NCBI RefSeq assembly: GCF_002585305.1
Contig: NZ_NUNF01000057.1
Span: 460-45,314 of the forward strand
Source of the DNA: Bacillus sp. AFS037270
GTDB taxonomy: Bacteria > Bacillota > Bacilli > Bacillales_B > DSM-18226
Direction of reading: 5' to 3'
Length of the DNA stretch: 44,855 bases
The number at the start of each line of letters is the position of its first letter. The stretch's first letter is position 1. Positions 1 to 44,855 of this stretch are shown here, in pieces. The notes beneath the pieces were generated by a model, which was given only the letters and a program-made list of their open reading frames with translations, was not told the origin of the DNA and made no database searches. A program made the translations under genes and the position numbers.

Positions 1-46
1 GTTCGGTATGGGAACGGGTGTGACATTCTCGCCATTATTGCCAGAC
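1..46 (-). rRNA. 5S ribosomal RNA, 5' part (cut by window edge)
   Basis: On the minus strand the segment reads GTCTGGCAATAATGGCGAG and continues into the universally conserved 5S stretch CACACCCGTTCCCATACCG. The RNA runs leftward out of the window, so only about 46 of ~116 nt are present. No 23S 3' end lies upstream (to the right), where an rrn operon would have it. The gene therefore looks detached from 16S/23S. Confidence 0.85.
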
Positions 47-81
47 TATGTTTTTATTCCTCTTTCAGAGGCGACTTTTAT

Positions 82-110
82 ATAATACCACCTATATAAA
101 GTGTACACAA
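82..110 (-). promoter_or_regulatory. Putative promoter of the detached 5S rRNA
   Basis: On the minus strand a -35-like TTGTGT (105-110) and a -10-like TATTAT (82-87) are separated by exactly 17 nt, about 35 nt upstream of the 5S 5' end. Between them and the gene lies a small perfect hairpin (CCTCT-N3-AGAGG, 59-71) that would sit in the precursor leader. Inference from sequence only. Confidence 0.45.
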
Positions 111-162
111 TCAGAAATTATTTCCATTTTATTAATCTCAGGTGAAGAATTATTATCTCAAA

Positions 163-204
163 TAAAGAAGGGAACATTCCTTAACAGAAGGAACACCCCC
201 TTCC
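163..204 (-). terminator. Putative terminator after the aminotransferase
   Basis: On the minus strand GAAGGG (198-203) pairs with CCCTTC (167-172), with further GGAA/TTCC pairing inside, and a short T-rich tail follows. It lies immediately after the stop codon of the aminotransferase gene and ends the transporter operon. Confidence 0.5.
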
Positions 205-1419
205 TCATTTTAATAATGAAGAATTAACTTTTAACTGTTCCGTAAGCAGCTGTCCTAGGCGTTTTATACCTTCAGTAATTTCAGCTTCACCTTCATAACA
301 AAACGAGAGACGGAAAAACTCAGTCCCATCCTGTGGATTTAAGAAGAAATACTCCCCTGGAATGAAAGAAACGCCCTTTACCAAGGACCGTACTAACAAT
401 TCCGAAGTATCTAGTCCAGGAATATGAACCCACACAAAATAACCACCGCTTGGCATATACCAAGTAACAGATTCAGGAAAATAAATCTGCAGTGCATTGA
501 TTAACGTATCACATTTCTTCCTATATATTTCTTTTAACATGTTAAGCCGTTCTTCAAAATCAATTTCCTCTAAATACGAGGCCACTGATGCCTGTGCAAA
601 TGGGTGATCTAAGTCTTTTTTAAACCAAGCAAATGCACTAATGAATTCCTCACTGCCAGCTATCCAGCCTATCCGCATCCCTGGAGCAACCACCTTGGAT
701 AAAGAGCCGACGTGAAGGACTCTTCCTTCAGTGTCGATTGCTTTTAACGGGATTGGACTATCTCCAAATGAAAGTTCCCCATATGCATCATCTTCTAAAA
801 TGAGGAAATCATATTCGCCGGCCAATTTTAACAAATGCTTCCGGCGTTCCAAATCCATTGTTGTCCCTGTCGGATTTTGCGCAGTAGGGATTGTATACAA
901 AATCCGGGGCAACGGTAGACCTTTTTGCGTTCTTTCCTTTAATACTTCTTCTAATAAGCTAGTTTGAAGTCCGTTTTCATCTACAGGTATATTAATAATC
1001 TGCTTCGTATAGTTTTGAAATATCTCTAATGCTTCCATATATGTTGGAGCTTCTACCGCCACAACCGATTCCTCGTCAATAATAACACGGGCAATTAAAT
1101 CAAGCGCTTGACAAGCTCCTGAAGTTATTAATAGCTCTCGCTCATGTACCTTCATTCCACGCTGGTGTAATCGCTTCTGGATTTGCTGCTTGAGCAAATC
1201 AATCCGGGGACTTCCAAGATAATGAAGGGGTAAATCCTGTTCTTCTTCAATTAGTTTAGCTACGGCTTCCTTAATTTGCTGTGAAGGGACTAGAGCGGGA
1301 TCCGGATAGCCTGAACTCAAACGGATACATTCCTCTGGAAGCTCGGGCATCCATTCACCTGGAGGATTGTTCTTAAGTGCCTTTTTTATGTTATTCGAAA
1401 AAAATGAATCAATTTTCAC
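205..1419 (-). CDS. PLP-dependent aminotransferase (fold type I, 2-aminoadipate/KAT II-like)
   Basis: The 404-residue protein has the class I/II aminotransferase layout: a substrate loop near residues 35-45, the NPTG motif at 182-185, ED-DAYGEL at 209-215 and the Schiff-base lysine in SLSKVVAPGMRIGW (about K242). Family members move an amino group between an amino acid and a 2-oxo acid in the cytoplasm; the substrate cannot be read from sequence. The likely start is the GTG at 1419, preceded by GGAAGGTG. It is the last gene of a minus-strand operon behind the importer genes and an Fe-type dehydrogenase, which suggests a role in breaking down the imported compound (inference). A repeat array occupies the upstream intergenic gap, so it may also have its own regulation. 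Confidence 0.88.
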   Translation of the reverse strand: MKIDSFFSNNIKKALKNNPPGEWMPELPEECIRLSSGYPDPALVPSQQIKEAVAKLIEEEQDLPLHYLGSPRIDLLKQQIQKRLHQRGMKVHERELLITSGACQALDLIARVIIDEESVVAVEAPTYMEALEIFQNYTKQIINIPVDENGLQTSLLEEVLKERTQKGLPLPRILYTIPTAQNPTGTTMDLERRKHLLKLAGEYDFLILEDDAYGELSFGDSPIPLKAIDTEGRVLHVGSLSKVVAPGMRIGWIAGSEEFISAFAWFKKDLDHPFAQASVASYLEEIDFEERLNMLKEIYRKKCDTLINALQIYFPESVTWYMPSGGYFVWVHIPGLDTSELLVRSLVKGVSFIPGEYFFLNPQDGTEFFRLSFCYEGEAEITEGIKRLGQLLTEQLKVNSSLLK

Positions 1420-1475
1420 CTGATAAACACCTTCCGCTAATCCTTAAAGAAATTATTTTGAAAAATACTCCAATT

Positions 1476-1548
1476 TTTGTAGAATTACTTTCTTGATTTG
1501 TAGAATTCCTCATATATTTGTAGAATTCCATCCTTGCTTTGTAGAATC
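1476..1548. repeat. Four-unit direct repeat, core TTTGTAGAATT, 20-21 bp period
   Basis: Near-identical cores begin at 1476, 1497, 1517 and 1538 (spacing 21, 20, 21). The last reads TTTGTAGAATC. The 9-10 bp between cores are unrelated. Weaker matches at about 1457 and 1558 may be decayed outer units. The array fills the gap between the ATPase gene and the aminotransferase gene and would face the aminotransferase start. Cores two helical turns apart would suit a row of proteins on one face of the DNA (inference). Confidence 0.8.
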
Positions 1549-1584
1549 CACCTTACTTTTGACAGTATTAGATTGTCAAACTGC

Positions 1585-2415
1585 CTAATGGATTGCTTTC
1601 AGACTCTCTTCCCTAATCAACGACAGCAATTCTTCCTTATAACCTGCAAATTCTACGGATCCTTTGACACTGAAATCCCTTGGTCTATCCAATGTAATTG
1701 GTACCTTTTTCTTTAAACGGCCTGGTCTTGCAGTCATCACATAGACAGAATCAGCAAGGAAAATCGATTCCTCTACATCATGGGTAATAAACAATATCGT
1801 TTTCTTCGACTCTTCCCAAGCTTTTAAAAGGACTTCCTGCATGATATTTCTCGTTTGCGCATCTAGTGCACCAAATGGTTCATCCATTAAGAGAATTTTC
1901 GGATCATTCGCCAAGGCACGCGCAATCGCCACCCGCTGCTTCATACCGCCTGACAATTGAATGGGATAATGCTTCTCAAATCCTTCTAACCCAATTAACT
2001 GCAGATAATGACGAGCAACATCGTCACGTTCCTTTTGCGAAACACCTTGTAATTTTAAGCCAAATGTAATGTTTTCCTTTACCGTTAGCCATGGATATAA
2101 CGTATAGGACTGAAACACCATCCCACGGTCAGGTCCGGGACCATTGATTTTTTGACCATCAAGTAATACTTCTCCAGAAGTAGCCTCCTCCAAACCAGCT
2201 ACTATCCGTAAAACGGTAGATTTACCACATCCTGAAGGTCCCAAAATCGTAACAAACTCACCTTCACTTACTGTAAAGGAGGTTTTCTCTAACGCTGTAG
2301 TTTCACCGCTTTTTGTCTTAAAAACCTTGCCAACCTCTTTAATTTCTAACTTTGGCGTTGTGATTTTTGGTTGATTTTTACCCATTTCTACATTATTCGC
2401 TGCTGTGATAACCAT
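1585..2415 (-). CDS. ABC importer ATPase (SsuB/TauB/NrtD class)
   Basis: Cytoplasmic ATPase that drives an importer of the nitrate/sulfonate/taurine/bicarbonate class. Numbered from the chosen start: Walker A GPSGCGKST at 59-67, Q-loop VFQ at 100-102, signature LSGGMKQ at 154-160, Walker B ILLMDEP at 174-180 and the H-loop histidine in ITHDVEE near 212. The start is set at the ATG at 2415, because the ATG four codons upstream lies within the Shine-Dalgarno AAAGGATGG. The permease stop lies 2 nt upstream, so the two are translationally adjacent. Membership of the class is secure; the substrate is not. Confidence 0.93.
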   Translation of the reverse strand: MVITAANNVEMGKNQPKITTPKLEIKEVGKVFKTKSGETTALEKTSFTVSEGEFVTILGPSGCGKSTVLRIVAGLEEATSGEVLLDGQKINGPGPDRGMVFQSYTLYPWLTVKENITFGLKLQGVSQKERDDVARHYLQLIGLEGFEKHYPIQLSGGMKQRVAIARALANDPKILLMDEPFGALDAQTRNIMQEVLLKAWEESKKTILFITHDVEESIFLADSVYVMTARPGRLKKKVPITLDRPRDFSVKGSVEFAGYKEELLSLIREESLKAIH

Positions 2416-2416
2416 C

Positions 2417-3217
2417 TTACAAACCATCCTTTCTCATCCATGAAAATGAAGCACGATAAATGGCTTTGAAGACCATATCTGTCAACAGCCCAAGTAAACC
2501 AATGATTAGAATACCAACTATAATCTTATCCGGCTGCAAGAAACGAGACGCCTGCATAATCATATAGCCTAAACCACTGGAGGCACCAACTATTTCTGCT
2601 ACGACTAAATAAGTCCAAGCCCATCCAAAGGTAATTCGTAAAGTATCAACAATACCTGGGAGGGCTGCCGGTAAAATAACCTTGGTAAACAATTGGCCTT
2701 TTTTGGCACCTAACGTATAAGAAACTTCAATTAAATCATTTTGAACATTTTTCGTCACGTCCATAATCATGAGGGTTAACTGGAAAAAGGTTCCTAGAAA
2801 AATAACGCTCATTTTCTCCGGTTCTCCAAGTCCGATCCATAAGATTAATAATGGAATAAAGGCAGAGGCCGGCATATAGCGGATGAATCCAATGATTGGT
2901 TCAAAGGCGCCTTCCATGATTTTTAAAGACCCCATTAATATCCCGAGAGGTATGCCGATAAGAGCGGCAATAAGAAATCCAACCAATACCCTTGTAAAAC
3001 TAATCCCTATATTAGAGACTAGGTCCCCATTCACAAATAAATCAACGCTAGTTGCTAAAACTGAAGTCGGTGTCGGCAAAAAAAGCGGATTGACAATTCC
3101 GCCGTAAGTTAGGACACACCAAACCGCTAAAAATATAACAAAGGTAACAAACCCCGCCGTCGAATATATCCCTTTAGGAATCTCCTTATTAGGCGTAAAC
3201 AATTTTGCCAACATCAT
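2417..3217 (-). CDS. ABC importer permease (SsuC/TauC class)
   Basis: Integral membrane permease of the same importer. About six hydrophobic segments are visible, and the EAA-loop region reads SYTLGAKKGQLFTKVILPAALPGI, where the ATPase docks. The open frame reaches 3256, but that ATG lies inside a terminator-like hairpin and has no ribosome binding site. The tandem ATG-ATG at 3217/3214 follows GGGTGA and is the better start; the exact codon is uncertain. It is sandwiched between the lipoprotein and ATPase genes. Confidence 0.9.
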   Translation of the reverse strand: MMLAKLFTPNKEIPKGIYSTAGFVTFVIFLAVWCVLTYGGIVNPLFLPTPTSVLATSVDLFVNGDLVSNIGISFTRVLVGFLIAALIGIPLGILMGSLKIMEGAFEPIIGFIRYMPASAFIPLLILWIGLGEPEKMSVIFLGTFFQLTLMIMDVTKNVQNDLIEVSYTLGAKKGQLFTKVILPAALPGIVDTLRITFGWAWTYLVVAEIVGASSGLGYMIMQASRFLQPDKIIVGILIIGLLGLLTDMVFKAIYRASFSWMRKDGL

Positions 3218-3242
3218 ACTCACCCATTCTATCAATCTGTTT

Positions 3243-3279
3243 AAAAAGCCTAACATATGAGAAGCTCATATATTAGGCT
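3243..3279 (-). terminator. Attenuator-like hairpin between binding-protein and permease genes
   Basis: On the minus strand AGCCTAA-T-ATATGAG pairs with CTCATAT-G-TTAGGCT around a 3-nt loop (14 pairs, one mismatch), followed by TTTTT. It looks like an intrinsic terminator placed inside an operon. Partial termination here, or protection of the upstream mRNA, would give more binding protein than permease. This is a common arrangement for ABC importers. Confidence 0.65.
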
Positions 3280-3296
3280 GTATTGGATTCCACTTA

Positions 3297-4289
3297 TTAC
3301 TGAAAACTTGGGTTAATAATCTCATCCGCTTTAGGTTCAGTTTTTATAATACCTTGCTCTTTATAAAACTGAATCGCATTTTCGGTTGATTTATAGATTG
3401 AACCATTGCTGCTTTCAGTACCAAAAAGTTCTTTGTTCTCCTCTTTTGTAAAGAACTTCAAACCTGATTCAGTTCCAACGAATTCTTTTGTATCAATTTT
3501 TAAGCCCTTGGCCATAATATCATCTGCTTCATCTTTATGATCTTTCCAATATTGCATTGCTTCACCCATAGCTTTAACAAATGCTTTTACATCATCCGGG
3601 CGGTTTTTAATGACATCTTCCTTAAAGCTAACGGTGTCAACAATGATACCAGGTAAATCCTTTGTCGATAATAAAACCTTACCATTTGCTTGTGAACCTT
3701 TGGATAACCACGGCTCCCAAGTTACGGCTGCATCTACTTTACCTGCAGCAAATGCTGCTCCGGCGTCGCCTGCAGACATTTGTACAACTTCAACGTCTTT
3801 TTCCGTTAACCCGCCTTGTTTCAATGCTGTTAATGCCAGCATATGGCTTGTTGAGCCTACTTCAAATGCTACTTTTTTACCTTTTAAATCTTTTACACTA
3901 TTGATGCCTTTTTTAACAAGAATTCCGTCACCGCCATGGGAATCATCTAATACCCAAACAACTTGTACAGGAATCTTTGATGCAGCAAGTGTGACTTGAA
4001 CATCGAGGGCTGTTGCCATACCATCAATTTTCCCACTAGCTAATGCTTGTTTACGCTCCGCTAAACCTTCTACGATAGAAAGATCCACATCAATTCCGTT
4101 TTTCTTAAAGAATCCTTTTTCTTTTGCTAAAAATAATGGACCATAGCCTGTCCATGTAGGCAGTGTTACCTTTAAAGGTTCCGATGATTTCTTTCCATCC
4201 GCACTAGTGCTGGATGCTTCGTCTTTCCCGCAAGCCGCTAATGCAACTAACAACATGATTGAACATAATAAACCTAACCACTTTTTCAT
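3297..4289 (-). CDS. ABC importer substrate-binding lipoprotein (SsuA/NMT1/ThiY-like)
   Basis: A 330-residue extracytoplasmic binding protein. An N-terminal signal peptide ends in the lipobox LAAC (Cys20), so it is lipid-anchored at the membrane. The mature part shows the periplasmic-binding-protein type 2 pattern of the NMT1/SsuA group: TWTGYGPLFLAKEKGFF near residue 45, then ERKQALASGKIDGM and AGKVDAAVTWEPW. Relatives bind aliphatic sulfonates, taurine, nitrate or pyrimidine precursors; the ligand is not predictable. Ribosome binding site GGGGGA. It sits between the dehydrogenase and permease genes, followed by the hairpin at 3243-3279. Confidence 0.92.
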   Translation of the reverse strand: MKKWLGLLCSIMLLVALAACGKDEASSTSADGKKSSEPLKVTLPTWTGYGPLFLAKEKGFFKKNGIDVDLSIVEGLAERKQALASGKIDGMATALDVQVTLAASKIPVQVVWVLDDSHGGDGILVKKGINSVKDLKGKKVAFEVGSTSHMLALTALKQGGLTEKDVEVVQMSAGDAGAAFAAGKVDAAVTWEPWLSKGSQANGKVLLSTKDLPGIIVDTVSFKEDVIKNRPDDVKAFVKAMGEAMQYWKDHKDEADDIMAKGLKIDTKEFVGTESGLKFFTKEENKELFGTESSNGSIYKSTENAIQFYKEQGIIKTEPKADEIINPSFQ

Positions 4290-4318
4290 GAATAAATCCC
4301 CCTATTTTATCTATTAAT

Positions 4319-5419
4319 TTATTTAGTTGCTACTAACATGTCTGTTCCAATCTCATTTGCCTTTTTGACGGATGTTATGACCATATCAGGTGTCACCTCA
4401 AATGGCATATTCGCCATATCTTCAATCGTAACGGTAATTTCACCTAACGCTTTCCATTGATTTTCGGTTAAGCTTTTGATTGCCATCTGTTCTAATGTGT
4501 AAGGCAAACCTACTTGTTGATAATAATTAATTAACGTTCTTACTTCTTGCTCTTCCGTGCCTTCCATACATAACTGCGCTAAAATCCCAAATGCGACAAT
4601 CTCACCATGGTAGGTATCGTGAATTTCAGGGAAGATGGTCAATCCTGAGTAAATTGCATGAGCTGCTGCTGTCCGGCAATCATCTCCGCCATAGCCGCTT
4701 ACGCTGCCACTGACTACAATAATTGCATCAATGATGTCATTAAGTGCATCCGTTATATTTTGCTCATGAATCGAGCTTACTGCCGTTGTTCCTTTTTGAA
4801 TTAAGGTTTGATATAATTGGCCAGCAATTGCAATGGCCGTTTGATTAATCGCATTTGGCACTGCTTTTTTGATCGAACATTTGGTTTCAAACCATTTCGC
4901 CAATGTATCGCCAATCCCAGCAATTAAATAGCGGACAGGTGCATTCAAAATAACATTTGTATCTACCAAGACTAATTCTGGTACTTTGGAATTTCGGCTG
5001 ATTTCTAGGAATTCTCCTTCATCACTGTAGAGAATACAAATCGGGGTTGAAGCAGCACAGGTAGCAGCAATCGTTGGGATGGCCACTAACGGTTTATTCA
5101 GATAATAGGCTGCAGCTTTCGCTGTATCTAGCGCCTTTCCTCCACCAGTTGCAATAAGTACGTCAAATGTTTCATTCTTTAATTGTTCTACCAATATATC
5201 AATATTCGTTTGCGAGGATTCTCCCCCAAACCAAAGTGAATGTTTCAAAGTCATTCCATGCTCGGATAAACTTTGCCGGAGCGGTCCATCGATAACTTGG
5301 CGGCTTGTATTTCCTCCGACTAGAACGGCGGTGGATCCAAACCTCTTTATGTATAAACCAGAATCAGATATTAAACCAGCATTTCTGTGATATTGCCCGG
5401 GGCCAACCGTTACGAACAT
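4319..5419 (-). CDS. Iron-containing alcohol dehydrogenase family protein (GldA/HcxA-like)
   Basis: A 366-residue NAD(P)-dependent polyol/hydroxyacid dehydrogenase of the GldA branch. The glycine-rich nucleotide site reads IATGGGKALDTAKAAA, followed by AIPTIAATCAASTP. Metal ligands are expected from IAGIGDTLAKWFE (Asp), AAAHAIYSGL (His) and HDTYHGEIVAFG (His). Escherichia coli HcxA (YbdH), which reduces 2-oxo acids and is encoded beside an aminotransferase gene, is a plausible functional relative; glycerol dehydrogenase is the alternative. The start is the ATG at 5419, eight bases after AGAGGG; an in-frame GTG at 5428 overlaps that site. It is the first gene of the transporter operon. Confidence 0.82.
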   Translation of the reverse strand: MFVTVGPGQYHRNAGLISDSGLYIKRFGSTAVLVGGNTSRQVIDGPLRQSLSEHGMTLKHSLWFGGESSQTNIDILVEQLKNETFDVLIATGGGKALDTAKAAAYYLNKPLVAIPTIAATCAASTPICILYSDEGEFLEISRNSKVPELVLVDTNVILNAPVRYLIAGIGDTLAKWFETKCSIKKAVPNAINQTAIAIAGQLYQTLIQKGTTAVSSIHEQNITDALNDIIDAIIVVSGSVSGYGGDDCRTAAAHAIYSGLTIFPEIHDTYHGEIVAFGILAQLCMEGTEEQEVRTLINYYQQVGLPYTLEQMAIKSLTENQWKALGEITVTIEDMANMPFEVTPDMVITSVKKANEIGTDMLVATK

Positions 5420-5466
5420 ATCAATCACCCTCTAATTTTATGTATATTTATGTATAATATTCTATT

Positions 5467-5495
5467 AATATAAATGCTTGTCTTTTTTATGTCAA
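5467..5495 (-). promoter_or_regulatory. Putative sigma-A promoter of the transporter operon
   Basis: On the minus strand a consensus -35 TTGACA (5490-5495) and a -10 TATATT (5467-5472) are spaced 17 bp, about 50 nt upstream of the dehydrogenase start. Confidence 0.65.
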
Positions 5496-5538
5496 TATAT
5501 TATAAAAATATTCTAAATCTTATTTTTATAATATATTG
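5493..5538. promoter_or_regulatory. Perfect 18-bp inverted repeat overlapping the -35 box
   Basis: The arms CAATATATTATAAAAATA (5493-5510) and its exact complement (5521-5538) flank a 10-nt spacer. The left arm overlaps the -35 hexamer of the operon promoter. Position and perfection suggest an operator or a DNA cruciform. No regulator gene is adjacent. Confidence 0.6.
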
Positions 5539-5610
5539 TTGATATTTACTCATTCCCTTTCGTACAGTAGACCAGTAAAGTATTTTGGGCATAATTTTTG
5601 TTCATAAAAC

Positions 5611-5628
5611 ATTATACAGATGTATAAT
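5611..5628. promoter_or_regulatory. Second inverted repeat, ATTATAC-N4-GTATAAT
   Basis: A 7-bp perfect palindrome about 190 bp upstream of the dehydrogenase gene. The same GTATAAT octet neighbourhood recurs at 5452-5458 close to the start codon. It could be an auxiliary operator, for example for a GntR- or TetR-type protein, but its AT richness keeps confidence low. Confidence 0.35.
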
Positions 5629-5661
5629 TAAAAATATTCATACTATCCCTTTAAGTAAATG

Positions 5662-5688
5662 AAAAAGACCCAGAATAAACCGGGTCTT
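5662..5688 (-). terminator. Terminator of the germination operon
   Basis: On the minus strand AAGACCC (complement of 5682-5688) pairs with GGGTCTT (complement of 5665-5671) and runs into TTTTT. It lies about 25 nt after the stop of the 54-residue ORF. Confidence 0.7.
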
Positions 5689-5713
5689 ATTTGTTGTCAT
5701 GTTTAGTTTCTCA

Positions 5714-5878
5714 TTAAGTTCTTGATGATTTGTCTGCTGTAATATCGTTATATGGAAGAATCAGCTTTTTTACCTTATCAAAGCTCATTGAGCTTATTTC
5801 TTGGACTAGTCTTGGAATAGACTGCTCAGGATAACCGTAATCGCGAAGTAATTGTTCCATTTTTTCATTATGTTCCAT
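5714..5878 (-). CDS. Small conserved-looking protein at the end of the ger operon (54 aa)
   Basis: A 54-residue ORF with a strong GGAGG seven bases before its ATG; it begins MEHNEKMEQLLRDYGYPEQ. No signal peptide or membrane segment is visible, and the sequence looks like a small helical cytoplasmic protein. It is the last gene before the operon terminator and follows the 66-residue membrane protein by 37 nt, so it is probably made in the forespore with the receptor (inference). I do not recognise the family. Confidence 0.75.
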   Translation of the reverse strand: MEHNEKMEQLLRDYGYPEQSIPRLVQEISSMSFDKVKKLILPYNDITADKSSRT

Positions 5879-5915
5879 GTATTAACTCCTCCAATATCTG
5901 TTTTGAATACATTCC

Positions 5916-6116
5916 TTACCAAATAAAATTGTTGTAAATCCAATTAACCAAAAACAATCCAAGACCGAGGGCTATATTCATCCATCCGAAAATTAATGAT
6001 GCTTTATGTTCTTTTTTCTGTTTTTCTTTTTTGTACATTTTTGCATCGACCAGTAGAATGAAAAGCCCTGTTGCGATGAAGATAACAATGACATATGGTA
6101 AAAAACCAATAAACAT
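5916..6116 (-). CDS. Small membrane protein of the ger operon (CLC_0170-like, 66 aa)
   Basis: A 66-residue protein with two hydrophobic segments (about residues 3-23 and 43-61) joined by a strongly basic loop rich in KKEKQKKEHK. Ribosome binding site GGAGG. Small two-span proteins of this type, such as those annotated CLC_0170 family, often accompany gerA-type operons. Its place 19 nt after gerC supports a role near the germinant receptor in the spore inner membrane. The family assignment is from memory. Confidence 0.72.
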   Translation of the reverse strand: MFIGFLPYVIVIFIATGLFILLVDAKMYKKEKQKKEHKASLIFGWMNIALGLGLFLVNWIYNNFIW

Positions 6117-6135
6117 CCTATCTAGTCCTCCACAT

Positions 6136-7359
6136 TTACTTTGCTTTCATCCCTACCCGATGAATACGGGTATCAACATGAACATCATAAGTAATGTCTT
6201 TATATACTCTTTTCCAATTTTCTTTCGTTCCAATCTCCTTGGTCCAATATTTCGGATATTTTGCTCGGACATGTTCTCCAAAACCAAAAATATCACTTTC
6301 AGCTTTTTGTGTTTTGGCAATAAACTTCTTTAGAGATTTTTCTACTTCTTTTGAAGTTTCTTTTTGTATTTTCCCGATAATAGTTGAATCGTTAATATAA
6401 ATACTTTGACTTGTCTTTTCTTCTATTTCACTCTCGTAACGAACCTTGATATCCACATGTGGTTTCCCATCTTTTAATTTTACCTTAACTTTTGTTTTTC
6501 GAGAGATGGCCTTAACCAGTACAAATTCCTCTTTTCCCGGCACTTTAATAAAAGCGCTATATCCGCCTCTCCCAATCCCTCTGATAGCCATATAAAATCC
6601 TATTTCAAGGGGTGTTGTCTTTCCTGCCATCCTATCTCCTCTAAAATAAGCTAGCCCACTTAATTGAATGGACTTCTTATCTTTGATGGTAAGATAGGGA
6701 AGATACGGGTCTTGTCCCTTACTAGAAAGTATGGTCCAGAACAAACCAATAAAACTGGGCGGAAATCTTCCTAATGCCGATAAATTATCGACCATGTCTG
6801 CTAAATACAATGATGGTATTCGTTGCAGTTCTGGGACAAGCCTCATATAATCTTCTGCTGGCTCTTTTGAAACAGCTAGTGAAGCTGTTCTGCGGATCTG
6901 CGGATTACGCCTTAAAAAGTCATTAAATCGTTGCGTCCCCTTTTTCGCTATCTTTTCATTCAGAACAATAATCCGTAAATGTCCGAGGAACGTTTCGTAA
7001 GCCACCTGCTGTTGAAGATTGAGCATGGCGTCCTGAATGGTGTGGCCTACAACTCGGACAATCAACACCGAATTATGCGAACTTTGGCCTTGTGTTGGTC
7101 CGAGTGGAATGCGGCCAGGGACTGCAATTTGAGCAGTCACCCTAATCAACTCCTCATTTGGTTCTGAGGAATTCTTGTCTAAATGGGTTATACCGCCTTC
7201 AGATTGCTGATTTTCTTCTTTATTGGAAGCCTGGTCAATACCTATTGCTAATACAGTTGCACGCTGTTCGATTTCTTGTGAGTCCCAACACCCTGAAAGG
7301 AGAGGAAAAAGGAGAAAAAAAATGATGACTAATCGTAAGCTAGGATTCTTGTACCACAC
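6136..7359 (-). CDS. Spore germination lipoprotein, Ger(x)C family
   Basis: The C subunit of a GerA-type germinant receptor: a lipoprotein on the outer face of the spore inner membrane. The N-terminal signal ends in LLSGC (Cys24), followed by the family hallmark WDSQEIEQRATVLAIGID. The C-terminal half (KVKVKLKDGKPHVDIKVRYES) matches the GerC core. The 407-residue length is usual. The GTG start at 7359 follows GGAGG and overlaps the end of gerB by 20 bp, so expression is coupled. Confidence 0.93.
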   Translation of the reverse strand: MWYKNPSLRLVIIFFLLFPLLSGCWDSQEIEQRATVLAIGIDQASNKEENQQSEGGITHLDKNSSEPNEELIRVTAQIAVPGRIPLGPTQGQSSHNSVLIVRVVGHTIQDAMLNLQQQVAYETFLGHLRIIVLNEKIAKKGTQRFNDFLRRNPQIRRTASLAVSKEPAEDYMRLVPELQRIPSLYLADMVDNLSALGRFPPSFIGLFWTILSSKGQDPYLPYLTIKDKKSIQLSGLAYFRGDRMAGKTTPLEIGFYMAIRGIGRGGYSAFIKVPGKEEFVLVKAISRKTKVKVKLKDGKPHVDIKVRYESEIEEKTSQSIYINDSTIIGKIQKETSKEVEKSLKKFIAKTQKAESDIFGFGEHVRAKYPKYWTKEIGTKENWKRVYKDITYDVHVDTRIHRVGMKAK

Positions 7360-8452
7360 TTTTTTTCCTCCTTCTTCTACTCCTAAAGAGATCCATGGCT
7401 AATAACATTGCGGGGTAAAGAATGGTTATTAATAATCCTGCTCTTCCAGCGATTTGAATAACATCGTACAATTGCAAAATGTTTTGCGGCAGCATAGCTA
7501 AAAAAAACACAAAAGGCATTATAAAAAACGACAACATTCTGTGATCTTTTAACTTGGCAATCTGTTTGATAGAATAAATTGTAAAATAATAGCTTGAAAA
7601 AAGAGTAGTAAATACAGCGGTCACCCAAACAGCTAAAAAAATTACGTCTAATCGTTGTAGAATGTTCCCTGGCAGTGCAGTGGTTCGTGCTAATTCGAGT
7701 GTCGGCCAGAATATCTGTTTAATCTCTTCCGTTCCAAATACAGCTATGGTAGCGATCACAATTAACAGGTAAACCCCTCCTGATATAAAAATGCCCCAAA
7801 AGCTTGCCTTTATTGCCTTTTTTGGATTTTTCATAAAAGGTATAATCATCGTGACGATAAAGGAACCTTGAAACAAAGCAGCAATCGTTAACATTCCTTT
7901 GGCCATGGAATAGAAATCATTTTCAATTAGAGGACGCAGGTATAAGGGATTTGCATTTTTTAACGAAAATGCAACAATAATTAAGACTGGCCCCAAAATA
8001 GCTGGTACATAGAAATTGTGAATATAAGCAAAAGTGTTTATATTGTACCTTACACTCAGGCATGCAATCAGCAGCATAACAAACACCGTTACTTCCAATG
8101 GTGTTTCTCTCAAAACAGCCGAAACAACAACCTCTCCAAATTCACGAGCAGCCAATGCCGATAATATGACAAAAAAGAAAATCACAATCATACTGCACAT
8201 TTTCCCAATCCATTTTCCGACAATATCCTCGCCGTAGGTGATAATTGTTTTTTGCGGATGGCGGGTTCCTAATATTGTAATAATAAATAACCCTATTGCC
8301 GCTAGGATGATTCCGGCTAACGTGACAAGCGGAGCCCCTGATCCCCCGCCTCGAACAGCAAACAACGGCAATGGAAGTACTCCTACACCAATGATGGTAC
8401 TTATTAGGATCGTCGAGGCTTGTACGGTGGTGATTTCCCTATGGTTTTCCAT
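7340..8452 (-). CDS. Spore germination permease subunit, GerB family
   Basis: A 370-residue membrane protein of the amino-acid/polyamine permease fold with about ten hydrophobic segments. It opens with TTVQASTILISTIIGVGVLPLP, the typical GerB N-terminus. In receptors of this kind the B subunit carries the germinant-binding pocket. Ribosome binding site GGAGGG. It lies 27 nt after gerA and overlaps gerC, as in other ger(A-B-C) operons. The germinant is unknown. Confidence 0.93.
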   Translation of the reverse strand: MENHREITTVQASTILISTIIGVGVLPLPLFAVRGGGSGAPLVTLAGIILAAIGLFIITILGTRHPQKTIITYGEDIVGKWIGKMCSMIVIFFFVILSALAAREFGEVVVSAVLRETPLEVTVFVMLLIACLSVRYNINTFAYIHNFYVPAILGPVLIIVAFSLKNANPLYLRPLIENDFYSMAKGMLTIAALFQGSFIVTMIIPFMKNPKKAIKASFWGIFISGGVYLLIVIATIAVFGTEEIKQIFWPTLELARTTALPGNILQRLDVIFLAVWVTAVFTTLFSSYYFTIYSIKQIAKLKDHRMLSFFIMPFVFFLAMLPQNILQLYDVIQIAGRAGLLITILYPAMLLAMDLFRSRRRRKKSVVQES

Positions 8453-8479
8453 TGCAAGTACCCTCCCATTGATTAGTTC

Positions 8480-10054
8480 CTACTGTTCATTATCATTTTG
8501 TTCATGTCTTTTACGATTCGCAGGTTGAAGGAAACTAGGTCTTTTCGACATCGACCAAAGAGGGCTACGTGTGACAACATCTTTCATTCCCTGTGTACTT
8601 CCTGGAGAAACTGGTGCCATATATGGGACTCCAAAGGATTTAAGATTCAGTAAATGATTGAAAGTAAGGATAATTCCGATCATGACTCCGTAAAGACCAA
8701 ATATTCCCGCTAAAATCATGATTGGGAACCTTAACATTCTTAGGGCAAAGGCGGCTGTATATGCTGGTGTTGCAAATGAGCCTATAGTCGTTAAAGCAAT
8801 AACAACCACTGTAATTGGACTTGCCAAACCGGCTTCCACCGCAGCCTGCCCGACAACTAACACCCCTACAATGGATAGGGCGCCACCCACTTGCCTCGGC
8901 AGCCGTACCGTTGCTTCCCTTAAGATTTCCATAGATATCTCAATTATAAGTACCTCAACTACAGCAGGATATGGGACACCTGCCCTCCCTCCCGCTACGG
9001 CTACAGCAAATTCGGTCGGTAGCAATTCAGGATTAAACGCAATCAACGACACATAAAGTGAAGGAAAGATCAGTGAAAAGACAAGTGCCAACACGCGAGC
9101 AAACCTCGCAAAAGTACCCATCAAAAACCTTGAAGCATAATCCTCTGCCGTTTGGTAGAATTGGTTAAAAACAACCGGGACTAACAGCGCAAAAGGGGAC
9201 CCGTCTACAAGGATGGCAACCCGGCCTTCCACTAAATTGGCAACTGTTTTGTCAGGACGTTCTGTTGTCTGGATTTGGGGAAAAGGTGTAAAGTGATTAT
9301 CTTCAATAAATTGTTCTAAATACCCGGCATCCATTATGGCATCAATATCAATGGCCGAAAGTCTATTTTCGACCTCGGTTATGACGGTCTCGTTTGTAAT
9401 TCCTTTTATATAACAATAACAAACAGTTGATTTCGTCAATCTTCCAATTTCCATCGTTCTAACTTGAAAATCGGCTGTTGGAAGACGGTATCTCAGCATC
9501 GCAATATTGGTATCAATATTTTCAATAAACCCTTCGCGTGGACCCAAAATAACCTGTTCTGTTTCCGGCTGAGTGACAGAACGATGTTCCACTTCCCTTG
9601 TAGATACATGGATGGCTTCTGTGATGCCATCAACAAAAATAACCGTTTCTCCGCGTAAAAGAACTGAAATCAGTTTATCTAAACTTTCTTCTACCATAGC
9701 TTGACCATGATAAAGGGTTTCGTGCATGATGATGTCGATTAATTGATTAAGAGGCTTCTCTTTTGAAATTAAATGCTCAGGAACATACATAAGAGGTCTT
9801 AAAATATCCTTATTGACATGGTCCTGGTTAACTAAATTAGAAAAATAAAACATGGCCGCATGGTACTGTCCAAAAATTTTAAAATGTTTTACCTGAAAAT
9901 CATCATTTTTACCTAAAACATTTTTTATTAATGACTCCGTTTCTTTTAGTGACGCAGATAATTTACTTTGTCCATCTAAAACTTGATCAGGGATAGTAAA
10001 TGGTCTATTTTTGACACTGATCTTGGCTTTCTTCATTTTCCGAAATAATGACAT
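8480..10054 (-). CDS. Spore germination protein, GerA family subunit A
   Basis: A 524-residue A subunit of a germinant receptor. A soluble N-terminal half (about residues 1-275, including LLRGETVIFVDG and GPREGFIENIDTNIAMLRYRL) is followed by a membrane domain with GRAGVPYPAVVEVLIIEISMEILREA, a stretch diagnostic for the family. Ribosome binding site GGTGGTGA. First gene of the operon. Upstream, GGAATA and AAAATTA about 17 nt apart could be a weak sigma-G promoter, as expected for forespore expression, but the match is poor. Confidence 0.95.
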   Translation of the reverse strand: MSLFRKMKKAKISVKNRPFTIPDQVLDGQSKLSASLKETESLIKNVLGKNDDFQVKHFKIFGQYHAAMFYFSNLVNQDHVNKDILRPLMYVPEHLISKEKPLNQLIDIIMHETLYHGQAMVEESLDKLISVLLRGETVIFVDGITEAIHVSTREVEHRSVTQPETEQVILGPREGFIENIDTNIAMLRYRLPTADFQVRTMEIGRLTKSTVCYCYIKGITNETVITEVENRLSAIDIDAIMDAGYLEQFIEDNHFTPFPQIQTTERPDKTVANLVEGRVAILVDGSPFALLVPVVFNQFYQTAEDYASRFLMGTFARFARVLALVFSLIFPSLYVSLIAFNPELLPTEFAVAVAGGRAGVPYPAVVEVLIIEISMEILREATVRLPRQVGGALSIVGVLVVGQAAVEAGLASPITVVVIALTTIGSFATPAYTAAFALRMLRFPIMILAGIFGLYGVMIGIILTFNHLLNLKSFGVPYMAPVSPGSTQGMKDVVTRSPLWSMSKRPSFLQPANRKRHEQNDNEQ

Positions 10055-10140
10055 CTACATCACCACCTGATTTATAATTTTTGACAAATTTTATTAAATA
10101 TTCCTTATGTTTTATTAATCTAGAAAATTTTTGGATATGA

Positions 10141-10174
10141 AAATAATAAAAGACCACTTCTCAATGGTCTTTTA
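10141..10174 (-). terminator. Terminator after the peroxiredoxin gene
   Basis: AAAAGACCA (10149-10157) and TGGTCTTTT (10166-10174) form a 9-bp stem with an 8-nt loop just after the peroxiredoxin stop codon, with AT-rich flanks on both sides. Confidence 0.75.
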
Positions 10175-10186
10175 TTTTAGTTAATT

Positions 10187-10675
10187 TTATTGTTTGATTT
10201 TCAAATGACCATTTAATTTTTCGAGTTCATGAAATACGGCTTCATAATCCTCTCTTTTATCTGCCTTAAATGTAGTATTTAAATATGTAATGATTCCATC
10301 TTTATTAACAACAAACACGGACCTAATGGCAGTCCCTCCTTTTTCATTAAAAACAAAATAGTCTTTTACCGTTTGTTTATGCCAATCCGATAATAATGGA
10401 TACGGTAGAGTCCCCATGCTTGCTGCAAAAACCCGATGCGAATGAATATGATCAACGCTAATCGATAAAACCTCTGAATCCGTTTGATCAAACTGTTTAT
10501 AATCCTCTTTCCAAGAGGCTATTTCTTTAATTCAGCCTGGGGTAAAATCCATTCCATAAAAAGCGACGACAATATTTTTCTGGCCGCGATAGTCCGATAA
10601 GGAAATTTTCTCCTTTGTGGTAGCCGGCAGTGAAAAGTCCGGGGCTATTTCCCCCACTTTCAGGGATGCTTCCAT
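10187..10675 (-). CDS. Peroxiredoxin (AhpC/TSA type) with in-frame TGA at the catalytic Cys: candidate selenoprotein
   Basis: From the ATG at 10675 (ribosome binding site AGGAGG, 7 nt away) one frame runs 163 codons to 10187, broken only by TGA at codon 48 (10532-10534). Upstream the protein reads MEASLKVGEIAPDFSLPATT, then LSDYRGQKNIVVAFYGMDFTPG, the peroxiredoxin motif in which the next residue is the peroxidatic Cys. After the TGA the thioredoxin fold continues normally (SVDHIHSHRVFA, YPLLSDWHKQTVKDY, IRSVFVVNKDG) to the end. The protein has no other Cys, so the enzyme could work only if TGA is read as selenocysteine (a 1-Sec peroxiredoxin reducing peroxides). A hairpin fitting a bacterial SECIS follows the TGA. 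The alternative is a recent Cys-to-stop mutation, which would make it a pseudogene. No sel genes are in the window. Confidence 0.72.
10504..10518 (-). promoter_or_regulatory. SECIS-like hairpin downstream of the in-frame TGA
   Basis: On the coding (minus) strand CCTCTT-GGA-AAGAGG forms a perfect 6-bp stem with a G-starting 3-nt loop. The first loop G is 20 nt after the TGA. Bacterial SECIS elements are small hairpins inside the coding region with a G among the first apical-loop bases, about 16-37 nt from the UGA. Geometry fits; function is not shown. Confidence 0.5.
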
Positions 10676-10923
10676 GTTGTGTCCTCCTAACCATAGTGTA
10701 ATGAATAAACATTTTACTCTTTATGTATAGTTACCATAATGGCTGGATTTAGACAGAACAAATGTAAATCCTAAATAATGAAGTTCATTTTTACATAACC
10801 TGTAAGATGAAACGCTTCCATTTAATTTTTTTAAAATATCTTTCCTTCGCGGGGTAAAATTTATTTTCCGAAAATTGAATCTATGTTATAGTCAAATAAA
10901 CAAAAACAGATGGAGTGAGAAAA

Positions 10924-12021
10924 GTGAAATTACAAGTTCAACGCGCCTACAATTTTAATGCCGGCCCTTCTGCTTTACCTCTTTCAGTTCTAGAGAAAGC
11001 TCAAGAAGAGTTAATCGATTTCCGTGGTACTGGAATGTCAGTTATGGAACTCAGCCACCGCAGCCGCCCGTATGAGGAAGTACATAATCAGGCGATTAGC
11101 AGCTTACGAGAACTATTAGCCATACCGGATACTCATGAAGTTCTATTTCTACAAGGCGGAGCCAGCCTTCAATTTTCGATGATCCCGATGAATTTTTTAC
11201 AGTCAGGGAAAAAAGCAAGTTATGTTATGACAGGATCCTGGTCAGAGAAGGCTTTTTCCGAAGCTAAATTATTTGGCGATGTTTACCATGCTGCTTCAAC
11301 AAAAGAAGGAAACTACCGCAGCATTCCTAAACTTGATGAGTTACAGTACGACCAGGAAGATGCTTATGTGCATATTACCTCCAATAATACGATTTATGGT
11401 ACCCAGTGGAAGGACTTCCCTGATACTGGAGATGTGCCTTTGATTGCCGACATGTCGAGCGATATCCTTTCTAAGCCGTTTGATGTCAGCAAGTTTGCCC
11501 TAATTTATGCGGGTGCGCAAAAGAACCTTGGTCCTTCAGGTGTAACAGTTGTGATTATTCGCAAAGATTTCCTTGAGCGTGCGAACACGAACATTCCGAC
11601 AATGTTAAAATACAGCACACATGCGAAAAATAATTCCTTATACAATACACCGCCGACCTTTGGCATTTATATGCTTGGAGAAGTTCTTAACTGGGCACGT
11701 GATTTAGGTGGTCTTGAGACAATCGCTAAGCGAAATGAAGAAAAAGCAAACTACATCTACTCAGTTATTGACAATAGTAATGGTTTTTACATTGGCCATG
11801 CGGACCAGGACAGCCGTTCACTAATGAACCTTACCTTTAACTTAAAAACTCCTGAATTGGAGAAGAAATTCTTAGAGCTGGCGAAACAAGAAGGATTCGT
11901 AGGGGTTAATGGACATCGTTCTATTGGCGGATGCCGAGTTTCTGCCTACAATGCCGTTCCGGTTGAAGCTTGCCAAGCTTTCAGTGAATTTATGACTAAA
12001 TTTCAAAAAGAAAATAACTAA
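10924..12021 (+). CDS. serC: Phosphoserine aminotransferase
   Basis: Cytoplasmic PLP enzyme of serine biosynthesis that interconverts 3-phosphohydroxypyruvate plus glutamate and phosphoserine plus 2-oxoglutarate. The N-terminus YNFNAGPSALPLSVLEKAQ is diagnostic. The PLP lysine lies in LIYAGAQKNLGPSGVT, and the C-terminus NGHRSIGGCRVSAYNAV is typical of SerC. The start is set at the GTG at 10924, nine bases after GGAG; an in-frame GTG at 10915 overlaps that site. At 365 residues it has normal length. It is transcribed alone, divergently from the peroxiredoxin gene. Confidence 0.96.
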   Translation: MKLQVQRAYNFNAGPSALPLSVLEKAQEELIDFRGTGMSVMELSHRSRPYEEVHNQAISSLRELLAIPDTHEVLFLQGGASLQFSMIPMNFLQSGKKASYVMTGSWSEKAFSEAKLFGDVYHAASTKEGNYRSIPKLDELQYDQEDAYVHITSNNTIYGTQWKDFPDTGDVPLIADMSSDILSKPFDVSKFALIYAGAQKNLGPSGVTVVIIRKDFLERANTNIPTMLKYSTHAKNNSLYNTPPTFGIYMLGEVLNWARDLGGLETIAKRNEEKANYIYSVIDNSNGFYIGHADQDSRSLMNLTFNLKTPELEKKFLELAKQEGFVGVNGHRSIGGCRVSAYNAVPVEACQAFSEFMTKFQKENN

Positions 12022-12023
12022 AA

Positions 12024-12059
12024 AAAAATCACCCTCTTTACTTTTAGAGGGTGATTTTT
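12024..12059. terminator. Bidirectional terminator between serC and the LLM oxidoreductase
   Basis: A 14-bp stem (AAAAATCACCCTCT and its complement) with an 8-nt loop, A-rich on one side and T-rich on the other. It serves both convergent genes. Confidence 0.9.
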
Positions 12060-12069
12060 TTTGCAAGGT

Positions 12070-13071
12070 TTATTTTCCATCCACGATTTCTTTAAAAATT
12101 TCATAAGAACGTTTTTGTTTTTCTTCATCAAAGATATAGGATACAGCCATAATCTCATCGACGTGGTATCTATCCTGGAAATTCATTAATTGCTGACGGA
12201 CGGTTTCCTTGCTTCCCAACAACGTGACACTCGACATAGAAGAAGCCATTTCTTTTTCCACCGGACTCCATAGCTCATCTATATTTTCGACAGGAGGGCT
12301 TAACGGATTTTGTGTCCCTCGGACAACATTAAGGAAGAATTGCTCCTTGGTTGTTGACAGCCATTTCGCTTCCTCATCTGTTTCAGCCGCAATCACATTT
12401 AAGCAAACCATCATATATGGTTTTTCCAAATACTCGGATGGTTGGAAACGTTCCCGATAAATTGATATTGCCTCTTCCATAAATCTCGGAGCAAAATGGG
12501 AGGCAAATACATATGGTAAACCCAAACTTGCTGCCAAATAAGCAGAATCCGTTGAGGACCCGAGAATATAAATTGGAATATTGGTCCCGACCCCAGGATA
12601 TGCTTTGACGTAACTTTGTTGCTCGATTGGTCCGAAATAAGTAAGCAATGCCTGTACGTCCTCTGGGAAGGTGTAGACAGAATCATTTTTCGAGCGTCTT
12701 AGAGCACTTGCTGTCATCATATCGGTACCAGGTGCGCGGCCTAGTCCCAGATCGACACGGTTTGGAAACATCGTGGCCATTGTGCCGAACTGTTCGGCAA
12801 CCACAAGCGGTGCATGGTTTGGGAGCATGATTCCTCCCGACCCCACTCGAATTTGACTCGTATGTTCCAATGTATGTTGTATTAAAATAGATGTCGCTGA
12901 ACTGACCAGTGTTGAAGTATTATGATGCTCCGCAATCCAATAGCGCTGATAGCCCATTTTTTCTACCGCTTGGGCAAGGTCTACCATTGCCTCAATCGCT
13001 TGTTTAGAGTCCTGTCCCTCGCGGATGGGGGCAAGATTTAACACTGAAACAGGTATCTTAATAGTTGCCAT
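12070..13071 (-). CDS. LLM-class (luciferase-like) flavin-dependent oxidoreductase
   Basis: A 333-residue TIM-barrel protein of the bacterial luciferase superfamily (MsnO8-like group). Typical blocks are [58 protein letters not shown] and the C-terminal [14 protein letters not shown]. Such enzymes use reduced flavin, and the substrate of this subgroup is unknown. The start is the ATG at 13071 (MATIKIPVS) after AAAGGAT; the frame is open 11 codons further upstream, but without a site. Confidence 0.88.
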
Positions 13072-13184
13072 ATTTATAAATATCCTTTCATGTTGAAGAT
13101 TCATTACTATAGTATCAATTGAAATAAAGGAAACATACTTATATGCTTAGGTTGTGCTAAATGAACTGTGACAGCCCTTGTTTG

Positions 13185-13212
13185 AAAAATAAAAGACTGC
13201 CAAATGGCAGCC
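13185..13212 (-). terminator. Terminator after the 49-residue ORF
   Basis: On the minus strand GGCTGCC-ATTT-GGCAGTC is followed by TTTTATTTTT, immediately after the stop of the small gene at 13222. Confidence 0.75.
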
Positions 13213-13221
13213 TCGTTGAGG

Positions 13222-13371
13222 TTATTTATTTTTATTATTCGGGTCCTGGATCGGCACATTTTTTGGACGTTCAGGATATGTTGCCTTCCCGTCACGATCA
13301 TTAGGACCGGTAAGATCATTTCTTTGGTCTAGGACTCGGCCTGTATACTCAACCGGATTATTTCGCGGCAT
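13222..13371 (-). CDS. Small hydrophilic protein (49 aa), unknown
   Basis: Begins MPRNNPVEYTGRVLDQRND after a near-perfect GGAGGTGAT three bases from the ATG, and is followed by a good terminator. The protein is charged and Pro/Asn-rich with no hydrophobic segment, probably disordered. I do not recognise a named family; small hydrophilic proteins of this kind in spore formers are often spore-associated (inference). The ribosome binding site and terminator make it a convincing gene. Confidence 0.75.
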   Translation of the reverse strand: MPRNNPVEYTGRVLDQRNDLTGPNDRDGKATYPERPKNVPIQDPNNKNK

Positions 13372-13401
13372 AATATCACCTCCATGAAACACTTGGCATA
13401 A

Positions 13402-13542
13402 TTAGCTTTTCTTCCCTAATCCTAAAATCTTTAATTTATATTCTGCTTCACTCATATTTGGATTTTTCTTCGGTGGGCTATTTCTAAGAGCCTTTTTCAT
13501 CTCAACATTCGCGTCATCGTTCGTATTATATTTTTCATCCAT
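13402..13542 (-). CDS. Small basic protein (46 aa), unknown
   Basis: Begins MDEKYNTNDDANVEMKKALR and ends EYKLKILGLGKKS; AAAGGAGG lies eight bases before the ATG. Soluble, with a probable C-terminal helix. It lies 30 nt upstream of the 49-residue gene in the same direction, so the two may be co-transcribed. No family recognised. Confidence 0.72.
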   Translation of the reverse strand: MDEKYNTNDDANVEMKKALRNSPPKKNPNMSEAEYKLKILGLGKKS

Positions 13543-13606
13543 AGCTCACGCCTCCTTTACGTTTTATTATGGACCTTTTCAACCTGTTCATTCTTTTATA
13601 CATACT

Positions 13607-13634
13607 AAAAAACCTCTAGCCATTTCTAGAGGTT
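13607..13634 (-). terminator. Terminator after the 90-residue ORF
   Basis: AACCTCTAG and CTAGAGGTT (9 bp, 6-nt loop), followed on the minus strand by TTTT, just after the stop at 13647. Confidence 0.85.
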
Positions 13635-13646
13635 AAATCACATTTT

Positions 13647-13919
13647 TTAATCAGTATAGGACTCGATTGCCTGATCCAAGGCATTATAGGCTTCCCCGAA
13701 GGCTGCGGCAGACGAGACATCTCCTGCATTCTCCAATGCCCCCACTGCATTTCTCGCTTGCGTTAAAGCACGGATACAATCCTCAATCATTGTTCCTTTA
13801 TCGCCATTCTGTTCCAATGCTTGCTGAAGCTGGACAATACAACGATCCAGGTCAGTCGATTGCGGACGGTCATACGCCTTTTCTAATTCTTCTTTTACCT
13901 GCTGTAAAACTTCCTTCAT
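13647..13919 (-). CDS. Helical acidic protein (90 aa), unknown
   Basis: Begins MKEVLQQVKEELEKAYD and is almost entirely predicted helix with regular hydrophobic spacing (IEDCIRALTQARNAVGALE), so a small helical bundle is likely. The ATG at 13919 follows GGGGA; an in-frame ATG six codons upstream lacks a site. It stands alone, upstream of its own terminator. No family recognised. Confidence 0.7.
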   Translation of the reverse strand: MKEVLQQVKEELEKAYDRPQSTDLDRCIVQLQQALEQNGDKGTMIEDCIRALTQARNAVGALENAGDVSSAAAFGEAYNALDQAIESYTD

Positions 13920-13998
13920 AGATAGTCCCCATTTCATCGAATAGTAAACAAAAGGTAGTTTTACCGAGGAAAAAGTATCTTATCCCTGTAAATAAAAA

Positions 13999-14658
13999 TC
14001 AATAGGATAACCCACATGAACATCTAGTCTTACCGAACAACAAGGAATAGGCTGATGGAAATTCCTCATTTACCCTTTGTACTTCCTTAGCAAACTCTTC
14101 TTCAGTTTTTGGAACAGGGGATAAACTATCAGCTTTTGGTTGTGAATCGATATGAGCGCCAGGCGGTACAAAGCTGTGTGGCTTCAAGGTAACACCTCCT
14201 GTAACAACTGCATCTGTGGAGATAAAGCTTCCTTCTCCAACCTGAGCGTTATAAACGATTGCCTTAAAACCAACAAACACATCTTGATGAATCATACAGG
14301 GACCATGAATCAATGAACCATGGGCACAAGAAACTCTTGGTCCTATATGGATTGAATATTTTTTTCCATTAACCTCCACATGCTTATTTTTCAGGCCATG
14401 CAGGATGACACCATCCTGGAGATTACAATCCCTGTCAATATAAAACGGAGTTCCCTCGTCCGCGCGAATGCTCACGAAAGGTCCCACATAGGTATGATCA
14501 CGAATCGTCACGTCTCCGACCACAAAGGTGAAGGGACTAAGAAAAGCAGTTCTTTTTATTTTTGGAAAAATCGGATTGGGATTTATGGAGGTTGGAGGAT
14601 TGTATCCCACGAAGTAGCTATAAATATTATATGGTCCTGACTGATTGGTCAAAATCAT
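13999..14658 (-). CDS. Gamma-carbonic-anhydrase-like hexapeptide-repeat protein
   Basis: A 219-residue left-handed beta-helix protein. The hexapeptide pattern runs from about residue 45 (VVGDVTIRDHTYVGPFVSIRAD) to 165. Three histidines at 87 (GVILHG), 113 and 118 (CAHGSLIHG) match the zinc ligands of gamma carbonic anhydrases, so metal binding and perhaps CO2 hydration are plausible. A C-terminal helix (TEEEFAKEVQRVNEEF) follows. The Trp and acidic residues of active Cam-type enzymes cannot be checked by eye. Monocistronic; ribosome binding site AAAGGGGA. Confidence 0.82.
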   Translation of the reverse strand: MILTNQSGPYNIYSYFVGYNPPTSINPNPIFPKIKRTAFLSPFTFVVGDVTIRDHTYVGPFVSIRADEGTPFYIDRDCNLQDGVILHGLKNKHVEVNGKKYSIHIGPRVSCAHGSLIHGPCMIHQDVFVGFKAIVYNAQVGEGSFISTDAVVTGGVTLKPHSFVPPGAHIDSQPKADSLSPVPKTEEEFAKEVQRVNEEFPSAYSLLFGKTRCSCGLSY

Positions 14659-14732
14659 TTTCCCCTTTCAATAAAGGTCATTCCATATTCATACTACTTA
14701 TACGTGACTTTTCTATAATTCATAACCTTTTT

Positions 14733-14764
14733 AAAAAGCGAGTCGGCCATTTTGGCCGACTCGC
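14733..14764 (-). terminator. Strong minus-strand terminator with no gene in front of it
   Basis: A perfect 12-bp GC-rich stem (GCGAGTCGGCCA / TGGCCGACTCGC) with a 3-nt loop, followed on the minus strand by TTTTT. Nothing recognisable is transcribed into it from the right. Confidence 0.85.
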
Positions 14765-15360
14765 TACAAAAAATGTTCATCCTATTGGCATCATCCTCAT
14801 TTCCCCTAGTTTTCAGATGTTGTTATAGTAGAGGCATTTTATTGGATTGACCGAAAATTTTATTAAGTTGTTATTGCTCCGTTATCATGTCGTTACTATG
14901 GCAAGCAACTATTTTAGACATAAGGTTTTGCGATTATGACGAAAGCTCTAATGACCAACTATACTTCAACCCCCGCCATAATATTGAATGAAATGCAAAA
15001 CAATCAGCCTAGACCTTTAATTCCGATTCATTTATGTGGTTTACCGGATTTTTTATAGAAAAATGTACCTCCTTTCTACCGGCAAAACATTCTAACTCTC
15101 TTATGAGAACCTAATCCACCTCCTTGGGAGTAGTAAACTCCAATCGGAATTTTTTTCTTTTTTGCATCTCATTACACTACTATTATTTCCTCTCCTTTCC
15201 AAGTGTTTCAGTATAGATGTTACATTCCTGTGAACCTTTTATGTAAGGCTGGGAGCAGCGTATAAGAGGTTCCAATTGATATTTAAAAAGCTGTTGTCGA
15301 AACTAGGTATGAATTGGCAAAATAGAAGAAATAGACTATATGTTATTTTTCTAAAGTTTT
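14765..15360. other. Gene-free stretch of about 600 bp
   Basis: No ORF with a credible ribosome binding site was found on either strand. Items seen: a 7-codon minus-strand frame (MRMMPIG) after GGGGA at about 14779-14802, just before the orphan terminator; two isolated AGGAGGT-like sites near 15068 and 15117 with no start codon at the right distance; and a plus-strand hairpin at 15230-15272 (GAACCTTTTAT pairing with ATAAGAGGTTC, 10 of 11, one G-U). It may hold an untranslated RNA or a decayed gene. Confidence 0.5.
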
Positions 15361-15369
15361 TGTTATAAT
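15361..15369 (+). promoter_or_regulatory. Extended -10 promoter of yugI
   Basis: TGTTATAAT gives a perfect extended -10 (TG-N-TATAAT) about 40 nt upstream of the start codon. No convincing -35 is present, as is common for extended -10 promoters. Confidence 0.6.
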
Positions 15370-15408
15370 AAAGTGTCTTTAACATTTATGAGGGGGAAAC
15401 ATATTTTT

Positions 15409-15858
15409 ATGTCAGTTGAAGTAGGCAGTAAAGTACAAGGTAAAGTAACCGGTATCACTAATTTTGGAGCATTTGTGGAATTGCCAGGCGGGACAACCGG
15501 CTTAGTGCATATTAGTGAGGTTGCAGATAGCTATGTAAAGGATGTTAATGATCATCTTAAGATTGGCGATGTAGTTGAGGTAAAAGTAATTAGTGAGAAA
15601 GACGGAAAAACTGCCCTATCCATCAAAAAAGCAATCGATAAGCCTGAAGGACAAACTTCTTCTTATTCACAGCGCCCACAGCGTCAAGGTAGAGGAGATA
15701 GCCGTTCGAAAGACTTCCGTTCAAAAGGGAACTTCAAACCAAAGGAAAGCTTCGAAGATAAAATGGCTAAGTTCTTAAAGTCTAGTGAAGAGAATTTATC
15801 AAGCCTCAAACGGAACACCGAAACAAAACGCGGTGGTCGAGGCGGCAGACGCGGCTAA
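15409..15858 (+). CDS. yugI: S1-domain RNA-binding protein (general stress protein 13 type)
   Basis: Residues 1-72 form one S1/OB-fold RNA-binding domain (VGSKVQGKVTGITNFGAFVEL, GLVHISEVADSYVKD, GDVVEVKVI). A low-complexity basic tail rich in R, S, K and G ends in RGGRGGRRG. This is the layout of Bacillus subtilis YugI (GSP13), a ribosome-associated cytoplasmic protein. The ATG at 15409 is preferred over the ATG at 15388, since GGGGGAAA lies between them. Followed by a strong terminator. Confidence 0.9.
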   Translation: MSVEVGSKVQGKVTGITNFGAFVELPGGTTGLVHISEVADSYVKDVNDHLKIGDVVEVKVISEKDGKTALSIKKAIDKPEGQTSSYSQRPQRQGRGDSRSKDFRSKGNFKPKESFEDKMAKFLKSSEENLSSLKRNTETKRGGRGGRRG

Positions 15859-15892
15859 TATCCGCACCTGTTAATAAATCTCCATATAAATC

Positions 15893-15927
15893 AAAAGGCA
15901 AGCCTGTTAAAAAGGCTTGCCTTTTTT
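15893..15927 (+). terminator. Terminator of yugI
   Basis: AAAAGGCAAGCC pairs with GGCTTGCCTTTT and runs into a T tract, about 35 nt after the yugI stop. Confidence 0.9.
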
Positions 15928-15935
15928 CCTTCAAA

Positions 15936-15948
15936 GGTGCCTGTCACC
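15936..15948. repeat. Short dispersed palindromic repeat, copy 1
   Basis: GGTGCCTGTCACC, a near-palindrome. A second copy with the core GGTGTCAGGCACC lies at 28695-28707 in the opposite sense; both are intergenic and next to hairpins. Possibly a REP-like element. Confidence 0.45.
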
Positions 15949-16084
15949 ATTATTCACTATAACACACGTATAATGGTAGTAATTTCCTTATGTTAAGTAA
16001 CATCTTAATAAAGTATCAATTGGCAGCCCTATTTTAATCTGATATAGTAATTTTATGTATAATGGAAAGGAATAATAGACACCC

Positions 16085-16888
16085 ATGAAATGTATTTCAA
16101 TTGATTTAGATGGTACGTTGTTAAATTCTGAGCATGAGATTACAGAGGAAAGTGTGAAAGTCTTAAACGAGCTAGAGGCTCAAGGGCACTGTTTAATATT
16201 AAACACTGGTCGTGCTTATGCAGATGTGATTAAATTAGAGGCAGTCCAAAAGATGAAGATGCCTATCTTTTGCATCAATGGGTCTGTATTGTTCTCAGCC
16301 GAGAGAGAACTACTTTTCGAAGCAACCTTGACTACTGATGTGTATAAGGACATTTTTTCGATTTTAAGAAAAATGGATGTAGGAATCCTCGTTTACACAA
16401 ATCATGGCGGCTTACCTTCAACACTGCCACCGTTACATGAAAAAAGTAAGCAGGAACTCGACAGACTATTTAATGAATTCAACTATGATGAAATACTTGA
16501 ACTTGAGGACTTAAAAATTTACAAACTAATTGCGCTTGTTCACCCAGATCAACTAGAAATAATTGACGAGGTTAAAAGAGCACTAGGGGGGAAATTCCCT
16601 ATCTCGATGGCGTCTTCCCATCCAAATAATGTGGAGATCACCTCAAATGAGGCCCATAAAGGTAAGGCCCTTCTACGCTACCAAGACATAATGAACCTCA
16701 CATTTGACGAGATTATCGCCTTTGGTGATGGAGGAAACGATATTGCTCAATTTGAGGTAGCAACAACCGCTGTAGCAATGGAAAATGCCCCAATGCAGGT
16801 TCAACAGGCAGCAGATATAGTTACGAAGACCAATGATGAAGACGGGTTTGCCTATGCAGTCCGTCATCTCTTAGGGCTGCTAGACTAA
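16085..16888 (+). CDS. Cof-type HAD-superfamily sugar-phosphatase-like hydrolase
   Basis: A 267-residue HAD phosphatase of the Cof/YidA class with a type IIB cap. Motif I DLDGTLLN contains the nucleophile at Asp8 and Asp10; motif II is NTGR; motif III Lys is in NEAHKGKALLRY; motif IV is FGDGGNDI. Such enzymes dephosphorylate sugar phosphates, nucleotides or flavins in the cytoplasm with low specificity. Ribosome binding site GGAAAGGA. Single gene with its own terminator. Confidence 0.9.
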   Translation: MKCISIDLDGTLLNSEHEITEESVKVLNELEAQGHCLILNTGRAYADVIKLEAVQKMKMPIFCINGSVLFSAERELLFEATLTTDVYKDIFSILRKMDVGILVYTNHGGLPSTLPPLHEKSKQELDRLFNEFNYDEILELEDLKIYKLIALVHPDQLEIIDEVKRALGGKFPISMASSHPNNVEITSNEAHKGKALLRYQDIMNLTFDEIIAFGDGGNDIAQFEVATTAVAMENAPMQVQQAADIVTKTNDEDGFAYAVRHLLGLLD

Positions 16889-16897
16889 TACTTACTT

Positions 16898-16939
16898 TGA
16901 GGGAAATGAAGAATTCATCAATCTCGTTTCCCTTTTTTA
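16898..16939 (+). terminator. Terminator of the Cof phosphatase gene
   Basis: GGGAAA pairs with TTTCCC around an inner partly palindromic segment (GAATTC) and is followed by TTTTTT. Confidence 0.65.
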
Positions 16940-16967
16940 ATGCAATAAACTTCTTGAGACTCAAGTT

Positions 16968-17135
16968 TTAAAACCTTGTTAGTTGTTTCATAATCTCTCT
17001 TTTTCTCTCTCTATCCGTTATCCTTGTCAAATCAAGGGCGTACTCATGCCCCTTATGCTTTGAACGTAATATCTCTCGGATTGCCTTCTTGACACTTTCC
17101 TCATTATCCCTGACAACAATGACATTTCGGAGCAT
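16968..17135 (-). CDS. Small basic protein (55 aa), unknown
   Basis: Begins MLRNVIVVRDNEESVKKAIR and ends RKREIMKQLTRF; GGAGG lies seven bases before the ATG. A short beta strand followed by two amphipathic, Lys/Arg-rich helices is likely. It lies convergent to the Cof phosphatase gene and upstream of no other gene. No family recognised. Confidence 0.7.
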   Translation of the reverse strand: MLRNVIVVRDNEESVKKAIREILRSKHKGHEYALDLTRITDRERKREIMKQLTRF

Positions 17136-17260
17136 TAATCTTCCTCCTTGTTTCCAATCAAATCGATTTTCTGAACAACCCCTTCATTTTATGTTTTCAA
17201 CTTTTCATTTAGCCCATTAAAAATACCATTTTTTCAAAATAAATATGATGATATCCACTA

Positions 17261-17297
17261 TTAAAAACAAAATGGCCGCCATTATAGAATGACAGCC
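17261..17297 (-). terminator. Terminator of cidAB
   Basis: On the minus strand GGCTGTCATT pairs with AATGGCGGCC (10 pairs, two G-U), followed by ATTTTGTTTTT, directly after the cidB stop. Confidence 0.7.
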
Positions 17298-17303
17298 AAA
17301 ATT

Positions 17304-17999
17304 CTAAAAGATATGATGAAAATTCATTAAAGAAGGAATCAATAATGCTCCCCAAACTAAGGTAATCAATGCTGCAAAAATCATCGCTAACGAAGAAAAA
17401 GTAGCTTCCTGCTTTCCGTATTCCATCGCCTTATTGGTTCCAACACCATGTGCCCCCATGCCTAATGCAAGTCCTCTGGCAATTGGTGTTTTAATCGACA
17501 GTCCTTTAATTACCGATGGGCCAACCATACCCCCAACGATCCCTGTAATAATGACAAACACTGTTGTTAACGTTGGCAGACCGCCAATTTCCTTTGAAAC
17601 CTCGATCGCAATTGGAGTTGTGATCGACCTTGGCAAAATTGAAATAATAAAATCAGACTTCAAATGGAACAATTTTGACAAACCATAGGTAGAAAAAATC
17701 GCCACAAGTGATCCACAAGTGATACTAATAAGAATGGTCCCAATATATTTTTTAATAACTGCTAAGTTTTTATAAATGGGCACCGCAAAGGCAACGGTCG
17801 CAGGACCAAGTAAATGAGTCAGCCATTTTGAGGCGTACAGATATTGATTTGCAGACACATGCGTAACGGAAATAAGAACAATCAACAAAATCGGTGATAG
17901 CAATAACGGATGAAAAAACGGCATGCTCCATTTTCCATAGGCTATTTTTGAAAAACGATAGATAAGATATGTCGCTATGGTATATACAAACATCATCAA
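17304..17999 (-). CDS. cidB: CidB/LrgB family membrane protein
   Basis: A 231-residue membrane protein with about seven hydrophobic segments. The family-typical stretch IISILPRSITTPIAIEVSKEIGGLPTLT and the GxMVGPSVI and ALGMGAHGVGTNKA motifs are clear. CidB/LrgB proteins act with a small CidA/LrgA partner; some pairs transport pyruvate and others affect holin-like lysis. The ATG overlaps the cidA stop by 4 bp (ATGA-type coupling). Confidence 0.9.
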   Translation of the reverse strand: MMMFVYTIATYLIYRFSKIAYGKWSMPFFHPLLLSPILLIVLISVTHVSANQYLYASKWLTHLLGPATVAFAVPIYKNLAVIKKYIGTILISITCGSLVAIFSTYGLSKLFHLKSDFIISILPRSITTPIAIEVSKEIGGLPTLTTVFVIITGIVGGMVGPSVIKGLSIKTPIARGLALGMGAHGVGTNKAMEYGKQEATFSSLAMIFAALITLVWGALLIPSLMNFHHIF

Positions 18000-18364
18000 T
18001 GCTGCTCACTCCTTTTTCGTCCACTCATTTTCTCAGCCGTTACGGCCGTCATTCCCATGACTATAATCGTACTAATCCCAATTAACCCGACAATCTCGGC
18101 CCCTTGTAAGCTTAAAATTTCATCATAATTTACAATCCCGACTGCTGAAGGGATAAAGAATAGCAACAGCTCAGCTAATAACCAATTGGCCCCTTTTTCT
18201 ACCCACTCAAGCTTGATTATTTTAAAGAAAAGCGCAAGAAACAGAAGAAATAAGCCAAACATCGAAGCTGGAATCGGAAGTGGAATTACTTCTTTAAGAA
18301 CCGCTCCTAAAAATAAAAACACATGCAAAAATAGTACTTGTATTACGATTACTCCTAGTCTCAT
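17996..18364 (-). CDS. cidA: CidA/LrgA family holin-like membrane protein
   Basis: A 122-residue protein with four hydrophobic segments and the family motifs LGAVLKEVIPLPIPASMFGLFLLF and LLFFIPSAVGIVNY. The frame extends 12 codons further, but that ATG falls inside the upstream hairpin; the ATG at 18364 lies eight bases after AAAGGA and is taken as the start. It is translationally coupled to cidB and lies downstream of its presumed LysR regulator. Confidence 0.9.
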   Translation of the reverse strand: MRLGVIVIQVLFLHVFLFLGAVLKEVIPLPIPASMFGLFLLFLALFFKIIKLEWVEKGANWLLAELLLFFIPSAVGIVNYDEILSLQGAEIVGLIGISTIIVMGMTAVTAEKMSGRKRSEQH

Positions 18365-18384
18365 CGTCATGATCCTTTCTATAT

Positions 18385-18412
18385 GAAAAAAAGGAGTCAT
18401 TTTCTCCTTTTT
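18385..18412 (-). terminator. Terminator/attenuator between the LysR gene and cidA
   Basis: AAAAAGGAG and CTCCTTTTT form a 9-bp stem with a 7-nt loop and a T-run on the minus strand. It lies after the -10 box of the presumed cidAB promoter, in the leader, so it could end readthrough from the LysR gene or attenuate cidAB. Confidence 0.65.
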
Positions 18413-18426
18413 GCTTCACGAAATTT

Positions 18427-18481
18427 ACTATAGAGTAATCCTACGCTCATTCTTACCATTCGTAAAATACATATTACGAAT
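18427..18481 (-). promoter_or_regulatory. cidAB promoter region with LysR-type palindrome
   Basis: ATTCGTAA-N8-TTACGAAT (18458-18481) is a perfect 8-bp inverted repeat containing the T-N11-A pattern of LysR-type sites. A -10-like TATAGT (minus strand, 18427-18432) follows about 25 bp downstream, with no good -35. This is the layout of an activator-dependent promoter. Confidence 0.6.
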
Positions 18482-18499
18482 TAATTCCATAACCAAAAG

Positions 18500-19378
18500 T
18501 TATAATGGATCTTTTAAAATAAAATCAATAAAGGTCCTGCCTGCATTTGAGATGTACCGAGTTTTTTTTGTAAGCACTGCCAACCGCCACAGAATTTTTT
18601 GTTTGAGGTCAATCACCTCAATCTCGCTATTAAAAACCCGGTTACAGATAGAATGTGGAAGGATGGTAATTCCAAGGTTTGCCGCCACCATCTCTGTCAT
18701 AAGATCCCATTGAGAGCTTTTAAACAAAATTTTGGGTTCAAAACCTGCCGCGATACAATGGTTCCTCATTATTTGATTGAGGGCAAACTCCTCGTGATAA
18801 AAGATGAATTCCTCATCCTTCAATTCTTCTATATCGACTACTTTTCGCATCGCCAATCGGTGGTCTTTGTAAACTAACAGCTTCATTTCCTCTTCCACAA
18901 TGGGGTAAATATCAAAAAGTTGTTCATCAATTGGCAAGACGGCAACGCCGAGTTCAAATTCCCCTTCTTCTACACTCTTTACGACCCTTGCACCGCCATA
19001 TTCGGTGATATTGAGTTCAATATTAGGGTAGGTGTGGTGAAACTTTGCCATTACTCTTGGGAAAAACAAGCTGCCTATAAACGGAGGAAGTCCAATATTA
19101 ATCTGCCCTCTTGTTAAATTGGTCATATCGTTTAGGGTGGTTTTCATTTCATCTAACAGACCATTCATCTTTTGTGCATAGTCAAGCACCACTCTGCCTG
19201 CATCGGTTAAATCACTCGTTTTATTGGTCCGAATGATTAATGTCATGCCGAGTTCCTCTTCTAATGCCATAATCGACTTACTTAAAGCAGGCTGCGACAA
19301 ATGCATCGCTTCGGCAGCTTTGGTAATACTTTTATGTTTTGCCACTTCAGAAAATAATTTCAGTTGTCTTAATTCCAA
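18500..19378 (-). CDS. cidR: LysR-family transcriptional regulator (CidR-like)
   Basis: A 292-residue regulator. An N-terminal winged helix-turn-helix (residues 1-60: LRQLKLFSEVAKHKSITKAA, LSQPALSKSIMALEEELG) is followed by a periplasmic-binding-protein-like effector domain. The start is set at TTG 19378 (MELRQLKLF), seven bases after GAGGTG; the ATG at 19393 overlaps that site. Immediately upstream of cidAB and co-directional, so it probably controls them, as CidR (YwbI) does in relatives. CidR proteins respond to acetate or pyruvate overflow. Confidence 0.88.
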   Translation of the reverse strand: MELRQLKLFSEVAKHKSITKAAEAMHLSQPALSKSIMALEEELGMTLIIRTNKTSDLTDAGRVVLDYAQKMNGLLDEMKTTLNDMTNLTRGQINIGLPPFIGSLFFPRVMAKFHHTYPNIELNITEYGGARVVKSVEEGEFELGVAVLPIDEQLFDIYPIVEEEMKLLVYKDHRLAMRKVVDIEELKDEEFIFYHEEFALNQIMRNHCIAAGFEPKILFKSSQWDLMTEMVAANLGITILPHSICNRVFNSEIEVIDLKQKILWRLAVLTKKTRYISNAGRTFIDFILKDPL

Positions 19379-19452
19379 TAGCCAACACCTCATGTCAATA
19401 AACTAAATAACTATTATTATAACGGATTACACGTATATAAATGAATCAGGTC

Positions 19453-19479
19453 ACAAAAAAAACCCCACCGTAGTGGAGA
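19453..19479 (-). terminator. Terminator of the BsuPI lipoprotein gene
   Basis: On the minus strand CTCCAC-TACG-GTGGGG is followed by TTTTTTTT, eight bases after the stop codon. Confidence 0.85.
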
Positions 19480-19486
19480 TGATAAT

Positions 19487-19993
19487 TTACTGACTTGTCT
19501 GCTGACCATTTGAAGAAGAATTCTTTATGATTAAATCCTCTGCAGCCTTTGCTTCTTCTTCCTTAGCGGTCAAGAACACCTCAAGCCTATACTTCCCATT
19601 AGGCAAATCCGTAATGGTAAAATTCTTGGTGATGGTTTGATTATTTTCTATCGTCATCTCTTTAATCACTTGAGTGGACATCACTTCATCGGAATATTGT
19701 TTAACCTTTTTCCCCGAAGCATCATAGACAATAAAATCGGCCTCTAACCCCGTACGAAACGTTAGTTTCTTAGGTTCTCCAGAGATATTTTTCACGGTAT
19801 AGCGGACTAATATTTTTCCTTTTTCTTCTCTTAGGACTATTTGCGGAAGGAACGCAGCAGCAATCTCATTTTGTTTAGGAGGTACACTTTTGCTGACTTC
19901 CGAACTTGCATTAGTTTTATCACCTGCACCACACCCGGACAAAAAGCCTGCGAGCAGCACCGAACCGATGACAAGTAGCAATTTCTTTTTCAT
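19487..19993 (-). CDS. Lipoprotein with BsuPI (proteinase-inhibitor-like) domain
   Basis: A 168-residue exported lipoprotein. The signal peptide ends in FLSGC (lipid-modified Cys21). Residues about 50-150 match the beta-sandwich BsuPI domain (VRYTVKNISGEPKKLTFRTGLEADFIVYDASGKK, ITDLPNGKYRLEVFL). BsuPI was described as an intracellular serine-proteinase inhibitor; the lipoprotein forms act at the cell surface and their targets are unknown. Its ribosome binding site AAGGGG lies inside a 15-bp hairpin (20004-20058). Confidence 0.8.
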   Translation of the reverse strand: MKKKLLLVIGSVLLAGFLSGCGAGDKTNASSEVSKSVPPKQNEIAAAFLPQIVLREEKGKILVRYTVKNISGEPKKLTFRTGLEADFIVYDASGKKVKQYSDEVMSTQVIKEMTIENNQTITKNFTITDLPNGKYRLEVFLTAKEEEAKAAEDLIIKNSSSNGQQTSQ

Positions 19994-20003
19994 TTATGTT
20001 AAT

Positions 20004-20058
20004 CCCCTTTTTCTACGATTTATTTTTAGTATCAGCTAAATAGTCGTAGAAAAAGGGG
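20004..20058 (-). promoter_or_regulatory. 15-bp hairpin sequestering the lipoprotein ribosome binding site
   Basis: CCCCTTTTTCTACGA and TCGTAGAAAAAGGGG are exact complements with a 25-nt loop. On the minus strand the 3' arm carries AAAAAGGGG, the Shine-Dalgarno of the lipoprotein gene. RNA reading in from the HAD gene would fold and mask it; RNA starting inside the loop would not. A possible promoter (TTTTTC, 17 nt, TACTAA) fits a start there. Confidence 0.6.
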
Positions 20059-20082
20059 GAAAAGTTACAAAAAATGACTGGT

Positions 20083-20877
20083 TTATTTTCCCTTTAATTC
20101 AGCTAAGATAGGAAAAAGTTCTTCCAAATGCTTAATTTCATAAGTAGGAATCACTTCATTGCGCTCCTTGTCATGACGGTTAATCCATACCGTTTTGATA
20201 CATGCGCGATTTGCCCCTAGTACATCGGTCATCAGATTATCCCCTACCATAATCACTTCATCTTTTTGTAATTCCATGAGGGATAAAGCATGTTCAAATA
20301 TAGACGGATCAGGTTTTCCTCTACCAAAATCACCAGAAATAACAATTTGGTCAAAATAAGGAACAAGCTCTGGAGTGATTTCTAATTTCGTGTTTTGCAG
20401 CTCTGGTGAACCATTTGTTAAAAGGAGAAGCTTGTAGTTTTCTTTTAAAGAATCAAGAATTTCAAACGTTTCTTCGTATACAAACGGGCTCTTTCTGCGT
20501 TCCGCAGGGAAATGCTCTGCTAACTCATAACCAAACTCAGGATCATCGATACCCATCTTCTTTAACCCAGCAGTCCAAGCATCTCTTCTGTAATTTGGTA
20601 CGGTCACCTTCATTTTTTTAAAATCCTCAAGATTTTCATCAGAAAAATTACCCCATAGTCCCTCAAACGGATTAATCCCTATCATTTGTGTAAAGGGATA
20701 AAATTCATAGGACGAATAAATGGTTCTTGCCGCCTCGCGTACAGCCTCTTCAAATTGCTCCGAATCTACACCATAACGCTCCTCTGCCACCTTACACGTA
20801 GCAGCAAAGGCCTCCTTCACACTCTTCTGGTCCCATAGAAGTGTATCATCTAAATCAAAAAAAATCGCTTTTATCAT
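20083..20877 (-). CDS. HAD-superfamily hydrolase (YsaA-like phosphatase)
   Basis: A 264-residue HAD phosphatase. Motif I is [11 protein letters not shown] (nucleophile Asp9 or Asp11 region), motif [13 protein letters not shown], motif III Lys in [14 protein letters not shown], and motif [17 protein letters not shown] large C1-type helical cap lies between motifs I and II. It resembles Bacillus YsaA; the substrate is unknown. In B. subtilis ysaA lies by lrgAB-type genes (from memory), which may explain the cidAB neighbourhood here. Confidence 0.85.
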
Positions 20878-20962
20878 TTTGCTAACTCCTCTAGTAAGAT
20901 TATTTTTAATAGTTTACCATTTTACGAGTTAAAAACAAAATATTTCTTTTATTTTAAAAAAT

Positions 20963-21001
20963 AAAGAAGGTATGTGACTCCTGGATTCACACACCTTCTT
21001 T
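20963..21001 (-). terminator. Terminator of glgC
   Basis: AAAGAAGGT and ACCTTCTTT with inner GTGA/TCAC pairing, followed on the minus strand by an AT-rich tail. It lies four bases after the glgC stop. Confidence 0.8.
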
Positions 21002-21005
21002 AAAA

Positions 21006-22199
21006 CTAGGATACCACAGAGATTACCTTGTTTGTAAGGGGAAATTCTTGCAATGCTGGATCAATCATTTCGTTATGACCGACGACCATTAAATGAGCAT
21101 CGGCATTCTTAGAAACGATGATGACCCCGTCCATAATTTGTGTTTGACTTCCAACAACAGCATTTTCAATCCAAACATTTTCTCCAATAATGGTCTGAGG
21201 CAGGATGACGGAATTCTTAATCCGCGCTCCTTTACCTACCTTTACACCACTAAATAAAACGGAATGTTCAATGGTCCCGTAAATTTCACAGCCGTCGCTC
21301 ACAATACTTTGATACATCTTTGCCTGCGTATCAAAGTATAAAGGAGGCTCGTCATAATGGGCGGTATGAATTCTCCACTCTGGATCTTGTAAAAAAATAT
21401 TTTTTTCACTTGTTAATAGATCCAAGTTTGCTTCCCAATAACTATGAATAGTGCCAACATCCTTCCAGTAATTATTGAAATAATAGGCATAAAGCTGTAA
21501 ACCATCACTTAACATCGAAGGGATAATATCCTTGCCAAAATCCCTATTGCTAAATTCTTTCAATTCTTCACGAAGTAAATATTCTCTTAGAATCGGCCAT
21601 TTAAATATATAAATGCCCATAGACGCTAAATTCGAAGTCGGGTTTTTGGGTTTTTCTTCAAAACTTGTTATTCTATAAGTCGTCGGATCCATCCTCATCA
21701 GCCCAAAACGATTGGCATCCGCCCAAGGAACTTCCACCACGGCAATTGTGCAATCTGCATTTGTCTCGATATGCTGCTTTAACATGATTGAATAATCCAT
21801 TTTGTAGATTTGATCACCAGAAACTACTAAGACATTTTCAGGATTATATTGTTCAATAAATTCAATGTTTTGAAATACAGCATGTGCGGTTCCTTCGTAC
21901 CATTCTACCCCTGAATCACTCCGCTGATAGGGCGGGAGAATCGTAAGTCCGCCATAACGGTTATAATAATTCCCATCATTACAGCGGCCAAGATGAGCAT
22001 GCAGCTCATACGGCCTGTATTGTGTCAAAATCCCTACCGTTTCAATTCCTGAATTCCGGCAATTACTTAAAGCAAAGTCAATAATACGATACTTCCCGCC
22101 AAACGGTACGGCAGGTTTCACTAGCGTTTTGGTAAGCAGATTTAATCTTGTTCCTTTTCCACCAGCCAGCAGTAGTGCAATCCACTTTTGCTTTTTCAT
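21006..22199 (-). CDS. glgC: Glucose-1-phosphate adenylyltransferase (ADP-glucose pyrophosphorylase)
   Basis: A 397-residue cytoplasmic enzyme that makes ADP-glucose from glucose 1-phosphate and ATP, the committed step of glycogen synthesis. Nucleotidyl-transferase domain: [41 protein letters not shown] and [12 protein letters not shown] follow. A left-handed beta-helix occupies about residues 290-390 ([20 protein letters not shown]). Ribosome binding site GAGGAGGAGG. Usually glgC is in a glgB-C-D-A-P operon; here it stands alone between its own terminator and a hemerythrin gene. Confidence 0.93.
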
Positions 22200-22400
22200 C
22201 GTCTACCTCCTCCTCTTCATTTTTTCAACTATTAGTACGTGTAGGTAAAATTTGATATACTTATACCTTTATTATCTCCGATTTTTTCCCTTTTCCCGGT
22301 CAACCTGTTACAGTTTTGTGAAGGATTGAGGCTTTTTTATCGACAGAAAAAGTGTGAACCACTAGAAAATGGCTGTTATTGTCATATTTTCACAAATAAT

Positions 22401-22441
22401 AAAAAACGCCTTCCACCTCGGTTGAATCGGTGTAAAAGGCG
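22401..22441 (-). terminator. Terminator of the DUF438 gene
   Basis: CGCCTT/AAGGCG and inner CACC/GGTG pair in an interrupted stem; TTTTTTATTATT follows on the minus strand, just after the stop at 22449. Confidence 0.75.
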
Positions 22442-22448
22442 AATTTTC

Positions 22449-23678
22449 TTATGATAGAATTCTTTTTTCTCCATCAATCATTTTGATAGGAGCAATATTT
22501 TGCGTAAATTCCATGGTACCAATATAAACACCGTCTTCATCACGAACAGCAAAGTAGCGAATATATACATATTTATCCTTAAACTGAATCCAGAACTCTT
22601 CTGAGTCTTTTTTTCCAGCTTTAAAGTCTCTGAGAAGGTCCTCAACAATATGGACGCTCCGTGGAGGATGACAGTTCTGGACTGTGCGGCCAATAATTGC
22701 TTTTGTTCGGGCAAAGATTCTTTCTTTACCATGTGAAAAGTAACGAACCACATCATCATGATCTATGAAAGTAATATCGATAGGTAAATGGTTCAACATT
22801 AACTCTAGTTGTTTTAATGATAAGATTCCGGTTTCCATCTTAATAAAGCCTTCTGTTAACGCCTTCTCGTCTATTCCCTTTCTATCGGGCTTCCATTCTT
22901 GAGCGGGAGCAATTAAGCAATAGCCAATTTCATCACTCTCATGGGCAATTTTCACCCACTCATCTTCTGTGAAATTTTTTATTGCCATTGGGAAGAGGAT
23001 GTTTTCCTCTTTATAGATCATCCCAGTTACTTCTCGAATGACGAACTGAAGGACGTCGATTACTGCTTGTTTGCCGTCATTATAGTGAAGTAGATTTTTT
23101 TTAGCATCTTTAATGGCATCACGAATAAAATCATTAATTCTCCACATGTTAGTGGTTGGCCCATGGATCCCGTATCTCTCAAGATAAGGGAAAATTAAAT
23201 TTTCTTTCCGGCTGTAGTGCTTATCAATATCTAGAAGCAGGTTGATGTCCTCGATGAGCTGATAAATATGGTCAGCAGAATCTTCCTTTATAAACTGTTC
23301 TAAATGAATCTCTAACTTTGATTCAAGTAATTTTTCGATTTCCCGATTTTCCAATTTAAATGTGTGTACAGGGTGTCCCGGCTGCTCTTCCGGCCTTCCG
23401 GCTCGAGGCTCTTCTTCTATCTTGCCGTTAAAAATGTCGGAGTGCTGATGGTAGATTTGCATTAGCTCCCCTGTAGGAATGCTTCCTTCTTCAGCAAAAT
23501 CCTGCTGAAGCTGCGTGATCTCTGCGATGGTTATACAGCCAACAAAAGCATCAAAATGTGCCTTTACCTCATCAAGGTTTCTGCCATTATGGAGGTCCTG
23601 AAAGGTTTGTTTTATGATTGTTAAGCGATCTGTATTAATTGGAATTAGTTTTTCACGATTATTAATAAATTCACTCAT
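22449..23678 (-). CDS. DUF438 / hemerythrin / PAS-domain protein
   Basis: A 409-residue cytoplasmic protein with three parts: an N-terminal DUF438 region (about 10-85), a hemerythrin-like HHE domain (about 130-270; histidines and acids in HLEQFIKED, DKHYSRKENLIFPYLERYGIHG and IYKEENILFPMA) and a C-terminal PAS-like sensor domain (about 300-400; HLPIDITFIDHDDVVRYFS, GRTVQNCHPPRSVHIVEDLL). HHE domains bind a di-iron centre and sense or handle O2 or NO. The gene is preceded by an Fnr-like motif. The exact role of the family is unknown. Confidence 0.85.
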   Translation of the reverse strand: MSEFINNREKLIPINTDRLTIIKQTFQDLHNGRNLDEVKAHFDAFVGCITIAEITQLQQDFAEEGSIPTGELMQIYHQHSDIFNGKIEEEPRAGRPEEQPGHPVHTFKLENREIEKLLESKLEIHLEQFIKEDSADHIYQLIEDINLLLDIDKHYSRKENLIFPYLERYGIHGPTTNMWRINDFIRDAIKDAKKNLLHYNDGKQAVIDVLQFVIREVTGMIYKEENILFPMAIKNFTEDEWVKIAHESDEIGYCLIAPAQEWKPDRKGIDEKALTEGFIKMETGILSLKQLELMLNHLPIDITFIDHDDVVRYFSHGKERIFARTKAIIGRTVQNCHPPRSVHIVEDLLRDFKAGKKDSEEFWIQFKDKYVYIRYFAVRDEDGVYIGTMEFTQNIAPIKMIDGEKRILS

Positions 23679-23753
23679 AGTGATATTCTCCTTAATGTAA
23701 CTGTTTAATTGAGAAACTTTATTAATAATTTAACACTTAAAATTTTATTAGAT

Positions 23754-23769
23754 TGTGATTTACATCATT
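23754..23769. promoter_or_regulatory. Fnr-like half-matching site upstream of the DUF438 gene
   Basis: TGTGATTTACATCATT matches the Fnr/Crp-type pattern TGTGA-N6-TCACA in the first half and three bases of the second. It lies about 75 bp upstream of the start, where an anaerobic activator could act. Weak evidence. Confidence 0.3.
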
Positions 23770-23818
23770 AATAAGCCTCTAATTGTGAAAACTTTAAGAA
23801 CCGTTGGCGATTTCGTTT

Positions 23819-23847
23819 TTGACAACCAATCCTATTCATGGTATATT
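23819..23847 (+). promoter_or_regulatory. Sigma-A promoter of the ring-cleaving dioxygenase gene
   Basis: TTGACA (23819-23824) and TATATT (23842-23847) are separated by 17 bp, a near-consensus promoter. Confidence 0.75.
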
Positions 23848-23882
23848 TATCTCGAATTAAAGATAAATTATCTTGAGATAAT
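23848..23882. promoter_or_regulatory. Two MhqR-like operators directly after the -10 box
   Basis: TATCTCGAATTAAAGATA (23848-23865) matches, by memory, the Bacillus MhqR operator (TATCTCGAA followed by TTCGAGATA) at 16 of 18 positions. A second, perfect palindrome ATTATCT-TG-AGATAAT follows at 23867-23882. Both would block transcription from the promoter at 23819-23847. Confidence 0.6.
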
Positions 23883-23950
23883 CCTTGAGTGGTTTATCCT
23901 AAAATTGGAACAATAAGCATCATTAAATAGACTTATAGGAGTGTATATAG

Positions 23951-24928
23951 ATGAATCAACTAAAAGGTATTCACCATGTTACGGCGATTACGAGCAGTGC
24001 CGAAAAAAACTATCACTTTTTCACTTATGTATTAGGGATGAGGCTTGTTAAGAAAACCGTTAACCAAGATGATATTCAAACTTACCATTTATTTTTTGCA
24101 GACGATACCGGTAATCCTGGTACAGATATGACCTTTTTCGATTTTCCTGGGATTCCTAAAGGTGTTCATGGAACAAATGAAATTTTTAAAACATCCTTCC
24201 GTGTGCCAAGTAATACGGCATTAGAATACTGGGTTAAGCGGTTTAACCGCTTAGAAGTCAAACATACTGGTATAAAAGAACAGTTTGGAAAAAAAACATT
24301 GTCATTTGTAGATTTTGATGATCAACATTATCAATTAATTTCAGATGAAAATAACGAAGGTGTTGCTGCAGGAACTCCATGGCAAAAAGGACCGATTCCA
24401 TTGGAATTTGCGATTACAGCACTAGGGCCAATTTTTGTAAGGGTGGCGAATTTTGATTATTTTAAGGAAATGATGGAAAAAATCCTTATGTTTAAGGAAA
24501 TTGCCCATGAAGGATCGTTCCATTTATTTGAAGTCGGTAAAGGTGGCAATGGGGCTCAGGTTGTAGTCGAGTATAACGCGATTCTTCCTCCTGCACGACA
24601 AGGTTTTGGTACTGTTCATCATGCTGCATTCCGTGTGGAGGACCGCTCTGTATTGGAAGAATGGATTCGAAGAATGGAAGGCTTTGGTTTTCAAACTTCA
24701 GGTTTTGTTGACCGTTACTTCTTTGGTTCCTTATACGTTCGTGTAGCGCCCCAAATTCTATTCGAGTTTGCCACTGACGGACCTGGATTTATGGGTGACG
24801 AACCATATGAAACACTTGGAGAGAAGTTATCCTTACCACCATTCCTTGAACCTAAACGCGAACAAATTGAAAGAATGGTGCGCCCAATTGATACAGTAAG
24901 AAGCACGAAAGAATTCATAAAAGAATAA
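23951..24928 (+). CDS. Ring-cleaving dioxygenase, glyoxalase/VOC family (MhqA/E/O type)
   Basis: A 325-residue protein of two vicinal-oxygen-chelate modules. Metal ligands are expected in IHHVTAIT (His8 or His9), in VHHAAFRV (second module) and a C-terminal Glu (ILFEFATDGPGF). MhqA/MhqE/MhqO proteins of Bacillus open hydroquinone or quinone-derived rings and protect against thiol-reactive quinones. The MhqR-like operators upstream support that role. Ribosome binding site GGAG; terminator directly after. Confidence 0.9.
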   Translation: MNQLKGIHHVTAITSSAEKNYHFFTYVLGMRLVKKTVNQDDIQTYHLFFADDTGNPGTDMTFFDFPGIPKGVHGTNEIFKTSFRVPSNTALEYWVKRFNRLEVKHTGIKEQFGKKTLSFVDFDDQHYQLISDENNEGVAAGTPWQKGPIPLEFAITALGPIFVRVANFDYFKEMMEKILMFKEIAHEGSFHLFEVGKGGNGAQVVVEYNAILPPARQGFGTVHHAAFRVEDRSVLEEWIRRMEGFGFQTSGFVDRYFFGSLYVRVAPQILFEFATDGPGFMGDEPYETLGEKLSLPPFLEPKREQIERMVRPIDTVRSTKEFIKE

Positions 24929-24930
24929 AT

Positions 24931-24977
24931 TAAAAAAAGGCAGTGATTTTTTCTTGTAAAATCATTGCCTTTTTTTT
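24931..24977. terminator. Bidirectional terminator
   Basis: AAAAGGCAGTGATTTT pairs with AAAATCATTGCCTTTT (one G-T mismatch) around a 7-nt loop. It is shared by the dioxygenase and the convergent acyl-CoA synthetase gene. Confidence 0.9.
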
Positions 24978-24984
24978 TAAATCC

Positions 24985-26577
24985 TTAATTTACTTTCTTA
25001 GGCCCCTTCCAATACATTTCACGGAGACGATATTTTTGTAGTTTACCAGTTGCTGTTTTTGGCAGCGCCTCCACAAATTCGACTGTTTTAGGTGCTTTAA
25101 AGTGGGCCATGTTACTTCGGCAAAATTGAATGATCTCATCTTCCGTCGCCACTTCTCCTGGTTTCAGTACAATAATAGCCTTTGGCACCTCGCCCCATTT
25201 TTCATCTGGAATGGAAATAACTGCCGTTTCCAATACAGCAGGATGCTTATATAACACACCTTCTACCTCTGTTGAAGAAATATTTTCCCCGCCAGAAATA
25301 ATCAAATCCTTGGCACGATCTTGGATTTCAATATACCCATCCGGATGGGTGACCGCTAAATCTCCTGAATGAAACCAGCCATCCCTAATTGCTGCTGCCG
25401 TATTTTGCGGGTCTTTATAATAACCTGTCATGACGACATTTCCGCGGGTCACAATTTCACCGAGCTCTCTTCCATTCCAGGCCACTTCTTCTCCGTCCTG
25501 TCGAACGACCTTTGTTTCCCCATTAAAAGCGAGTTCAATCCCTTGTCTTGCCTTAATCGTTGCTTGATCATCAGTAGATTTTGCATCAAACTCTTTTTTC
25601 CATTCACAATAAAGGATAAATGGTGAAGTTTCTGTCAAACCGTAAACATGAATCATCTTTAAGCCCAGGATCTCCTGCGCTTTCTGAATTAATGCGGCTG
25701 CTGGCGGTGCACCAGCTGTTGCCATACGCGGATGCGTCTGCACTTTTATTTCTTTTGCTTTTGGTTCATTTACCAGCATATTTACCACGGTTGGTGCCCC
25801 GCAAAGCAATGAAATCTTCTTGTTTTCAAATAAATCAAGGATTAATGGTGGATCAACCTTGCGTAAGCAAACATGGGTAGCACCTGCTGCTGTAATTGCC
25901 CAGACCCCGCCCCAGCCATTAGCATGAAACATTGGCAATGTATGAAGATATACATCATCACAGTTTACTCCCAGGTGATACATAAAATTAGCTGCATTCA
26001 TATAGTTACTACGATGGGTCAGCATGACACCCTTCGGAAGAGAAGTCGTTCCACTAGTGTAATTCAACGTTAGCAGCTGGTTTTCATCGATTTCAACCAC
26101 AGGAAAATCGGCCTTTTCTGCTGTATGCTGAAGAAAATCTTCATAATCTACACCTTTTAATGTAGTCTCGTGTCCAGGAACCCGGACAATTATAATATCA
26201 TCCAATGCTAGATTATGGACGATTTCCTCAATTGGCTTCGTGAACTCCTCATCCACAATTAACATTTTTGCATCGCTGTGTTTGATAATATATTCTAAAT
26301 CTTTTGCAGATAATCGATAATTCAAGGGCACCATGACTGCACCAAGCTGACAAATTCCATAGAAACATTCCAACATGTAATGGGTGTTTGGCAGCATCAC
26401 TGCTACATGATCTCCTTCTTGAATTCCTGCATGATGCAGGGCAGTTGAAAGCTGGTCGGCACGCTGTCCAAATTCTTCGTATGTAAATTCTTTATCACCA
26501 TCAATTACTGCGATCTTTCTCGGATAATACTTGATCGCTCTCCGTTTCCAATCAAGTGGGGTTAGTGGTGAAAACAT
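24985..26577 (-). CDS. Fatty acyl-CoA synthetase (AMP-forming ligase)
   Basis: A 530-residue ANL-superfamily enzyme that joins a carboxylic acid to CoA via an acyl-adenylate. Motifs: LTLNYTSGTTSLPKGVMLTHRS (P-loop), HVYGLTETSPF, DGWFHSGDLAVTHPDGYIEIQDR and the C-terminal catalytic lysine in LPKTATGKLQKY. It resembles the AlkK-type medium/long-chain group; chain length cannot be told. The ATG at 26577 lies eight bases after AAGGAG; an in-frame GTG overlaps the site. An esterase gene lies upstream, but a terminator separates them. Confidence 0.92.
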   Translation of the reverse strand: MFSPLTPLDWKRRAIKYYPRKIAVIDGDKEFTYEEFGQRADQLSTALHHAGIQEGDHVAVMLPNTHYMLECFYGICQLGAVMVPLNYRLSAKDLEYIIKHSDAKMLIVDEEFTKPIEEIVHNLALDDIIIVRVPGHETTLKGVDYEDFLQHTAEKADFPVVEIDENQLLTLNYTSGTTSLPKGVMLTHRSNYMNAANFMYHLGVNCDDVYLHTLPMFHANGWGGVWAITAAGATHVCLRKVDPPLILDLFENKKISLLCGAPTVVNMLVNEPKAKEIKVQTHPRMATAGAPPAAALIQKAQEILGLKMIHVYGLTETSPFILYCEWKKEFDAKSTDDQATIKARQGIELAFNGETKVVRQDGEEVAWNGRELGEIVTRGNVVMTGYYKDPQNTAAAIRDGWFHSGDLAVTHPDGYIEIQDRAKDLIISGGENISSTEVEGVLYKHPAVLETAVISIPDEKWGEVPKAIIVLKPGEVATEDEIIQFCRSNMAHFKAPKTVEFVEALPKTATGKLQKYRLREMYWKGPKKVN

Positions 26578-26641
26578 GTAATCCACTCCTTATTATGATT
26601 TGAAAAATTCATATAATAATTTCACCGTCGTTCCCTTTTTT

Positions 26642-26672
26642 CAAAAAAACATATGCCATCCAAGCATATGCT
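26642..26672 (-). terminator. Terminator of the esterase gene
   Basis: CATATGC-N7-GCATATG (7 bp, perfect), followed by TTTTTTT on the minus strand, about 15 nt after the stop. Confidence 0.8.
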
Positions 26673-26686
26673 TTCAAAAAGATGAG

Positions 26687-27637
26687 TTATTTGATAGGGC
26701 TTTTTGTTTGATAAAACACTTCTTTTAGTGCTTGACCTGATTTTTCCAGTGCCTCCTTTCCAAGTGCAATAACAGAAGCCATGCTCATGAAACCATGAAT
26801 GGTCCCATCGTAGCGGACCAATTCTGCCTTCACCCCGGCCTCCTGAAGTTTCCTTGCATAAAGCTCTCCTTCGTCTCGGAGTGGATCATATTCAGCCGTA
26901 ATAACAAATGCCGGGGGCAAACCGGTGAATTTTTCATAGAGAATAGGAGCTAAGAGCGGATTACCCTTATCCTCTTCTTCCCCGTTCGAATAGCACTTAA
27001 GGAACCATTCCATTGTCCCTTGGGTTAAAAAGTAGCCTTCTGCATTTTCAAGCATTGACGGAGTTGGTTCACCCCAAATGTTTGTAGCTGGATAGAGGAG
27101 TAATTGGAAGCAAATCGCTGGTTTTTGCTTGTCTTTTGCCAAGTTTGAGATTACTGCCGCAAGATTACCCCCTGCGCTATCCCCGCCAACGGCAATTCTA
27201 GCAGGGTCTACTTGAAACTCTTCCGGATTTGCATAGACATATTCGACTGCAGCATAGCAATCATAAACAGCCGCTGGGAATTTATGCTCGGGTGCTAATC
27301 GATAATCAACAGAAATGGTTACACAGTTTGCAAGGTTTGTTAAAGCCCTGCAAATATTATCATGTGTTTCTAGGTTGCCGACCACCCAGCCGCCGCCGTG
27401 GAAATAAACTAGTGCCGGGCAGTTGGCCTCTGCCTCTTTTGGATAATAGACTCTAATAGGAATATCACCCTCTGGTCCAGGGATAGTCCGGTTCTCTACA
27501 TTGCCGACTGGCTCAATTTCACTTTTAGGAAGCTGAAATGCTTTCCTTGCCAACTCTGGTGTTAAAGTTTCTAACGGCGGCGTACCCAAAGAAGCTAAAT
27601 AATCTAGTAACATTTTCGTTTGTGGGTCAAGAGACAT
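26687..27637 (-). CDS. Alpha/beta hydrolase, hormone-sensitive-lipase (family IV) esterase
   Basis: A 316-residue cytoplasmic carboxylesterase. The oxyanion-hole motif HGGG (80-83, in YFHGGGWVVGN), the nucleophile in GGDSAGGN (Ser154), the acid in ITAEYDPLRDEG (about residue 250) and the histidine in TIHGFMSM (about 280) are all present. Substrates are typically short-chain acyl esters. The ATG at 27637 (MSLDPQTK) follows AGAGGG; the frame is open six codons further upstream. Confidence 0.92.
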   Translation of the reverse strand: MSLDPQTKMLLDYLASLGTPPLETLTPELARKAFQLPKSEIEPVGNVENRTIPGPEGDIPIRVYYPKEAEANCPALVYFHGGGWVVGNLETHDNICRALTNLANCVTISVDYRLAPEHKFPAAVYDCYAAVEYVYANPEEFQVDPARIAVGGDSAGGNLAAVISNLAKDKQKPAICFQLLLYPATNIWGEPTPSMLENAEGYFLTQGTMEWFLKCYSNGEEEDKGNPLLAPILYEKFTGLPPAFVITAEYDPLRDEGELYARKLQEAGVKAELVRYDGTIHGFMSMASVIALGKEALEKSGQALKEVFYQTKSPIK

Positions 27638-27730
27638 CCGTTCGCCCTCTTTCACGTGGAATAAACTTACATTTTTATAATTCGATGAAAAATTATAATA
27701 TCCTTCCTTTATCCGTAAACGTTTTCAAAA

Positions 27731-27762
27731 CAAAAAGGCTAATCTTTATCTATAGATTAGCC
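27731..27762 (-). terminator. Terminator of the GTP cyclohydrolase II-like gene
   Basis: GGCTAATCT and AGATTAGCC (9 bp, 8-nt loop), followed by TTTTTG on the minus strand. Confidence 0.8.
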
Positions 27763-27792
27763 CTGCACATTTATTGCTCTAATAGTGAATTT

Positions 27793-28545
27793 TTAATCAT
27801 TGCAACAAGTCCCATCATCGTTCAAATGACCAGACTTATTGATTTTGGTTTTCAAATACTTCTCATTGTATTCTGATATATCCCCCCATAGAGATTCTCT
27901 GCCTGAAACCTCTAAACCAGCATTCTTTAATGCTTGAAGCTTTTTAGGATTGTTCGTAATTAGAGTAACTGGTTTAGACCGTAATGCTTTAAGGACTCGA
28001 ATCGCATCTCCATAATTCCTGGAGTCATCCACAAATCCAAGCGCTTCATTAGCCTCCACTGTGTCATATCCGTTCTCTTGCAGGATATAAGCCATTGCCT
28101 TACTGAATAAACCAATTCCCCTTCCTTCATGGTTCGCTAAGTAAAATAATGCTCCAATTCCGTGGTCCGCAATCATCTTCATGGATTGCTTTAATTGAAA
28201 GCCGCAATCACATCGCTTACTCCCAAAGATATCTCCTGTATGGCAAATGGAGTGAAAACGGATAATCGCATCATCACCATATTCAAAGTCCCCGTAAGCG
28301 AGGACGCTGGATTGCTGGAATTCGGCTAAATTGGCCGAAGATAATTTTTCAATGATTTTTTGAAAATCCTCTGTTACTTCATCACAATTTAGCCAACAAT
28401 ACCATTTAAAAACAACCGTTTCCCCATACAAATTTACCGGTAGACGGATGGGGCCTACCAAGTAAATGGCGCCTTTATCCGTTTTAATTAATTGAATTTT
28501 GTCTTCTAAGACCGAAATTACTTTTGAATTGAGAGTTTCTTTCAC
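27793..28545 (-). CDS. Stand-alone GTP cyclohydrolase II (RibA-like)
   Basis: A 250-residue protein with only the GTP cyclohydrolase II domain. Zinc cysteines are in SICHTGDIFGSKRCDCGFQL (Cys101, 112, 114); HEGRGIGL (139-146) and GYDTVEANEALGF complete the active site, and TLITNNPKKLQAL is typical. The enzyme opens GTP to start riboflavin synthesis. In Bacillus the usual RibA is fused to the RibB (DHBP synthase) domain in the rib operon; this copy has neither the fusion nor rib neighbours. The GTG at 28545 follows AAGGAG by nine bases; the frame is open 27 codons upstream without a site. Confidence 0.88.
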   Translation of the reverse strand: MKETLNSKVISVLEDKIQLIKTDKGAIYLVGPIRLPVNLYGETVVFKWYCWLNCDEVTEDFQKIIEKLSSANLAEFQQSSVLAYGDFEYGDDAIIRFHSICHTGDIFGSKRCDCGFQLKQSMKMIADHGIGALFYLANHEGRGIGLFSKAMAYILQENGYDTVEANEALGFVDDSRNYGDAIRVLKALRSKPVTLITNNPKKLQALKNAGLEVSGRESLWGDISEYNEKYLKTKINKSGHLNDDGTCCND

Positions 28546-28694
28546 CGTTAAGCACTCCTTTTTAACATAGTGTTTTACTATAAGTGGATTGGCATTCTTG
28601 GAAGATTTCGCTAAGCTGATCGGCAAGTTTGAATTTTTTCTATAATTGAGTCATGGACTTACTTGAAGCTTTTAATGAATCATTAAATAACGTT

Positions 28695-28707
28695 GGTGTC
28701 AGGCACC
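28695..28707. repeat. Short dispersed palindromic repeat, copy 2
   Basis: GGTGTCAGGCACC, near-palindromic, followed after 18 nt by CACCTTTTTTT, which could pair with the leading GGTG to form a terminator-like hairpin. Copy 1 is at 15936-15948. Confidence 0.4.
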
Positions 28708-28854
28708 ATTTACACTATTGTCACCTTTTTTTCATATTGGTAGGCTTTTGTCCCAAACTTGGACAGCCTTCTATACGTAAATTGGTAAAAGAAGAGTGAA
28801 AGTTAGGCAGGTTATTGTTATTCTTTTTTCTAGTTTGTAAGGAGGTGGACAAAT

Positions 28855-29157
28855 ATGAGTGAATCTTCGACAGGAGGATTTCAAAATGAGGCAGAAGAGG
28901 TAAGAGGAGGAAACTTCTGGGATTTTATGTTAGGGTCCCATGTTCACCACCCCCAAGAGTCATCTTCAAGTAAAATATCCTCGGGGGATCATGGCTCAGA
29001 CCAATTACCATCAAACCATTCATCAGTAAAACATGCAAATAACTGTCGAAACTCCCAATGGCAAAACTCTGTAAATGGGAAAACCCAGACAAAAATCTGT
29101 TGGGATGGCGGAAATATGTGGGAATATCGAGTTAGAAGAAGACCTATGGAAATATGA
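28855..29157 (+). CDS. Hydrophilic protein (100 aa), unknown
   Basis: A 100-residue ORF with a perfect AAGGAGGTG before its ATG and a strong hairpin after its stop. It opens MSESSTGGFQNEAEEVRGGN, continues with FWDFMLGSHVHH and a Ser/His/Asn-rich, probably disordered middle, and ends in a Trp- and Arg-rich stretch (CWDGGNMWEYRVRRRP). Two cysteines. No family recognised. Composition and codon use do not exclude a real small secreted or spore-coat-like protein, but there is no signal peptide. Confidence 0.6.
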   Translation: MSESSTGGFQNEAEEVRGGNFWDFMLGSHVHHPQESSSSKISSGDHGSDQLPSNHSSVKHANNCRNSQWQNSVNGKTQTKICWDGGNMWEYRVRRRPMEI

Positions 29158-29163
29158 TAATCC

Positions 29164-29207
29164 AATACAAATGGGAAAGGATCTAATGAGCCTTTCCCAT
29201 TTGTATT
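29164..29207. terminator. 17-bp hairpin between convergent genes
   Basis: AATACAAATGGGAAAGG and its exact complement with a 10-nt loop. The T tracts are weak on both sides, but the stem is perfect and lies between two convergent stops. Confidence 0.75.
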
Positions 29208-29225
29208 ATAACCTAATAACCCATC

Positions 29226-29948
29226 CTAGTCTTTTTCAGGAATAATACAGTTTCCATCCGCACAGCTGACATCCTGCTCGGTTGACAGATCCTGAAACAT
29301 CGGTTTAGGTGCTTCTTCCTCCCAAACCTTTTGTAAGGCACCCTTGAATGTTTCCAGTGGTTGTGCGCCAGATATGGCATACTTTGAGTTAATGACAAAA
29401 TACGGCACCCCGCCAATTTGGTATTGCTGGGCTATCGCCTCGTCAGCACGGACTTCATTGGCAAAAGCGGTTTTGTCCTGAAGGACATTTAATACCTCTT
29501 GACGGTTTAATCCTGAGGCTTCAGCAATGTCTGCCAATGTGTCAAAATCCCCAATATGTTTTGCCTCAGTAAAGTAAGCCTGCAATAAATTTTCAGAAAC
29601 GACCGCAGCTTTCCCTTTCGTTTTAGCAAACTTCGCTAAGCGGTGGGCATCAAATGTATTGGTTGGCTTCATACCATCAAAATTATACGATAGACCGACA
29701 GTTGCGGCTTGGTTTCCAACATTTTGATTAGCTTGTTTTGCCTGTTCAACACTCATTCGATACTTATTAGCCAATACCTCATGAATACTTTCCCCATTAT
29801 ATGTAGGGGAATTCGGATCTAGTTCGAAGGCCTTGAATTCTACCTCAACCTGCTCTTTATGTGGAAATTGTTCTAACGCCAGTTCTAAGCGGCGTTTTCC
29901 AATATAACAAAACGGACAAACATAGTCAGACCAAACTTCAATTTTCAT
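29226..29948 (-). CDS. DsbA-family oxidoreductase (FrnE/YwbO-like)
   Basis: A 240-residue thioredoxin-fold protein with the active-site CPFC at residues 11-14 (WSDYVCPFCYIGKRRLE), a helical insert, and the cis-Pro motif QIGGVPYFVIN near 180. A second cysteine pair, CADGNC, is at the C-terminus. No signal peptide, so it acts in the cytoplasm; relatives include FrnE and 2-hydroxychromene-2-carboxylate isomerase-like proteins with disulfide-exchange activity. Ribosome binding site GAGGTG. Confidence 0.9.
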   Translation of the reverse strand: MKIEVWSDYVCPFCYIGKRRLELALEQFPHKEQVEVEFKAFELDPNSPTYNGESIHEVLANKYRMSVEQAKQANQNVGNQAATVGLSYNFDGMKPTNTFDAHRLAKFAKTKGKAAVVSENLLQAYFTEAKHIGDFDTLADIAEASGLNRQEVLNVLQDKTAFANEVRADEAIAQQYQIGGVPYFVINSKYAISGAQPLETFKGALQKVWEEEAPKPMFQDLSTEQDVSCADGNCIIPEKD

Positions 29949-30134
29949 ATCTACACCTCAATTTTCGTAGTGTTACGTTCATAGTATCATAAAGAAGGTC
30001 AAAACCAATACAATGTGCTCAGCGTGCTGCAGCATAAGAAAAACCTGAATTTATAGAAAACTAGTTGTTTTCACCTTTAAAAAAGGTAAAATTAACCAGG
30101 GTTATAATCATCATTAATGGAGGTGCCGTTCAAA

Positions 30135-30536
30135 ATGAAATACATACTAAAAGGCATCATTGGCTTTATTATATTAGATTTATACTTCAAGCTCGTCCCT
30201 GTTCAGTTAGGAAACCCATATCTTCAATTTATTACTACCCTCCTTTTCTTCCCGCTTGCCTATTTGGTTTCAAAGTGGGTGGGATTGGGCGGGTTAAAAG
30301 GACTAGGCATCTTGTTCCATCAGGGTTGGAAGAAGAATTTTTCCCTAAGTTTTATCATTGGATTTAGTTTTTGGATGCTGATGTTTGGCATACAATTCTT
30401 TACGGGTGATTTGGTTTATGATGGTGCCAAGGGTCTGGGAGAAATTCTCATGCCTGTTTTAGAGGTATTTGTGGGCTATTTTGTCGGGTCTCTAATAAAT
30501 GATATAGTAGTAATTAAGCTTTCCTTGTTCCTTTAA
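30135..30536 (+). pseudogene. Truncated membrane protein, probably N-terminal part of a CPBP (CAAX-protease-like) protein
   Basis: From the ATG at 30135 (GGAGGTG nine bases upstream) 133 codons encode three or four membrane segments (YILKGIIGFIILDLYF, FITTLLFFPLAYLVSKW, LSFIIGFSFWMLMFGIQFF, FVGYFVGSLINDIVV). The sequence then collapses into KLSLFL and a stop. CPBP-type proteins continue from such a GSxxNDxxV point into their conserved protease region, which is missing. The frame ends in the tail of an opposite-strand gene fragment, so a rearrangement cut it. A TTGTTT-N16-TAAAAT promoter may lie at 30065-30092. Confidence 0.6.
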
Positions 30537-30794
30537 ATCCTTTAACAGCATGTAAGTAAAATGCAGTCCAACTGTATAATCCAAACGGGTAAACGGCTTC
30601 ACAGTATTGAGTTCTAAAATAGTTTGAGCAAGATCATGAACCGTTTTATACTTCAGATTAATAGCCTGTAAGCCTTCCTTTACGAAGGCCTCGTTGATTT
30701 GTTCGACGATCGCATAAGAATCGACGATCACTATTTTTTCTTGTAAAGGAAATTTCGAACAAATTTCACTGATCTCTTTTACGAAGGTATACAT
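30492..30794 (-). pseudogene. Truncated N-terminal fragment, possibly of an AddB/PD-(D/E)XK nuclease-like protein
   Basis: A 100-residue frame with an intact start (GGAG seven bases before the ATG) opening MYTFVKEISEICSKFPLQEK, with KTVHDLAQTILE later, resembling the start of large helicase-nuclease (AddB-like) proteins of over 700 residues. It breaks off after LKEQGKLNYY at about 30505, exactly where the plus-strand CPBP-like fragment also ends. Family assignment is tentative; truncation is likely whichever family it is. Confidence 0.5.
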
Positions 30795-31009
30795 TCAACC
30801 ACTCCGATCATTTACCTCATGGGAAGCTATGGGCCCCTTCTGTTTTAGTCAATTCTTATCCATTATCTCATGATTTCTTCCAATAGAATCACAATTTTTG
30901 GAAAAACTATAAAAGAGATAGTGTTTTCCTCCATAAAAGAAAATATAAACATAAATAGTTGATGGTTGGAAATAATAACCCCGATAACCTTGAGAGGATG
31001 GGATGTTTG

Positions 31010-31726
31010 ATGTCGTTAGAATGGTTTGACAGAGTATGTGCTGAATTGCAAGATCACCTAGAGTCTATTTGTGAAGAATATGATCAAGTTGGTCAAATGA
31101 CCATTGAAAGAGCTGCCAAACATCCAAGGATTGAGTTCTTTGTAGACACTGCAGATGTTGATACAGAAGAGCTCGATCGTGATTTTTTCTGCACACTTTT
31201 CTTTGATCCGCAGAATGAAGAGTTTTACGTCGATAGCTTCGATGTTGACAGCGGACACACGGCGAAAATCATCCTTTCAGATATTGAGGAGATTATCGAT
31301 GAAGTGCATGCAAGCCTCCATGACTACATCAATGGCGATGACCATTATACTGATGATGGGGTATATCTTCAGTCAGTGGAAGTATTTGATGAGGAAGACT
31401 GCGAGACCGCTGAAGACGACATAGACGAAGAATATTATGAAGCGGAACAAATTAATGAAGATGATATTTTTGAGGAAATTGATGTTGACTGGTCCACACC
31501 TGAAGTGACTGCTTTCAAGCACGAAGATGAAGTGGAGGTAACTTATCAGTTTGGCGTTGTGCAGGAAACTGGTGATGGGGTGCTAAAACGAGTTAACCGT
31601 ATTTGGACCACTGATGATGAATTGATCAAGGACGAGTCCCACTTTATTTTTAGCAAAGAAGAAGCGTCTACGATAATTGCCATGATTGCCAGCCACATGG
31701 ACCAATTAAGCGAGTTTGACTTTTAA
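31010..31726 (+). CDS. Very acidic cytoplasmic protein (238 aa), unknown
   Basis: Begins MSLEWFDRVCAELQDHLESI at 31010 after GGGATG; the frame is open 17 codons upstream, but without a proper site. The protein is strongly acidic, especially about residues 125-170 (DEEDCETAEDDIDEEYYEAEQINEDD). The N-terminal half contains FFVDTADVDTEELDRDFFCTLFFD. No signal peptide or membrane segment. It is monocistronic with a strong terminator. Not recognised; the acidity could suit a protein-protein adaptor or metal handling, which is speculation. Confidence 0.8.
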   Translation: MSLEWFDRVCAELQDHLESICEEYDQVGQMTIERAAKHPRIEFFVDTADVDTEELDRDFFCTLFFDPQNEEFYVDSFDVDSGHTAKIILSDIEEIIDEVHASLHDYINGDDHYTDDGVYLQSVEVFDEEDCETAEDDIDEEYYEAEQINEDDIFEEIDVDWSTPEVTAFKHEDEVEVTYQFGVVQETGDGVLKRVNRIWTTDDELIKDESHFIFSKEEASTIIAMIASHMDQLSEFDF

Positions 31727-31738
31727 TTAAAATAACCT

Positions 31739-31770
31739 AAAACGCATGGTGATTTGCCATGCGTTTTTTT
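31739..31770. terminator. Terminator after the acidic protein gene
   Basis: AACGCATGG and CCATGCGTT (9 bp, 7-nt loop) with flanking A and T tracts; best for the plus strand, usable on both. Confidence 0.9.
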
Positions 31771-31839
31771 ATCGTTAAACCATATAGAAAGGGCTTGGGG
31801 TTGGTCGTCTCTAAATAATGGACTTCCGCCTTCTCGAGT

Positions 31840-32562
31840 TTAATCAATTGTATAATCAATTTGAATCAGATCCCAGGCAGTGATGATCCCTAAGGGAACT
31901 TCATCTATTTTCCCGTTTTCAGTAATAATCACGCCTTCGATTTTACGTTTCTTTTTATGGGCTTTTTCAAAAATATTTTCTATTTCAAAAATATTCAAAT
32001 CTTTCGCAACAATCTCAAGCGAATGTTCTTTTTCAAACTCCATGATGTCAGCAACAAGAATATTTGATAGATTTACCATGCCGTTTTCCATATTTTGCAC
32101 CATCCATTTCATGATGGCGCCAGCAGTCAAAAGGCCGATACAATTATTATTTTTATAGATTGGGAATTTAGAATAACCGTAATTCTTAATCGCATCCGTC
32201 ACATGTAAGATGCTGTCCTGATGGTCAAAATAAACAACCTTTTTGGTGGCAATGCTTAGGGCGTAATTAGGGCGGTTTAACACATCGGCAATTTTTTCAA
32301 TATGATGAACAACCTTGGCATTCGGCTCAGCAATATAAAATCCCACCTCCATTTTTTCATGGACGATCGCATTTCTCAGCCTCGCATATTGCTCTAAATC
32401 TTTTTTAAACGTATCAATAATTTGATATTTTTTTGCCCCAACTTTCACTAATACTACGAATCTCTCATCATTTATTTGAACGATATCCCTTAAGGCATCA
32501 TGAACCTGATTGAAGGCTACCTCAAAACGCTCCGACAAAAGTTGTCCCTGCTTTTTATTCAT
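31840..32562 (-). CDS. CBS-domain pair protein
   Basis: A 240-residue cytoplasmic protein. The N-terminal third is helical (SERFEVAFNQVHDALRDIV, RLRNAIVHEKMEVGFYIAEP). Residues about 100-235 hold two CBS motifs (HVTDAIKNYGYSKFPIYKNNNCIGLLTAGAIMKWM and EGVIITENGKIDEVPLGIITAWDLI), which usually bind adenine nucleotides. No catalytic domain is visible, so it is probably a regulator. Ribosome binding site GGAG. Single gene. Confidence 0.85.
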   Translation of the reverse strand: MNKKQGQLLSERFEVAFNQVHDALRDIVQINDERFVVLVKVGAKKYQIIDTFKKDLEQYARLRNAIVHEKMEVGFYIAEPNAKVVHHIEKIADVLNRPNYALSIATKKVVYFDHQDSILHVTDAIKNYGYSKFPIYKNNNCIGLLTAGAIMKWMVQNMENGMVNLSNILVADIMEFEKEHSLEIVAKDLNIFEIENIFEKAHKKKRKIEGVIITENGKIDEVPLGIITAWDLIQIDYTID

Positions 32563-32645
32563 ATTTCCCTACTCCCTCAATACAAAGACTATTTTATATA
32601 TTCATTATTTAAATAGTAAAATTAATACTTAAAATTTTCAAGAAA

Positions 32646-33488
32646 CTACTTTTCCCATTTTTGTTTCAGCATTTTGATTTCCTCTCTGTGGCTAACCCCC
32701 TCATCATCAGGTGTCTCTAAAATTAACGGGATTCCTGCCAAAACGGGGGTTTTAACAAGTTCTTTCAACTGTTCCGCGTTGATATATCCATTGCTGCTAT
32801 TAAAAATATTGGCATGACGGTCCTTCTTGGAGCCTGTTGGATATTTGGAATTATTCAAGTGGATTGCTTTTATATGTTCCCAATATCCTAAGCTTTCACC
32901 CTTTTCGATTAACTCCTCGGTATTTTCCCCATTCCAAAGACCACTTGCATACGCATGACAAGTGTCCAAGCAAAAGCCTATTTTCTCAGGATACTCACAT
33001 AAATTTCGAATCTGGACGAGTTCTTCGATGGTTGTGCCAAGTGCTCCTTTTGTACCGGCATTATTTTCTAAGAGAATTAAAGAGCTGCCGTTCCACTTGC
33101 TAAGAACACTGTTAAGTATGTCTAACATTAAATGATAACTGGCAAGCGGGTCTGTTTTACTGATTTGACTGCCGTAATGGACAACTACCCCAATCGAACC
33201 GCAGGCGTCCGTAATTTCTAAATCATTATGAAGAGAGGCAATGGTTAGATCATGCTTGTCTTTTGAGGGGGTGATACTCGTGGAATACGGTGTATGGGCA
33301 ACTGAAAAAAGCTGATGTTCTAGACAAAAATCCTTACAGCTTTTCGCATCTTCTTGATCGAAATCCTTGATTGTTAGACTTCTTGGGTTTTTCGGAAAAT
33401 ATTGAAAAGCGGATGCCTTATTAGCAACCGCTCTTTTTGCAGCACCTAGATATCCATCTCTAATGCTAACATGACTGCCGAAAATCAT
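32646..33488 (-). CDS. Endonuclease IV (Nfo) family AP endonuclease-like protein
   Basis: A 280-residue TIM-barrel enzyme of base-excision repair that cleaves DNA 5' to abasic sites. Trinuclear-zinc ligands are recognisable in order: SVAHTPYST (His), VVVHYGS (His), LILLENNAG (Glu), FCLDTCHAYASG (Asp, His), IHLNNSK (His), KKDRHANI (Asp, His) and LILETPDDEG (Glu). It is slightly shorter than, and divergent from, the usual Bacillus Nfo (about 297 residues), so it may be a paralogue. Ribosome binding site GGAAGGGA. Confidence 0.88.
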   Translation of the reverse strand: MIFGSHVSIRDGYLGAAKRAVANKASAFQYFPKNPRSLTIKDFDQEDAKSCKDFCLEHQLFSVAHTPYSTSITPSKDKHDLTIASLHNDLEITDACGSIGVVVHYGSQISKTDPLASYHLMLDILNSVLSKWNGSSLILLENNAGTKGALGTTIEELVQIRNLCEYPEKIGFCLDTCHAYASGLWNGENTEELIEKGESLGYWEHIKAIHLNNSKYPTGSKKDRHANIFNSSNGYINAEQLKELVKTPVLAGIPLILETPDDEGVSHREEIKMLKQKWEK

Positions 33489-33581
33489 AAGTTATTCCCT
33501 TCCCATCCGTACACTATAATAAGGGATATTTTTTGCATCAGCTGCGTTTTCTATACGACAGTAGTTTATTGATTTTATAAA

Positions 33582-35051
33582 TTATTGATTAGCTAAAATA
33601 GTCACTAGGGCATCCTCAATTTTTTTCCCTTTCGTTTCATCCAGCATGTTATTTAACAGGATGGAAAATATCATGATTTGCCCACTTTTCGTATTCACAT
33701 ATCCAGATAAGGAAGTAACGGTTGAAATGGTACCTGTCTTTGCTTTTACCTTTCCTGCCGTACTCGGACCCTTCATGCGTTTTCTTAACGAACCACCAAC
33801 CATTTTTTCAGGATTACCTGCGACTGGAAGTGCATGTAAATAGACTGGAAACCATTTTTCCTTCTGGACTGAAAATAAAGCTAAAGAAAGTTGATTGGCG
33901 GGAATACAATCAACGTGTGAGATTCCGGACCCATCCCTTATCACCATCGTATTAGGGTTTATCCCTAACTCTGCCACTTCTGATTTCAAAACCGCTAACC
34001 CCTTTTCCCAGCTGCCTTCTCCTTCTTTCACCATGCCCATTTCCTTGATTAACATTTCGGCGTGGACATTATTACTGAGTTTCATAAATGGAACAAGCAA
34101 TTCCGATAAAGGCATAGATTGATGTTTGGTTAATAGTTTTGCCTGTTCAGGGACTGTACCTGTTTTAATTTTTCCTGTAACAGTAATCCCATGATCAGCT
34201 AATGCTTGTCTAAAAAGAGTTGCCGCAAAACGGGTTGGCTCCCAAACCCCAATCCATTCCTTTACTTCTTTAGCTTTGAGTGGAAGAGTTCCTTCGATTG
34301 TTACTGTATTTTTCGAATGTTCCCGTTCAATCTTAATCTTTTTTTTTCCATCTTCAGCCAGTGTTACGGTTCGGTTAATAATTTTTACGTAATTGCTTTG
34401 CGGGGTAACCGCTACTTTAGCCTTTTCGCCGATTTTCGATCCGGGTTTCACCTTTACCTTAATGGAGCCTGAGTCGTAGTCTTTTGTTGGAGAGACCGTT
34501 AGAGCGGAAATTTGGGCACCGTAGTAGGTTGATTCGTCACTCCATGGCATATCGAGTGAATAGCGAACATGATCGTAACGGGAATCATCAGCTACCAAAT
34601 TTCCTTCTATTTTTTTTACACCGAGTTTTTCAATCGCCATTGCCATATTCTCAAAATCATCTTTAAGTAATGTGGGGTCGCCATTTCCTTTTAAATAGAG
34701 ATTCCCTTGAATGGTTTTCTTGATTTCATTTGCATCTGTCTGTACTTCTGTGGCAAAGGTATAGTTTTCACCCAGTACCTTGAGAGCTGCTGCGGCTGTC
34801 AATAGTTTCATGTTAGAAGCAGGCCGTAGGCGGACATCACCTTGGTAATCATATAGGATTGCACCGTTTTCGGCAGACCTGACACTTATTCCGGCAATGG
34901 CCCCTTGTAAGGCCGGATCTTTCATAATGATTTGATTAAGTTGCTGAGACATATCTCCATAACCAGACATTGCCTTCACCTGTGTGTAGGGGGTTATGGA
35001 AATAACCATCGTTGTTAATATAATCACAGTATTTTTAACTAATCTAATCAA
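33582..35051 (-). CDS. dacC: D-alanyl-D-alanine carboxypeptidase/endopeptidase (PBP4, S13 family, DacC/PBP4a type)
   Basis: A 489-residue exported penicillin-binding protein that trims peptidoglycan stem peptides. The signal peptide is at residues 1-27 (NTVIILTTMVISITPYTQVKA). The catalytic triad motifs are S79-N-M-K82 (RPASNMKLLTAAAAL), SNN (MKLSNNVHAEM, about 337) and KTG (VKAKTGTISTV, about 440). The large insertion domain between the first two motifs is typical of S13 proteins. The start is a TTG, after AAGGAAGG at somewhat long spacing; the precise codon is uncertain. Confidence 0.9.
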   Translation of the reverse strand: MIRLVKNTVIILTTMVISITPYTQVKAMSGYGDMSQQLNQIIMKDPALQGAIAGISVRSAENGAILYDYQGDVRLRPASNMKLLTAAAALKVLGENYTFATEVQTDANEIKKTIQGNLYLKGNGDPTLLKDDFENMAMAIEKLGVKKIEGNLVADDSRYDHVRYSLDMPWSDESTYYGAQISALTVSPTKDYDSGSIKVKVKPGSKIGEKAKVAVTPQSNYVKIINRTVTLAEDGKKKIKIEREHSKNTVTIEGTLPLKAKEVKEWIGVWEPTRFAATLFRQALADHGITVTGKIKTGTVPEQAKLLTKHQSMPLSELLVPFMKLSNNVHAEMLIKEMGMVKEGEGSWEKGLAVLKSEVAELGINPNTMVIRDGSGISHVDCIPANQLSLALFSVQKEKWFPVYLHALPVAGNPEKMVGGSLRKRMKGPSTAGKVKAKTGTISTVTSLSGYVNTKSGQIMIFSILLNNMLDETKGKKIEDALVTILANQ

Positions 35052-35109
35052 ACCAAGTTCCAGCCTTCCTTTTTCTTATGAGTGTATCCCTTTCTTTACA
35101 GATTATTAC

Positions 35110-35142
35110 AAATTAAACCCGAGCTCAAAAAGAACTCAGGTT
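35110..35142 (-). terminator. Weak terminator after the helicase gene
   Basis: On the minus strand AACCTGAG pairs with CTCGGGTT (8 pairs, one G-U), followed by an AT-rich segment. Confidence 0.45.
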
Positions 35143-35206
35143 CATCGCCCTATACTGATTAATTTAGCGTCTGGTTATTTCCTTAATTCACAGTCCATTT
35201 ACGTTG

Positions 35207-37789
35207 TCATGATTTAATGTCATCACCATATCGATATCGTTTATACTTGGCGGCATGACAAGCATCACAGGTTGGAAAGCTATGATCCCATGGCAGCTTT
35301 TTACCGCAGGTTTTACACTTTTTAACAAACTTTCTTATATCCGTTTTAAGCCGATCTTGGACCCGGTCACTCACTTCCTCACGAAGACGTTCCCAATAAA
35401 TCGCTTCTGTTCGCTGACCTAACCTATATAAGAATAACAAGTGCAGCCCAATCGCTTTATAGCTTAATTCCAAATCTTCCAAGCTTCTCTCCCTTACACC
35501 TGGCTCCGGAAGCTCTCTTCCTTCAATGAGGGCGTACATTGTATCTTCCCATTGTCTGGTTAACAAAGATTCATTTTTTGAAAAAGGCAGGTGTAAAAAT
35601 CCATATAAGTCCATTAAGGAAAGCCGTGCTTCCACTTCAGTCCCCGCAATCAAATGATATAGAGACTTTTCTTCTGACAATGAGGCCTTTTTCGTTCCCT
35701 TTGGACTTTCAAATTTATCCCATAGTTCAAAAAATGTTCCCAAGTCATGATAATAACGTTGAAAGCGTTCAAAAACAGAATTGGTTGGAGCAATGGCAAA
35801 GGTATGAACCGGTTCATCTTCTTGCTCCAGTAAATTTCGCATTTTCTTAATATCACTCGTGAAAGCGACTTTACCGACATCATAAATCCCTTTCCGACCA
35901 GCACGACCGGCAATTTGCTTTACTTCTTGTGAGGTTAACAGCCTTCTTCTTGTGCCATCAAACTTGTCATTTTCCAGAAAAACAATTCGGCGGATTGGCA
36001 GGTTTAATCCCATTCCTATCGCATCTGTCGCGACAATCACCTTGGTCTTTCCTGTATTAAACTGCTCAATCTGTTTTTTCCTCGTTTCTGGAGGCATACT
36101 CCCGTAAATCATGCTGACGGAATGGCCATCATTTTGCAGCCTTGAGGCCGTTTCAAGCACGCGTCTTCTTGAAAAACAGATCAGGGCATCACCTTTTTTA
36201 ACGTGTTTGATGTTAAACTCTTTCTTTTCCACTTCCAGCGGTGTGTCGCGGTTATATTCGTGAATTTCAATATTAGCATCACCTAATAACTGCAGTACCA
36301 TGGTCTTGGCATTGCGGCTGCCAATGATATGGACCTCCGCTGCATTTGCCTTGGTGATCGCTTTATACCAGGCAAAACCGCGGTCCTTGTCGGTTAACAT
36401 TTGAGCTTCGTCAATAACCACAACCTCGTAATACTCCTTTTCATGAAACATTTCGACGGTACAAGAGATGTGCTCGGCACCGGCAACAATTTTTTCTTCT
36501 TCTCCTGTTTTTAATGAACAAAGTATTCCTTCGGCATTTAATTTGTCATAAACCTCGAGCGCTAATAAGCGAAGCGGTGCTAAATATAAACCATTGGCCG
36601 CCTCCTTCATTTTTTCAAGCGCATGATGGGTTTTTCCGGTATTAGTTTCGCCAATATGCAGAACATAGCGGACATTCCTCCTTAACGAAGGGTCATACTC
36701 TTCCCCGAAGATATCCCGCATCATCCGTTCTTCTGCCTCTTTTTTGCGCTGCAATTCTTCCTGCTCCGCTTTTTTCTTTACTTCCCGTTCCTGATAATCC
36801 TTCTCAAAAATTTCCCAATGAATCTTCTCGTCGAACGGAATCTCTGCTACTTTTAATAAATCTGTAAGATATTCCTGCTGAATATCTTCAATAAAATAAC
36901 TCTCTACATCGTATAAAGGCTGTGCGATGCTTCCTTTAACAAAGGATGCTGATAATTTTTCATGAAAGGTTTCATAAAAATCTTCCTTAAGTTCCTCCGG
37001 AAGTTGTTCCAGTACTTTCTGTGGTATTAGGTCTGATAAATAATCGGAAATGAGGCTTTCATAGACAAAAAAATACGTTTGATATTCATAAAAGCTCCTT
37101 CCCCAATGCAAGGTTTTATGAATATCACCTGTTAGCTCCTCAAAAAAGGTGGCAACTGTTGTATAGGAAGACGGATTAAATGCACCCTGGTCGACCAATT
37201 TTTCTTCAAGGGCAAAGGTATCAACCGATTGGAACTTTACATTATTTTTTATGTCAGCATCGAGCTGTTTGGCTGCAAAGTATCGAACATATAAATAAAA
37301 GAGCTCGTATTGATCTTCCAAGATACCAACCGCTACATCCTCTATTTCCGTCTGAATCGAGTGCTTCCGAGCTTCTAGTTTTTTCTGCTCCTCCCGCTTT
37401 ACGAAGTTCTCCTTGGCAACATGATAGCGGTGAGTCCACTTTTCCTTCTGACCTTCAAATTGTTCTAGAAGCCATTCCATAGCATTAAAGGGTAAATAGG
37501 TTCTCATTTCATCACGAAAAAGTTTATTGAGGAGCTTCCGATCAATACCTTGAACTTCAAATCCTTGTTCACTTAAAAATTGCTTTTTTTCGTTCTTAGG
37601 CACATCGTTTGTTACTTTGTTCAACCAGACATTTACCCATATTTGCTCACTATAATGACCACGATCAGCTAAATACTGTTCGAAAGATGGCAGAGACTCT
37701 TTGGTTTCAAGGTATCGATCGATATCTTCATAGATTTTCACTTTTGTCTGTTCAATCGCTTGAGGGTAAATAGATGTTAATTTATTCAT
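35207..37789 (-). CDS. Suv3-like superfamily 2 RNA helicase with C-terminal zinc ribbon
   Basis: An 860-residue protein. The N-terminal ~370 residues are helical and charged, without a known domain. The helicase core follows: Walker A GETNTGKTHHAL (about 380-391), LAPLRLLALEVYDKL (Ia), DEAQ box (460-463), CFSRRRVLETASRLQ (IV), ATDAIGMGLNLPI (V) and QIAGRAGRKG (VI, about 625-634). This motif set matches eukaryotic/alphaproteobacterial Suv3 RNA helicases more than bacterial DEAD-box proteins. The C-terminus has CKTCGKK and CDACHAAKY, a zinc ribbon. The start is the ATG at 37789, six bases after GGAGGG; the frame is open 53 codons upstream. Function in Bacillus is unknown. Confidence 0.85.
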   Translation of the reverse strand: MNKLTSIYPQAIEQTKVKIYEDIDRYLETKESLPSFEQYLADRGHYSEQIWVNVWLNKVTNDVPKNEKKQFLSEQGFEVQGIDRKLLNKLFRDEMRTYLPFNAMEWLLEQFEGQKEKWTHRYHVAKENFVKREEQKKLEARKHSIQTEIEDVAVGILEDQYELFYLYVRYFAAKQLDADIKNNVKFQSVDTFALEEKLVDQGAFNPSSYTTVATFFEELTGDIHKTLHWGRSFYEYQTYFFVYESLISDYLSDLIPQKVLEQLPEELKEDFYETFHEKLSASFVKGSIAQPLYDVESYFIEDIQQEYLTDLLKVAEIPFDEKIHWEIFEKDYQEREVKKKAEQEELQRKKEAEERMMRDIFGEEYDPSLRRNVRYVLHIGETNTGKTHHALEKMKEAANGLYLAPLRLLALEVYDKLNAEGILCSLKTGEEEKIVAGAEHISCTVEMFHEKEYYEVVVIDEAQMLTDKDRGFAWYKAITKANAAEVHIIGSRNAKTMVLQLLGDANIEIHEYNRDTPLEVEKKEFNIKHVKKGDALICFSRRRVLETASRLQNDGHSVSMIYGSMPPETRKKQIEQFNTGKTKVIVATDAIGMGLNLPIRRIVFLENDKFDGTRRRLLTSQEVKQIAGRAGRKGIYDVGKVAFTSDIKKMRNLLEQEDEPVHTFAIAPTNSVFERFQRYYHDLGTFFELWDKFESPKGTKKASLSEEKSLYHLIAGTEVEARLSLMDLYGFLHLPFSKNESLLTRQWEDTMYALIEGRELPEPGVRERSLEDLELSYKAIGLHLLFLYRLGQRTEAIYWERLREEVSDRVQDRLKTDIRKFVKKCKTCGKKLPWDHSFPTCDACHAAKYKRYRYGDDIKS

Positions 37790-37849
37790 TCTCATCCCTC
37801 CTAGAAAATTTGATTTTCCTTTTTTCTCAAAGTTATGTATAATGTGAGT

Positions 37850-37996
37850 ATAGATTATCGTATAGTAAAAAAGACCGAGCATGACGACAAATATGGCTCG
37901 GTCATGCAATAGCTGCTTTCCTTTTTGGGGATCGGCGTTATGGACCATAATCCACCGCTTCTGCTTGCCGGCTCAAGGGTGGATTATTTTTTTTTG
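37850..37996 (+). ncRNA. Candidate antisense (antitoxin) RNA convergent to the holin-like toxin
   Basis: A plus-strand intrinsic terminator is clear: ATAATCCACC (37947-37956) pairs with GGTGGATTAT (37978-37987), then eight T. It lies across the 3' end of the toxin gene. A possible promoter upstream is TTTTCC-N18-TATAAT, with the -10 at 37838-37843. The implied RNA of about 150 nt would overlap the last ~125 nt of the toxin mRNA. The boundaries are inferred. Confidence 0.5.
37867..37903 (-). terminator. Terminator of the toxin mRNA
   Basis: On the minus strand GACCGAGC and GCTCGGTC (8 bp, perfect), followed by TTTTTT. It lies about 80-110 nt past the toxin stop codon, which gives the mRNA a long structured 3' UTR. 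Confidence 0.8.
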
Positions 37997-38113
37997 TGGA
38001 AGGACAGAATCGTGACAATGAGACTAGCAAACGATAAGCTAAACATCAATGCCTGAAAAACTGTCAAAAGCATCACCCCCTTTCTATTAGGAGATGTGCC
38101 GTCCACCCTTGAG
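37972..38113. repeat. 12-bp inverted repeat flanking the toxin gene
   Basis: CTCAAGGGTGGA (37972-37983) and its exact complement TCCACCCTTGAG (38102-38113). In the toxin mRNA these lie in the 3' and 5' UTRs and could pair, closing the message. The antisense RNA would carry the same sequence as the 5' UTR and could compete for the 3' UTR segment. Confidence 0.75.
37984..38073 (-). CDS. Putative holin-like toxin (type I TA, 29 aa)
   Basis: Begins MLLTVFQALMFSLSFASLIV and ends with SFHKKK: a single hydrophobic segment followed by a lysine tail, as in the Hol_Tox (holin-like toxin) family, where VFQALMLMISF-type sequences are common. AAAGGGGGTG precedes the ATG directly. Such peptides insert in the membrane and are controlled by antisense RNAs. 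Here the gene has a strong promoter, complementary 5' and 3' UTR segments and a convergent terminator for an antisense RNA, all as expected for a type I toxin-antitoxin locus. Toxicity is inferred. Confidence 0.8.
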   Translation of the reverse strand: MLLTVFQALMFSLSFASLIVTILSFHKKK

Positions 38114-38135
38114 AAAACTATGCTATTGCATGTTC

Positions 38136-38164
38136 ATTATAGCATTAATCAAATTATCGAACAA
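38136..38164 (-). promoter_or_regulatory. Sigma-A promoter of the toxin gene
   Basis: On the minus strand TTGTTC (38159-38164) and consensus TATAAT (38136-38141) are spaced 17 bp. Transcription would start near 38129 and give a 5' UTR of about 56 nt. Confidence 0.75.
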
Positions 38165-38171
38165 GCGTTCT

Positions 38172-38363
38172 TTAAATATTATGTTTATTACAATATGCAT
38201 CCACTAATTCCTCGATTTGATCCAGTTCAGGATATTTTCCGGAAAACTGAAATTGGATTTCTTCAATAAAGCTCTCTCGATTATACACATGAATCGCTCC
38301 ATTTTGTTGGATGACACTATATTCTGGTACAAATCGGTATCCACTTCGTTCAATTGCCCCCAT
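38172..38363 (-). CDS. Small protein (63 aa), YbxH-like
   Basis: Begins MGAIERSGYRFVPEYSVIQQ and ends in ELDQIEELVDAYCNKHNI; AAAAGGGG precedes the ATG at 38363 by seven bases (an in-frame TTG lies one codon upstream). Soluble, mixed alpha/beta, with no known function. It resembles the small Bacillus protein YbxH by memory. A repeat array lies upstream, between this gene and ppdK. Confidence 0.75.
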   Translation of the reverse strand: MGAIERSGYRFVPEYSVIQQNGAIHVYNRESFIEEIQFQFSGKYPELDQIEELVDAYCNKHNI

Positions 38364-38448
38364 CAATAGACCCCTTTTTCATTTTTTATTATAGTATAAG
38401 CGGAAAATGTGGAGATTATCATGTTTAGAAATAGTTATGTTTTGGCGA

Positions 38449-38570
38449 TTGGCTCATTTTAGGAGAGTATTGGCTTTCTTTCTGAGTTTTATGGCTGATT
38501 TTCAACCGGCTTTGGCTCATTTTTGTTTATTATTGGCTCATTTTTTGACAGTTATGGCTGTTTTTACATT
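38449..38570. repeat. Six-unit direct repeat, core TTGGCTCATTTT, exact 21-bp period
   Basis: The GG of the core falls at 38451, 38472, 38493, 38514, 38535 and 38556, exactly 21 bp apart. Cores read TTGGCTCATTTT in three units and vary in the others (for example ATGGCTGATTTT). The 9-10 bp between cores are unrelated. The array is intergenic, between the ppdK terminator and the start of the 63-residue gene. It lacks the 24-37 bp repeats and long spacers of a CRISPR. Confidence 0.85.
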
Positions 38571-38585
38571 TTATTCCAATTCAAC

Positions 38586-38617
38586 AAAAAAAAAGAAAAG
38601 GATGCTCACATCCTTTT
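38586..38617 (-). terminator. Terminator of the ccpN-yqfL-ppdK operon
   Basis: AAAAGGATG and CATCCTTTT (9 bp, 4-nt loop), followed on the minus strand by C and nine T. Confidence 0.92.
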
Positions 38618-38628
38618 CCAATGTTTAT

Positions 38629-41298
38629 TTAGGCAGTTGTATAAACCTCTTCTTTGTTTAATTCATGACGAATGGTTGCCTGTGCGGCAGCTAAGCGGGC
38701 AAGCGGCACACGATATGGCGAGCAGCTAACATAATCTAGACCCGTTCTGTAACAGAAATCAATCGAACTTTTCTCTCCGCCATGCTCTCCGCATATCCCT
38801 GTTTTTAAGGACGGTTTGGTCGCACGGCCAAGCTTCACACCTGTTTCGACCAATTTGCCAACCCCATCTTGATCAAGTACAGCAAATGGATTATCCGGCA
38901 GTACTTTAGTTTCAATATACGCTTGTAGGAATTTGCCTTCTGCATCATCACGGCTGTATCCAAACGTGGTTTGCGTTAAATCATTGGTTCCGAAAGAGAA
39001 GAAGTCTGCTTCCTCTGCAATTTGATCCGCAGTTAGGGCGGCACGAGGAATTTCAATCATCGTACCAATTGTATAATTAAAACTCTTACCGGTTTCTTGC
39101 TGAACAACGACTGCAGCATCAATCACTAATTGACGCATTTGCTTTAACTCGTTTACATGACCAACTAGTGGTATCATAATTTCAGGCCGCACTTCCATCC
39201 CTTTTTCAGCTAATTTTGCTGCAGCATAAAAGATGGCTTTTGCCTGCATTTCATAAATTTCAGGATAGATCATTCCAAGACGGCAGCCGCGGTGGCCGAG
39301 CATTGGATTAAATTCATCTAATTGACGCACCTTTTTAAGCAATTGTTCTTTCTTCTTTAAGTCTGCTGATTGAGGATCTGTCAATTGAAGCTTTGTCACT
39401 TCTACTAACAGTTCCTCTTTATCTGGTAAAAATTCATGAAGGGGCGGATCTAGTAAACGAATGGTTACCGGGAAACCTTGCATGGCTTCAAATATCCCTT
39501 CAAAATCGCCTTGCTGCATTGGTAACAATTGGCCTAATGCATCCATTCTTTCATTGTAATTTTCCGCTAAAATCATTTTTTGGACGATAGGAATCCGCTT
39601 CAAATCCATAAACATATGCTCCGTACGGCATAGGCCAATACCGCCAGCACCAAATTCAAAGGATTTCTTTGCATCTTCCGGATTATCTGCATTCGCACGA
39701 ACCCCAATTTTCCGCTCTTGGTCAGCCCAAGCTAAAAGGAGTTGGAATTCATCTGAAAGTTCTGGGTCAATCATCGGTATTTCACCAAGCATAATTTCCC
39801 CTGTGGAACCATCGATGGTAATAATATCACCATAATTTACTACCGTTTCTCCTATGGTAAATTGTTTTGCTCGTAAATCGATTTTTAACGACTCACATCC
39901 ACAGATACAAGCTTTCCCCATTCCGCGTGCAACAACTGCAGCGTGGCTGGTCATTCCTCCACGGCTAGTTAAGATCGCTTGCGCGGCGACGATACCGTGA
40001 ATATCGTCAGGCGTTGTTTCAGGTCTAACGAGGATCACTTTTCTTCCATCGTTTCCTAAACTTTCGGCTTCATCTGCGTCGAATACTACCTGACCTGTCG
40101 CTGCTCCCGGTGATGCCGGCAATCCCTTAGCTAAAATATTTTTTTCAAATTTGTCATCAATCCGGCGGTGGAGTAGTTGATTCAATTGGTCAGGGTCTAC
40201 GCGCAACAAGGCCGTCTTTTTATCAATAATTCCTTCTTGAACCATCTCAACAGCAATTCGAATCGCTGCTTGCGCTGTTCGTTTCCCATTACGGGTTTGA
40301 AGGATGAAGAGCTTTCCGCGTTCTACCGTGAATTCGATGTCTTGCATTTCCTGATAATGTTGTTCAAGAATTTTACATGTATCCGTAAATTGCTTAAATA
40401 CTACTGGCATTTCTTCCTTTAATGTTGCGATGGGCTGTGGTGTCCGAATACCAGCAACAACATCTTCTCCTTGAGCGTTTATTAAGTATTCTCCGTAAAG
40501 GACATGCTCGCCTGTTGAAGGATTTCGTGTAAAAGCAACACCAGTCCCAGAATCATTGCCCATATTGCCAAACACCATACTTTGAATATTAACGGCTGTT
40601 CCAAGGTGGTCTGGGATTTTATTCAGGCGGCGGTAGACGATGGCGCGCTGATTATTCCATGAATTAAAGACAGCGTTAATCGCAAGAAAAAGCTGTTGTT
40701 TTGGGTCCTGTGGGAAATTTTTTCTTGTATGCTTTTTGACAATGGCTTTATAGCCACTAATCACTTCCTGCCAATCTTCTGCAGACATTTCTGGATCTGT
40801 ACTATACCCTTTCTCTTCACGTGTTTCTTCTAGGTATTGCTCGAAATAAAATGTATCAATTTCTAACACTACATTACTAAACATCTGAATGAAACGGCGG
40901 TAGGAATCATAAGCAAAACGAGGATTATTGGTTAGTGTTGCTAAACCAGCTACCGTTTCGTCGTTCATTCCGAGGTTTAAGATAGTGTCCATCATACCCG
41001 GCATGGAAAAAACAGAGCCAGATCGGACTGAAACTAATAGAGGGTTTTCTGAGTCACCCAGTTTTTTTCCCATTTTTTCCTCTAAGCGGCTAAGTGCTTC
41101 TAGTGTTTGTTGCTCCACTTCTATTGGAATGGATTTGCTAGATTCGTAGTAAGCATTACAGGCCTGGGTCGTTATGGTAAAACCAAATGGCACTGGCAGG
41201 CCAATTCTAGTCATTTCTGCAAGATTTGCCCCTTTACCCCCAAGTATATCTCTCATATTTCCGTTTCCCTCATGAAATAAGTAAACAAATTTCTTCAT
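38629..41298 (-). CDS. ppdK: Pyruvate, phosphate dikinase
   Basis: An 889-residue cytoplasmic enzyme that interconverts pyruvate + ATP + Pi and phosphoenolpyruvate + AMP + PPi. N-terminal nucleotide-binding domain: GGKGANLAEMTRIGLPVPFGFTI. The phosphohistidine swivel domain is TSRGGMTSHAAVVARGMGKACICG, with the catalytic His452 and the regulatory Thr450 two residues before it. The C-terminal PEP/pyruvate barrel includes GTMIEIPRAAL, FFSFGTNDLTQTT and GICGEHGG. It starts 2 nt after the yqfL stop with its own GAGAGGAG, so it is cotranscribed with its regulator. Confidence 0.96.
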   Translation of the reverse strand: MKKFVYLFHEGNGNMRDILGGKGANLAEMTRIGLPVPFGFTITTQACNAYYESSKSIPIEVEQQTLEALSRLEEKMGKKLGDSENPLLVSVRSGSVFSMPGMMDTILNLGMNDETVAGLATLTNNPRFAYDSYRRFIQMFSNVVLEIDTFYFEQYLEETREEKGYSTDPEMSAEDWQEVISGYKAIVKKHTRKNFPQDPKQQLFLAINAVFNSWNNQRAIVYRRLNKIPDHLGTAVNIQSMVFGNMGNDSGTGVAFTRNPSTGEHVLYGEYLINAQGEDVVAGIRTPQPIATLKEEMPVVFKQFTDTCKILEQHYQEMQDIEFTVERGKLFILQTRNGKRTAQAAIRIAVEMVQEGIIDKKTALLRVDPDQLNQLLHRRIDDKFEKNILAKGLPASPGAATGQVVFDADEAESLGNDGRKVILVRPETTPDDIHGIVAAQAILTSRGGMTSHAAVVARGMGKACICGCESLKIDLRAKQFTIGETVVNYGDIITIDGSTGEIMLGEIPMIDPELSDEFQLLLAWADQERKIGVRANADNPEDAKKSFEFGAGGIGLCRTEHMFMDLKRIPIVQKMILAENYNERMDALGQLLPMQQGDFEGIFEAMQGFPVTIRLLDPPLHEFLPDKEELLVEVTKLQLTDPQSADLKKKEQLLKKVRQLDEFNPMLGHRGCRLGMIYPEIYEMQAKAIFYAAAKLAEKGMEVRPEIMIPLVGHVNELKQMRQLVIDAAVVVQQETGKSFNYTIGTMIEIPRAALTADQIAEEADFFSFGTNDLTQTTFGYSRDDAEGKFLQAYIETKVLPDNPFAVLDQDGVGKLVETGVKLGRATKPSLKTGICGEHGGEKSSIDFCYRTGLDYVSCSPYRVPLARLAAAQATIRHELNKEEVYTTA

Positions 41299-41300
41299 CT

Positions 41301-42116
41301 CTAAAAGCTCCTCTCTTTTTTTAATATATCTAGTATTAAGCCTGCTGTTTCTTCTACTGCTTTACTTGAGACATCAATGACAGGGCATCCTACCCGCTTC
41401 ATGATTTTTTCTGCATGGTCTAGTTCCTTGAGTATTCTCTCAAAGCTGGCATAGTTAGCACGTGAAGCTAACCCCAACGCTCTCAAACGTTCTTTGCGGA
41501 TTTCATTTAACTTATCTGGTGAAATAATAAGCCCAATGCAATTCTTCCTTGGTATTTGAAATAACTCCTCCGGCGGCTGGACTTCGGGGACGAGCGGAAC
41601 ATTGGCCACCTTAAACCGCTTGTGCGCCAGATACATCGATAGCGGTGTTTTGGAGGTGCGCGACACTCCTATCAGGACGATATCTGCCTTTGTTATGCCT
41701 CTTGGGTCACGGCCATCATCGTACTTAACGGCAAATTCAATCGCTTCTATTTTTCGAAAGTATTCCTCATCAAGTTTTCTCATTAGTCCTGGCCGGTGAT
41801 GAGGTTCCTTATTAAATTTGGTTTCGAAAGCATTCATCAATGGACTTAGCAGATCAACTGCCATGATGCCTTCTTCAGCTGCACGGCGGTCTAAATAATC
41901 TTTTAAGGTTGGTATTACAATTGTATAAGCAATTATTGAATTAGCCTTAATCGCTAATAGAATGACATCCTCTATATCTTCAAAATCTTCCACGTAGGAA
42001 TTACGACGAATATCAACTTGGCCCCCATTAAATTGGGTTGCAACTGCTTTTACAACAAACCCAGCCGTTTCCCCAACTGAGTCGGAAACCACATAGACCA
42101 CTTCTTTTTCTGCCAA
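41301..42116 (-). CDS. yqfL: PPDK regulatory protein (kinase/pyrophosphorylase, DUF299)
   Basis: A bifunctional ADP-dependent kinase / Pi-dependent pyrophosphorylase that inactivates and reactivates PPDK by acting on the threonine next to its catalytic histidine. The N-terminus VYVVSDSVGETAG is diagnostic, the P-loop is IVLIGVSRTSKTPLSMYLA, and the C-terminus has VGCPVIDVSSKAVEETA. The start is set at TTG 42116 (MAEKEVVYVV) after AAGGGAG, to fit the ~270-residue family length; an ATG at 42149 would overlap ccpN. In B. subtilis YqfL follows CcpN without a PPDK; here the PPDK target is next in the operon. Confidence 0.92.
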   Translation of the reverse strand: MAEKEVVYVVSDSVGETAGFVVKAVATQFNGGQVDIRRNSYVEDFEDIEDVILLAIKANSIIAYTIVIPTLKDYLDRRAAEEGIMAVDLLSPLMNAFETKFNKEPHHRPGLMRKLDEEYFRKIEAIEFAVKYDDGRDPRGITKADIVLIGVSRTSKTPLSMYLAHKRFKVANVPLVPEVQPPEELFQIPRKNCIGLIISPDKLNEIRKERLRALGLASRANYASFERILKELDHAEKIMKRVGCPVIDVSSKAVEETAGLILDILKKERSF

Positions 42117-42132
42117 AATTACTGCCACTCCC

Positions 42133-42780
42133 TTAGTCTGATTTTTCATCCATCATTTCTAAATATGCCCGTGTGATCGTTGTTTTCGTAATTCGCCCCA
42201 CTAGCAAATATGTATTCTTTTGTTCGTCGGCTTCTCGCACAACAGGAAGCGAATCAATATGATTTTGGATCATTTTTTTTGCTGCCTCGAGTAAGGTTTC
42301 TTCCGGATATATGGTGATAATATTTGGCATTCTCGTCATAATGACGCTGACTGGTAACTCCGAAAGATTTTGATTACCTAATGATGCTCTGAGCAAATCC
42401 TTTCTAGAAATGACCCCAGCTAGATGCCCCTCAGAATCAACCGCGTAAAGTGTACCGACATCCTCTAAAAATAATTGGACAATGGCATCGTATACGGAGG
42501 TTGATTTACCAACTACAATAGGGTGCGCTTTATAATTATTGACACTATGATGCAGGACTCTCTCCGCTTGGCGCTTAACCTTAAATTTGTCATTATAAAA
42601 ATAACCGACACGCGGCCTTGCATCGATATTGCCTGACATGGTCAAGATGGCTAGGTCCGGTCTTAACGCTGCTCTTGATAAGGACAACTTGTCAGCAATC
42701 TCTTTTCCTGTGATTGGTCCATTTTGTTTTACAATCTCCAAGATTTCGTCCTGACGCTTTGAAAGTTTTATCTTTACCAC
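42133..42780 (-). CDS. ccpN: Transcriptional repressor CcpN (HTH + two CBS domains)
   Basis: A 215-residue repressor of gluconeogenic genes under glycolytic conditions. Residues 1-65 hold the HTH (KRQDEILEIVKQNGPITGKEIADKLSLSRAALRPDLAIL, then GNIDARPRVGYFY). Two CBS domains follow (about 85-205) and bind nucleotides. The start is odd: GTG at 42780 lies inside AAAGGGGGTGG, leaving little spacing; the next in-frame candidates are non-standard (ATA three codons on). Two CcpN-box-like sequences lie upstream. First gene of ccpN-yqfL-ppdK. Confidence 0.92.
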   Translation of the reverse strand: MVKIKLSKRQDEILEIVKQNGPITGKEIADKLSLSRAALRPDLAILTMSGNIDARPRVGYFYNDKFKVKRQAERVLHHSVNNYKAHPIVVGKSTSVYDAIVQLFLEDVGTLYAVDSEGHLAGVISRKDLLRASLGNQNLSELPVSVIMTRMPNIITIYPEETLLEAAKKMIQNHIDSLPVVREADEQKNTYLLVGRITKTTITRAYLEMMDEKSD

Positions 42781-42826
42781 CCCCTTTATCCTATTAACAT
42801 GATATAATATATGTAATTACTTTAAA

Positions 42827-42861
42827 TGTGTTATACTTATTTTTATTTAGTATATAACATT
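42827..42861. promoter_or_regulatory. Two CcpN-box-like sites upstream of ccpN
   Basis: TGTGTTATACT (42827-42837, plus strand) matches the published B. subtilis consensus TRTGHYATAYW at all 11 positions (consensus from memory). AATGTTATATA (minus strand, 42851-42861) matches 10 of 11. They lie about 50-80 bp upstream of the ccpN start. The consensus is degenerate and AT-rich, so chance matches are possible. Confidence 0.5.
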
Positions 42862-42922
42862 TAAGTGTAAAGGGAAATAGGTATTTGTTAAAAAAAACAC
42901 AATTACACCATTGACGCCAAAA

Positions 42923-42970
42923 TAAAAAAGGCACAAGCGATTATAAGTTAAATCGTTTGTGCCTTTTTTT
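42923..42970 (-). terminator. Terminator of the Fpg-type glycosylase gene
   Basis: AAAAAGGCACAAGCGATT pairs with AATCGTTTGTGCCTTTTT (one mismatch) with a T tract on the minus strand, about 30 nt after the stop. Confidence 0.9.
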
Positions 42971-42998
42971 GTGTATTCCTAAATACGATGAGGAGTTC

Positions 42999-43808
42999 TC
43001 ACCTCTGGCAATTAGGACAATAATAAATTTTTATGGAGGAAATCACCTCAATTACAATTGTTGCGCCACACCGATAGCATGGTTGACCTTCGCGGTCATA
43101 AACCTGGCAAAGATTATTAAACCCACCGGTTAACGTGTCTCCCTTAAAGATTGGATTATCCATATACCCGCCGTGCTTAATCCCATCTTGAAGAACATTT
43201 TTCATTGAATCATAAAGTCTGCTTCGGTCACTATCATTAATGTCGTCAATATCCTTGGTCGGTTTGATCCCAGCCTGAAAGCATATTTCTGCAGAGTAGC
43301 AATTCCCGATACCAGCAATAAATGATTGATTGAGTAAAGTAGTTTTTAAACGGCCATGTTTTGAAGCTATTCTTTTTAAAAATTCATTTACGGTAAATTC
43401 CGGATTCAATGGCTCTGGCCCTAAGTCCGACAGCTTTTCCTCTGTTTGAGGTTGATTATATAGATGCAAATATCCTAACCGTAGACCTATAAAATAAAGA
43501 TGATCTTGTCCAAATGATAATCGGACCTGTATTGTTCTGTTTGGTTTTTCCGATTCAGTGCCGAAAAACATCCATCCACCCAACATTAAGTGTAATAAAA
43601 GTGTTTGCTCATTTTTCAGCTGGAATAGGAGATGCTTTCCTCGACGTTTGATATCGATGATTTGCTGGTGCTGAACCGTTTTTTTGAAGAGGTCAGGATT
43701 GATATTAATGGATTTCTCACGGTTTATTTGAACATCTGTTACAACTTGATTCGCAATTTTGTCTTTTAACAGGTTTTTATAGTTCTCCATTTCAGGAAGC
43801 TCAGGCAT
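42999..43808 (-). CDS. Fpg/Nei-family DNA glycosylase (formamidopyrimidine-DNA glycosylase type)
   Basis: A 269-residue base-excision repair enzyme. The N-terminal PELPE gives the catalytic Pro2 and Glu3; the conserved lysine is in KRRGKHLLF; the H2TH domain contains LLNQSFIAGIGNCYSAEICFQAGI; the C-terminal zinc finger is CYRCG...YYCPNCQR. It releases oxidised purines such as 8-oxoguanine and nicks the abasic site. It diverges from canonical MutM (PELPEME, shorter loops), so it may be a second Fpg-like enzyme. Ribosome binding site GGAGGAG. Located directly beyond the tRNA terminator. Confidence 0.88.
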   Translation of the reverse strand: MPELPEMENYKNLLKDKIANQVVTDVQINREKSININPDLFKKTVQHQQIIDIKRRGKHLLFQLKNEQTLLLHLMLGGWMFFGTESEKPNRTIQVRLSFGQDHLYFIGLRLGYLHLYNQPQTEEKLSDLGPEPLNPEFTVNEFLKRIASKHGRLKTTLLNQSFIAGIGNCYSAEICFQAGIKPTKDIDDINDSDRSRLYDSMKNVLQDGIKHGGYMDNPIFKGDTLTGGFNNLCQVYDREGQPCYRCGATIVIEVISSIKIYYCPNCQR

Positions 43809-43890
43809 ATCGGTCTCCTCCCAGAATCCATTTTCTTAGTATCGTTCCCCATAACAAAAAAGAAAATGAAATATACATGTTTAAAGACAC

Positions 43891-43918
43891 AAAAAAACCG
43901 AACAGCATCCTGTTCGGT
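43891..43918 (-). terminator. Terminator of the tRNA cluster
   Basis: ACCGAACAG and CTGTTCGGT (9 bp, 4-nt loop) followed by a run of T on the minus strand, 20 nt after tRNA-Ile. Confidence 0.93.
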
Positions 43919-43937
43919 AAGATTCAATCATTTTTAA

Positions 43938-44011
<74 letters not shown>

Positions 44012-44026
44012 ATAATTTAAAATTTA

Positions 44027-44100
44027 TGGAGCGGGTGATGGGAATCGAACCCACTACATCAGCTTGGAAGGCTGAGGTTTTACCAGTAAACTACACCCGC
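44027..44100 (-). tRNA. tRNA-Gly (TCC)
   Basis: 74 nt including an encoded CCA. Acceptor GCGGGTG/CACCCGC, anticodon loop TTCCAAG (TCC) and T-loop TTCGATT. Confidence 0.96.
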
Positions 44101-44120
44101 ATTAGAATAAATATTCTAGT

Positions 44121-44205
44121 TGGTACCGATGGTCGGGGTCGAACCGACACTCCTCACGGAACACGATTTTGAGTCGTGCGCGTCTGCCAATTCCGCCACA
44201 TCGGC
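44121..44205 (-). tRNA. tRNA-Leu (CAA)
   Basis: 85 nt with an encoded CCA and a long variable arm (class II). Acceptor GCCGATG/CATCGGT, anticodon loop CTCAAAA (CAA). Confidence 0.95.
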
Positions 44206-44229
44206 ATGTGTTAATAATCAAAAAAATTA

Positions 44230-44303
44230 TGGCAGGGGCAGTAGGAATCGAACCCACACTGAAGGTTTTGGAGACCTTAGTTCTACCTTTAAACTATGCC
44301 CCT
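44230..44303 (-). tRNA. tRNA-Trp (CCA)
   Basis: 74 nt with an encoded CCA. Acceptor AGGGGCA/TGCCCCT, discriminator G, anticodon loop CTCCAAA (CCA). Confidence 0.96.
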
Positions 44304-44307
44304 AAAG

Positions 44308-44392
44308 TGGTGGAGGGGGACGGATTCGAACCGCCGAACCCTGAGGGAGCGGATTTACAGTCCGCCGCGTTTAGCCACTTCGCTACCCCTCC
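44308..44392 (-). tRNA. tRNA-Tyr (GTA)
   Basis: 85 nt with an encoded CCA and a long variable arm. Acceptor GGAGGGG/CCCCTCC, anticodon loop CTGTAAA (GTA). Only 4 nt separate it from tRNA-Trp. Confidence 0.96.
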
Positions 44393-44406
44393 AATGAATA
44401 TAAAAA

Positions 44407-44499
44407 TGGCGGAGGAAGAGGGATTCGAACCCCCGCGCGGTTTAACCCGCCTGTCGGTTTTCAAGACCGATCCCTTCAGCCGGACTTGGGTATTCCTCC
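44407..44499 (-). tRNA. tRNA-Ser (TGA)
   Basis: 93 nt with an encoded CCA and a long variable arm. Acceptor GGAGGAA/TTCCTCC, discriminator G, anticodon loop CTTGAAA (TGA). Confidence 0.96.
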
Positions 44500-44527
44500 A
44501 TTTTTAATAAAACCATATTTATACTAA

Positions 44528-44604
44528 TGGTAGCGGCGGAGGGGATCGAACCCCCGACCTTACGGGTATGAACCGTACGCTCTAGCCAGCTGAGCTACAC
44601 CGCC
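44528..44604 (-). tRNA. tRNA-Met (CAT), elongator type
   Basis: 77 nt with an encoded CCA. Anticodon loop TTCATAC. The acceptor begins GGCGGTG and ends CGCCGCT, without the unpaired C1 of an initiator; the anticodon stem also lacks the three G-C pairs. It is therefore elongator tRNA-Met rather than fMet or tRNA-Ile(CAT). Confidence 0.9.
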
Positions 44605-44627
44605 ATTATATTATTTTAATAAGTAAT

Positions 44628-44703
44628 TGGTGGAGTCTAGGGGGATCGAACCCCTGACCTCCTGCGTGCAAAGCAGGCGCTCTCCCAGCTGAGCTAAGAC
44701 CCC
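44628..44703 (-). tRNA. tRNA-Ala (TGC)
   Basis: 76 nt with an encoded CCA. Acceptor GGGGTCT/AGACTCC contains the G3-U70 identity pair; anticodon loop TTTGCAC (TGC). Confidence 0.97.
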
Positions 44704-44722
44704 ATTTTGTATTAGAACTTTA

Positions 44723-44799
44723 TGGTCGGGAAGACAGGATTCGAACCTGCGACCCCTTGGTCCCAAACCAAGTGCTCTACCAAGCTGAGCTACTTCCCG
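44723..44799 (-). tRNA. tRNA-Pro (TGG)
   Basis: 77 nt with an encoded CCA. Acceptor CGGGAAG/CTTCCCG, anticodon loop TTTGGGA (TGG). Confidence 0.97.
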
Positions 44800-44806
44800 A
44801 AATATG

Positions 44807-44834
44807 AAAGTTATTTTGCTTTCACAATAACTTT
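44807..44834. repeat. 9-bp inverted repeat in the tRNA-Leu/tRNA-Pro spacer
   Basis: AAAGTTATT (44807-44815) and AATAACTTT (44826-44834) are exact complements with a 10-nt loop. There is no T tract, so it is more likely a processing hairpin than a terminator. Confidence 0.5.
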
Positions 44835-44836
44835 GA

Positions 44837-44855
44837 TGCCGAGGACCGGAATCGA
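44837..44855 (-). tRNA. tRNA-Leu, 3' end (cut by window edge)
   Basis: The last 19 nt of a tRNA: T-loop and stem TTCGATTCCGGT, then acceptor CCTCGGC and discriminator A. This 3' half fits Bacillus tRNA-Leu of the GCCGAGG type. The following bases are TCA, so no CCA is encoded. The anticodon is outside the window. Confidence 0.75.

Follow-up and report, generated by a model that had tools for sequence, protein, structure and literature searches.

A probable selenocysteine-containing, AhpE-like peroxiredoxin in Bacillus sp. AFS037270 and related Bacillaceae

Bacterial peroxiredoxins with a TxxU motif, in which U is selenocysteine (Sec), have been catalogued under PF00578 (PMC13188914) and COG1225 (PMC9312934), and for this type both sources cite work on Eubacterium acidaminophilum and its Sec-peroxiredoxin (Sohling 2001). 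Sec-peroxiredoxins are given as 91 proteins in 78 organisms in PMC5029168, and a 2006 count lists three selenoproteins of three families for the Bacillales (PMC1794560); a Sec-peroxiredoxin of Bacillales may already be among these three. The statement in an earlier note on the DNA described here that such proteins are known in other bacteria agrees with these catalogues. For the bacterial SECIS element, PMC13188914 gives a model with an apical loop of 3-9 nt, an upper stem of 4-16 bp, a G in the first two loop positions, a distance of 16-37 nt from the UGA, and an energy of -7.5 kcal/mol or lower. AhpE of Mycobacterium tuberculosis is, according to PMC8945050, reduced by mycothiol or mycoredoxin. 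Among the titles and abstract openings listed from the open-access literature, for Bacillaceae, Neobacillus, Mesobacillus, Fictibacillus and Bacillus as well as for Sec-peroxiredoxin names, none concerned the family treated below.

The window, by which we mean the whole stretch of 44,855 nucleotides of Bacillus sp. AFS037270 that was analysed, is collinear over 10 kb with Bacillus sp. ISL-18 (L003; 84.5% identity). It carries on its minus strand a gene of 163 codons (162 residues, then a TAA stop) in which a sole TGA stands at codon 48, in the context AFYGMDFTPG-TGA-IKEIASWKEDY (Table 1). We consider it about 95% probable that this is a selenoprotein gene; judged from the comparison with relatives, the UGA would be decoded with the help of a hairpin and SelB, giving an AhpE-like peroxiredoxin of 162 residues with one selenium. 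The earlier note had described this frame with its single TGA, leaving the strand unstated, and had placed the TGA at the peroxidatic Cys codon, which is borne out by the alignment with the AhpE Cys. Its remarks on a good ribosome binding site, a normal stop with a terminator, and the absence of any other Cys likewise hold: the frame contains no Cys codon at all. The Pfam AhpC-TSA match covers residues 7-131 and thus runs across the TGA. The motif around the TGA reads GxxxTxxU in place of a complete PxxxTxxC/U; the Pro position is occupied by Gly in 48 and by Pro in 18 of the 66 aligned rows of the family, which count one gene twice (L047 = L118). Arg118 was located by pattern in 65 of these rows, and Thr45 and Arg118 are presumably catalytic residues, as in other peroxiredoxins. 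The nearest protein is that of Bacillus sp. USDA818B3_A (92%); together with the collinearity noted above, this points to a source organism that is probably related to Neobacillus.

Table 1 Features of the probable Sec-peroxiredoxin gene and its flanks (positions in the window)
Feature	Position	Strand	Basis
Probable Sec-peroxiredoxin gene, AhpE-like	10187..10675	minus	57/57 loci of relatives with TGA at this codon; 115.8 bits with Pfam AhpC-TSA
Codon 48 (TGA), probable selenocysteine codon where the peroxidatic Cys would be	10532..10534	minus	alignment to M. tuberculosis AhpE (Cys)
SECIS-type hairpin CCTCTTGGAAAGAGG	10504..10518	minus	comparison among relatives
Ribosome binding site AGGAGG	10683..10688	minus	direct reading; 7 nt to ATG
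Terminator-like hairpin of 14 pairs past the stop codon	10145..10176	minus	
Codon for Thr45, within the motif (P/G)xxxTxxU	10541..10543	minus	invariant in alignments A1 and A2
Codon 118, Arg aligned with an AhpE Arg	10322..10324	minus	invariant in alignments A1 and A2

A scan of the window for frames joined across a TGA, with at least 35 codons before and at least 50 after it, lists 13 cases, including the gene in Table 1. The remaining 12 consist of 11 that overlap longer open reading frames and one (37913-38266, plus strand) that overlaps a match to the BsrG RNA family. This BsrG match lies at 37876-38130 on the minus strand and scores 94.6 bits, with a gathering score of 55.

For the comparison with relatives, the window gene and its close homologues are called family A, and a second Sec-peroxiredoxin with the sequence PLDWTPVU is called family B. 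Genome contigs were scanned with the patterns SWKEDYK and AFYGMDF, which exclude the catalytic residue and thus do not select for TGA. The catalytic codon was TGA in all 57 loci found and in none TGC or TGT, a verdict that is based on translations with U after FTPG in each case. This speaks against a chance nonsense mutation, which according to the earlier note would hit this codon only rarely, and the inspection of homologues that the note had suggested comes out in favour of a selenoprotein. Another check from the note, for further disabling lesions in relatives, yielded a frameshift in a single locus (L055). This locus is on the chromosome of Neobacillus sp. SuZ13, and the frameshift, in the second half of the gene, reflects either loss or a sequencing error. 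The gene of L048 ends at a contig edge, and six loci (L005, L024, L034, L045, L047 and L054) have an additional TGA at the gene end, which is taken as the normal stop.

A similar distribution was obtained with 193 genomes from the family of Neobacillus drentensis (G002). Family A was represented by 51 matches below 1e-60 in 50 genomes, each with one TGA, followed by a group of 17 family-B matches (3e-37 to 4e-34) that likewise contain a TGA; in addition, an internal TAA is present in three of these matches for family A and in 10 for family B. Most of the weaker matches listed (E >1e-26) have no stop, two have a TGA (G066, G029) and two a TAA. In a class-wide sample of 398 genomes, 63 gave a match with an E-value of at most 1e-30, and a TGA was present in 33 of 67 matches, four of which belong to family A; the codon was inspected in 22 of these 33. 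The 18 weaker or class-wide matches without a stop for which the codon was inspected all have TGC or TGT. Viral contigs were searched for relatives and gave none. Plasmids gave a single match, from Planococcus lenghuensis, also with a TGA. On this plasmid, typed as mobilizable, the family-A gene (L089:2937-3422, minus strand) is annotated as one gene across the TGA, so some full-frame annotation does exist.

The earlier note had also proposed a SECIS hairpin behind the TGA. Such a hairpin, CCTCTTGGAAAGAGG, is indeed present, with 6 bp and a GGA loop or, when the U-A pair is left open, with 5 bp and the loop UGGAA, and its apical loop sits 18-19 nt past the TGA. It agrees with the model in PMC13188914 in loop, stem and spacing, whereas its energy of -7.1 kcal/mol for segments of 36-48 nt (-9.2 for 60 nt) is narrowly short of the -7.5 given there. 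By itself the hairpin is not telling, a point on which the earlier note claimed too much: for 48 nt the z value is -1.69 and 13 of 200 shuffled sequences are equally stable, and among 5000 synonymous recodings of the window sequence 435 fold as well and 359 retain the full 6-bp stem. A search of the hairpin region against Rfam gave four matches, none at its gathering score. The window hairpin is thus not significant from a single sequence, and its significance comes from comparison.

This comparison included 60 of 61 genes, the frameshifted L055 being left out. The loci share a near-universal stretch after the TGA, NCC TCT TGG AAA GAG G. At codons +5, +6, +8 and +9, the third base is identical in 59 of the 60 genes, and at +7 (Trp) in all of them, while the amino acid encoded by +5 can be Ala, Thr or Ser and in one case is Leu. 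Other codons are mostly variable, with +3 (GAA in 58/60) and a few more also being steady. The single exception at the hairpin third positions, L051, has two pairs changed on both sides in a compensatory manner. The more distant genes L120 and L121 change the stem again, and in L121 Ser is replaced by Leu and Glu by Arg, yet the stem is kept. Over the 47 distinct sequences, 99.6% of the cells form a standard pair, as compared to 66-67% when the pairings are slid by 1-3 columns. Changes on both sides were found in four of the six pairs (six cells), a level reached by none of 500 shuffles. All of these changes come from L051, L120 and L121, which form one branch of the tree, so the compensatory events may be few; in L009, the outermost pair is broken.

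For 50 of the 57 loci (all except L005, L029, L048, L051, L052, L053 and L057), the genome was searched for the capacity to incorporate Sec. The models for SelA, SelB, SelD and tRNA-Sec were each over their cut-off in 50/50, including the three nearest relatives of the window (G001-G003), which have the full set. Among 14 control genomes, SelA was found in E. coli only, and SelD and SelB in E. coli and M. jannaschii; the tRNA-Sec model is less specific, being over its cut-off in five of the 14. In the set of 193 genomes, SelB is present in 48 of the 50 family-A genomes, and the two without it (G120, G161) are metagenome bins, those of L005 and L048 by match coordinates. Since SelB is common in this bacterial family (170 of the 193 genomes, with or without family A), its co-occurrence with the gene is weak evidence: 48/50 against 122/143 for family A, with p = 0.03 uncorrected for relatedness, and 55/57 against 115/136 when genomes with family B are counted in (p = 0.013).

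The idea in the earlier note of an isolated case does not hold, since the TGA is a family trait and its hosts have other candidate selenoproteins: SelD in 50/50, with 51 matches that all contain one TGA (in B. taeanensis, where its place was examined, in the context KGGUGCK), a formate dehydrogenase match with TGA in at least 42/50, and sometimes a second peroxiredoxin with TGA. In Bacillus taeanensis, the family-A gene is flanked by a Sec-type selD and an OsmC-like gene, separated from either by a single gene, on a contig that also carries selA, selB and the tRNA-Sec gene (selC). The OsmC-like gene (L046:6326-6847, minus strand; Pfam OsmC 52.1 bits), about 2.6 kb from selD, itself has an in-frame TGA (GGULVGTL); OsmC-like selenoproteins are already catalogued in PMC13188914. 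Genome G028 has a second, diverged family-A gene (L107, on G028:C63) as well as a second selD match, on G028:C56, which lies about 12 kb away from the first family-A gene of this genome.

Could the window gene nevertheless be a decayed gene, with a nonsense mutation or a sequencing error that happens to fall on the catalytic codon? A lone stop in a frame that is otherwise whole might have arisen recently, and among the relatives L055 carries a frameshift in the second half of the gene. This would leave unaccounted for that 57/57 loci from separate genome records have the same TGA with only that one frameshift among them, that synonymous positions around the hairpin are near-fixed, and that stem pairs change in a compensatory manner. 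We regard a pseudogene as extremely improbable, and in our view these three observations already refute it.

Two further readings draw on entries in protein databases. A protein search gave 108 relatives, one of which is the piece from the window itself, and 47 of the 108 were inspected. At the TGA position, 23/23 near full-length close relatives inspected (at least 57% identity in A1) have a W; these are P0002-P0023 and P0026, all from metagenome contigs of 705 to 2352 bases. Four full-length but distant relatives (P0072, P0074, P0075 and P0076; 37-48% identity) have a Cys. The W residues might suggest that the UGA is read as Trp or by a near-cognate tRNA, or that termination is a regulated outcome, in either case without selenium. 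We infer that they were produced by a gene caller using a code in which TGA is Trp. Moreover, the Sec machinery in 50/50 genomes searched, the SECIS-type hairpin with its compensatory changes, and the TGA in the SelD (50/50) and formate dehydrogenase (at least 42/50) matches of the same genomes all argue against such read-through, and Trp is not known to act as a redox residue in the peroxidatic position. We judge this reading very unlikely. The records of named isolates that were inspected are, in 10/10 cases, C-terminal pieces of 90-109 residues, most of them starting a few codons from the TGA, as if the part downstream of the TGA were a functional gene of its own. Such a piece would have neither the catalytic residue nor the N-terminal third of the fold, whereas the upstream part is conserved too, the predicted fold uses both parts, and the Planococcus plasmid record gives one gene across the TGA; there is hardly any chance that the pieces are separate genes. 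Thus, a selenoprotein gene remains the preferred reading.

In a tree of 76 rows, which contained no AhpE, the 24 family-A rows group together with support 97/96, and family B (12 rows, support 67/63) is apart from them with Cys rows in between. The Cys peroxiredoxins of which the codon was inspected fall on branches other than family A. Family B has TGA at the same codon in all 35 loci extracted (L090-L106, L122-L137, L156 and L157); in the 193-genome set, 10 of its 17 genomes also have family A and seven do not. Among solved structures, the best sequence match of the window protein is M. tuberculosis AhpE (E 2.8e-22), and AhpE chains are also among the best PDB matches to the predicted fold (mean pLDDT 93.8 with a 49-row alignment), with TM 0.85-0.86 over about 152-156 columns. 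Two 2-Cys peroxiredoxin chains hold ranks 1 and 2 of this fold search by E-value, and Bcp4 has a TM equal to that of AhpE. A first structure model, based on a 24-row alignment, was set aside, having a mean pLDDT of 68.3 and values under 50 for residues 44-54.

With respect to mechanism, the comparison among relatives indicates that the hairpin after codon 48 would recruit SelB with Sec-tRNA-Sec during translation, and that the UGA would then be decoded as selenocysteine instead of stop. By analogy with other peroxiredoxins, Thr45 and Arg118 would activate Sec48, which would attack hydrogen peroxide or organic hydroperoxides and be converted to a selenenic acid. Since the window protein has no Cys, this selenenic acid would have to be reduced by an outside thiol. 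Our guess is that the reductant is bacillithiol with bacilliredoxin, in the way mycothiol or mycoredoxin acts on AhpE, with thioredoxin as an alternative. The matched stretches are free of Cys in 52 of the 66 family-A rows and contain 1 to 4 Cys in 14, so that the resolution step may differ in some members, for instance in Fictibacillus. A broader proposal is that family A is all-selenium, existing in Bacillaceae and neighbouring families in the Sec form alone with no Cys ortholog, and providing a selenium-dependent peroxide defence in which the single Sec is recycled by bacillithiol. We offer this tentatively, with somewhat less than even confidence.

Family A is of interest because it appears to be widespread and to occur with Sec alone. 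Since 10/10 inspected named-isolate records are truncated pieces, it is probably absent from inventories of the peroxide defence of genera such as Neobacillus, Mesobacillus and Evansella. A small peroxiredoxin with one selenium, which in the window is Cys-free, could be a clean system for comparing Sec and Cys catalysis. It also raises the question why none of the searched genomes showed a family-A gene with Cys.

Regarding its relation to known systems, family A shares with family B the peroxiredoxin domain and the TGA at the same codon, but it is found in a separate part of the tree and differs in the sequence after the TGA. With AhpE (Rv2238c, a 1-Cys enzyme) the window protein has in common a single catalytic residue and the lack of a resolving Cys; it differs from AhpE in having Sec at the Cys position and Gly at that of the motif Pro, at an identity of 34-35%. 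The catalogued bacterial Sec-peroxiredoxin resembles the window gene in its peroxiredoxin domain, in Sec for the peroxidatic Cys with TxxU spacing, and in the in-frame UGA with a downstream hairpin. It differs in that the window protein has Gly for the motif Pro and scores 82.6 bits with the PrxU equivalog NF040737, under the curated cut-off of 270, and in that the hosts of family A are Bacillaceae and neighbouring families. Thus, TxxU Sec-peroxiredoxins as such are catalogued already, and the window gene is, by sequence comparison, a new, AhpE-like and apparently Sec-only branch of them.
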